This document shows, in pieces, positions 1-41,919 of a stretch of DNA of 41,919 nucleotides. The stretch covers positions 1 through 41,919 of the forward strand of contig JACRQA010000049.1 of the NCBI GenBank assembly GCA_016222915.1, read 5' to 3'. Numbering within the stretch: position 1 is the stretch's first letter; every line of letters starts with the position of its first letter. The translations under genes and the position numbers were made by a program. Below the pieces are notes generated by a model. The model was given only the letters and a program-made list of their open reading frames with translations, had not been told where the DNA came from and ran no database searches. Source of the DNA: Nitrospirota bacterium. Lineage in GTDB: Bacteria > Nitrospirota > Thermodesulfovibrionia > UBA6902.

Positions 1-108
1 GAGCAGTGCGGGACCGCAATAGAAAACGCCACCATGTATGAAAAAACAAAGAAGGATTATGATGACATCATGAGATACATGGACGGGGCCGTGCACGAGA
101 AGGAATAG
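1..108 (+). CDS. C-terminal end of an unidentified protein (partial)
   Basis: An open frame enters from the left edge and gives 35 residues before a TAG stop at 106-108. The tail is hydrophilic and charged (ends DGAVHEKE), with a helical look. It is too short to assign to a family. It converges on the DUF4416 gene, whose stop lies about 30 bases away on the other strand. I see no terminator hairpin between the two. Confidence 0.55.
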   Translation, partial: EQCGTAIENATMYEKTKKDYDDIMRYMDGAVHEKE

Positions 109-139
109 AGGCTTTGCGCATTCGATAATATTGAGTACA

Positions 140-685
140 TCATTGAGCAGGACTTGACCGTTTCTTCATTTCTGTTTTGAACAATTCCCTGGCTGTTTTA
201 AAAATGTCCCAATACTCTTTCGTCTTGTAATCAGGGAATGTGTAAGGCAGGGTCTGATAATCTTTGCCTGAATACATAAGCGTCACTTCACCGTAGATCC
301 CATTATCAAGATATATCCTGTGTGAAAAATCCTTTGTTGATGCGAGAACGATTTTAGCTGCGTCTAAATAACCCGGATCGAGATTTATCTGCCTTCCGCC
401 CTTATCATTCAGATGCCGGTTTTCAAGTTCCATGGTTTTTAATTTAATATCAGCGATTGCCCCTGGGTGAATCAAATTTTCAAAGAATATGAACTTGCGC
501 TTCAGCCCTTCTCCCATTTCTTTTTCATAATACTTGGTATGCTCCCAGGGAAGGACAGGACTTACCAGGTCCATCGGTCCGAAGATGTGACAAAGGTCAT
601 CGGATAGTTGATCAATCAGGGACATATCCTGAGACAGCATGCCGATGAACAGTTTGACGGGGTGTGGTCCGACTATTTTTCCCAT
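140..685 (-). CDS. DUF4416 family protein
   Basis: This 181-residue protein looks like the DUF4416 family, which is about this long, common in Nitrospirota, deltaproteobacteria and other anaerobes, and has no established function. The N-terminal PVKLFIGMLS segment and the later YLDNGIYGEVTLMY and YPDYKT-like segments are what I recognise. There is no signal peptide or membrane segment, so it is probably cytosolic. The start is two bases beyond the stop of the upstream acyltransferase, which suggests co-transcription and possible translational coupling. The family call comes from recall of the sequence pattern, not from a search. Confidence 0.75.
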   Translation of the reverse strand: MGKIVGPHPVKLFIGMLSQDMSLIDQLSDDLCHIFGPMDLVSPVLPWEHTKYYEKEMGEGLKRKFIFFENLIHPGAIADIKLKTMELENRHLNDKGGRQINLDPGYLDAAKIVLASTKDFSHRIYLDNGIYGEVTLMYSGKDYQTLPYTFPDYKTKEYWDIFKTARELFKTEMKKRSSPAQ

Positions 686-687
686 TA

Positions 688-2661
688 TTACAACCCCATC
701 ATGGATAACTCATCTGAATATAAAACTCTCATTTTTTCTCCCAATAACTTCGAAAACTCCACTGAAAAATGATCGCCGTCGTAAAAGGCCGGCACGCCAC
801 TTATTTCCGTCAGGCAATTTTTTAATAAACTCCCGTCACAAAACAAACCCACTTCGTCCACATAGAGGAAGTTAGTGCGGGCCATAGGCATGTTAAGAAT
901 TTTATCTTTGTCATTGCCGGCAAAATACTCAACAAACCTTGGCTCTTTGCAATAGCTTGAATTTCCAAATCGATTAATTATATCACTGCAACGATAGGGG
1001 CGGACCCCGAAATAACCGCTAAAGAAAATTGTGTTGATATGTTTGTGTGTTTTAGTTATATGCTCCAGTATTTCCATTAACCCCTCTCCCCACGACAGTG
1101 GCTTATACGCTCTGAATGCGATAATATCCAGGCTGCTGATAAACTTCTCATTATTGAGCATGTCAGCCCTATATGAGCAGTGCAATTGACTGTTATTTAT
1201 TGTATTAATGACCCTGCCTTTCTCCAGTTTAAATCCACAACCGTAACTTGATCCAAAGGAGATGATATTTATGTTATTTCTCTGTCCATATTGAGATGTC
1301 AATGCATTGTATGCATCAAGTTCATGTGAATTCCCGAATGTAAGGATTTGCATGTCAGCATTTTTATTGCAATGAGCAAGATCCGTAATATTGCAGCCTC
1401 TTCCGGATTCCAAATAATATTGAAATCGCTTTTCCCCTGCGGTCGTAATTTCATCAATCGAAATAAAAGCGGATTTATTATTAAACCTCGACTCCCAGCC
1501 ATTATTTGCCCGTAAGACAGAGGCAGGCAGTATGATAACAAGCGCCGACATAACGCATACGGTCCCAAACCTTCGCGGCGATAATGAGGTGTTTGTCCTT
1601 CGTCTAAACGGGCGCTCCACAAAGCGGTACATTAATACAGCAGCAATAATACATACCGCCATTATGATCCACTGCTCCCTGAATGTCAGCCGGTCCAGTT
1701 TATAGTATCTGTACAAAACAATTATCGGCCAATGGACAAGGTACAGCGAATAACTGATCAACCCCACACCGACCGCTGCAGGGTTATTGAGTAATCTCCC
1801 GACATGCCTGGCTGTCCCGCTGTAAATTACAAGCGCAGCCCCAATGCAGGGCATGAGTGCGTTGTATGATGGGAACACGGTATCTTCCGTGTATGTGAAT
1901 ACCGCGTAGGCAATCATTGCCAGACCGATGGCTACCAAAGGCTCAAGAAGCATCTTGTTTTTGGGTTGATATTTTATCAGCCAAACAAGGGAGGCCCCTA
2001 CGGCAAATTCAAACACACGAAACGGCATTAAATAAAAAATGGCGGATGCCCCATCGGCAAACCATGCAGCTACCCCCGGTGATAATTTTGATAGAACGGA
2101 AAGCTCCCCGCCTAAGAACACATGATTCAGATAAAAACTGACGACGCCGGCAATAAACACGGTAATAAGAGCTGTAAACTTAGGGGCCTTCAACAACAGA
2201 AACACAAAAAGTACGGGCCAAACAAGATAGAATTGCTCTTCCACACCTAAAGACCATGTATGCAGGAGCGGTTTAAAGCCTGAGTCCGCATCAAAGTATC
2301 CGCTTTCCCGCCAAAAAAATATATTTGAAACAGATGCGATGGCCCATATCAGCGAACCGGCAAAGCGCTTAAGATAATCAGGAGACAAGAGCAGGCAGGC
2401 AAATATGCCGCTGAGAGCCAGTGTAAAAAAAAGAGCCGGGAACAACCTTCTCGCGCGACGCACATAAAAATTGGAGAAATTGAAAGTTTTTGTCTCCAAA
2501 ACCTCGTCATGTATAATGCGGGTAATCAAATAACCGCTTATTACAAAAAATACATCAACTCCAACAAACCCGCCGCTGAAATGTTTAAAGCCTGCATGAA
2601 ACAGCAAGACTGAAAGAACTGCTACCGATCTTAGTCCATCTATGTCGGGGCGGTATTTCAT
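688..2661 (-). CDS. Membrane acyltransferase with C-terminal SGNH domain (OafA/YrhL type)
   Basis: At 657 residues this is the usual size of the two-domain O-acyltransferases that acetylate cell-surface polysaccharides. Residues 1 to about 370 form the acyltransferase-3 domain: a start motif RPDIDGLRSVAVL, a likely catalytic His in LLFHAG, the VDVFFVISGYLIT motif and about ten membrane helices. The C-terminal 280 residues should face the periplasm and resemble an SGNH hydrolase, with FGNSHELD near residue 440 and DGDHFS near residue 630 as the Ser and Asp-His blocks. The target glycan cannot be read from the sequence. It lies upstream of, and probably in one operon with, the DUF4416 gene. Confidence 0.9.
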   Translation of the reverse strand: MKYRPDIDGLRSVAVLSVLLFHAGFKHFSGGFVGVDVFFVISGYLITRIIHDEVLETKTFNFSNFYVRRARRLFPALFFTLALSGIFACLLLSPDYLKRFAGSLIWAIASVSNIFFWRESGYFDADSGFKPLLHTWSLGVEEQFYLVWPVLFVFLLLKAPKFTALITVFIAGVVSFYLNHVFLGGELSVLSKLSPGVAAWFADGASAIFYLMPFRVFEFAVGASLVWLIKYQPKNKMLLEPLVAIGLAMIAYAVFTYTEDTVFPSYNALMPCIGAALVIYSGTARHVGRLLNNPAAVGVGLISYSLYLVHWPIIVLYRYYKLDRLTFREQWIIMAVCIIAAVLMYRFVERPFRRRTNTSLSPRRFGTVCVMSALVIILPASVLRANNGWESRFNNKSAFISIDEITTAGEKRFQYYLESGRGCNITDLAHCNKNADMQILTFGNSHELDAYNALTSQYGQRNNINIISFGSSYGCGFKLEKGRVINTINNSQLHCSYRADMLNNEKFISSLDIIAFRAYKPLSWGEGLMEILEHITKTHKHINTIFFSGYFGVRPYRCSDIINRFGNSSYCKEPRFVEYFAGNDKDKILNMPMARTNFLYVDEVGLFCDGSLLKNCLTEISGVPAFYDGDHFSVEFSKLLGEKMRVLYSDELSMMGL

Positions 2662-2689
2662 CGAGAGTTAAATGCTAATGTTGAGATAA

Positions 2690-2703
2690 AACTTCCGGAA
2701 GTT
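2690..2703. promoter_or_regulatory. 14-bp perfect palindrome upstream of the acyltransferase
   Basis: AACTTCCGGAAGTT is a perfect palindrome whose near edge is 28 bases upstream of the acyltransferase start, where a dimeric repressor could sit. The regulator is unknown. The rest of the 2662-2907 gap shows no further gene, tRNA or terminator that I can support. Confidence 0.3.
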
Positions 2704-2907
2704 CTTTATGTTTTTCTGAATTATCTCTGGACAAGCTGATGTGCATCCGGGAAATTGTCTATCAAATCCTTACTGAATTTTAACAAGAATATTGTCCAAA
2801 CTGCAAAAATCCGGATCATCACAAAGCGACCTAGAAATTTTCCGCCTGAAAGGGGTTCACAATTGATCCTGAAACAAAATTTGAGGAATTCGTTTAATTA
2901 AAATAAA

Positions 2908-3564
2908 CTATTGAGGCTGACACGTCTTGACACAAAGCCCGCAAATAAACTGCCCCACGTTGTGCGCCCTGGCAAAGTATTTCAGCTTTTCAAGACAGGC
3001 GACCTTGTCCCAGTCCTTGTATGATTCTTTTATAGCATTCACCGGACATATCTCGATGCACTTTTTGCATGCGCCGCAATCCTTTTCAACAGGAGCATCT
3101 GTCTTAAGCGGCATGTCGGTCAGGATGGTTGCAAGTCTGATCTTTGAGCCATATTCAGGGTGGACCATCAGATTGTTTCTTCCGATCCATCCAATGCCTG
3201 CGCGGAGGGCGATCATTTTATGTGACAGATGGGCTGTCTGTGCCTCCCAATCCACGATCTGGCTTGCAGGGATGGGCATGGCATTGTAGCCCTCGTTTTG
3301 AATCATGACTGAGAGTTTCGCCGCTGTCTGGTCGAGCAGCCAGTTGATCATTCTGTAGTTGTGCAGGTAGTGGCGCGTCGGGCCCATGATGCAGCCCCTT
3401 AACACTGCGGCGGAGACCCTTGATCCGATGCTGATCCCATAGGACAATCCTTCGGTCTGGTCAAGTGGGAGCGCGTCAAAATGTGGCCTGATGTCTTCTA
3501 TCTGTGCTACTCCGAATGCGGTTGCGCCTGAGGAATGTGCGATGGCCTTCAGTTTTTCATACAT
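2908..3564 (-). CDS. Two-[4Fe-4S]-cluster protein related to epoxyqueuosine reductase (QueG)
   Basis: The C-terminal third carries CGACKKCIEICPVNAI and then a second group, CGLCVKTCQP, the arrangement used for two [4Fe-4S] clusters in QueG-like proteins. The N-terminal part (GATAFGVAQIEDI, SIGSRVS) also resembles the QueG fold. At 218 residues it is clearly shorter than true QueG (roughly 310-380 residues) and stops just after the second cluster. It is therefore better called a QueG-related Fe-S protein of unknown substrate than epoxyqueuosine reductase itself. It follows tlpA by four bases, so the two are co-transcribed and a redox link is plausible. Confidence 0.8.
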   Translation of the reverse strand: MYEKLKAIAHSSGATAFGVAQIEDIRPHFDALPLDQTEGLSYGISIGSRVSAAVLRGCIMGPTRHYLHNYRMINWLLDQTAAKLSVMIQNEGYNAMPIPASQIVDWEAQTAHLSHKMIALRAGIGWIGRNNLMVHPEYGSKIRLATILTDMPLKTDAPVEKDCGACKKCIEICPVNAIKESYKDWDKVACLEKLKYFARAHNVGQFICGLCVKTCQPQ

Positions 3565-3568
3565 CAGG

Positions 3569-4084
3569 CTATAACCACTTCTCGATCAGAGCGATCTGTT
3601 CCTGGCTGTCCCAGGCCTTCGGACCGACCAGCTTTTCCCTGACTATTCCCTCTTTATCAATGATAAAGGTCTCAGGCACTCCGGTAATGCCATATTTTTT
3701 CGCGGCCTCGTTTTCACGACTTATGAGAGTGGGGAAATTGATAGTATGTGTCCTTTTATAAGGGACGAGATTTGAGGGGTCGTCCCTGAACAGCATGCCG
3801 AGCATCTGAAAGGGTTTGCCCTGCATTTTATTATAAAGGACATCTTTTGTGGGCATCTCCGATTCGCATGTCGCGCACCATGTTGCCCAGAAACTGATAA
3901 ACACAACCTTCCCCCGCAGGTCTGAGAGCTTCCACATCTGACCGGTGGAATCAGGGTAGTTGAAATCAGGGGCAGGCTTGCCTACTGACGCTATTTCTTC
4001 ATATTCTTTCGTCCCGGGCATAAGAAACAGCAGCGCGGCCCCGATCGCAACAATAATTATTAAAATGGGTCCCTTGTATTTCAT
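3569..4084 (-). CDS. TlpA-family thiol-disulfide oxidoreductase, membrane-anchored
   Basis: The 171-residue protein starts with a short cytoplasmic stretch and a single hydrophobic helix (residues 5-22, ILIIIVAIGAALLFL) acting as an uncleaved anchor. A thioredoxin-fold domain follows, with the redox motif in WATWCATCESEMP (CATC) and the cis-Pro segment GVPETFIID. These are hallmarks of the TlpA/ResA group, which reduces disulfides outside the membrane, often for cytochrome c assembly. No cytochrome or Ccm gene lies nearby, so the client is unknown. A good Shine-Dalgarno (GGAGG) precedes the ATG. The QueG-like gene follows in the same operon. Confidence 0.9.
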   Translation of the reverse strand: MKYKGPILIIIVAIGAALLFLMPGTKEYEEIASVGKPAPDFNYPDSTGQMWKLSDLRGKVVFISFWATWCATCESEMPTKDVLYNKMQGKPFQMLGMLFRDDPSNLVPYKRTHTINFPTLISRENEAAKKYGITGVPETFIIDKEGIVREKLVGPKAWDSQEQIALIEKWL

Positions 4085-4201
4085 GAATTATCCTCCATGC
4101 ATCTTGAATGCAGTTATTCTAAATATTAAATATGAAAACAGTATGAAACAGTGGTATTTATTATACCCTAATGCCGAGACCTTAATCTCCCGCAAATAAA
4201 A

Positions 4202-4672
4202 TCATACGGCTTTCAGAAGGCATACAGCCTGCGCTGCTATTCCTTCGCCCTTTCCAATAAACCCCATGCCTTCATTGGTCTTGGCTTTTATATTGACTGC
4301 GCCGGACGGTGTCCCTGCGGCTGAAATGTTTTTTTTCATTCTCTCTATATGCGGCTGGAGCTTTGGTCTTTCCGCTATGACAGTGGAGTCGATCCATGAA
4401 ATCTCAAAGCCCTTCTGCTTCACGAGCTCTACGGTATTTGAAAGCAGGTCAATGCTTGAGGCGTCTTTCCATTTACTGTCCGTGTCCGGGAAGTGGGTCC
4501 CGATGTCGCCCATTCCGAGCGCTCCAAGCAAAGCATCGATGATTGCGTGGCACAATACATCGGCGTCGGAATGCCCAAGAAGCCCCTTTTCAAAAGGGAT
4601 GTCCACCCCGCCGATTATAAGCTTTCTTCCCTCGACCAGCCTGTGCGAATCATATCCTGTGCCGATTCTCAT
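4202..4672 (-). CDS. ispF: 2-C-methyl-D-erythritol 2,4-cyclodiphosphate synthase
   Basis: IspF cyclises CDP-methylerythritol 2-phosphate in the non-mevalonate isoprenoid pathway. The 156-residue length is normal. Visible signatures are [12 protein letters not shown] (metal-binding Asp8 and His10), [19 protein letters not shown], and the C-terminal [19 protein letters not shown]. The start overlaps the end of ispD by four bases (ATGA), so translation is coupled and the two consecutive-pathway enzymes are made together. Nothing is odd about the sequence. Confidence 0.97.
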
Positions 4673-5388
4673 AATGAAACTTGTTCCTTGCCGAGTAAAT
4701 ATTCTACCATCTTAAGGTCCTCCGGTGTCGTGACCTTTATATTAAAGGGACTGCCCGTGATTATCCTGACCCTGCCGCCTGTCCTTTCCATAAGGGCCGC
4801 ATCGTCTGTTGCATAAAAGCCTTCCTCATAGGCCTTGTCATACGCCATTTTGATCGCTGTGAAAGAAAAAAACTGCGGGGTCTGGACAGCCCTGACCTTC
4901 TCACGGTCTAATGTGGAAACAACAATCCCGCCTCCGTCGATTTCTTTAATAGTGTCCTTCACAGGGACTCCGGGAATTACTCCGTCAACGTCTTTTATTC
5001 CTTCCATAAGTTTATCGACCATGCCTTCGGGGACAAACGGCCTGACACCATCATGGATTAATACATAACTGCCCCTGCAGATATCAACCCCGTCCTTTTC
5101 AATAAGTCTCAGGGCATTATAAATTGAGTCCTGCCTTTCCGGCCCTCCGGGCGCAACCCGTTTGATCTTGTCCAGATGATATTCTTTTACCATTTCATTG
5201 AAGCGGCCCGTGTCCTCCTGCCTGATTACAGGGATTATTTCTGATATAGAGACTTCACTATGGAGACGTCTTAAGGTATGGATGAGAAGAGGGACGCCGT
5301 TTATGCCGACAAATGTCTTTCTCCTGGACGGGTCGAACCTTTTGCCGAGTCCTGCTGAAGGCACTATGGCGATTATCTTTGTATCCAT
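4669..5388 (-). CDS. ispD: 2-C-methyl-D-erythritol 4-phosphate cytidylyltransferase
   Basis: IspD transfers CMP from CTP to methylerythritol 4-phosphate. The 239-residue protein has the nucleotide-binding start [11 protein letters not shown], the RQDSIYNAL segment, the HDGVRPFV motif, and [13 protein letters not shown] near the C-terminus, all typical of the family. It is the first gene of an ispD-ispF pair. The spacer upstream holds an inverted-repeat element (5411-5561) that separates it from the PIN/TRAM gene, which reads in the same direction. Confidence 0.96.
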
Positions 5389-5410
5389 TTACCTCAACTA
5401 ATGATTTTAA

Positions 5411-5561
5411 ATGATGCAGGTGTTGGGAACTGATCTATTTTTCGATACCTTAAACGCAATTTCAATCAAGGGGGCGATGTCTATTTTCATTCAAAGCTGT
5501 GTACATAATTTGATTATAAGTTCATCAAGTTAAATAGGTTAGTTACCAGCGCCTGCATTAT
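5411..5561. mobile_element. MITE-like element with 30-bp imperfect terminal inverted repeats
   Basis: The left end (5411-5440) and the reverse complement of the right end (5532-5561) agree at 24 of 30 positions, both beginning AT(A/G)ATGCAGG. The 151-bp interval has no open frame of note. The same outer sequence, ATAATGCAGGCG, bounds a smaller palindromic element at 24144-24211, so this looks like a non-autonomous family. I see no clear target-site duplication. The element fills almost all of the spacer between ispD and the PIN/TRAM gene. Confidence 0.5.
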
Positions 5562-5566
5562 CCGGC

Positions 5567-6571
5567 TTAATGCCGGGCCATCTGGCGCTCTTCCCTGTCT
5601 GCTTCTTCCTTGAGTTTCGCAAAGATCATTCTCCCTGCCGTTGTCTGGAGAACGCTTGTAACAACCACGTCCAGCTGCTGGTTTATCTTCTTCCTCGCAT
5701 TATCTACGACAACCATCGTCCCGTCATCAAGATACCCTACCCCCTGGTTCGATTCCTTGCCTTCCTTTGATATGAAGATATTCATCGTCTCCCCTGGGAG
5801 CACAACGGGCTTCAATGCGTTCGCAAGCTCATTGAGATTGAGAACGGTGACACCCTGAAGCTCGGCCACTTTGTTAAGGTTAAAGTCATTGGTGATTATC
5901 TTGGCACCGATGAGCCTGGCCAATGCAACAAGTTTTGCGTCCACTTCCTTTATCTTCGGGAAATCTTCATCGACAATTTTTACAGTAATATTGTTCATCT
6001 TCTGGATCTTGTGCAGGATGTCCAGGCCCCTCCTCCCCCTTGCCCTTCTTAAGGAGTCCGCTGAATCCGCTATATGTTGGAGCTCCTGCAATATAAACTG
6101 GGGGATAACAAAAGTGCCTTCAATAAAGCCGGCCTCGCATACATCCACTATCCTGCCGTCTATTATTACGCTGGTATCGATGACCTTGGAATATCCTTCT
6201 TCCACCCTGCTTTTAAAGGCCTTAACAATGCTCGACAGGGTAAAGTCCTTCCCGGCCCGCAGACCAAGGAGAAGGCCGCTGTAGCCGAATACCGTATTAA
6301 AGATAACGCCGATATAGGTACCGTCCATGCTGGTAAAAATTGTCTTTAACGGCAGGTAGATCAATTTGGCGAACAACAGCCCGATCGATAAACCCGCCAA
6401 TCCGCCAATCACGGTCCCGAAACCGACCATCGTCAATACATACTCCAGGGCCAATGCAATGACCCCGACACCGGCGCCCCACAAGAGGCCCTGGTAATTC
6501 AGGCCCTCTCTTATTCCTATAGCAAATCCTCCTGCCACAAATACGAGGAAAAATATGATCTTGTATAACAT
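5567..6571 (-). CDS. PIN/TRAM-domain membrane protein (YacL-like)
   Basis: Residues 1 to about 120 hold four hydrophobic helices with glycine-rich turns. A PIN nuclease-like domain follows (KVIDTSVIIDGRIVDVCEAG, then ITNDFNLNKVAEL with acidic residues that would bind metal). The C-terminal 80 residues form a TRAM-type nucleic-acid-binding domain (GVGYLDDGTMVVVDNARK). The 334-residue length matches the YacL family, which often sits next to ispD in bacteria, as here, although an inverted-repeat element now separates them. The function is unproven; an RNase or RNA-binding role is inferred from the domains. It lies 16 bases after the HtrA gene, probably in one transcript. Confidence 0.92.
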   Translation of the reverse strand: MLYKIIFFLVFVAGGFAIGIREGLNYQGLLWGAGVGVIALALEYVLTMVGFGTVIGGLAGLSIGLLFAKLIYLPLKTIFTSMDGTYIGVIFNTVFGYSGLLLGLRAGKDFTLSSIVKAFKSRVEEGYSKVIDTSVIIDGRIVDVCEAGFIEGTFVIPQFILQELQHIADSADSLRRARGRRGLDILHKIQKMNNITVKIVDEDFPKIKEVDAKLVALARLIGAKIITNDFNLNKVAELQGVTVLNLNELANALKPVVLPGETMNIFISKEGKESNQGVGYLDDGTMVVVDNARKKINQQLDVVVTSVLQTTAGRMIFAKLKEEADREERQMARH

Positions 6572-6587
6572 TTTTCTCTCCTCTTTT

Positions 6588-8063
6588 TTAAGAATATGTT
6601 TTCAATGTGATATAAAACTTATTACCGCCTCTGTTAATAAAGAGTAAAACCGTATCTCCATCCCTTATGCCGGGGAGTATCTTATTGAAATCATTTATGT
6701 CCCTGATCCTTTTCTTATTGACTTCCTGGATCAGGTCCCCTTTCTTCAGTCCGGCCTCTTCAGCAATGCTGTCAGGATCGACTTTTACAATTACAACGCC
6801 CTTGTCGTTTTTTGAGAGTCCCAGTTGTTTGGCAATGTCCCGTGTAAGGTCCATGACGCTCATGCCGACCAGCGCCTTCTCTTCTGTAATCTCCTCATCA
6901 GGGGAATCATCCTGTTCAGCAAGGGCAAGCTCCTGGGGATATTCTGTTACACCGACATTCGCTGAAAAGGTTTTGCCGTTACGCAGGACCTCCAGTTTGA
7001 TCTTGCTTCCCACTTTGCTCTGAGACACTGTGTTTCTCAGAGACTCAACATTTCTGATTTCCTTACCGTTTATCTCAAGGATCACGTCCCCCCTCCTGAT
7101 CCCTGCCTTCTCGGCAGGACTAGCTTTAAATACGTCCGTAACTAGAGCGCCGGAAGACTTCTTCAGGTTAAATTCACTGGCGAGCTCCGGGGTCAGGTTC
7201 TGTATCGTTATACCCAGCCATCCTCGTGTGACCTTGCCCTCATTCATGAGCTGAGTCATAACGGATTTGGCCATATTGCTCGGCACCGCAAAACCTATCC
7301 CCTGATATCCCCCGGTCCGTGAAAAGATGGCGGTATTGATGCCTACCAGCTCACCTTTTATATTTACAAGCGGCCCCCCTGAATTACCGGGGTTAATAGC
7401 TGCATCGGTCTGAATAAAGTCTTCATAATCCGCGATACCCACATTGGCCCTGCCGAGGGCGCTGACAATGCCCATCGTGACCGTATGGCCTAAACTATAG
7501 GGATTGCCGAATGCAAGCACAAACTCGCCGACCTGCAGCTTGTCGGAATCCCCCCATTTTATTGCAGGAAGGTTTGTTGCGGGTATTTTTATTATCGCAA
7601 GGTCTGTCTTCGGGTCCGTGCCGATAATTTTACCTTTATAATTCTGCTGATCAAATAGTGTCACCTTGATTTCATCGGATTTTTCCACAACGTGATTATT
7701 GGTGATTATATATCCGTCAGAAGATACTACGACCCCCGAGCCCAGGCTCTGTTCCTTCCACTTTTTCGGGATGTCAAAAGACTCAAAGTAATCATTGAGC
7801 GGGCCTTCGAAGGAATGGGGGTTCGGCGAAATGTCTTTACGCGCAACGGTCTTTGAAGTAGAGATATTTGCAACGACCGGGCTTATAACATTGGCCACTC
7901 CGGAGAAGGCCGCGTTTTCCCCTGAAAGCTCTTTAGGCAACTGGAGATTGTACATATAAGGAGGGACGGCCGGTCTGGAGGAGAAAAAATCCGTTCTGTT
8001 GCCGATGATATACCCTGATACCAAGGCCACTACTATTAATACAACTATTGTTATTTTCTTCAT
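6588..8063 (-). CDS. HtrA/Deg-type periplasmic serine protease, two PDZ domains
   Basis: The 491-residue protein starts with a hydrophobic signal segment (residues 3-21). The trypsin-like domain carries the full triad: His124 in TNNHVV, Asp154 in KTDLAII and Ser228 in NPGNSGGPL. Two PDZ domains follow (about 285-380 and 400-485), the usual DegP/DegQ order. These proteases degrade or refold damaged envelope proteins. A sigma70-like promoter places the predicted transcription start almost on the ATG, and there is no Shine-Dalgarno, so the mRNA may be leaderless. It is divergent from bioA and is followed by the PIN/TRAM gene. Confidence 0.95.
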   Translation of the reverse strand: MKKITIVVLIVVALVSGYIIGNRTDFFSSRPAVPPYMYNLQLPKELSGENAAFSGVANVISPVVANISTSKTVARKDISPNPHSFEGPLNDYFESFDIPKKWKEQSLGSGVVVSSDGYIITNNHVVEKSDEIKVTLFDQQNYKGKIIGTDPKTDLAIIKIPATNLPAIKWGDSDKLQVGEFVLAFGNPYSLGHTVTMGIVSALGRANVGIADYEDFIQTDAAINPGNSGGPLVNIKGELVGINTAIFSRTGGYQGIGFAVPSNMAKSVMTQLMNEGKVTRGWLGITIQNLTPELASEFNLKKSSGALVTDVFKASPAEKAGIRRGDVILEINGKEIRNVESLRNTVSQSKVGSKIKLEVLRNGKTFSANVGVTEYPQELALAEQDDSPDEEITEEKALVGMSVMDLTRDIAKQLGLSKNDKGVVIVKVDPDSIAEEAGLKKGDLIQEVNKKRIRDINDFNKILPGIRDGDTVLLFINRGGNKFYITLKTYS

Positions 8064-8070
8064 TTTCTAA

Positions 8071-8099
8071 ATTATAACGTGGTTACCGGATGATGTAAA
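8071..8099 (-). promoter_or_regulatory. Sigma70-like promoter of the HtrA gene
   Basis: On the minus strand TTTACA (8094-8099) and a perfect TATAAT (8071-8076) are separated by exactly 17 bases. Only seven bases lie between the -10 box and the start codon, so initiation would occur at or next to the ATG. Confidence 0.55.
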
Positions 8100-8195
8100 A
8101 TTATAATATAACACACAGTAATTATTATATAAGCAAAAGATGAAAATATAGTGAATGATATCAGATGCTTTGACATTTTAAATTACCAATGGTAA

Positions 8196-8279
8196 CTTCA
8201 GTAGCAAGTAAGAAGTGTGACGTCAGAAATGAGAAGTAAAGGAACTGCTTTAAACTTATAACTTCTAACTTGAATATAT
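8196..8279. repeat. Degenerate AACTT/AGAAGT short repeats abutting bioA
   Basis: The right end shows 7-bp steps (AACTTAT, AACTTCT, AACTTGA). The left part holds inverted and degenerate copies (AAGTAAGAAGT, GAGAAGTAAAGG). The repeat runs up to the bioA start codon, and no Shine-Dalgarno is left there. Confidence 0.45.
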
Positions 8280-8280
8280 T

Positions 8281-9512
8281 ATGAAAATCCAATCTTATAA
8301 AAGACTCATTGAAGACCTGGATAAAAAGCATCTCTGGCACCCTTTTACCCAGATGAAGGAGTGGACAGAGGAGAGCCCGCTGATTATTACCGAAGGACAT
8401 GGTTCTTTTCTTAAAGACATTTATGGGAAGTGGTATATTGACGGCGTGTCTTCTCTATGGGTCAATGTCCATGGCCACAGGAAAAAAGAAATTGATGATG
8501 CAGTAAAAGGCCAGATAGACAGGATCAGCCACTCAACTCTTCTCGGTCTGACCCATCCACCTGCAGCAGAGCTTGCAGGGATGCTGGCCAACATAGCCCC
8601 AAAAGGTCTTACAAGGGTCTTTTATTCCGACAATGGATCGACGTCTGTAGAAGTCGGGCTTAAAATGGCCTATCAATACTGGCAGCACAAAGGGATTAAG
8701 AATAAGACGAAATTTGTGTCCCTCAATAATGCATACCATGGGGACACTATAGGAGCGGTCAGCGTCGGAAAGCAGAGAAGATAATGAGAAAACATAAACG
8801 GGAAATAGCCGCATTGATTATTGAGCCTCTTATGCAGGGGGCAGGCGGGATGATTGCCTCTCCACCGGGATATTTAAAAGGGATCAAGAGATTATGCAAT
8901 AGTTACGATATCCTTATGATCGCGGATGAAGTCGCCACGGGCTTTGGAAGGACGGGGAGGATGTTTGCCTGTGAACACGAAAACGTAAACCCTGACATCC
9001 TTTGCCTCGCAAAGGGCATAACCGGCGGGTACCTGCCCCTTGCCGCAACCATGACAACAGAAAAAATCTATAAGGTGTTTTTGGGCAATTACAGGGAATT
9101 AAAAACCTTCTTTCACGGACACACATACACGGGCAATCAGCTTGCCTGTGCAGCAGCTATTGCTAACCTCAATGTGTTTAAAAAAGAAAAGACCCTGCAG
9201 AAGCTGAATAAAAAAATTGAACTACTTAATAAGGAACTGCTGAAGATGTCAGCATTCAAACGCGTAGGAGACATCAGGCAGAAGGGCTTCATGGTCGGGA
9301 TTGAACTTGTTAAGGACAAAAAAACCGGAGAGCCGTATCCGCTTGAAGACAAAATCGGCTGGCGGGTCTGTTATGCTGCACGTGAGAAAGGGCTTATTAT
9401 AAGACCCCTCGGTAACGTTATCGTATTGATGCCGCCGTTAAGCATCTCCCACCAGGAACTAAAAAGCCTCAGCAGGACCACTGCTGAGGCCATAACGGAC
9501 ATAACCGGATAA
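8281..9512 (+). pseudogene. bioA: Adenosylmethionine-8-amino-7-oxononanoate aminotransferase, broken by internal deletion and frameshift
   Basis: BioA makes 7,8-diaminopelargonic acid in biotin synthesis. The first frame (8281-8784) holds the N-terminus up to [14 protein letters not shown] and then stops. A second frame (8784-9512) continues with MRKHKREIAALIIEPLMQG, the PLP-site IADEVATGFGRTG, the Lys-containing LAKGITGGY and the C-terminus. Intact BioA has about 50 residues between these parts. Reading the second frame back from its ATG gives a BioA-like KAEKI, so the coding match resumes just after the break. The event is therefore a deletion of about 150 bases that also changes frame. The two halves overlap by one base (TAATG), so two peptides could be made, but without the missing segment activity is unlikely. 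No Shine-Dalgarno precedes the first ATG. An assembly error is the main alternative. Confidence 0.85.
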
Positions 9513-9528
9513 TAAAGCTGTCCGGCTT

Positions 9529-9690
9529 TTAATTCATTCTTCTTTCTATGAACTCTTCCAGGTATTGCAACAGTTTCGGATTATTGATGGAAACATAATA
9601 AAGCTCATCATCAGGATTCCGCTTGTAATACGCTAAAAAGTCCCTGAACAATTTCTTCTTGGAGACATTTAACACCATGTAGTTATACAT
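9529..9690 (-). CDS. Small unknown protein, 53 residues
   Basis: The start at 9690 is chosen because AAGGTGA lies five bases upstream; an earlier in-frame ATG at 9714 has no ribosome site. The product (MYNYMVLNVSKKKLF...) is rich in Tyr, Lys and Glu and looks like a small alpha-beta protein with a C-terminal amphipathic helix. I do not recognise it. It lies between the broken bioA (convergent) and purL (divergent). A good ribosome site and balanced codon use favour a real gene. Confidence 0.6.
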   Translation of the reverse strand: MYNYMVLNVSKKKLFRDFLAYYKRNPDDELYYVSINNPKLLQYLEEFIERRMN

Positions 9691-9781
9691 ATGTTCACCT
9701 TCTTTCTTTATCATGTTTCCTTAAGTTAGATATCGGCACGTCTCATGGTAAGCTTTAGCAGGAAGATAAATATAAATGAGT

Positions 9782-9810
9782 GCCTTGTCAGTTAATGACA
9801 GGGCTTTTTT
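9782..9810 (+). terminator. Terminator-like hairpin in front of purL
   Basis: GCCTTGTCA (9782-9790) pairs with TGACAGGGC (9795-9803), one G-T pair included, with loop GTTA, and is followed by TTTTTT. It lies about 50 bases before the purL start, so on the plus strand it could attenuate purL or stop readthrough from bioA. Flanking sequences at 9741-9760 and 9831-9852 are imperfectly complementary and would enclose the purL ribosome site. Confidence 0.6.
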
Positions 9811-9858
9811 AAAAATGATACAATAGCGTCTGCTAAGCTTTCCCCATGGAGAAATAAA

Positions 9859-12800
9859 ATGGCCTTGATGCACTTTTACAGAGCGCCTGCCTTATCAGGA
9901 GAACGGAAAAATGAACTGCTTTCAATTGTCAGACAGAGGATTTCGTCTGCAGTTGAAGATATTGAAACCGAATACTGTTTTAATGTCGAGGCAACCAGCC
10001 CGGTAGACCAGGAGGAAATGACCATCCTCCGCTGGCTGCTGTCCGAGACATTTGAACCGGAGAATTTTTCTGAAAATAGTTTCTTGGCGGGCATCCCCGT
10101 AGGGGCACGGCGCGCCGTGCCCGGCATAATTTTCGAAGTCGGACCGCGCATGAATTTTACGACTGCATGGTCCGCGAACGCCGTCTCAGTGTGTCATGCA
10201 TGCGGCCTGAAAAAAATTACTCGAATTGAAAGGTCGCGAAGGTATAAATTTAATCTCAGCAAAGATACGTCGTTCAGCGGTAACCAGAAGGAAGATTTTT
10301 ACTCATCACTAATCACAGATCATTCATCACTGTTTTACGACCGGATGACGGAGTGCCATTATCCGGAGCCGCTGACCTCTTTTGAGACCGGGACCAAACC
10401 CGAACCGGTGTTTGAAATACGGCTTAAAGAAGAAGGGAAGTCAGCGCTCGAAAAGATCAACAAGTCAATGGGGCTCGGGCTTGATGAGTGGGACATTGAT
10501 TATTACTATAATCTCTTTGTCAATGACATCGGAAGGAACCCGACCAATGTGGAGTGCTTTGACCTGAGCCAGTCAAACAGCGAGCACTCGCGGCACTGGT
10601 TTTTTAAAGGCAGGCTCATTGTTGACGGCAAAGAAGTCCCGGACGATCTTATCAGGATAATCCAGAAACCCCTGAAGGCAAACCCCGCAAACAGCGTCAT
10701 TGCATTCAAGGACAATTCCAGTTCTATCCGGGGACATGAAATTAATACGATCATCCCTGATGATCCCCTGACGCCGTCAGCTTTTAAAAAGGCCACTCGG
10801 AAATATGATGTTATCTTTACTGCTGAGACCCATAATTTCCCAAGCGGGGTCGCCCCGTTTCCAGGCGCTGAAACAGGGACCGGCGGGAGGATAAGGGATG
10901 TCGAGGCCACAGGCAGGGGCGGGCTGGTCATTGCAGGTACAGCCGCGTACTGTGTGGGGAATCTTCATATACCGGGTTATGAGCTGCCGTGGGAAGACAA
11001 ATCATTTAAATATCCGCTCAACCTGGCTTCCCCTCTCGATATCGAGGTCCAGGCAAGTAACGGGGCGTCTGATTACGGGAATAAATTCGGTGAGCCTGTT
11101 ATCCAGGGGTATACCCGCTCATTCGGAATGAGGATGCCGGATGGAGAACGGTATGAGTGGCTCAAGCCAATAATGTTTACCGCAGGCATCGGCCAGATGG
11201 ATGCGACGCACATAAAGAAGGGCGAACCTGAAGAAGGGATGCTGGTTGTAAAGATCGGGGGCCCGGCATACAGGATCGGCATCGGCGGCGGAGCAGCCTC
11301 AAGCATGATCCAGGGTGAGAATGTCGCTGAGCTTGACTTCAACGCTGTACAGCGCGGCGACGCGGAGATGGAACAGAAGATGAACAGGGTCCTGCGCGCC
11401 TGCGTAGAAATGGGCGGCGCAAATCCAATTGTCAGCATACATGATCAGGGAGCAGGGGGAAACTGCAATGTCGTGAAAGAGATCATTTACCCTGCCGGGG
11501 CAAAGATCGAGGTAAGAAAGATCCAGCTTGGCGACAACACGCTTTCGGTACTTGAGATATGGGGCGCCGAGTACCAGGAGCAGAACGCGCTGCTTTTGAA
11601 AAAGGAGCATATCGATATATTCAGAAAAATGTGTCTGCGCGAAAAGGTCCCTTTTGCCGTCATAGGCACAATTACAGGAGACGGCTTCGCAGTGCTTTAC
11701 GATGAAACCGACGGGAGCACGCCTGTCAATTTGGATCTGGGCAAAATATTGGGCGACATGCCTCAGAAGACATTCAGGCTGGACCGCGTTCCCGTTAAAA
11801 CCGGACCACTGAAATTGCCCGATGGAATAACCGTAAGGGCCGCCCTTGACAGGGTGTTGCGTCTGCTTTCAGTGGGATCAAAGAGGTTCCTTACCAATAA
11901 GGTCGACAGGAGCGTCACCGGGTTGATAGCTAGACAGCAGTGTGCCGGGCCTTTGCAGCTTACCGTTTCAGATGTAGCGGTTATCGGCCAAAGTCATTTC
12001 GGATTGACCGGTGCAGCTATTTCTATAGGAGAGCAGCCGGTAAAGACATTGATAGGCCCGGCTGCGATGGCGCGTCTTTGTGTCGGTGAGGCATTAACAA
12101 ATATTGTCTGGGCCAGGATCAGCTCCCTGGAAGACATCAAGTGTTCCGGCAACTGGATGTGGGCCGCAAAGCTTCCCGGAGAAGGCGCGAAGCTGTATGA
12201 TGCGGCGGTTGCGCTCAGTGATATCTTAATCAAACTCGGCATCGCTATTGACGGAGGCAAAGACAGCCTGTCAATGGCTACGCAGGTACAAAGACAGGGG
12301 TCAGGGGTCAGGGGTCAGGGGTCAGAACAAACAACAGAAACTGTCAAATCCCCAGGGACTCTCGTTATATCCGCATACGCAACCTGTCCTGATATTACAA
12401 AGGTGCTGACCCCTGATATTAAAAAGCCGGGACAGAGCAAACTTATTTTTATCGATCTTGGTCAAGGCAAAAACCGCCTCGGCGGAAGCGCACTGGCCCA
12501 GGTTTATAATCAAACCGGCAATGAATCCCCGGATGTTGATGATCCGGAATTATTGAAGCGCTCATTCAATGCCGTACAGACACTGATTGATAAAGACCTG
12601 ATTCTTTCAGGTCATGACAGGAGCGACGGCGGGTTGATTACAACACTTCTTGAAATGGCCTTTGCAGGTAATTGCGGAATTGAAATAAGTCGGAAGTCGG
12701 AAGAAGAAATAATTTCGATGTTGTTCTCCGAAGAATTGGGTCTTGTGATTGAGTATCTGCCGAAGAACGAGGACGAGATACTATCCGTCTTCAAGAACTT

Positions 12801-13893
12801 CTCTGTCCCTTGCGAAATCATAGGTAAGACTTTATCCGAAAAAAGAATTACCCTTCTTGACCAATCCCCAACCCCCAACCCCCAACCCCTTTTCGATGAA
12901 GATATGCGAATTCTGAGAAGCATTTGGGAAGAAACGAGTTATCAACTCGAAAAACTTCAGACCAATCCTGAATGCGTTGAGGAGGAGAAGAAGAATATTT
13001 ATGACAGAAAGGGTCCGGAATATATTTTGACCTTCAAACCGGATACCCCTAACCCCCAACCCTCAACCCCCAACTCCCAACCCCCAAGGGTTGCAATCAT
13101 CCGTGAAGAAGGCAGCAACAGCGACAGGGAGATGACGTCCGCTTTTTATCATGCGGGGTTTGAGCCCTGGGATGTAACGATGACCGATTTTCTTGAGGAC
13201 AGGGTCTCGCTTGCCGGTTTTAGCGGGCTTGCATTTGTCGGCGGGTTCAGCTACGCGGACGTTCTGGACTCTGCAAAAGGCTGGGCCGGGGTCATCAGGT
13301 TCAATAATAAAATTTGGGATGAATTTCAGAAATTTTACAACCGAAAAGACACCTTTAGTCTTGGCGTCTGCAACGGATGTCAGCTCATGGCCCTGCTTGG
13401 ATGGGTACCGTGGCAGGGCATTGAAAACAGCATCCAGCCGAGGTTCATTCACAACGTGTCCGGACGGTTTGAGTCCCGCTTTTCCGCGGTAAAGATACTA
13501 CCGAGTCCGGCGGTAATGTTGAAGGGGATGGAAGGTTCCGCCCTCGGCATATGGGTCGCACACGGCGAAGGCCGGGCATATTTCCCGGATAAAGACATTT
13601 TAAAAAGAATAGAGGCAGACAACCTCGCGCCTGTCCGCTATGTAGATGACAGCAATGAGATCACCATGCATTACCCGTTCAATCCGAATGGATCGGCCAA
13701 CGGGATCGCAGCGCTTTGCTCCCCTGATGGACGGCATCTGGCTGTAATGCCTCATCCTGAAAGGACGTTTCTCAAATGGCAATGGCCGTGGAAGCCGGAG
13801 AATATAAGGGCGTATGGCAATACGTCCTCACAAGCGTCGCCCTGGCTTAGGATGTTTCAGAATGCGCGGGAATGGTGCGATAATAACAAGTAA
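9859..13893 (+). CDS. purL: Phosphoribosylformylglycinamidine synthase, large single-chain type, with in-frame repeat insertions
   Basis: This enzyme converts FGAR, glutamine and ATP to FGAM in purine synthesis. The 1344-residue chain has the full large-type order: N-terminal PurS-like part, tandem synthetase halves (ETHNFPSGVAPFPGAETGTG near residue 325; SIHDQGAGGN; DGGKDSLSMA) and a C-terminal class I glutaminase with Cys in LGVCNGCQ and His/Glu in MPHPERTF. It is about 50 residues longer than the E. coli enzyme. The surplus lies where short DNA repeats are translated: a GC palindrome near residue 85, and 7-bp repeats near residues 150-157, 814-822, 944-948, 1002-1010 and 1063-1076. All keep the frame and catalytic motifs are intact, so it is probably active. 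Many bacteria instead use separate PurS, PurL and PurQ; none of those is in the window. Confidence 0.95.
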   Translation: MALMHFYRAPALSGERKNELLSIVRQRISSAVEDIETEYCFNVEATSPVDQEEMTILRWLLSETFEPENFSENSFLAGIPVGARRAVPGIIFEVGPRMNFTTAWSANAVSVCHACGLKKITRIERSRRYKFNLSKDTSFSGNQKEDFYSSLITDHSSLFYDRMTECHYPEPLTSFETGTKPEPVFEIRLKEEGKSALEKINKSMGLGLDEWDIDYYYNLFVNDIGRNPTNVECFDLSQSNSEHSRHWFFKGRLIVDGKEVPDDLIRIIQKPLKANPANSVIAFKDNSSSIRGHEINTIIPDDPLTPSAFKKATRKYDVIFTAETHNFPSGVAPFPGAETGTGGRIRDVEATGRGGLVIAGTAAYCVGNLHIPGYELPWEDKSFKYPLNLASPLDIEVQASNGASDYGNKFGEPVIQGYTRSFGMRMPDGERYEWLKPIMFTAGIGQMDATHIKKGEPEEGMLVVKIGGPAYRIGIGGGAASSMIQGENVAELDFNAVQRGDAEMEQKMNRVLRACVEMGGANPIVSIHDQGAGGNCNVVKEIIYPAGAKIEVRKIQLGDNTLSVLEIWGAEYQEQNALLLKKEHIDIFRKMCLREKVPFAVIGTITGDGFAVLYDETDGSTPVNLDLGKILGDMPQKTFRLDRVPVKTGPLKLPDGITVRAALDRVLRLLSVGSKRFLTNKVDRSVTGLIARQQCAGPLQLTVSDVAVIGQSHFGLTGAAISIGEQPVKTLIGPAAMARLCVGEALTNIVWARISSLEDIKCSGNWMWAAKLPGEGAKLYDAAVALSDILIKLGIAIDGGKDSLSMATQVQRQGSGVRGQGSEQTTETVKSPGTLVISAYATCPDITKVLTPDIKKPGQSKLIFIDLGQGKNRLGGSALAQVYNQTGNESPDVDDPELLKRSFNAVQTLIDKDLILSGHDRSDGGLITTLLEMAFAGNCGIEISRKSEEEIISMLFSEELGLVIEYLPKNEDEILSVFKNFSVPCEIIGKTLSEKRITLLDQSPTPNPQPLFDEDMRILRSIWEETSYQLEKLQTNPECVEEEKKNIYDRKGPEYILTFKPDTPNPQPSTPNSQPPRVAIIREEGSNSDREMTSAFYHAGFEPWDVTMTDFLEDRVSLAGFSGLAFVGGFSYADVLDSAKGWAGVIRFNNKIWDEFQKFYNRKDTFSLGVCNGCQLMALLGWVPWQGIENSIQPRFIHNVSGRFESRFSAVKILPSPAVMLKGMEGSALGIWVAHGEGRAYFPDKDILKRIEADNLAPVRYVDDSNEITMHYPFNPNGSANGIAALCSPDGRHLAVMPHPERTFLKWQWPWKPENIRAYGNTSSQASPWLRMFQNAREWCDNNK
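10099..10122. repeat. GTAGGGGC-family palindrome inside purL
   Basis: The 20-bp perfect palindrome GGGCACGGCGCGCCGTGCCC (10103-10122) is preceded by GTAG, the end sequence of the family seen at 29762, 30291 and 32720. It is read in frame as VGARRAVPG, between the N-terminal part and the conserved FEVGPR segment. Confidence 0.7.
10303..10330. repeat. 7-bp tandem repeat in purL (TCATCAC type)
   Basis: Four consecutive heptamers, TCATCAC, TAATCAC, AGATCAT and TCATCAC, are read in frame as a Ser/Leu/His-rich loop. Confidence 0.55.
12295..12324. repeat. 7-bp tandem repeat in purL (TCAGGGG type)
   Basis: About four exact copies of TCAGGGG are read in frame as a Gly/Gln/Ser linker (QGSGVRGQGS) just after the DGGKDSLSMA motif. 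Confidence 0.7.
12688..12701. repeat. 7-bp direct repeat in purL (AGTCGGA x2)
   Basis: Two exact adjacent copies of AGTCGGA are read as part of SRKSEEE. Two copies alone are weak evidence, but the unit length matches the other purL repeats. Confidence 0.35.
12863..12889. repeat. 7-bp tandem repeat in purL (CCCCCAA type)
   Basis: Three to four units of CCCCCAA are read in frame as SPTPNPQP. Confidence 0.65.
13045..13087. repeat. 7-bp tandem repeat in purL before the glutaminase domain
   Basis: About six degenerate units of ACCCCCA / ACCCTCA / ACTCCCA are read in frame as a Pro/Asn/Gln/Thr linker, directly before the first strand of the glutaminase domain (RVAIIREEGSN). Confidence 0.7.
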
Positions 13894-13950
13894 GTTTTGA
13901 TTGGTCTGTCTATCCTCACTCTGTGCAGATGAGCACCTGGTCGAGTTCGT

Positions 13951-14379
13951 CTATGATGGGTTACTTTCAGACAGATAACCTTCTTTCACGAGGAAGTCTT
14001 TTGCTTTTAATATCGCAATGCCGCTGTATGTCCCCATATCAAGGAGATGCTTGTCCCCTGAGATTATATAATCAGCCTTGCCGTCAACAGCGCATTCAAG
14101 AAATACGTTATCAGTAGGGTCAGCCTGAATTATAGAAAGCTTTGTTTGGACTTCTACTAATTCAGCCCTGCTTCTTAAGCTCTTCATAAAGGGGACTATT
14201 TCTTTCGGTGAGACGCCGAACTTAGAATAGCCCAGTACACGGATAAACTCAATCTCCATGTCCTTACTGACAAGCATAGTGATTTTTCCGGTGCGGGCCA
14301 GATCAAAGACACTTCTCGGAGGTCCCTTCCAGAAAAAAGCAGAGATTGTAACATTAGTATCCAGAACAACACGTTTCAA
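13951..14379 (-). CDS. PIN-domain ribonuclease toxin
   Basis: The 142-residue protein opens with RVVLDTNVTISAFFW, the first acidic motif of PIN domains. It has the mid-chain Glu of MEIEFIRVL and the later DPTDNVFLECAVDGKADYIISGDKHLL, the acidic cluster that binds metal. This is the pattern of the family annotated as putative toxin-antitoxin toxin, PIN family (PilT N-terminus type). Such toxins cleave RNA. The start overlaps the stop of the 76-residue upstream gene by four bases, the usual antitoxin-then-toxin layout. The RNA target is unknown. Confidence 0.9.
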   Translation of the reverse strand: MKRVVLDTNVTISAFFWKGPPRSVFDLARTGKITMLVSKDMEIEFIRVLGYSKFGVSPKEIVPFMKSLRSRAELVEVQTKLSIIQADPTDNVFLECAVDGKADYIISGDKHLLDMGTYSGIAILKAKDFLVKEGYLSESNPS

Positions 14380-14606
14380 CGGACACCCCGTGATTCATGG
14401 ATAATTTTCTCAATGTCATTTTCAGTTAAATCGGAGAACCCCTTTTCTTTTGCAAGCGATTCTGCATAACCGTATACATCAGTTTCTTCGACAGGCATCA
14501 AAAGAACATCAAAGACGCTTCCTATTTCCTTTGCCGCATCCTCAGGCAATGAAAGATGCCCGTCAGGCAGTACCTTCCCTATAAATCTTCTGGCGGTAGT
14601 TTTCAT
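14376..14606 (-). CDS. Antitoxin partner of the PIN toxin (AbrB-like N-terminus)
   Basis: The 76-residue protein has a short beta-rich N-terminus, IGKVLPDGHLSLPEDAAKEIG, like a swapped-hairpin (AbrB/MazE-type) DNA-binding region, and an acidic helical C-terminus (LTENDIEKIIHESRG) suited to wrapping the toxin. It precedes and overlaps the toxin gene. A strong ribosome site (AAAGGAGG) lies before the ATG. An inverted repeat just upstream (14626-14650) is a natural place for autoregulation. The family is inferred from size, position and N-terminal pattern. Confidence 0.8.
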   Translation of the reverse strand: MKTTARRFIGKVLPDGHLSLPEDAAKEIGSVFDVLLMPVEETDVYGYAESLAKEKGFSDLTENDIEKIIHESRGVR

Positions 14607-14625
14607 GCGTAATACCTCCTTTTGT

Positions 14626-14650
14626 ATATTTTAATTCTATATCAAAATAT
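14626..14650. promoter_or_regulatory. Inverted repeat upstream of the toxin-antitoxin pair
   Basis: ATATTTT (14626-14632) and AAAATAT (14644-14650) are perfect inverted halves 11 bases apart, centred about 30 bases before the antitoxin ATG. This is a candidate operator for autoregulation; binding is inferred. Confidence 0.4.
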
Positions 14651-14659
14651 GATCTTTTC

Positions 14660-15022
14660 CTAATCCTCCTCTATAGCATTGGTTAACGTTCCGGTCTTTG
14701 TCGGAATCCTGATTAAAAAGCTGTCGGGCTTTTGCGCGTAGATGATGAACTTTGCTTCGTCCAGCCCTGACGCCTCATATTTAAAGCCGTTGTCAGTTAT
14801 TACTTCCTGCTGTCCCATGAAGTACGCGCCAAGCTCTAACAGATCACCGGGGACTGGGATTTCCTTTGCGTCTTTCAAATGCTTTGAGTCAACAAACTCC
14901 TCCTTAATGGAATGCTCTGACGAGGCAACTTCAAAAGGATATGAGCCCTTTGTTATAAACTCATTGAGCCAAGATATTACCTGACCCGTGAATTCTCTTT
15001 CATTGGATTTAATGTCCGGCAT
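14660..15022 (-). CDS. Unrecognised protein, 120 residues (possible gene remnant)
   Basis: The protein begins MPDIKSNEREFTGQVISWLN and ends in an acidic tail. It has no signal or membrane segment and no motif I can assign. The opening weakly recalls the first residues of some type II restriction-modification proteins, so it may be what is left of such a gene, but this is only an impression. It has no clear Shine-Dalgarno and ends about 50 bases before the antitoxin gene, reading in the same direction. Confidence 0.5.
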   Translation of the reverse strand: MPDIKSNEREFTGQVISWLNEFITKGSYPFEVASSEHSIKEEFVDSKHLKDAKEIPVPGDLLELGAYFMGQQEVITDNGFKYEASGLDEAKFIIYAQKPDSFLIRIPTKTGTLTNAIEED

Positions 15023-15235
15023 AGGTTATTTATTTCAAATCAGTAAAACGCTTTCTCTATTCAATCAACTAAGATGAAAAAGGTCTCCCCCTTTAAAAAG
15101 CTACGCATGATTTTAATCTAACATCAGGCCAATCGGCAAGAGAAAAATAGTGGCTATACATATTATTGGATTGGAATTTTGTGTATGCATAAATGTTATA
15201 CTAAGACTCAAAAAATAAATCTTAACCATTAACGT

Positions 15236-16699
15236 ATGTCATTGAAGGAAATCAGTAAGCTTATCAGCAGGACCATATCAAGTCCGCTTCCGTATTTATC
15301 ATTGTCTGAAGATAAATTCCACGATGAATGCGGGGTGTTCGGCGTGTTCGGTCATCCTGAGGCCTCAAATCTTACTTACCTGGGACTCCATGCCCTCCAG
15401 CACCGGGGGCAGGAGGGCGCAGGCATATGCTCTTCGGACGGCAAGCAGGTTTATGTTGAGAAATCCATGGGCCTTGTCGCTGATATTTTTTCCGAAAAAA
15501 GACTGAAGAGACTGCCAGGTAATCTTGCAATCGGACATAATCGTTATTCAACCGCAGGCACAAGCTCCCTGAAAAATGTTCAACCCCTGATGGTCAATTA
15601 CGCTTTAGGTTCTCTTTCAATCGCACATAACGGCAACCTCGTCAACGCCTTTGAGCTGAAAAATGAGCTGGAGTCTCAGGGCGCCATATTCCAGTCTACG
15701 GCTGACAGCGAAGTGATCGTGCATCTGATCGCAAGCTCCAGGGCCGGGGGACTGCACGAACGCATAATCGACACGATGAAGAGTCTTTCCGGCGCATACA
15801 GTTTGTTATTGATGAGCGAGGACGAGCTTATTGCGGTCAGAGATCCCTTCGGCTTCAGGCCCCTGAGTATCGGCAAATATGACGGAGCATATGTAGTTGC
15901 GTCCGAGACCTGCGCCTTTGATCTTATCGGCGCGCAGTATGTCCGGGACGTTGAGCCGGGGGAGATGGTGATTATTAATAAACACGGCCTGCATCATGTG
16001 CGGACTCTGCCATCACAGAAGCACGCATTCTGCGTCTTTGAATTCATATACTTTGCAAGGCCGGACAGCAATATATTCGGTAACCGTAATGTCAATAAAA
16101 AGAGAAAAGAGTTCGGCCGGGAGCTTGCAAGGGAATATCCCGTCAACGCGGACCTGGTTATCGCCGTGCCTGATTCGGGTGTGCCGGCAGCGCTCGGGTT
16201 TGCGGAAGAGAGCGGCATTCCTTTTGACCAGGGGCTGATAAGAAACCATTATGTGGGCCGTACATTTATTGAACCGAGGCAGTCCATCAGGCATTTCGGC
16301 GTGAAGATCAAATTGAACCCCATTCGCCAGATACTGGAAGGCAAGCGGGTAGTGGTCGTTGATGATTCTATTGTGCGCGGCACCACGAGCAAGAAGATCG
16401 TCAAGATGATCAGGGAAGGCGGGGGCGCAAAGGAAGTGCATTTGAGAATCAGCTCCCCCCCCACCATGGGACCGTGTTTTTACGGGATCGACACCCCCAC
16501 AAGAAAAGAGCTGATAGCTTCAACCCACACTGTCGATGAAATAAGAAAATATATAACGGCCGATTCCCTTCAATATTTAAGTTTGGAAGGATTGATGGAC
16601 GTTGTCCCAAGCCCTGAGAAATACTGTACAGCATGTTTTAACGACGACTACCCGGTATTCGGTCCGCGGGACAAGGTTGAGCAGATTGAGCTTTTTTAG
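15236..16699 (+). CDS. purF: Amidophosphoribosyltransferase, Fe-S type
   Basis: PurF makes phosphoribosylamine from PRPP and glutamine, the first step of purine synthesis. The glutaminase domain starts at Cys32 ([10 protein letters not shown]) after a 31-residue leader, longer than the 11-residue propeptide of the Bacillus enzyme; processing to expose this Cys is expected. The PRPP motif is [14 protein letters not shown]. Cysteines in [23 protein letters not shown] and KYCTACFN match the [4Fe-4S] ligands of the Bacillus-type enzyme. No Shine-Dalgarno precedes the ATG, and no later ATG occurs before Cys32, so the exact start is uncertain. A TATACT -10-like box lies at 15197-15202, with only a poor -35. 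Confidence 0.95.
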
Positions 16700-16807
16700 G
16701 GCGGGGCTAAAGTTCAAACAATTTTTTCCGAAAATAAATGCCGGAGGTCCGGAAATAATTAAAACCGGCTTATTGGTTTAAACTGATTTATAAAAAAGAT
16801 ACAAAAA

Positions 16808-18274
16808 ATGTCAAAAGGGTTTTCTAAGTTTATACAATTAGGAATCGTTGGCATCTGGCTCTGCCTCATATCTGTTCTTGTCTACCGTCATTACATCTCA
16901 GGCGTTGAAGTATCTGAGCTCCGGGCCGTCTCCGGAAACCAGTTCAGGACCAGTGAAGAATGGCTTGGTGTCTATTATCAAGACCGGAAGATCGGCCATA
17001 TCAGGACTTCAACCGAAAAAATAGGGGATGAGTACCGCTTCACCCAGTCAGGCGAAACCGAAGTCACCAGGGAAGGCAAAACCATCAAAACCACCACCAG
17101 CTTTAAATGCCTGACAGACCTTTCATACAGGATAAAGTCCTTTGAATTTGAAAGCAGGTCGGGAGAGACCTTCTTTAAGTCTCATGGAGAACTTGATAAA
17201 GACAATGTGCTGTTGGTCTTTATGGAGACGGATAAACAGAAAAAGACTGAAACCGCAGACATCCAGGGACAGCCTTACCTGCCCGCGACTGTCAAGCAGG
17301 CTTTTTTTGCGCGCGGGCTGGAGAAGGGAAAGCGCTTCAGCATTCCTATGCTTGACATCTTTTCATTAAGGGTGACCGATGCAGTATTTGAAGTCCAGGA
17401 TCTCGTCCCTGTCAAGGCGGGAAGTAATGTTAATACAGCATACCGGTTAAAGATCGGTGACAATTATTCATGGGTCAGTGAGGGCGGCATAACGCTAATG
17501 GAAAAAGATGCTTCCGGTATCATGTACCTGGCGGAGAAAGAGACTCTGGCAAAATCAAAAGACGCCAGGGCTTTTTTTGATTATCTTTCCCTGCCTGCGC
17601 TGAAGGCAAATAAATTATTATCCAATCCGGAAGAGCTTTCAAGTCTCAAAGTCCGGCTTACCGGCCTTGATTTGTCCAGGTATCCGCTGTTAAATGAAGG
17701 ACGCCAGGTTTTAACAGGAGACATCCTGACGGTCCGTAAAGAGGATGAGACATTATTAAAGGACAAGACCTATCCCTTGCCTTATGCTGGAAAAGAACTG
17801 GGGCCGTTCTTAAGCCCGACGCCGTTTGTTCAAAGCGATCATCATACGATCATATACAATGCGAAGAAATTCGTTGCCTTAGAGAAAAACGCATTTCTCC
17901 TTACGCGGTTTCTGACTTCAAATTTGTATTTGAGCATGACAAAAATTCCCTCTTTCCATATAATCCCTGCCATGGATATTTTCAACAGCCGGGCCGGAGA
18001 GAGCAATGAACATACGGTGCTGTTCACGTCATTTGCCAGGGCCGGGGGAATGCCTTCAAGGATGGTCGGCGGCCTTGTGTATCTGAAGGGATATTTCTAT
18101 TATCATACCTGGCCTGAGGTCTGGCTTGGGCAGTGGGTGCCCGTAGACCCGTCCACGGGACAGTTCCCGGCTGATGTAACACACATCCGCCTTATGGAAG
18201 GAGATATAGACAAGCTGGCTTCTCTGGGAGAAGTTATCAGGGGCATAAAAATTGATATAATGGAGGCGCTATGA
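16808..18274 (+). CDS. Transglutaminase-fold protein with Ser in place of the catalytic Cys, membrane-anchored
   Basis: The 488-residue protein has one N-terminal hydrophobic helix (about residues 10-28), a long beta-rich middle and a C-terminal transglutaminase-like core. His433 (YYHTWPEVW) and Asp447 (VPVDPS) occupy the catalytic positions. The nucleophile position, normally Cys in a G-(D/E)-C-x-E-H motif, is Ser399 in GESNEHTVLF, codon AGC at 18002-18004. Such proteins usually act as proteases or acyl transferases outside the membrane; with Ser the protein may be a non-catalytic binding module or use another chemistry. Its last codons overlap the ABC ATPase start by four bases, which ties it to that transporter. 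Confidence 0.85.
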   Translation: MSKGFSKFIQLGIVGIWLCLISVLVYRHYISGVEVSELRAVSGNQFRTSEEWLGVYYQDRKIGHIRTSTEKIGDEYRFTQSGETEVTREGKTIKTTTSFKCLTDLSYRIKSFEFESRSGETFFKSHGELDKDNVLLVFMETDKQKKTETADIQGQPYLPATVKQAFFARGLEKGKRFSIPMLDIFSLRVTDAVFEVQDLVPVKAGSNVNTAYRLKIGDNYSWVSEGGITLMEKDASGIMYLAEKETLAKSKDARAFFDYLSLPALKANKLLSNPEELSSLKVRLTGLDLSRYPLLNEGRQVLTGDILTVRKEDETLLKDKTYPLPYAGKELGPFLSPTPFVQSDHHTIIYNAKKFVALEKNAFLLTRFLTSNLYLSMTKIPSFHIIPAMDIFNSRAGESNEHTVLFTSFARAGGMPSRMVGGLVYLKGYFYYHTWPEVWLGQWVPVDPSTGQFPADVTHIRLMEGDIDKLASLGEVIRGIKIDIMEAL

Positions 18275-19029
18275 TAGTACTTGACCAGGTTGTGAAGAGC
18301 TACGGAAATCATATGGCCGTCAACAATGTCAGCTTGAAGGCGCAGGCCGGCGAGATATTCGGCTTTCTCGGTCCCAACGGCGCAGGCAAGACAAGCACAA
18401 TAAAAATGATGATGGGCCTTATGAAACCGACCTCCGGCACAATTACAATCGGCGGCCATGATATACAGAAAGACCCGGTTTCGGCAAAAAAAATCCTGGG
18501 CTATATCCCGGACCGGCCTATTCTCTATGAGAAGCTCACAGCCTGGGAATATATGAAGTTTATCGCAGGACTTTACAGCATTGATAAAAAGGACCTGGAG
18601 GAAAGGGGCCGGAAATTCCTTGAGATCTTCGCGCTCGGGGACCGGGCAAATGACCTTATTGAAAATTTTTCCCATGGGATGAAGCAGAGGCTTAACCTGT
18701 CGGCTGTATTCATGCGTGATCCCAGGGTGCTGATCCTGGATGAACCGCTTATCGGACTTGATCCGAGGGGCGCCAGGCTTTTTAAGGAAATACTGAATAC
18801 CTCACGAAATAACGGGATGTGTATATTCATGTCCACCCATATCCTTGAGATAGCGGAGCAGATGTGCGACAGGATGGCCATCATTCACAAGGGCAGCATC
18901 ATATCCACCGGGACGGCCAACGAAATAAGGGAGCAGGCGCACTCTTCTGAAAGCAATCTTGAACAGGTATTTCTCCATCTAACAGGCGGAGAGGACGTTA
19001 TGAATATTGTAAAAGAGCTGCAGGGATAA
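18271..19029 (+). CDS. ABC transporter ATP-binding protein
   Basis: The 252-residue subunit has all ABC motifs: Walker A GPNGAGKTS, signature NFSHGMKQRL (SHGMK replacing the common SGGMK), Walker B VLILDEPLIGLDP and the switch His in STHILE. It resembles the CcmA/ABC-2 exporter group. The ATG overlaps the stop of the transglutaminase-like gene, and the permease gene follows 43 bases later, so the three probably form one unit. The substrate is unknown. Confidence 0.95.
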   Translation: MIVLDQVVKSYGNHMAVNNVSLKAQAGEIFGFLGPNGAGKTSTIKMMMGLMKPTSGTITIGGHDIQKDPVSAKKILGYIPDRPILYEKLTAWEYMKFIAGLYSIDKKDLEERGRKFLEIFALGDRANDLIENFSHGMKQRLNLSAVFMRDPRVLILDEPLIGLDPRGARLFKEILNTSRNNGMCIFMSTHILEIAEQMCDRMAIIHKGSIISTGTANEIREQAHSSESNLEQVFLHLTGGEDVMNIVKELQG

Positions 19030-19072
19030 TAAGCCGCATTATCGTAAAAGGTATTATGTTGGTAAATGTAAT

Positions 19073-20776
19073 ATGAGAGAGTTTATCACCATATTTTCAC
19101 CTCAGTGGTGGACATTTAAAAACCGGCTGCTGCGTTCCGGCCGGCAGTCTTATATAAAGGCGCTGTTTGTGCTTCTCCTTGGGGGAGGTTTCTGGACCGC
19201 GGCCCTCCATTATCTTACGATAGTAATGACCCGCCTTCAGGGGATAGAGGGGGACATCGGGATTGTTATAGCATTAAAAGGGCTGTCGCTCCTCCTGATG
19301 CTCGTTTTTTTTCTCTTGATATTCAGCAGCATGCTTTCAGGAATAAGCACCTTCTATCTTTCAAGCGACCTGCCTGTTGTCCTGTCGTCTCCGGTGTCGT
19401 GGGAGAATATTTATCTTTCAAAGTGGCTGGAGACTGCTTTTAAGTCCTCATGGATGATATTAGTTGCGGTGTTCCCCGTATTTATATCCATGGGGCTGGT
19501 TTTAAAGACGACTGCAACATACTATGTCGTTCTGGTCCCGGTGCTCACGATATTTATATTGGTCCCGGTTGGGATCGGGGTAATGATAAGCATCATTCTC
19601 ATGGCGCTGGTGCCGGCAAAGAGGGCCCGGAACCTTTTTATCTTCCTCGGTCTGCTGATAACGGCCCTGCTTTTTTTACTTTTCAGGTTCTTGAAGCCAG
19701 AGCGTTTTGCCAATCCCGAATGGTTTGCAAACCTTACCCTGTTCCTCTCTGAAATGAAACTCCCGGTGTCCGTGTTTCTTCCCAGCACGTGGACCACTGA
19801 GTCCCTGATGCCTTTTTTCAGGGCTGGGGGCGGAACACCTGTATTTTATATGGCCCTGCTGTTATTCACGGCAGGCGCATTCATTGTCCTGGGCAACTGG
19901 CTGTTCAGGGCATATTTCTACTCAGGGATGATAAAGGCGCAGCAATCACGAAGCCCCCTGGTGGGGACAGATAAACAAGGGGCCGCAGGCCTTATTATGT
20001 CCGTCTGGCTCTTTTTTGCTAAGGGCCACAGAAAGGCGCTTTTTGAGAAAGACATCGTGACTTTCTTTCGTAATGTAAGACAGTCGTCGCAGCTGCTTTT
20101 GCTCTTTGCCATTATCATTATCTATCTCTTCAGCATCAAGGCCCTGCCTCTTGAATGGGGGACATATCTCAGTCTCCAGCTTAAATACGTAATCTCCTTT
20201 CTTAACATAGGGCTTGTGGCATTTGTCATTACGGCAGTGGCTGCGCGGATTGTCCTGCCCTCCGTTGAGAACGAAGGAAGGGCGTTTTGGATAATCAGGG
20301 TCTCGCCGGTCAGCATGCGCGGGTTCCTCTGGAGCAAGTTCCTGATGGCCTTTGTCCCGCTGCTTATGCTTGCGCTTATGCTGATTGTCATTTCAAATAT
20401 ATTGCTGGGCGTCAAGATATGGTTCACATTGTTAGGCGCGGGAACATGCCTGGTGCTTGTCGCTTCAATAACAGCCCTCGCTATAGGTATCGGGGCATAT
20501 AATGCAAGGTTTTCTCCGACAGAGACGGACCGGGAGCAGACAGGCCTTCAGGGAACCGCCTTTATGCTCCTGGCATTTGCAGTGATAATAATAACGATCA
20601 TGCTCGAGGTCTTTCCCACATTAAGCATGTTCATGAAAGAAGTGAGTAAATCGGAGCTGACATTCAGAGGCTGGGCAATCATCGGGGCCTTGCTCTCCGC
20701 GGTTTTCATTCTAAACAGTTTAGTGATATGGACGGTGATGAGAATGGGCGAGAAAAAGCTTTTGGCTTTGGAATGA
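19073..20776 (+). CDS. Large ABC-type permease subunit
   Basis: The 567-residue protein is strongly hydrophobic, with about twelve predicted membrane helices in two groups around a central soluble loop (about residues 285-330, KGHRKALFEKDIVTFFRNVRQ). That bundle-loop-bundle form fits a putative ABC exporter with two fused permease halves. I do not recognise a specific family or substrate. It follows the ATPase directly. The gene ends about 140 bases before the convergent alkaline phosphatase; that gap holds only a weak GC-rich stretch before TTTTT at 20854-20858. Confidence 0.85.
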   Translation: MREFITIFSPQWWTFKNRLLRSGRQSYIKALFVLLLGGGFWTAALHYLTIVMTRLQGIEGDIGIVIALKGLSLLLMLVFFLLIFSSMLSGISTFYLSSDLPVVLSSPVSWENIYLSKWLETAFKSSWMILVAVFPVFISMGLVLKTTATYYVVLVPVLTIFILVPVGIGVMISIILMALVPAKRARNLFIFLGLLITALLFLLFRFLKPERFANPEWFANLTLFLSEMKLPVSVFLPSTWTTESLMPFFRAGGGTPVFYMALLLFTAGAFIVLGNWLFRAYFYSGMIKAQQSRSPLVGTDKQGAAGLIMSVWLFFAKGHRKALFEKDIVTFFRNVRQSSQLLLLFAIIIIYLFSIKALPLEWGTYLSLQLKYVISFLNIGLVAFVITAVAARIVLPSVENEGRAFWIIRVSPVSMRGFLWSKFLMAFVPLLMLALMLIVISNILLGVKIWFTLLGAGTCLVLVASITALAIGIGAYNARFSPTETDREQTGLQGTAFMLLAFAVIIITIMLEVFPTLSMFMKEVSKSELTFRGWAIIGALLSAVFILNSLVIWTVMRMGEKKLLALE

Positions 20777-20912
20777 TATTAACTAAATCTCTCTCCCACC
20801 CGAACAAGCCGGGACCAATGATACCCGCCATATCCGGCCCCGCTTTTTAGACTTCAATAAGATTCGCTGCCTCCCCTGTTTGAATGACCCGATGCAGGAC
20901 CAGCCGTCTCTG

Positions 20913-23843
20913 TCAGTCATTATCTCTGTTTATCACAGATACGTCAGATGCGTTGAGACCGTTATAAGCGGAATCAGTGCTCACCGCAGGATATGTCACC
21001 ACAGTGTATGGCTGGTTGCCGTCTCTAATAAAATCATTTACACCGGTTACCGTGACCTTCTGTGCTATATTCCAGTTAGTTGCCGTGAACCATAGGCTGG
21101 CCGGTGAAACTTTGCCCTCTGTAGTATCGGAACTGCTAAGTGCTATGGTCACACCCGCCTTCGGTCTTGTATTCAACACAACCCTGAAGCTCGCTTTGCC
21201 GTGCGCCTCTGTCGTCACCAGTCCGCTTGTCGGTGTTACCGTTATACCCGCTACATCGTTATCATTATTTGTTACTGATACGTCCGGGGCATTTATTCCA
21301 TTGTAATTAATGTCCGTGCTTGATGCCGCTTCTGTTGTGATGGTATAGGCTATACTGCCGTCTATATCATAATCATTCACTCCTGATACAGTCACTGTCT
21401 GAACCGTATTCCAGTTTGCCGATGTAAAGGTAAGACTTGCAGGTGACACCGTGCCTTCTGATGTGTCGCTGCTGCTCAAACTTATGGTTACATTTGCCGT
21501 CGGTTGAGATTTAAGCTTCATCGTAAAGGTCTCTCTCCCGCCCGCCTCTGTCGTCACCAGTCCGCTTGTCGGTGTTACTGTTATTTCTCCTGTTGATATG
21601 TAGATTGCATAATGAAAAGACCCGGTTGGAGCAGGCAGCGGTGTCAGGCAAACGGCATCATCAGCGATGACTTCCAGGGTCTTCTCCCCGCCTGTCCAGC
21701 CAGTGGTGCTTACCTCCTGCGCCTGAAGAGAATCACCGGCAAACAGGATGGCCCCGCCCAGTATGCTATTAATTACAAGTTCACCGTCAAACACCAGGTC
21801 TGAACTGATACTGTCTATATTATAAATTCCAATTGCGATAACGTTCGTGCCTGACACAAGAAGCCCCGTGTACGCATCAAGATTAAATGTCTGATATGTC
21901 TGGTTTGATTCATGGGCTACAGCCCCCCCGTTCCACACCGGAGGGTTGCCGGATACGCCCGCTGCAATGACCAGGGTCCCGTTAATATATACAACCATTC
22001 CGTCATCATACGTAGCATTAAAACGCAAAGACGTTACCGCGCCTGGATCGCATATAGTAAATGTCTTACGGAAGTATTCGGACATCTGCCCCGGCGCGCC
22101 GATGAGGGTAGTGATGTAGGTTTCTCCATAACCTAATATGCCCCTGCCGGAATTCCATCCGCTGTCATTGTACCCGGCATCTTTCCATGTGGTCCCGATG
22201 TTGCCGTTATTGGCCCCATTATATTTCCATGTGTCCCGTTTAGTAATTATTGAAGCATTGGTAAGGGCGGGACAGCTTCCCGGCGCTGTGACCGTGTAGT
22301 GTAAATTTGCAGCATTATCAGCAGGCACTATTGTTGTAAGGTCAATCGGGTCCCCGGAAAACGTCTGCCCCCAGGTTATCGAAACAGACCCCGTTTCAAC
22401 ACAGGTCTGACCGGAAATGGCGCTTTCCATTACCTGGAACACATCTGTATTATCAAGATAATAACCGCGTACAGAATCCGGTCCCCTTGTGGCATGGCCT
22501 GATAATAGCGAAGACCCTGCACCCCGTGCGTATAGAGGGACCAGGGAATTCGAATGCCCTCCGCTATTCCATTGCCAGTGTACCTTCTCACCAGCGTCAA
22601 TGATGTTATCATTATCCGTGTCCTCCCAGCTTGCCCGACGGCCTCCGGCGCCGGACACAATTTTCTCTTTGGCGAGAGTCGCATCGTTAACATTGCCAAG
22701 TAACTGGTTTGGAAATACTCCGCGAGCTTTAGTCAGATAACCGCATTCGTGATCGCCGGTCACAATAACGAGAGTATTGTCCCAATCGCTATCATTGGCA
22801 GGGTCGTTTAGCCAGTTAATTACAGTCTGGACGGCATTATCATAGTCTTTCTGTTCACCTATCATCTGGTTCATATTATTTGCATGAGAGGCCAAGTCAA
22901 CAGCGCCGCCTTCAATCATGAGTACAAAACCGTTTGGATTTTTACTAAGCACCTTTAATGCCGCCAGCGTGCTTTCAGAAAGGGTCGGATTTTCAGCGTT
23001 GTATCCTGAATCGTTGGCATTGTGATAAACGTGGTCGAATAGCCCTGCTAACTTGTTAGTGGCCGGATTATCGGCTTCAGCCATCAGGGCTCCTCCGCCG
23101 TCTACTCCAGCCTGCCGTTCGACAAGAACATGCTTGCCCGGCTGGCCGTTTTCATTTCTCAATTTGGTGAGAATCTGACTGCTCACATAACCCGAACCGC
23201 CTGCGCCTATAAGGACGTCCACAGGCGGAATTGTCGGCCCATGGCCTCCGCCATACTTTAAGTCCGTTGCAATCGTCCCGGTAGTGTTCGGATTACCAAA
23301 AAGGCCCTCGTCCGCTATGGCAAAGGGAGTGCCCCGATCATCATTATGGGCCACCCATGCTCCAGGCGTGGCATGTGAAACAGGGACCGTGCTGATAGCG
23401 CCTACAGCCTTGCCAAATTCTTTTGCCTGCTCCCCTATCGTGAATAAGGCGGTTGATCCATCTGCAGAGACACTGATTCGCCCGTTGGCAGTTTTCAATC
23501 CGGTATAAAGAGCAGTCCCGCATGCGGCGCTGTCTCCATAGCCTGACACTGCATAATTAAAATCAGACCACGCCTGGGTCGTATTATAACTGCCTCCATC
23601 AGGAAACGTTGACATCCACTGTTTGGTCCAATCGGGGTCGCTCTGGTAGAGAGGGATTGTCCCGGTATAACTATTCGTCGCCTCGATATGTTTCGCTCCC
23701 CAGCCGTCTGATATCATCAGAATAATATACTTTGCATTTTCCCCGTAGACATCCCCATGGACGGGGATAAGAAGGACCAGAATGGCAATGAGAACAATAT
23801 ATAATGAAGAAAGTAATGACTCCCTGGATTGTGAGTTATTCAT
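20913..23843 (-). CDS. Secreted alkaline phosphatase with jelly-roll-like and two Calx-beta-like domains
   Basis: Residues 1-35 form a signal peptide. Residues 36 to about 470 are a PhoA-type metallophosphatase: MISDGWGAKH at the first metal site, catalytic Ser in GYGDSAACGTALYTGLK, then MIEGGAVDLASHANN and VTGDHECGY with further ligands. A central beta domain (about 510-700, with YDDGMVVYINGT) resembles carbohydrate-binding jelly rolls. The last 210 residues are two near-identical repeats of about 105 residues (ITVTPTSGLVTTEA...), similar to Calx-beta or adhesion repeats. The ribosome site GGAGGGGG is strong. No Pho box is recognisable. The enzyme should release phosphate outside the cell, the repeats probably holding it to the surface. 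Confidence 0.92.
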   Translation of the reverse strand: MNNSQSRESLLSSLYIVLIAILVLLIPVHGDVYGENAKYIILMISDGWGAKHIEATNSYTGTIPLYQSDPDWTKQWMSTFPDGGSYNTTQAWSDFNYAVSGYGDSAACGTALYTGLKTANGRISVSADGSTALFTIGEQAKEFGKAVGAISTVPVSHATPGAWVAHNDDRGTPFAIADEGLFGNPNTTGTIATDLKYGGGHGPTIPPVDVLIGAGGSGYVSSQILTKLRNENGQPGKHVLVERQAGVDGGGALMAEADNPATNKLAGLFDHVYHNANDSGYNAENPTLSESTLAALKVLSKNPNGFVLMIEGGAVDLASHANNMNQMIGEQKDYDNAVQTVINWLNDPANDSDWDNTLVIVTGDHECGYLTKARGVFPNQLLGNVNDATLAKEKIVSGAGGRRASWEDTDNDNIIDAGEKVHWQWNSGGHSNSLVPLYARGAGSSLLSGHATRGPDSVRGYYLDNTDVFQVMESAISGQTCVETGSVSITWGQTFSGDPIDLTTIVPADNAANLHYTVTAPGSCPALTNASIITKRDTWKYNGANNGNIGTTWKDAGYNDSGWNSGRGILGYGETYITTLIGAPGQMSEYFRKTFTICDPGAVTSLRFNATYDDGMVVYINGTLVIAAGVSGNPPVWNGGAVAHESNQTYQTFNLDAYTGLLVSGTNVIAIGIYNIDSISSDLVFDGELVINSILGGAILFAGDSLQAQEVSTTGWTGGEKTLEVIADDAVCLTPLPAPTGSFHYAIYISTGEITVTPTSGLVTTEAGGRETFTMKLKSQPTANVTISLSSSDTSEGTVSPASLTFTSANWNTVQTVTVSGVNDYDIDGSIAYTITTEAASSTDINYNGINAPDVSVTNNDNDVAGITVTPTSGLVTTEAHGKASFRVVLNTRPKAGVTIALSSSDTTEGKVSPASLWFTATNWNIAQKVTVTGVNDFIRDGNQPYTVVTYPAVSTDSAYNGLNASDVSVINRDND

Positions 23844-23907
23844 ATTCCCCCTCCAATTAATTTGCTAAGGGTATAAAGAATAATCCTGTATCCTGACCTG
23901 AAAAAAA

Positions 23908-23930
23908 AGGTATATGTTTAAATTATACCT
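23908..23930 (-). terminator. AT-rich hairpin with T-run in the phosphatase leader
   Basis: On the minus strand AGGTATA and TATACCT form a 7-bp stem with a 9-base loop, followed by a run of T (23901-23908). It lies 65-87 bases upstream of the phosphatase start. The stem is AT-rich and weak, so it may be an attenuator, an operator or nothing. Confidence 0.35.
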
Positions 23931-24066
23931 CAATATAGGCACAATATCCGGTGAAATTTAACTTGCCTCCCTGCAGGCGTAAAAAGCTGTGGCGGGTTGA
24001 TTCGCAATAAATTGATTTATTCTTCTTTATATCAACACGGTTATCGGCAGGCAATTGCTCTCTTGC

Positions 24067-24095
24067 TTTACACGGACTTTATATTGTGATAATAT
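24067..24095 (+). promoter_or_regulatory. Candidate sigma70 promoter for the ROK-lepA-lepB run
   Basis: TTTACA (24067-24072) and TAATAT (24090-24095) are 17 bases apart. The start codon of the first gene lies about 165 bases downstream, and the inverted-repeat element 24144-24211 would fall in the leader RNA. Confidence 0.45.
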
Positions 24096-24143
24096 TTAGG
24101 CTGATTAAGATATAATTATTTTGACCCTGTAAATGCGATTAAG

Positions 24144-24211
24144 ATAATGCAGACATTGATAAATAATCAGCACTGTTATAATTACTGATTATTTCCCAAC
24201 GCCTGCATTAT
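24144..24211. mobile_element. Short MITE-like palindromic element
   Basis: The left end (24144-24170) and the reverse complement of the right end (24185-24211) agree at 23 of 27 positions, starting ATAATGCAG. A perfect inner repeat AATAATCAG / CTGATTATT surrounds a 14-base loop. The outer sequence matches that of the 5411-5561 element. Flanking TTAA-like bases could be a target duplication but are offset. Confidence 0.45.
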
Positions 24212-24262
24212 GTTAAATTAGTGTTCGGGTCAACCATCTAATTTCTTTGGAGTAAATTAATT

Positions 24263-25258
24263 ATGAAAATTGCCATAGGTATGGATATAGGCGGCACAAA
24301 CACAAAGACAGTCATTGCCTCTGAAAGCGGTGAGGTGTTGTTAAGCAGCAAAAGCCCGACCCCTGCTGTGACTGAAAAAGGCAAGGACAAGATTCAAAGC
24401 CAGTTGATCAGCAATTTGAAGGGGTTTCTCAATGAAGCGTCCGCGCAAAAGATAATCTCGGAGACCTCGGAAATTTCAGGCATAGGCATCGGCGTTGCCG
24501 GGCTCATCGACAGGAAGCTCGGCAGGATAATCCAGTCTCCCAATATTTCCGCAATAAACGGCATAGCCCTCAGGGAAATCTTTGAGAAGGAATTCTCCCT
24601 TCCGGTAATGGTTGAAAATGACGCCAACTCCTACGCCTATGGAGAAAAATGGATCGGCGCTGGAAAAGACCTGGACAACTTTATTGTCCTTACATTAGGC
24701 ACAGGCCTTGGCGGCGGTCTCATTTACAAGGGCCATTTATATGAAGGCCCTATGGAGGTGGGCCACATGACCATTGTGCCCAGCGGCCGTTATTGTACCT
24801 GCGGTAGCTCAGGCTGCCTGGAATCTTACGCCTCCGGAAGGGCCATCGTGGACAAGGCCATATCTTCTCTGGAAAAAGGCACTGAGAGCCTTCTCTCAAA
24901 ATGCTGTGACGGCAATATCTATAAAATAACCCCGGAGATGGTATTTGAAAAAGCACTCGACGGTGACAGCCTGAGCAGGGAGATCTTCAGGGAGGTCGGG
25001 CATTTTCTCGGTATCGGGGTCGCCAACCTGATAAATATCCTGGGCATTGATGCCGTGATAATCGGCGGCGGACTTATCGGCGCGTGGGACATGTTCATCG
25101 AAGAATTATCAAAGGAAGTCCAGAAAAGGGCCTTTAAGCTTCTTTCAAAAGACGTAAAAATCCTCAAGAGCGCACTGACAAAAGACGGAGGTTCAGTAGG
25201 CGCTGCCGGGCTTCTTTTTAATAGTCTTGCCGGAGTTCCCGACCCAAAGGCCTCATAA
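24263..25258 (+). CDS. ROK-family sugar kinase (glucokinase-like)
   Basis: The N-terminal [13 protein letters not shown] is the phosphate-binding loop of the sugar kinase/actin fold. [11 protein letters not shown] carries the expected catalytic Asp, and [11 protein letters not shown] is the second phosphate motif. The zinc site of ROK proteins is visible as [19 protein letters not shown]. The 331-residue length and lack of an N-terminal helix-turn-helix indicate a kinase, not a regulator. Glucose is the likely substrate, but ROK kinases vary and the sequence alone does not settle it. It heads a run with lepA, four bases downstream. Confidence 0.92.
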
Positions 25259-25262
25259 AATA

Positions 25263-27056
25263 ATGCCTGGAAGTAACATCAGAAACTTTTCCATGATAGC
25301 CCACATCGACCACGGCAAATCCACCCTTGCCGACCGCATCCTTGAGTTAACAGGGGCGCTGACACAAAGAGAGATGACCACCAACCAGGTGCTGGATTCA
25401 ATGGACCTGGAACAGGAGCGCGGGATAACCATAAAGGCCCACGCGGTAAGACTCAATTATAAAGCGCTGGACGGACAGGACTATATTCTGAATCTCATCG
25501 ATACGCCGGGGCACGTTGATTTTTCCTATGAAGTGTCAAGAAGCCTGGCCTCATGTGAAGGCGCCATTCTTATAGTCGATGCATCACAGGGAGTGGAGGC
25601 GCAGACCCTCGCAAATACCTATCTGGCGCTTGACCATGATCTTGAGTTGATCCCGGTCATAAATAAAATCGATCTTCCGGGCGCTGAACCTGAAAGGGTA
25701 AAGGAAGACATAGAGGAGTCTATCGGCATTGACTGCAGCGACGTGCTGCTGACTTCAGCTAAAGAGGGCAAGGGGATCCGGGAAGTCCTGGAGGCGATAG
25801 TAAAAAAAGTGCCGCCCCCCGTGGGCAGCGTAGAGCTTCCCCTGAAGGCCCTGATTTTTGACTCATGGTTTGATAACTATCAGGGGGTCATAGTGCTTGT
25901 CCGTATTTTCGACGGCGAGCTCCGCAGGGGCACTAAAATCCTGTTCATGGCAACCAATGCAATTTACGAGGTGCAGGAGGTCGGCGTCTTTACCCCGGCC
26001 AAGAAACCGGTTGACGTCCTTAAAGCCGGAGAAGTGGGCTACATAACCGGCGCTATCCGAAATGTATCGGATTCAAAGGTCGGGGACACGATTACCAATG
26101 CTGATAATCCCGCGTCCGAGCCGTGTCCGGGTTACAAGGACATAAAGCCCATGGTATTTTCCGGCCTGTATCCCGTAGAGACCAATCAATACGCGGACCT
26201 GAAAGATGCATTGGGAAAACTCAGTCTCAATGACTCATCGTTCAAATTTGAGCCCGAATCCTCAACTGCATTGGGTTTCGGTTTCCGCTGCGGTTTTCTC
26301 GGGCTGCTTCACATGGAGATAATCAAGGAGAGGCTTGAGAGGGAGTTCCAGCTGAACCTTGTGAACACCGCGCCTACAGTTGTTTACAGGATCATCAGGA
26401 CGGACGGGAGTGAATTATTCATCGACAGTCCTGCTAAACTGCCGGACAAATATGACAGGATCGAAGAGCCTTTTGTATCTATATCTATCTTTGTGCCCTC
26501 AAAATTTATCGGCCCGATCCTTGACCTCTGCCAGGAAAGACGGGGGATACAGAAGGAGTTTAATTATTTAGGCAAAGACAGGATCGTAGTGACATATGAG
26601 CTTCCCTTAAATGAGATTTTGTGGGACTTTTATGATAAACTAAAATCCTCGTCAAGCGGCTATGCCTCTATGGATTACGAGTTTATCGGCTACAGGGAGT
26701 CAAAACTCATCAAGCTTGATATCCTTATCAATGGAGAGCCTGTTGACGCGCTTTCATTGATTGTCCATAAAGACAATGCTTATTATAAGGGCAAACAGGT
26801 TGCGGAAAAATTGAGGGAAGTTATCCCGAGGCAACAATTTGAAGTTATAATCCAGGCCTCAATCGGGAGCAAAATTATTGCAAGGGAGACCATTAAAGCA
26901 ATCCGGAAGAACGTCCTTGCAAAGTGTTATGGCGGCGATATAACCAGGAAAAGAAAGCTCCTTGAAAAACAGAAGGAAGGGAAGCGCCGGATGAAGATGG
27001 TCGGCAGGGTGGAAATCCCGCAAGAGGCTTTTTTAGCGGTCCTCAAAGTCAAATGA
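25263..27056 (+). CDS. lepA: Elongation factor 4 (ribosomal back-translocase GTPase)
   Basis: LepA/EF4 is a ribosome-binding GTPase. The start at 25263 ([21 protein letters not shown]) is chosen over an in-frame start at 25227, which would lie inside the kinase gene; the product is then 597 residues, close to the usual 600. G motifs [16 protein letters not shown] and NKIDLPGA are intact, and the LepA-specific C-terminal region ends [20 protein letters not shown]. It is followed after 12 bases by lepB, a common pairing. Confidence 0.97.
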
Positions 27057-27068
27057 AGGAGAGAACGA

Positions 27069-27779
27069 TTGGCAGCTAAGAGAAAATCAAAATTAAGGGA
27101 ATATGTCGAGGCCATTGTCATCGCCGTATGTCTGGCCCTTCTGATAAGGGCCTTTGTAGTGCAGGCCTTTAAAATCCCTTCAGGCTCGATGATCCCCACA
27201 TTACTGATAGGCGACCACATACTTGTCAACAAATTTACTTATGGCGTGACGATACCATTGACCGACAACAGGGTGCTTATTTTCAACCAGCCCAAAAGAG
27301 GAGATGTTATCGTCTTTTCTTTTCCCAAGAACAAGGAAATGGAAGAATGTACAAGCACGTCCAAAAACATCTCAACCAGGCTCAGCAACGCGTGGAGCAG
27401 CGGGAACCCTTTTTATCTGTTCAAGGACGATTGCAAGGATTTTATCAAAAGGGTCATCGGTGTAGGGGGAGATAAAATAGAGGTAAGGAACAAAATAGTT
27501 TATGTAAACGGCGTCCCTCTCGAGGAGCCCTACGCCATACATAGTGATCTTAACATCGAGGGGTCGCCCAGGGACAATTTCGGCCCCTTTACGGTCCCGC
27601 GCGGAAGCTTCTTTGCTATGGGAGACAACCGGGACCAAAGCTACGACAGCCGCTTCTGGGGTGTTGTGGACATGGATGAGATCAAGGGAAAGGCGTTTAT
27701 TATGTATTGGTCCTGGGACAAAGATGGGAAGCTATTAAACCAGATCAGGTGGAGCAGGCTGGGAAAACTGATACACTAA
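27069..27779 (+). CDS. lepB: Signal peptidase I
   Basis: This enzyme removes signal peptides from exported proteins at the membrane. The TTG start follows a strong AAGGAG ribosome site. One membrane helix (about residues 13-30) is followed by catalytic Ser40 in IPSGSMIPTL and Lys127 in DFIKRVIGVGGD, with GDNRDQSYDSRFWG in the last conserved box. Residues 87-124 form a longer insertion between these boxes with two cysteines (94 and 122) that could pair outside the membrane. The length, 236 residues, is otherwise ordinary. A 21-bp-stem inverted repeat follows the gene. Confidence 0.95.
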   Translation: MAAKRKSKLREYVEAIVIAVCLALLIRAFVVQAFKIPSGSMIPTLLIGDHILVNKFTYGVTIPLTDNRVLIFNQPKRGDVIVFSFPKNKEMEECTSTSKNISTRLSNAWSSGNPFYLFKDDCKDFIKRVIGVGGDKIEVRNKIVYVNGVPLEEPYAIHSDLNIEGSPRDNFGPFTVPRGSFFAMGDNRDQSYDSRFWGVVDMDEIKGKAFIMYWSWDKDGKLLNQIRWSRLGKLIH

Positions 27780-27796
27780 TATGAGGCATAAAGGTA

Positions 27797-27859
27797 CAAA
27801 GGCACAAAGGCACAAAGTGGCAAGAATATACTCTGTGCCTTTGTGCCTCTGTGCCTTTG
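27797..27859. repeat. Large inverted repeat of AAAGGCAC units
   Basis: Two 21-base arms (27797-27817 and 27839-27859) are complementary at 20 of 21 positions, with a 21-base loop. Each arm is built of 8-bp AAAGGCAC-type units. It fills the lepB-ribE gap. No Shine-Dalgarno is visible between it and the ribE ATG. Confidence 0.75.
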
Positions 27860-27875
27860 CAACCTACTGTTAATT

Positions 27876-28514
27876 ATGTTCACAGGACTCGTGGAAACAT
27901 TCGGCGCAGTAACCTCTGTTAAAAATACAGGGAACAGCGTCAGGCTGGCTGTAAAGTCGTTATCGGAATTTGATGTAAGCTTGGGCGATAGCGTCTCGGT
28001 CAATGGCGTGTGCCTGACAGTCACAAAGCACAACGGAGACATCTCCTTTGATGTGTCGCCGGAGACGTTGCGCAGCACCAACCTGGGAAACCTGAAAACC
28101 GGCGATAAAATAAACCTTGAACGCGCCCTGAGACTGAGCGACCGTCTCGGCGGTCACCTTGTCACGGGACATGTAGACGGCATCGGCACTATTAAAAATA
28201 AGAAGCAGGTTGGGGAATATACATTTTATACATTCGAGGCCCCTGCGGAAATACTAAAGTACATCGTCAAAAAGGGTTCCGTCGCAATAGACGGGATCAG
28301 TCTTACCGTTGTTGATCTGGACCACGGGTCCTTCAGTGTCGCCATTATCCCCCATACGGCGTCCGCAACAAACATAGGGGGCAAAGGCATAGGCGACAGG
28401 GTCAACCTTGAAGCGGACATAATAGGGAAGTACGTTGAAAAATTACTTGGCAAAAACGACACGGATTCAAATCTAATGGGGCTGCTTAAAGAGAAAGGTT
28501 TTATAAATGAGTAA
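27876..28514 (+). CDS. ribE: Riboflavin synthase, alpha type
   Basis: The enzyme dismutates two dimethylribityllumazine molecules to riboflavin. The start is [10 protein letters not shown] at 27876, the universal N-terminus of this family; longer readings run into the repeat. The 212 residues contain the two expected lumazine-binding halves ([10 protein letters not shown] and [14 protein letters not shown]). It overlaps ribBA by eight bases, so translation is coupled. No Shine-Dalgarno precedes the ATG and a large repeat lies 16 bases upstream, so initiation here is unusual. No FMN riboswitch is visible. Confidence 0.96.
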
Positions 28515-29754
28515 GAAACAGACAAAGTCGCCGAAGGCCGGACCAAAAGCGAAATTCAACACAATTAAAGAAGCGATAGAAGATATAAAAGAAGGCAGGA
28601 TGGTCATCCTCATAGATGACGAAGACAGGGAAAACGAGGGCGATCTTACAATCGCCGCTGAAAAGATCACCCCTGAGGCAATCAACTTCATGGCCAAATA
28701 CGGCAGGGGGCTGATATGTCTATCAATGACCCCTGAGAGGGTAGAACATCTGAAGCTTCCCATGATGGCTGATATGAACACCTCACGCTTCGGCACGGCC
28801 TTTACAATATCAATTGAGGCGAAGAGGGGGGTCACAACCGGGATATCCGCGGCTGACAGGGCAAAGACCATTAAGACCGCGATTAATCCTAAATCCGGGC
28901 CTGATGACATTGCCCGGCCCGGGCACATATTCCCGCTGCGCGCGCAGCCGGGCGGAGTGCTTCAGCGCGCCGGACAGACCGAGGGATCGGTTGATCTTGC
29001 GCGGCTGGCCGGTCTTTCTCCAGCCGGGGTCATATGCGAGATAATGAATGACGACGGGACCATGGCGCGGGTCCCGCAGCTTGCAAAGTTTGCGCGCAAA
29101 CACGGATTAAAGATGGTCACGATCAAAGACCTTATTCAATACAGGATGCAGAACGAATGCCTTGTCACCAGGCTGGCGACAACAACCATCCCAACTGCCT
29201 TCGGCGGAGAATTTACAGCTACGGTCTTTGGAAATTTAGTCGATGATTCTTTAAACATCGCGCTTGTGAAGGGAGACATTTCCGCTGATGAAGATATCCT
29301 TGTCAGGGTACATTCCGAGTGTCTGACCGGTGACGTTTTCGGCTCAAGGAGGTGTGATTGCGGCTCGCAGCTCCATAAGGCCATGGCCATTATAAAGAAA
29401 GAAGGCAAGGGTGTGATCCTTTATATGAGACAGGAAGGCAGGGGCATAGGGCTTGTAAATAAATTAAAGGCATATGCTCTCCAGGACGAGGGACTGGATA
29501 CTGTAGAGGCCAATGTAAAACTGGGGTTTAAGGCCGACTTAAGAGACTACGGGATAGGCGCACAAATACTTGTGGAGCTCGGTGTACGGAAGATGCGCCT
29601 GATGACCAATAATCCGAAGAAGCTTATAGGCCTGGAGGGATACGGTTTAAAGATCGTAGACAGGGTCCCTATCGAGATCAAGCCTCATGAAAAAAATATT
29701 AAATATCTTTCCATAAAGAAAAAGAAACTCGGTCATATGCTGGAGGAAGTATAA
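28507..29754 (+). CDS. ribBA: Bifunctional DHBP synthase / GTP cyclohydrolase II
   Basis: The 415-residue protein fuses the two entry enzymes of riboflavin synthesis. Residues 15-215 form the DHBP synthase part ([40 protein letters not shown] split over that region). Residues 216 to the end form GTP cyclohydrolase II, with [15 protein letters not shown], the zinc Cys residues in RRCDCGSQ, and the catalytic [10 protein letters not shown]. Both halves look intact. The N-terminus has an extra basic stretch of about a dozen residues. It sits between ribE and ribH. Confidence 0.97.
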
Positions 29755-29761
29755 ATTTTCC

Positions 29762-29789
29762 GTAAGGGCATGGCGCGCCATGCCCCTAC
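29762..29789. repeat. GTAGGGGC-family palindrome between ribBA and ribH
   Basis: GTAAGGGC and GCCCCTAC bound the 20-bp perfect palindrome GGGCATGGCGCGCCATGCCC (29766-29785). It differs from the purL copy by two compensating changes (A-T for C-G at mirrored positions). Confidence 0.75.
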
Positions 29790-29807
29790 AATTATATAGG
29801 AGGGAAC

Positions 29808-30269
29808 ATGAAAAAATTTGAGGGAGAGCTTCAGGCAAAGGGACTTAAATTCGCTATCATCATAAGCCGTTTTAACGATTTTATAACGAGCAAACTCCTG
29901 GACGGCGCGGTTGACGCGCTTATAAGGCACGGAGCGACAGAGCAGAATATAGACGTTATAAAAGTGCCGGGCTCTTTTGAGATCCCTCTTACTGCCAAGA
30001 TAGTCGCGGGAAAAAAATCATATGATGCAGTTATCTGTCTGGGTACTGTCATCAGGGGCGCCACGCCTCATTTTGACTATGTTGCCGCCGAGGCCGCAAA
30101 GGGCATCGCCTCCGCCTCAATGGAAACGGGTGTGCCGATTGCATTCGGTGTTTTGACCACGGACACCATTGAACAGGCCGTTGAGAGGGCAGGCACCAAA
30201 AGCGGCAACAAGGGTTGGGACGCTGCGATGGTGGCCATTGAAATGGCGCAGTTATTGAAGAAGTTATGA
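29808..30269 (+). CDS. ribH: 6,7-dimethyl-8-ribityllumazine synthase
   Basis: RibH joins the DHBP synthase product to the pyrimidine to form lumazine. The 153-residue chain has [48 protein letters not shown] and the C-terminal [17 protein letters not shown], all standard. A good AGGAGG ribosome site precedes the ATG. The C-terminus ends normally, so the loss at the start of nusB did not affect it. Confidence 0.97.
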
Positions 30270-30290
30270 AATGTTCTATGCAAGTTTTTT

Positions 30291-30316
30291 GTAGGGGCGG
30301 GGTCTTCCCGCCCCTG
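30291..30316. repeat. GTAGGGGC-family hairpin at the truncated nusB start
   Basis: GTAG followed by GGGGCGGG (30294-30301) pairs with CCCGCCCC (30307-30314) over a five-base loop. It lies between the ribH stop and the first nusB-like codons. Confidence 0.7.
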
Positions 30317-30341
30317 GGAAGGCATCACTGAAGAAGATGAG

Positions 30342-30683
30342 GTGAAGGAATTCACCCGCGATATTGCCGCAAGCACCCTGGACCACAGGAAAGATATCGA
30401 TGAAATTATAAAAAGCGCCGCTGAAAACTGGTCAATCGAAAGAATGGCGATCATTGACAGAAACATCCTTCGCGCAGCCACATATGAGCTTTGTTACAGG
30501 TCCGATATCCCCAGCTCTGTTGCAATCAATGAGGCACTGGAGATTGCAAAAAAATATTCCACTGAAGAGTCGGCGCCCTTCATCAACGGCATACTTGACA
30601 AGATCGCACATCAGGGAAACAAGAGCACAGTAATTCAAAAAGGCCAGAGCAAAAAAGTTAAACAGAAACCAAATCCTAAATAA
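30342..30683 (+). CDS. nusB: Transcription antitermination factor NusB, N-terminally truncated
   Basis: NusB binds boxA RNA with NusE (S10) in antitermination complexes on rRNA. The visible 113 residues match the later part of NusB: SAAENWSIERMAIIDRNILRAATYEL and VAINEALEIAKKYSTEESAPFINGIL. Reading the frame upstream of the GTG start gives a NusB-like WEGITEEDEVKEF, then sequence from the GTAGGGGC hairpin, then the ribH stop. The usual N-terminus (a basic start of the type RRKAREYALQ and helix 1, roughly 45-50 residues) is absent and only 72 bases separate it from ribH. The RNA-binding N-terminus is thus missing; the protein is probably non-functional unless a second copy exists. A basic tail (KKVKQKPNPK) is also present. 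Confidence 0.8.
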   Translation: MKEFTRDIAASTLDHRKDIDEIIKSAAENWSIERMAIIDRNILRAATYELCYRSDIPSSVAINEALEIAKKYSTEESAPFINGILDKIAHQGNKSTVIQKGQSKKVKQKPNPK

Positions 30684-30717
30684 AAAACTCCCGCAGCGAC
30701 CAGTTCGCCGCGGGAGT
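30682..30717 (-). terminator. Rho-independent terminator of the 102-residue gene
   Basis: On the minus strand ACTCCCGC (30710-30717) and GCGGGAGT (30687-30694) form a perfect 8-bp stem, followed by TTTTTT. It lies just after the stop of the 102-residue protein and also close to the nusB stop on the other strand. Confidence 0.8.
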
Positions 30718-30739
30718 CGTGAGCATCACGTGATCTCCT

Positions 30740-31048
30740 TTATCCACCGGCAAAGCCTCCGGCAGAGGGCAGGTCACCTTCAGGAGCAGGAACAGATGCA
30801 GTTGTCTCGCTTCTTTCATGGAACTTGGTCCAATCAACCGGGCAGGATTTTGCGAATATTTCCAGTTTCCATTCGATTGACTGAATAAGCTCATTGAGGT
30901 GCCTTACATGCGGGGCGAGTATGGTTTTATCTTTCCCTTCCATATACTCGATCTCGCTCCTTAACCCCATCAGCTTCTCTTTCATGCTGTAGAGTTCATT
31001 ATAAAGGGTATCACAATATCCTTTTATGTCTACATGTTTGACTGCCAT
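30740..31048 (-). CDS. Small unknown helical protein, 102 residues
   Basis: The start at 31048 (MAVKHVDIKGYCDTLYNEL) is chosen because AAAGGAGGTCC lies just upstream; a reading starting at 31129 would translate the hairpin-rich leader. The protein is mostly helical with heptad-like spacing (YSMKEKLMGLRSEIEYMEGK; LNELIQSIEWKLEIF), followed by a Pro/Gly-rich flexible tail. It could be a small coiled-coil partner protein. I do not recognise a family. It is an isolated gene with its own terminator and a structured leader. Confidence 0.7.
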   Translation of the reverse strand: MAVKHVDIKGYCDTLYNELYSMKEKLMGLRSEIEYMEGKDKTILAPHVRHLNELIQSIEWKLEIFAKSCPVDWTKFHERSETTASVPAPEGDLPSAGGFAGG

Positions 31049-31066
31049 GATCAGGACCTCCTTTCC

Positions 31067-31108
31067 CGGGCCTTTCGGCCCGCACAGGCGGCGATTGATT
31101 CTCCGCCT
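31067..31108 (-). promoter_or_regulatory. Two stacked hairpins in the leader of the 102-residue gene
   Basis: In mRNA sense AGGCGG pairs with CCGCCT across an 11-base loop, then CGGGCC pairs with GGCCCG around a GAAA tetraloop, ending four bases before the AAAGGAGG ribosome site. The stems are stable; a regulatory role is inferred. Confidence 0.45.
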
Positions 31109-31274
31109 TATACCTTCTCCTAATCTCATCCTACCGCTATTTCAACTGGGTGTCAATAGGCAAAATATTGCTTAATTCCCGAGAGTTAAGCGCCCTTTAA
31201 AACCCACATGATATTTTATTGATAATGCGCGGTATGTTAATGGTATCTTGTGATATAGTATTATTTCAAAAATG

Positions 31275-31390
31275 TCTCCCCTCTCTTGCTTAATGCACCT
31301 ACTGTTGGTGATGGGAGGGGATTAAGGGGAGGGTGAGCACTGTATTCTGAACACCCCCACCCTAACCCTCCCCCTTCAAGGAGGGAGGAA
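31275..31390. repeat. GGGGAGGGTG/CACCCTAACCCTCCCCC inverted repeat block
   Basis: Pyrimidine- and purine-rich stretches (CTCCCCTCTC, GGGAGGGG, AAGGGGAGGGTG, CACCCTAACCCTCCCCC, GGAGGGAGG) are mutually complementary and could form a long imperfect hairpin upstream of purB. The rest of the 31130-31427 gap shows nothing I can support. Confidence 0.6.
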
Positions 31391-31427
31391 ACCAAGGAGT
31401 ATATTTACTTTTTATCAGGAGGGAATG

Positions 31428-32723
31428 GTGATATCACGGTATTCAAGGCCTGAGATGGCAAGGATTTGGGAGCCGGAAAACAGGTTCCGTAAATGGCTCG
31501 ATGTGGAAATCGCGGCTTGTGAGGCATGGGCTGAGTTAGGGGAGGTCCCGAAGAAAAGCCTCGCGGTAATCAAGAAGAAGGCCGGATTTAATATCAAGCG
31601 TATAGACAAAATAGAGCAGACAGTCAAGCATGACGTGATAGCGTTTTTAACATCAGTGGCCGAGCACATAGGCCCGGATTCACGGTATGTGCATAAAGGC
31701 CTTACATCCTCCGACATCGTCGATACCTCCCTGGCGATCATGATGCGCGAGGCTGCGGACATCATTATCAACGATATAAAAGAATTGATGAAGGTCCTGA
31801 AGGCCAATGCCAATAAATACAAAAACACCATCCGCATGGGAAGGAGCCACGGCATCCACGCGGAGCCCACTACATTCGGCCTGACCTTTGCGCTCTGGTA
31901 CGAGGAAATGAAGCGCAACCTCAGCCGGATGCAGGCCGCAAGAGAGACAATCAATTACGGGCAACTGTCCGGCACTGTCGGCACCTTCTCAAGCGTCCCG
32001 CCTTTCATAGAAAAACATGTATGCAAAAAACTCGGGCTCAAACCCGATCCGGTAGTTACGCAGGTAATACAGAGGGACAGGCATGCGGAATACATGAACA
32101 CACTTGCTCTCATTGCAGGGGCAATTGAAAAGACGGCGGTCGAGATCAGGCACATGCAGAGGACAGAGGTGCTTGAGGCAGAGGAGCCGTTTGAAAAAGG
32201 GCAGAAGGGCTCCTCGGCAATGCCGCATAAACGCAATCCCGTGGGCAGTGAAAACCTGAGCGGGCTTGCAAGGGTCGTGCGCTCCAATGCAATGGCTGCC
32301 ATGGAAAACATTCCCCTGTGGCATGAGCGTGACATAAGCCACTCATCAGTTGAGAGGATAATAATCCCGGACAGCACTATACTGATTAATTACATGCTGG
32401 TCAGGCTGACAGGAATTCTAAAAGGTCTTCAGGTCTACCCGGAACGAATGAAGGAAAACATCGGCAAGAGCTACGGCCTGTTCTGTTCCCAGCGTGTGCT
32501 TCTGAAGCTGACGGAAAAGGGAATGAGCAGGGAAGATGCGTACAGCCTTGTTCAGAAGGCCGCGATGGAGAGCTGGAAGCAGAGGACACACTTTAAAGAC
32601 CTGCTGAAAAAGGAACCGTCAATAACCAAATATCTCCCAGCCAAAGATATAGATGCCCTCTTTGATTTTAAATTCTATACGAAGCACGTGGATTATATCT
32701 TTAAGAGGGTGTTTAAATCGTAG
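31428..32723 (+). CDS. purB: Adenylosuccinate lyase
   Basis: PurB cleaves SAICAR and adenylosuccinate, releasing fumarate. The GTG at 31428 gives the family-like start MISRYSRPEMARIWEPEN and a better five-base distance from AGGAGG than the ATG one codon earlier; both are possible. The 431-residue protein contains HKGLTSSDIVDT, MGRSHGIHAEPTTFG and the signature GSSAMPHKRNP with the mobile-loop Ser. The TAG stop (32721-32723) is the TAG of GTAGGGGC, the left end of the repeat that follows. The other purine genes in the window are not adjacent. Confidence 0.96.
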   Translation: MISRYSRPEMARIWEPENRFRKWLDVEIAACEAWAELGEVPKKSLAVIKKKAGFNIKRIDKIEQTVKHDVIAFLTSVAEHIGPDSRYVHKGLTSSDIVDTSLAIMMREAADIIINDIKELMKVLKANANKYKNTIRMGRSHGIHAEPTTFGLTFALWYEEMKRNLSRMQAARETINYGQLSGTVGTFSSVPPFIEKHVCKKLGLKPDPVVTQVIQRDRHAEYMNTLALIAGAIEKTAVEIRHMQRTEVLEAEEPFEKGQKGSSAMPHKRNPVGSENLSGLARVVRSNAMAAMENIPLWHERDISHSSVERIIIPDSTILINYMLVRLTGILKGLQVYPERMKENIGKSYGLFCSQRVLLKLTEKGMSREDAYSLVQKAAMESWKQRTHFKDLLKKEPSITKYLPAKDIDALFDFKFYTKHVDYIFKRVFKS

Positions 32724-32799
32724 GGGCGAGCGTCGCGATATGGACGTGTGCAATATGCCCTACTGATCGTGAATGGGCAGGTTTAGAACCTGCCCCTAC
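32720..32799. repeat. GTAGGGGC...GCCCCTAC repeat pair between convergent genes
   Basis: The 80-bp block starts GTAGGGGC (32720-32727) and ends GCCCCTAC (32792-32799). An inner GCCCTAC at 32757-32763 and the palindrome GGGCAGGTTTAGAACCTGCCC suggest two adjacent family members. The left end holds the purB stop codon and the right end holds the NYN gene stop codon. Confidence 0.75.
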
Positions 32800-33290
32800 T
32801 TTTTTCTCGGCGTTTTGTATATAAAAAGATCTTCGCCGGTTATCTCGTGGAAATGGTCGGCTTCCTCAATTAATATCCTGGCGGTTGTCTGTCTCACAGC
32901 GGCAATTTCCACCCTTACACCCTGCCCTTTAAGGTGCACGACCAGCTCCACATAATCCGAGTCGCCGGACATGATTATAATGGTGTCGACCTTTGAAGCA
33001 AGCTGGGTCGCCTTGATTGAAAGCGGGATGTCCGCTGACTTGTGACAGGGGATGACGGACCCGTAATAGTTTTCGTGCAACCTTTCAGCGAATTTTGATG
33101 AAATGGACTTGCCTTCCCGGAAATAAAGCAGTCTGTTCAGGCCCCGGTCCTTAAGCAGTTTAGGTATCAGCTTATCAAAATTGATCATTGCATTCTTTGA
33201 ATTGGAAAGCTCATGGATGCTCCGCTCAATATTGTTTCCGTCACAAAGGATAGCTACTGATTGATTAATGAAAATGTTTTCCTTTTCCAT
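32796..33290 (-). CDS. NYN-domain protein (LabA/DUF88 type)
   Basis: NYN domains are PIN-like nuclease folds. The 164-residue protein has the metal-site segments AILCDGNNIERSIH and IIIMSGDSDYVELVVHLK with acidic residues in the expected places, and GVRVEIAAV after them. It probably acts on RNA, but no substrate is known. The ATG follows the purC stop by one base, so it is co-translated with purC. Its TAG stop lies in the GCCCCTAC end of the flanking repeat, so the natural C-terminus may have been altered. Confidence 0.9.
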   Translation of the reverse strand: MEKENIFINQSVAILCDGNNIERSIHELSNSKNAMINFDKLIPKLLKDRGLNRLLYFREGKSISSKFAERLHENYYGSVIPCHKSADIPLSIKATQLASKVDTIIIMSGDSDYVELVVHLKGQGVRVEIAAVRQTTARILIEEADHFHEITGEDLFIYKTPRKK

Positions 33291-33291
33291 A

Positions 33292-34584
33292 TTACCTCGA
33301 ATTCAATTTTTCATATTCTTTGATTTTACCGGATTTCACATAGTAATCCAGCTCTTTGTCGGCTATGCGTTTTGCCTCTTTTTTCAGGTCCTGCGTGTTG
33401 TCGGAGATATAACTCCGGATCATCAGGAATTTTTCCGTCTGAATAGTGAGGAAGTCTTTGTCCACAACCGGCGTTCCCGCGTATTTTTTTCTCGCCTGAC
33501 CTTCCTTTAATACTTCTGTAAATGACCTGCCTGTTTGTGCTGCGATCTTCTTTGCCTCATTTACCGCGATGTACCAGTCTGAGTGCATGATCTTATAATA
33601 GTCGCGCATGGCCTGTTTATTAAAATGGACGAAGTATGATTTGTCTTTACGCTTCATGTTAAAGGTCACCCTGACAGAGTCCGTATCGATAGTGTCCACG
33701 AAGAGGAGTTTTTTACCGTCCCTCGCTATCTCCCATTTCAGGTCCCAAAGGGTCAGCCCCATGCCGTCAAATATCTGCTGAAGCATGTATGCGCCGAGGA
33801 TTGCCATGATCAATGATTTCGTAAATGTATCGCCGTCCACCCCGGAGATCATTGATGCCTCCTGGCGGCTGATGTTCCTGTCCTCGGGTTCATACTTGGT
33901 TGTTAAATCAACAATCGGGGGATCGAACCTGGTCCATGGACTAAGCGAACCAACGCCCAGTTCATTGAGGTATGCCTTTTTGTCTGCATCGCTCAGGCGG
34001 TCATATTTTCTCAGTATGGATGAGCCCGTTGTCACTCCGAGCCTTACTATGTATTCAAGTGGAATTACATTACGGTCGATATGATGGAATTTTTCATAAT
34101 CATAAAAATGCCTGCCCATAACGTTTTTTAGGACAGGCTTTTCAACCTTGTATTTCTTTATCAGCGTAAGGTTACTGAGGTCGCATGGGAATCCCTTGGC
34201 ATGGACCTTCCCGGTATCGCATTCAACCATTCCCACATGATGGGTAGGCGCGCCGGTCTTTACAAAACCGGCCAGAACTTTATCCATGAGTCCGGACTTG
34301 TCCTTCTGAAGGACCTTCCCTTTCCCCGCAAGTTTCTCCGACAGCCTCTTCCATGACTTAGGGTCCTGCAGCTCCTGAAACACAAGATGCCTGAAAGCGG
34401 CCCTGCCTGTATCGCTTCCTTCAATACTGAAGATCGTGCCGACGTCAAAGACCGACCCGCCGGAGGAGGTTTCACTTATAATAAGGTCCGGATGACCGGG
34501 CACGTTATAGAGCTTTTGTACCGAGCCTATGTATAACGGCCTGCCCAGCTTCAGATCGATTTTCTTTGGAAACGCAGTCATCAT
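33292..34584 (-). CDS. purC: Phosphoribosylaminoimidazole-succinocarboxamide synthase, long form
   Basis: PurC joins aspartate to CAIR in purine synthesis. Recognisable segments are GSVQKLYN (ATP-binding start), RNVIPLEYIVRLGVTTGSSI and DTIDTDSVR. At 430 residues it is much longer than the roughly 240-residue common type; the extra length is spread through the middle and C-terminus, the latter a lysine-rich helical region. Longer forms exist in some bacteria and eukaryotes. It is followed by the NYN gene one base later. Upstream lies a repeat cluster (34642-34716). Confidence 0.9.
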   Translation of the reverse strand: MMTAFPKKIDLKLGRPLYIGSVQKLYNVPGHPDLIISETSSGGSVFDVGTIFSIEGSDTGRAAFRHLVFQELQDPKSWKRLSEKLAGKGKVLQKDKSGLMDKVLAGFVKTGAPTHHVGMVECDTGKVHAKGFPCDLSNLTLIKKYKVEKPVLKNVMGRHFYDYEKFHHIDRNVIPLEYIVRLGVTTGSSILRKYDRLSDADKKAYLNELGVGSLSPWTRFDPPIVDLTTKYEPEDRNISRQEASMISGVDGDTFTKSLIMAILGAYMLQQIFDGMGLTLWDLKWEIARDGKKLLFVDTIDTDSVRVTFNMKRKDKSYFVHFNKQAMRDYYKIMHSDWYIAVNEAKKIAAQTGRSFTEVLKEGQARKKYAGTPVVDKDFLTIQTEKFLMIRSYISDNTQDLKKEAKRIADKELDYYVKSGKIKEYEKLNSR

Positions 34585-34641
34585 TTGCCTCCGGTTATAC
34601 GCACGTAAAAAACAATTTAGGGTATTAAACTAACTGTTTAA

Positions 34642-34716
34642 CGGGCAAATAGTCAATGACTTTTTGCCCGGATGTCAAGCCCGGACTTTTTGCCCGGACA
34701 TGACTTTTTGCCCGGA
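34642..34716. repeat. GACTTTTTGCCCGGA repeats plus a 14-bp hairpin
   Basis: Three exact 15-bp copies lie at 34658-34672, 34684-34698 and 34702-34716. An inverted copy at 34642-34655 pairs with the first at 13 of 14 positions with a one-base loop. The block lies between the Rho-like gene and purC, both minus strand. Confidence 0.7.
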
Positions 34717-34741
34717 TTTCCCGGTGACTGAAGACCAATTG

Positions 34742-34769
34742 CTGATTTCTGACGGCTGTCCCCTGACTA
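34742..34769. repeat. Degenerate 7-bp repeat at the 3' end of the Rho-like gene
   Basis: CTGATTT, CTGACGG, CTGTCCC and CTGACTA follow each other without gap. The last unit contains the stop codon of the Rho-like gene (read on the other strand). Confidence 0.45.
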
Positions 34770-35729
34770 ACCTCTTGCATCCTTAAATGATTCTAAAAGT
34801 TCGCTATTGCTCGGATATTTCTGAAGCAGCTCTATCAGCTTTTCCATAGCGGCAACACTATTATTCATCGATGCCATGCCCCGGTACAATAATTCAAGGC
34901 GTCTGTACTCTTCCGGGTCAAACAAAAGCTCGGCACGCCGGGTACCTCTCTGTGACGCATCGATCGCCGGGAACACCCTTTTTTCGGCCAGTTTCTTTGA
35001 GAGCACCATCTCCATATTCCACGTACCTTTGAACTCCTCAAATATGACATTATCCATAGCGCTGCCTGTATCTACCAGGATCGTCGCAAGGATTGTTATA
35101 GAGCCCATTCCCTCTACATTGCGGGCAATGCCAAAAATACGGCGCGGCACTTCAAGAGCGCCGGCAGTTACTCCCCCGGACATTGTACGCCCGCTGCCCC
35201 GGTGCTGTGCGTTATGCACGCGCGCCAGACGCGTAAGTGAATCAAGCAATATCATCACATTATGCCCTGCAACAGCTTCCTTAAAGACCTCAGCCATGAC
35301 CTTATCGACAATCTTGATATGACTTTCCTGACTATGGTCCATAGACGAGGAATAAACCCTGGCCTTCACACTGCGTGTAAAATCAGTCACCTCCTCGGGA
35401 CGCTCATCAACAAGCAGGCAATATACCTTCATGTCAGGATACCCGTTTGTTACCGCATTACTGATGTTCTTTAAAAACGTCGTCTTACCCAACCCGGGCG
35501 ATGATACCACCAGCCCACGCTGTCCCATCCCAATTGGACAAATAAGATCAAGCGCGCGGACGGACAAATCATCGCTGCCCTTCTCAAGAATAATGCGTGT
35601 ATTAGGATTAACTGCCGTACCGGCAAGAAACTTTTTCTCATCATCTGAAGCGACCCTGCGCGCCGGCGCATTGGAACGCTGCGGCGGTCGTGCTTTCCCA
35701 CGCCGCGGATTTGAACTAAACGATCTCAT
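34767..35729 (-). CDS. Rho-like hexameric ATPase lacking the primary RNA-binding domain
   Basis: The 320-residue protein aligns to the motor domain of transcription terminator Rho (about 420 residues): LICPIGMGQRGLVV, Walker A SSPGLGKTT (Lys82), LLVDERPEEVTDF, Walker B ILLDSLTRLAR (Asp163), RGSGRTMSGGV (Q-loop) and AIDASQRGTRRAELL. The N-terminal CSD/OB RNA-binding domain is absent; instead there are about 40 residues, basic and proline-rich. The ATG has a good AAGGAG site and no domain is encoded upstream, so this is the true start. The R-loop reads EFKGTWNME instead of the usual KGTGNME. It is likely a paralogue with altered RNA handling, not the main terminator. Confidence 0.88.
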   Translation of the reverse strand: MRSFSSNPRRGKARPPQRSNAPARRVASDDEKKFLAGTAVNPNTRIILEKGSDDLSVRALDLICPIGMGQRGLVVSSPGLGKTTFLKNISNAVTNGYPDMKVYCLLVDERPEEVTDFTRSVKARVYSSSMDHSQESHIKIVDKVMAEVFKEAVAGHNVMILLDSLTRLARVHNAQHRGSGRTMSGGVTAGALEVPRRIFGIARNVEGMGSITILATILVDTGSAMDNVIFEEFKGTWNMEMVLSKKLAEKRVFPAIDASQRGTRRAELLFDPEEYRRLELLYRGMASMNNSVAAMEKLIELLQKYPSNSELLESFKDARG

Positions 35730-35944
35730 ATATACTCCTTACTTTTTTAATGGTAGGTCTTCATCCCGGAGATTTTGAAAAGTTATTTCTATGCAACTCC
35801 CGGAGCTTTAAATACCTGAATATCCATAGGACGTTCATTGCCCCCTCAGTAAGTTTAGCAGATATTTCTTTTTCATGTATAGATTCTTTTTTTGTAAATA
35901 AAGTCCTGGTTCAAAATTCTACAGCAATAATAATCAGGATTATT

Positions 35945-35960
35945 TTACTCATATGAGTAA
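35945..35960. promoter_or_regulatory. 16-bp perfect palindrome between the Rho-like gene and the permease
   Basis: TTACTCATATGAGTAA is a perfect palindrome in a 340-bp AT-rich divergent spacer, and an imperfect 18-base palindrome starting GCGTGAAAGC follows at once (35961-35978). A shared operator is possible. The spacer otherwise shows no gene. Confidence 0.45.
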
Positions 35961-36069
35961 GCGTGAAAGCTTCTACGCTCGCAGGGATTGACAGTGCCAA
36001 AGATTTAGTCTAATAAATCGGCCCGTAATGAGTTCTTTATTCTTTGAGAAAGACCTTTTATAATTACCG

Positions 36070-37398
36070 ATGAATAATATGACGACCGCTCCTGAGAAAA
36101 AACTTACCCTGTTCGATTCTACGTGCATCATAGTCGGTATCATCATCGGCGCAGGCATTTACGAGACAGGCCCCATTGTGGCCGCCAGTATAGGCAGCGG
36201 AGCAGGCGTTATCGGCATATGGCTCGCCGGCGGGCTGCTGGCGCTGACCGGAGCGCTGTGTTATGCGGAACTGGCAACGGCTTATCCGCGTGAGGGCGGT
36301 GATTATGTGTATCTGAACAGGGCGTACAGCGGCGCTGCAGGTTATATTTTCGCATGGTCTCAACTGGTCATTATACGGCCCGGCGATATAGCGCTTATGG
36401 CCTTTGTCTTTGCGAGGTATGCCGGGACGCTTTATGCCCCATTTGAAAACATCACCGTAATATACGCTGCTTCGGCTGTCATCCTGCTGACAGCGATAAA
36501 CATCCTTGGCGTCAGGGGAGGGAAATGGACGCAGAACCTCTTGACCGTAATCAAGGTCTGCGGGCTGTTGGTCATTGCGGCTGCAGGGATGCTTGCCCCC
36601 GTTGTATCGAGCGCTTCAGTGCCTGTGTCCATGAAAATGGGAGGGCTTGAACTCGCGCTCATTCTTGTTCTGTTTACTTATGGCGGCTGGAACGAAATGG
36701 CCTATGTAGCAGCAGAGATCAAACGGCCTGAGAGAAATATAGTCCGGGCACTGGTAACAGGAACGGTTGCAGTCGCAGCATTATATGTGCTGGTAAATAT
36801 CACATTTCTTCACGCGCTCGGGTATGAAAAGACAGCCGCCTCCAAGGCAGTTGCAGTTGAAGCCGTTTCCGTGGTGTTTCCTGATACGGCAGGGAGGGCC
36901 GTCAGCATCCTGATATGCGTCTCAGCGCTCGGGGCAGTCAACGGTCTCATCTTTACCGGGGCGCGTATTTCATATGCGCTCGGCGCTGAACATGCGGCAT
37001 TCCGCGGCCTGGGAAGATGGAGCGGCAGCTTCGGCACGCCGGTGTGGGCGCTTGTTGCCCAGGGATGCCTGAGCCTTGCGATTGTACTCTTCGCCGGGTC
37101 TTTTATTGATACCATACTTTATACCGCCCCGGTAGTGTGGTTGTTCTTTTTGGCCGCCGGCCTGTCCGTTTTTATGCTGAGGCAAAAAGAGCCGGGCACC
37201 CCGCGTGCCTATAAGGTCACCGGTTATCCTGTGACAGTGCTTGTCTTTTGTGCCTGTTGCGTATTCATGCTGTATAGTTCCGTATCTTACGCCCTCAGGA
37301 ACAAGCCGTCCGGACTGCTTGTCATGACTGTCGTTTTGTCGGCAGGAGCAATTGTCTATTGGTTTAGTAAGATAAAAAGAAAGAGGGACAGCACATAA
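36070..37398 (+). CDS. Amino acid permease (APC superfamily)
   Basis: The 442-residue protein has about twelve membrane helices. The first helix contains IIVGIIIGAGIYETGP, the APC substrate-site signature (G-A-G-I), and helix 3 follows AELATAYPREGGDYVYLNRAYS. Later GARISYALGAEH is also typical. These are cation-coupled transporters or exchangers of amino acids or amines in the inner membrane; the substrate cannot be read from the sequence. The gene stands alone, divergent from the Rho-like gene and convergent with tadA. Confidence 0.92.
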   Translation: MNNMTTAPEKKLTLFDSTCIIVGIIIGAGIYETGPIVAASIGSGAGVIGIWLAGGLLALTGALCYAELATAYPREGGDYVYLNRAYSGAAGYIFAWSQLVIIRPGDIALMAFVFARYAGTLYAPFENITVIYAASAVILLTAINILGVRGGKWTQNLLTVIKVCGLLVIAAAGMLAPVVSSASVPVSMKMGGLELALILVLFTYGGWNEMAYVAAEIKRPERNIVRALVTGTVAVAALYVLVNITFLHALGYEKTAASKAVAVEAVSVVFPDTAGRAVSILICVSALGAVNGLIFTGARISYALGAEHAAFRGLGRWSGSFGTPVWALVAQGCLSLAIVLFAGSFIDTILYTAPVVWLFFLAAGLSVFMLRQKEPGTPRAYKVTGYPVTVLVFCACCVFMLYSSVSYALRNKPSGLLVMTVVLSAGAIVYWFSKIKRKRDST

Positions 37399-37426
37399 AA
37401 GTCCTGGTTATCAAGAATGAAGAGAC

Positions 37427-37879
37427 TCATCTGCGCAGCCTGAAAAATTCTTTCAGTATCTCAGCGCATTCATGTTCCAGTACGCCCGAGACGACCCTGA
37501 TCTGATGATTAAGCCCAGGATCGTGCAATAGCTGATACCGGCTGTTGACCGCGCCGAATCTTTCATCTTTGCACCCGTAAACCAGCCTTCCCAGCCTCGC
37601 GTTTATCATGGCCCCGGCGCACATCACGCACGGTTCTTTAGTAACGTAAAGGGTCGCGTCCGTCATCCGCCACTCACTTCCCCTTGTCGCCGCGTCCCGT
37701 ATAACCAGTAATTCCGCATGAGCGGTCGGATCATTTGTGGACTCTTTACTGTTATGGGCCGAGGCAATGACCTTATCATCCAGCACAAGGACCGAGCCTA
37801 CCGGTACCTCGGCTTTTTCGTTTGCAGCCTCTGCCTCTTTAAGGGCAAGGCGCATGAAATATTCGTCCCTCTCACTCAT
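37427..37879 (-). CDS. tadA: tRNA-specific adenosine deaminase
   Basis: TadA converts adenosine 34 to inosine in the tRNA anticodon. The 150-residue protein has the zinc-deaminase motif HAELLVIRDAA and PCVMCAGAM with the zinc ligands and catalytic Glu, plus ARLGRLVYGCKDERFGA near the C-terminus. Its ATG follows the stop of a 30-residue Cys-rich ORF after one extra in-frame stop codon, and the site has no clear Shine-Dalgarno of its own, so coupling to that ORF is possible. Confidence 0.95.
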   Translation of the reverse strand: MSERDEYFMRLALKEAEAANEKAEVPVGSVLVLDDKVIASAHNSKESTNDPTAHAELLVIRDAATRGSEWRMTDATLYVTKEPCVMCAGAMINARLGRLVYGCKDERFGAVNSRYQLLHDPGLNHQIRVVSGVLEHECAEILKEFFRLRR

Positions 37880-37882
37880 TTA

Positions 37883-37975
37883 TTATCGACTGCAGATGTG
37901 TCCGCATTCAGCGCAGCATCTACATTCTTCAATGGGCCTTTCGCAAACATGGCAGATTTCATCTTTATTTTCCAT
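37883..37975 (-). CDS. Very small Cys-rich ORF next to tadA, 30 residues
   Basis: The ORF encodes seven cysteines in 30 residues (positions 8, 11, 18, 20, 21, 24 and 28) plus His9 and His26, with CHVC and CAEC pairs typical of zinc ribbons. It ends in two stop codons (TAATAA) and tadA starts at once. No clear Shine-Dalgarno precedes its ATG. The ordered CxxC spacing is unlikely by chance, which argues for a real peptide, probably binding zinc or an Fe-S cluster. It is too short for family recognition. Confidence 0.5.
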   Translation of the reverse strand: MENKDEICHVCERPIEECRCCAECGHICSR

Positions 37976-38033
37976 AGCTGATAAAACTGTTTCAGCATAA
38001 CCCAGCGCATTGGTCCAAATCAAGAGAAGCGTA

Positions 38034-38061
38034 TAAGAGTTATGAGGTAAGAGATAAGGGC
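38034..38061. repeat. Degenerate 7-bp repeat upstream of the repeat-protein gene
   Basis: TAAGAGT, TATGAGG, TAAGAGA and TAAGGGC lie end to end. The remaining 37976-38292 gap holds a possible promoter and nothing else I can support. Confidence 0.45.
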
Positions 38062-38104
38062 TTGGAAGAGTCAGATCGGGTCCCGCCCTGATTATTTTCT
38101 TGAT

Positions 38105-38133
38105 TTGACAACAATTATGTGCTTTAATATTTC
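38105..38133 (+). promoter_or_regulatory. Possible promoter of the repeat-protein gene
   Basis: A consensus TTGACA (38105-38110) is followed after 17 bases by TATTTC, a poor -10. A better-looking TAATAT lies at 14 bases, which is too close. The gene starts about 160 bases downstream. Confidence 0.3.
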
Positions 38134-38292
38134 ATCATCGGCAGGTTCCTTATTTAATCCGGGGCATCAAAAGCAACACTTTTTCAATAGCATAAGACAA
38201 GATATTTCTCTAAAGGGAGTTGCAGGGCATTCTTTTATCGCGTCAGCTCACTTTTGATTCATTATAAACGTTCTTGAGGGAGGAACATATAT

Positions 38293-41200
38293 ATGAAGAT
38301 CGGGACCCGTCAAAAAGACCTTTCAGGTAGAAATCAAGCCGTGAAGTTTTTGTTTCCATTGTCTTTGCTTGCTGCCTTTCTTTTTGCCTTTTCGGCATCG
38401 GCATTTGCAGCATGGACAACCGAGGCGGTAGATGCGCCAAAGAATTTTTCCAATATGTCTCAGCGATCGATAGCGATAGACAAAATAACAGGCAGGCCTC
38501 ACATTGCGTATGGAAGGGACCATTTATACCATGCCTATCATGATGGGACACAATGGCAGTATGAAACTGTTGACGGTTCTTCCGGGGTAGGTGAGTATGC
38601 ATCTATCGCCATGGGTTCAAATAATAAAATCCATATCAGCTATTTTGACAATACGTACGGTAATCTCAAGTATGCAACCAATGCTTCGGGCTCGTGGGTA
38701 GCGTCTACTATAGATTCAACGCCGGCTGTGGGAAAGTACACATCAATAGCTGTTGATACAAACGACAAGGTGCATATCAGTTATTACAACTATTCAACTC
38801 TTGATTTAAAGTATGCGACCAATGCTTCAGGCTCGTGGGTAACATCTACGATAGATTCGGCACTCGATGTGGGAAGCTACTCATCTATCGCAATGGATTC
38901 AAGCAACAATGTGCATATCAGTTATTATGATGCTTCATACAAAGACCTCAAGTACGCGACCAATGCTTCAGGCTCGTGGGTAAAGTCTTCGATAGATTCA
39001 ACAGCGACTGTGGGAATGTACACATCGATAGCTGTTGATACAAACAACAAGGCGCATATCAGCTATTTTGACTTTACAAATTTCAACCTTAAATATGCGA
39101 CCAATGCTTCAGGCTCGTGGGGAACATCTACGATAGATTCGACAGTATATGTGGGATGGTACACATCGATTGCTGTTGATACAAACAACAAGGCGCATAT
39201 CAGCTATTGCAACTATTCAACTCTTGATTTAAAGTATGCGACTAATGCCTCAGGCTCTTGGGTAAAGTCTACGATAGATTCTGCAGACGATGTGGGGCGG
39301 TACTCTTCGATAGCACTTGATACAAGCAACAAGGTGCACATCAGCTATTTTGACTTTACAAATTTTAACCTTAAATATGCGACCAATGCCTCGGGCGTAT
39401 GGGTAACATCTGCAATAGATTCGGCAGAATATGTGGGAGGACATTCATCCATCGCCCTTGATTCAAACAACAAAGCGCATATCAGCTATTTTGACTTTAC
39501 GAACGAGGACCTCAAGTATTCAACGAATGCCTCAGGCTCATGGGTAACATCCACGATAGATTCGGCAGGTAGTGTGGGGTGGTACTCCTCGATAGCCCTT
39601 GATTCAAACAACAAGGCGCATATCAGCTATTTTGACAATACGAACCAGGCCCTCAACCTCAAGTATGCGACCAATGCCTCAGGCGCATGGGTAACCTCTA
39701 CAATAGATTCGACACCATATGTGGGGACAAATAGCTCAATCGCCCTTGATTCAAACAACAAGGTGCATATCAGCTATTATGACCGATCGAATTATGACCT
39801 CAAATATGCGACTAATGCCTCAGGCGAGTGGGTAAAGTCTACTATAGATTCGGCAGGGGATGTGGGAGAGTCCACATCCTTAGCCATTGATGCAAACAAC
39901 AGGGTGCATATCAGCTATTTTGATTATACGAACCAGGACCTCAAGTATGCGACCAATGCCTCAGGCGCATGGGTAACGTCTACGATAGATTCAACAGGAA
40001 GAGTGGGAATGTCCACATCCATAGCCATTGATGCAAACAACAGGGTGCATATCAGCTATTATGATTATACGAACCAGGACCTCAAGTATGCCACCAATGC
40101 CTCAGGCTCGTGGGTAACATCCATGATAGATACGGCAGGCGCAAACTACTCATCTATCGCAATAGATTCAAGCAACAAGGCGCATATCAGCTATTATGAT
40201 GCAAGCAACCTCAAATATGTGACCAATGCATCAGGCTCATGGGTAAAGTCTACGATAGATTCAACAGGTGATGTGGGATCGTATACCTCTATGGCACTTG
40301 ATATATACGGCAATGCGCATATCAGTTATTGTGATGCTTCAAACTATGACCTAAAATATGCGACCAACTACTCACCCCACGCTGACGACGACGGAGATGG
40401 TTATACTGAAAATCAGGGGGACTGCAATGATTCCAAGCCGGCTATAAACCCGGCGGCAGTGGAAGTATGCGACGGGATGGACAATAATTGCGACGGACAG
40501 AGGGATGAGGGTTTTCTCGCAGATACGTATTATGATGATATTGACAATGACGGGTATGGAAGCCCGGCAAGAGTCATTGTCTTATGCGCGCAGTTTCCCG
40601 GTTATGTTACAGACAATACGGATTGTAATGATTACGATTCAAATATTTTTCCCGGCGCTCAGGATTTGTGCGATGGCATAGATAACGACTGCTCGGGCGG
40701 TGTTGATGAAATTTATGATGCTGACGGAGACGGATACGGATCGTGCTTTGATTGCAATGACAGCGACCCTGCAGTAAATCCCGGGATACAGGAAATACTT
40801 TATGACGGTCTGGACAATGATTGCAATGCAGCCACCTTAGATGATGATCTGGACAGGGACGGATATGAGCATTCAGCGGATTGTAATGACGCGAATCCGG
40901 CGATAAATCCGGGTGTTTCTGAAGTGCCTGCCAATTGTGTTGATGATGATTGCAATCCTGCAACGTCGGACATAGCGGCAAATCCGGGCGGATGGGCTAT
41001 CGAATGCATCGACCGCAATCACTTTTTTGGACACACCTCAATAGCCGTAGATTCAAATAACAAGCTGCATATCATTTATTATGATGCTTCGGACTATGAC
41101 CTCAAATATGCGACCAATGCATCCGGATCATGGCTCATGTCCGTCATAGATTCTGCCGGAAGCACTGGGAATAGATCCTTAGCTGTTGATTCTGATAATA

Positions 41201-41919
41201 ATGCCCACATAATCTACTATGATTCCTCCGGCGACGATCTTAAATATGCAACCAATGCGTCCGGATCATGGGTCACGTCGGTTATAGATTCTGCAGGAGA
41301 CGTTGGGAGTAATAATTCAATAGCTTTGGATTCAACAGGTAAAGTACACATTAGTTATCAGGACAAAACTAATATGGACCTTAAATACGCCACCAATGCG
41401 TCAGGCTCATGGGTCACAGCAGCAATTGATTCCATCGGGAACGTGGGTTTATATACATCGATAGCAATTGACTCAAACAATAAGGCCCATATCAGCTATT
41501 TTGATTTGTCCAATTATGACTTAAGATACGCGACCAATGCATCAGGTTCATGGGTGATAACCACATTAGACTGGGAATCCGATGTAGGCAGGTATTCTTC
41601 CATCGCTGTTGATTCAAACAACAAGATACATATCAGTTACACTAATAACACCTCTTATGATTTAAAGTATGCGACCAATGCATCCGGTTTATGGATCACC
41701 TCTACATTAGATTCTATAGGGAGCGTAGGTAATGATTCTTCCATCGCCGTTGATTCAAACGACAAGGCGCATATAAGTTATTGGGATGGAACTAACTCAG
41801 ACTTAAAGTATGCGACCAATGCATCCGGTCCATGGGTCACCTCTACATTAGATTCTACAGGGAGCACAGGCAATGATCCTTCCATGGTTGTTGATTCATG
41901 CAACAACATATATATCAGC
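38293..41919 (+). CDS. Secreted repeat protein with MopE-like metal-binding region (partial, runs off the window)
   Basis: An uninterrupted frame of 1209 codons starts at ATG 38293 after GGAGG and is still open at the window end. Residues 1-40 are a signal peptide with a basic start and a cut after AFA. Then come about thirteen repeats of 47 residues (141 bases) with the consensus YATNASGSWVTSTIDSAG...SSIALDSNNKAHISYYD. Residues about 697-903 hold MopE-type putative metal-binding repeats (DGDGY, DCND, CDGxDNNCDG), rich in Asp and Cys. At least six more 47-residue repeats follow. The repeats resemble beta-propeller or sialidase-like blades, so the chain may form one or two propellers split by a metal-binding module. 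Neighbouring DNA repeats are very alike, which suggests recent duplication. Confidence 0.85.
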   Translation, partial: MKIGTRQKDLSGRNQAVKFLFPLSLLAAFLFAFSASAFAAWTTEAVDAPKNFSNMSQRSIAIDKITGRPHIAYGRDHLYHAYHDGTQWQYETVDGSSGVGEYASIAMGSNNKIHISYFDNTYGNLKYATNASGSWVASTIDSTPAVGKYTSIAVDTNDKVHISYYNYSTLDLKYATNASGSWVTSTIDSALDVGSYSSIAMDSSNNVHISYYDASYKDLKYATNASGSWVKSSIDSTATVGMYTSIAVDTNNKAHISYFDFTNFNLKYATNASGSWGTSTIDSTVYVGWYTSIAVDTNNKAHISYCNYSTLDLKYATNASGSWVKSTIDSADDVGRYSSIALDTSNKVHISYFDFTNFNLKYATNASGVWVTSAIDSAEYVGGHSSIALDSNNKAHISYFDFTNEDLKYSTNASGSWVTSTIDSAGSVGWYSSIALDSNNKAHISYFDNTNQALNLKYATNASGAWVTSTIDSTPYVGTNSSIALDSNNKVHISYYDRSNYDLKYATNASGEWVKSTIDSAGDVGESTSLAIDANNRVHISYFDYTNQDLKYATNASGAWVTSTIDSTGRVGMSTSIAIDANNRVHISYYDYTNQDLKYATNASGSWVTSMIDTAGANYSSIAIDSSNKAHISYYDASNLKYVTNASGSWVKSTIDSTGDVGSYTSMALDIYGNAHISYCDASNYDLKYATNYSPHADDDGDGYTENQGDCNDSKPAINPAAVEVCDGMDNNCDGQRDEGFLADTYYDDIDNDGYGSPARVIVLCAQFPGYVTDNTDCNDYDSNIFPGAQDLCDGIDNDCSGGVDEIYDADGDGYGSCFDCNDSDPAVNPGIQEILYDGLDNDCNAATLDDDLDRDGYEHSADCNDANPAINPGVSEVPANCVDDDCNPATSDIAANPGGWAIECIDRNHFFGHTSIAVDSNNKLHIIYYDASDYDLKYATNASGSWLMSVIDSAGSTGNRSLAVDSDNNAHIIYYDSSGDDLKYATNASGSWVTSVIDSAGDVGSNNSIALDSTGKVHISYQDKTNMDLKYATNASGSWVTAAIDSIGNVGLYTSIAIDSNNKAHISYFDLSNYDLRYATNASGSWVITTLDWESDVGRYSSIAVDSNNKIHISYTNNTSYDLKYATNASGLWITSTLDSIGSVGNDSSIAVDSNDKAHISYWDGTNSDLKYATNASGPWVTSTLDSTGSTGNDPSMVVDSCNNIYIS
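38671..40374 (+). repeat. First block of 141-bp coding tandem repeats (about 13 units)
   Basis: The phrase TATGCGACCAATGC recurs about every 141 bases, with the companion phrase CATATCAGCTATT between. Units at 38809 and 38950 are exactly 141 bases apart; a few units differ by some codons. Confidence 0.85.
41040..41919 (+). repeat. Second block of 141-bp coding tandem repeats (6 or more units)
   Basis: The same protein repeat resumes after the metal-binding region, but with different codon choice (for example GCATCCGG and TCCATCGCC), so it is an older or separately expanded block. It continues past the window end. Confidence 0.8.

Follow-up and report, generated by a model that had tools for sequence, protein, structure and literature searches.

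A probable truncated cysteine-type copy of a selenoprotein-like, zinc-ribbon-like microprotein family in front of tadA in a Nitrospirota genome

The small ORF directly upstream of tadA in the window (the whole stretch of 41,919 nucleotides of Nitrospirota contig JACRQA010000049.1 that was analysed) is likely to be a Cys-type copy, shortened recently, of a Nitrospirota microprotein family, the members of which appear to be mainly selenoprotein-like, zinc-ribbon-like CxxC/CxxU proteins. The interest of the ORF lies in the family to which it leads.

The window ORF and its truncation

Read from 37975 to 37883 on the minus strand, the ORF encodes MENKDEICHVCERPIEECRCCAECGHICSR followed by TAA TAA, in agreement with an earlier note, made from the DNA letters, that had described a 30-residue ORF with seven Cys in the spacing CxxC-x6-CxCC-x2-C-x3-C before tadA (Table 1). 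When these 30 residues were used as a query, both the genus and the family of the window yielded clear homologues (E 6e-12 and weaker), most of them located just before tadA; among these are the homologues (E 6e-12 to 6e-11) just upstream of tadA in the three same-genus genomes carrying the gene. The ORF and its Cys spacing are thus kept upstream of tadA in same-genus relatives, which share the pattern CxxC-x6-CxCC-x2-[C/U]-GH-x-C-x-LD-x-GE-x-YCPVC. These relatives encode proteins of ~48 residues with nine Cys, compared with 30 residues and seven Cys in the window, and in G001, G002, G003, and the rest of the family the protein runs on past HICS with LDxGExYCPVCFPE. DNA alignment with the same-genus relatives revealed that 50 bp are missing from the window copy, so that approximately 16 C-terminal residues corresponding to this stretch are absent. 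Because the deletion shifts the frame, it accounts for both R30 and the double stop of the window ORF. The double stop at the tadA ATG reported in the earlier note is therefore present but is a by-product of the deletion rather than the native end; in G002 the native TGA stop of the microprotein gene overlaps the tadA ATG. Together, the alignments indicate that the 30-residue length is not native and that the window ORF is a truncated copy. Disruption of the frame in close relatives had been named as an outcome that would refute the ORF, and the situation is reversed, with the relatives being intact and the window copy disrupted.

Table 1. Features of the window around the small ORF.
Feature	Position	Strand	Basis
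Small ORF (30 codons and TAA), shortened Cys-type member of the family	37883..37975	-	Sequence, alignment with relatives
Junction of 50-bp deletion relative to same-genus G002, GTC|GAT	37887..37888	-	Alignment with G001-G003
Tandem TAA TAA, frameshift product	37880..37885	-	Sequence, DNA alignment
Promoter-like TTGATT-18-TATGCT	37994..38023	-	Sequence comparison, inference
tadA, tRNA adenosine(34) deaminase, directly downstream of the ORF; ATG at 37879	37427..37879	-	NCBIfam PRK10860, E 7.5e-56

The window copy retains seven Cys and the conserved His, has TGC and not UGA at the codon matching the TGA of relatives, and has lost the C-terminal CPVC knuckle. As this last knuckle is gone and the putative N-terminal metal-binding half is kept, the window copy is probably impaired as a Cys-type protein and its own function may be lost. 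Over the remaining 29 codons, pN/pS against close relatives is 0.13-0.31, a synonymous-to-nonsynonymous contrast that reflects purifying selection and resembles that of intact relatives, pointing either to a recent deletion or to retention of the short form. A search of the 94% complete window genome found no second copy. The promoter-like element upstream of the ORF is visibly kept in G001-G003, G008, and G015; it matches the consensus at 8 of 12 letters, which is under the scan threshold, and it was not called by the scan. No Rfam elements were found in the window.

Elsewhere in the window, two plus-strand ORFs, 8281-8784 and 8784-9512, hold the parts of a split bioA-like class-III aminotransferase (PF00202) and cover profile positions 5-140 and 186-396, respectively; the split may reflect a frameshift, an assembly error, or a pseudogene. 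A Rho-like protein (34767-35729, minus strand) has only 320 residues, with Pfam detecting the ATPase domain alone and no N-terminal RNA-binding domain. Divergent from tadA, a large repeat protein (38293-41919, plus strand) that runs off the window contains BNR-like repeats (DLKYATNASGSW...) and four MopE-type putative metal-binding motifs (PF11617).

The microprotein family, its in-frame UGA and the adjoining hairpin

Across 84,980 species genomes, the scan yielded 84 confirmed stretches, 80 of which were kept as named loci. Nearly all of these belong to Nitrospirota (Thermodesulfovibrionia-type MAGs), with a few, Cys forms only, in MAGs named Deltaproteobacteria; in a sample of the phylum, family matches occurred in 93 of 396 Nitrospirota genomes. 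Among 45 aligned members, C-x2-C-x6-C-x-C-C-x2-C/U-x-H-x-C ... E-x2-C-P-x-C-x-P is invariant and G, L, G, and V are nearly so, giving nine invariant Cys/Sec positions and one His within a family of ~45 residues. The median dN/dS of 0.14 in TGA forms and 0.18 in Cys forms points to purifying selection. The earlier view that the ORF is far from random is borne out by these values, by the pN/pS of the window copy, and by the homologues before tadA in the genus, and the comparisons indicate that the family is real protein-coding sequence. No confident Pfam, NCBIfam (June 2026), or PDB family match to its members was obtained. In one locus of G040 (L083), seven inserted residues separate the CC pair from CGH (CCPVGTTRFRECGHVC). 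The genomes of G001-G003 harbor a TGA paralogue elsewhere in addition to the tadA-linked copy; that of G003 (L085) is missing several conserved residues and looks decayed, and the tadA-linked Cys copy of G003 is intact.

The sixth Cys codon of the family is TGA in 42 of the 80 loci and TGC or TGT in 35, and of the three loci left unclassified by the pattern, two (L144 and L174) also have TGA and the third is cut off. Conservation beyond the TGA matches that of the Cys forms. In one Cys locus (L164), a TGA falls on a Gly codon instead. In tests for SelB, 69 of 75 and 52 of 58 genomes scored above cut-off, and a hand tally of TGA-form genomes found it in all but four (G091, G170, G259, and G412), two of which are 74-80% complete. 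tRNA-Sec was above cut-off in 63 of 75 genomes, a count that includes some weaker look-alikes, and was full-length in most; the window genome has SelB, and tRNA-Sec was not found there above cut-off. We infer that the UGA in the relatives is read as selenocysteine, which would give a CPEU (CxxU) motif.

Downstream of the UGA, a hairpin of 4-5 bp (C16-G31, Y17-R30, Y18-G29, C19-G28, and U20-R27, counted from the T of TGA) is predicted, with a GGAYNN loop and 17 nt from the UGA to the loop. The bacterial SECIS (bSECIS) model requires a loop of 3-9 nt with a G in the first two positions, 16-37 nt after the UGA (PMC13188914), and both the loop and the spacing lie inside it. The mean MFE is -7.9 over all TGA forms, with a majority of the loci taken singly reaching -7.5 or lower, and RNAalifold recovered the same +16 to +31 stem unprompted. 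All pairs of the hairpin are formed in 35 of 40 TGA forms vs 3 of 35 Cys forms, and synonymous-codon shuffling gave a mean z of -1.76 in the former and +0.06 in the latter (Mann-Whitney p 1.2e-8). For the Gly codon within the stem, GGG is used by 27 of 31 TGA forms of the GH type vs 5 of 35 Cys forms (p 2.6e-9, background 0.22). A subgroup of seven TGA copies next to tadA with SHVC has a weaker, shifted hairpin, with a GAUNNN loop in six of the seven, and mostly misses the bSECIS energy limit. Of the three Cys forms that still have the full hairpin, two (L116 and L110) appear to have changed from Sec to Cys recently and to have retained the hairpin; the region upstream of L116 is syntenic with that of the TGA form L139. 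Pair covariation was not above shuffles (106 of 500) and no compensatory changes were found in the hairpin, a lack of formal covariation that is expected since most of the paired positions are dictated by the codons; support for the hairpin lies in synonymous choice and the Sec/Cys contrast and not in compensatory changes. A phylogeny-controlled test of the association between Sec and hairpin, with about ten Sec-Cys changes, a poorly supported tree, and two supported independent pairs, had no power. Overall, the UGA forms carry a predicted hairpin that is favoured at synonymous sites and fits the bacterial SECIS model.

Genomic neighbourhoods and alternative readings

Within the window's order, nearly every copy of the microprotein gene adjoins or is fused to tadA. 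The gap between the two is mostly 0-60 nt in the closest relatives, overlap or in-frame fusion also occurring, and fusions to TadA without an intervening stop are found in at least five loci, namely L115, L119, L164, and L169 (Cys forms) and L141 (TGA form). In G043 (L164/L090), the TGA of the fused Cys microdomain-TadA lies at a conserved Gly codon and may be a nonsense mutation or a sequencing error. Outside this order, the downstream gene encodes YajQ, a RarA-like AAA ATPase, an NfeD protease (followed by a stomatin-like gene), PsiE, or YceD (followed by PlsX and FabH), whereas some copies stand alone with a convergent gene next. No common function was found among the neighbouring genes of the microprotein loci. 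The link to tRNA editing drawn in the earlier note thus holds in the window's order only. The TGA form of L141 (G017) is in frame with TadA in a protein of 205 residues with U24, and its tadA is the only one detected in G017. It may be that full TadA is made there only if the UGA is read as selenocysteine, which would tie A34-to-I editing of tRNA-Arg to selenium or redox state, an idea that we regard as quite improbable.

These neighbourhoods bear on two other explanations of the gene. It could encode a dedicated redox- or metal-responsive partner of TadA, i.e. an accessory subunit of tRNA editing, as the near-constant position of the gene directly before tadA, or its fusion to tadA, in the window's order and the fact that TadA is a zinc enzyme would suggest; however, its neighbours outside that order are yajQ, rarA, nfeD, psiE, and yceD and not tadA, and several genomes of the window's family keep tadA and lack the microprotein, making an exclusive role of this kind possible but rather unlikely. 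A cysteine- or zinc-sensing leader peptide attenuating tadA expression, as raised in the earlier note, would account for an ORF that is promoter-proximal, very short, Cys-rich, and directly before tadA. This is very unlikely, as no terminator-like hairpin occurs on the minus strand between the ORF and tadA, where there is no room for one, the spacing ranges from an overlap, or no gap, up to tens of nt, with in-frame fusions among the variants, and purifying selection acts at the amino-acid level outside the Cys runs (LD, GE, and YCPVC). The amino-acid sequence is conserved at many unrelated loci and the gene elsewhere precedes unrelated genes or stands alone; therefore, it is not a tadA-specific leader.

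Two further readings concern the UGA and the length of the window copy. If the UGA of the relatives were not Sec, it would be a plain stop with a truncated product or a codon reassigned to another residue, and SelB did go undetected in the four TGA-form genomes named above. Nevertheless, the post-UGA sequence is equally constrained with GE and CPVC invariant, UGA alternates at this position with Cys codons only, UGA is an ordinary stop elsewhere in the same loci (the L100 microORF itself being an example), and the SECIS-like hairpin is present, which together render this reading very improbable. As for the window copy, the 30-residue form could be a functional, stably shortened variant and not a decaying copy, in line with the pN/pS of its remaining codons, the retention of all seven N-terminal Cys and the His, and an ORF that still abuts tadA. 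A recent deletion would, however, give the same picture, the truncation was seen in no other genome among the relatives and loci compared, and the invariant GE..CPVC knuckle is gone, so that a stable short form is considered unlikely. The reading preferred here remains that of a recently truncated Cys-type member of a mainly selenoprotein-like family.

Predicted fold and comparison with known systems

By sequence, the family comes closest to the archaeal RNA polymerase subunit B zinc ribbon (E 0.0056), and Pfam zinc-ribbon/RING matches are sub-threshold (best E 0.0018). Full-length members have a pattern of two CxxC-type knuckles, the second of which the window copy lacks; AlphaFold2 on the 45-sequence alignment gave a poor model (pLDDT 59, pTM 0.33). 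A zinc-ribbon-like fold that has a further Cys site in its N-terminal part is suggested by GHxC, CPVC, and three CxxC-type pairs, one of which is CxxU in selenoprotein members; the microprotein is predicted to be metal-bound and redox-active. Both the conservation of the CxxC knuckles and the purifying selection are in line with the earlier proposal of a very small protein with a putative zinc or Fe-S site. In the proposed explanation, Sec would sit in the first knuckle of the fold (CPE[C/U]GHxC ... CPVC) and provide a sharper redox switch or metal ligand, and C4/C7/C14/C16 would be a likely second metal site. Less certainly, the microprotein may work as a thiol/selenol redox switch or a metal-handling adaptor. 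Within the window's order, the gene would have come to lie before tadA, overlapping it, directly adjoining it, or fused to it, and the microprotein may serve there as a redox- or metal-responsive partner of the zinc enzyme TadA.

If this explanation is correct, uncultured Nitrospirota would widely encode a selenoprotein family that has gone undescribed, one that departs from the thioredoxin-like context typical of such proteins and in which Sec takes the place of a knuckle Cys in a zinc-ribbon-like microprotein of ~45 residues; as gene callers end it at the UGA, it is likely to be missed. Together with the Sec or Cys domains fused to TadA, the natural Sec/Cys pairs and the hairpin-bearing Cys forms would be test cases for the use of Sec in a metal-binding knuckle and for a coupling of tRNA editing to redox or selenium state.

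The family had no match among the 119 prokaryotic selenoprotein families catalogued in 2026 (PMC13188914), a review whose table also served for the families of Haft 2025, and was not found in the selenoprotein literature on Nitrospirae/Nitrospirota, Thermodesulfovibrio, zinc ribbon, and FmdB, subscription papers being outside the search. With the catalogued CxxU families (PMC13188914, Table 1) it shares a UGA aligned to Cys, a bSECIS-like hairpin after the UGA, SelB and tRNA-Sec, and the CxxU motif, but none of the catalogued families has the C-x6-CxCC-PEU-GH-x-C...CPVC architecture and most have a thioredoxin-like fold, which the microprotein does not resemble. The models TIGR02605, NF041197, and NF041239 (CC-Se motif) gave no match up to E 1 with 22 members and up to E 10 with two full-length members. 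FmdB (TIGR02605) is a zinc-ribbon-type small protein. A CxxU Sec form of an FmdB-family putative regulatory protein was predicted in the GOS metagenome (PMC2398784), so that both are small Cys-knuckle proteins with a predicted CxxU Sec form, but the Cys spacing differs. The OS_HP3 dual CXXC motif small protein (NF041197) is likewise small, with several CxxC and a predicted Sec form, but its listed Sec motif is RxU/GxU vs CxxU in the microprotein. In zinc ribbons (RNA polymerase subunit B; Pfam Zn_Ribbon_1/3 and RUBY_RBDX), to which the microprotein has no confident Pfam match, the CxxCGHxx...YCPVC pattern aligns, whereas the microprotein adds the N-terminal C4/C7/C14/C16 cluster and Sec replaces a knuckle ligand. 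Finally, Cys-rich regulatory leader peptides are also short, Cys-rich, and first in their operon, whereas the microprotein lacks an attenuator hairpin, is conserved at many loci, and also occurs fused to TadA.
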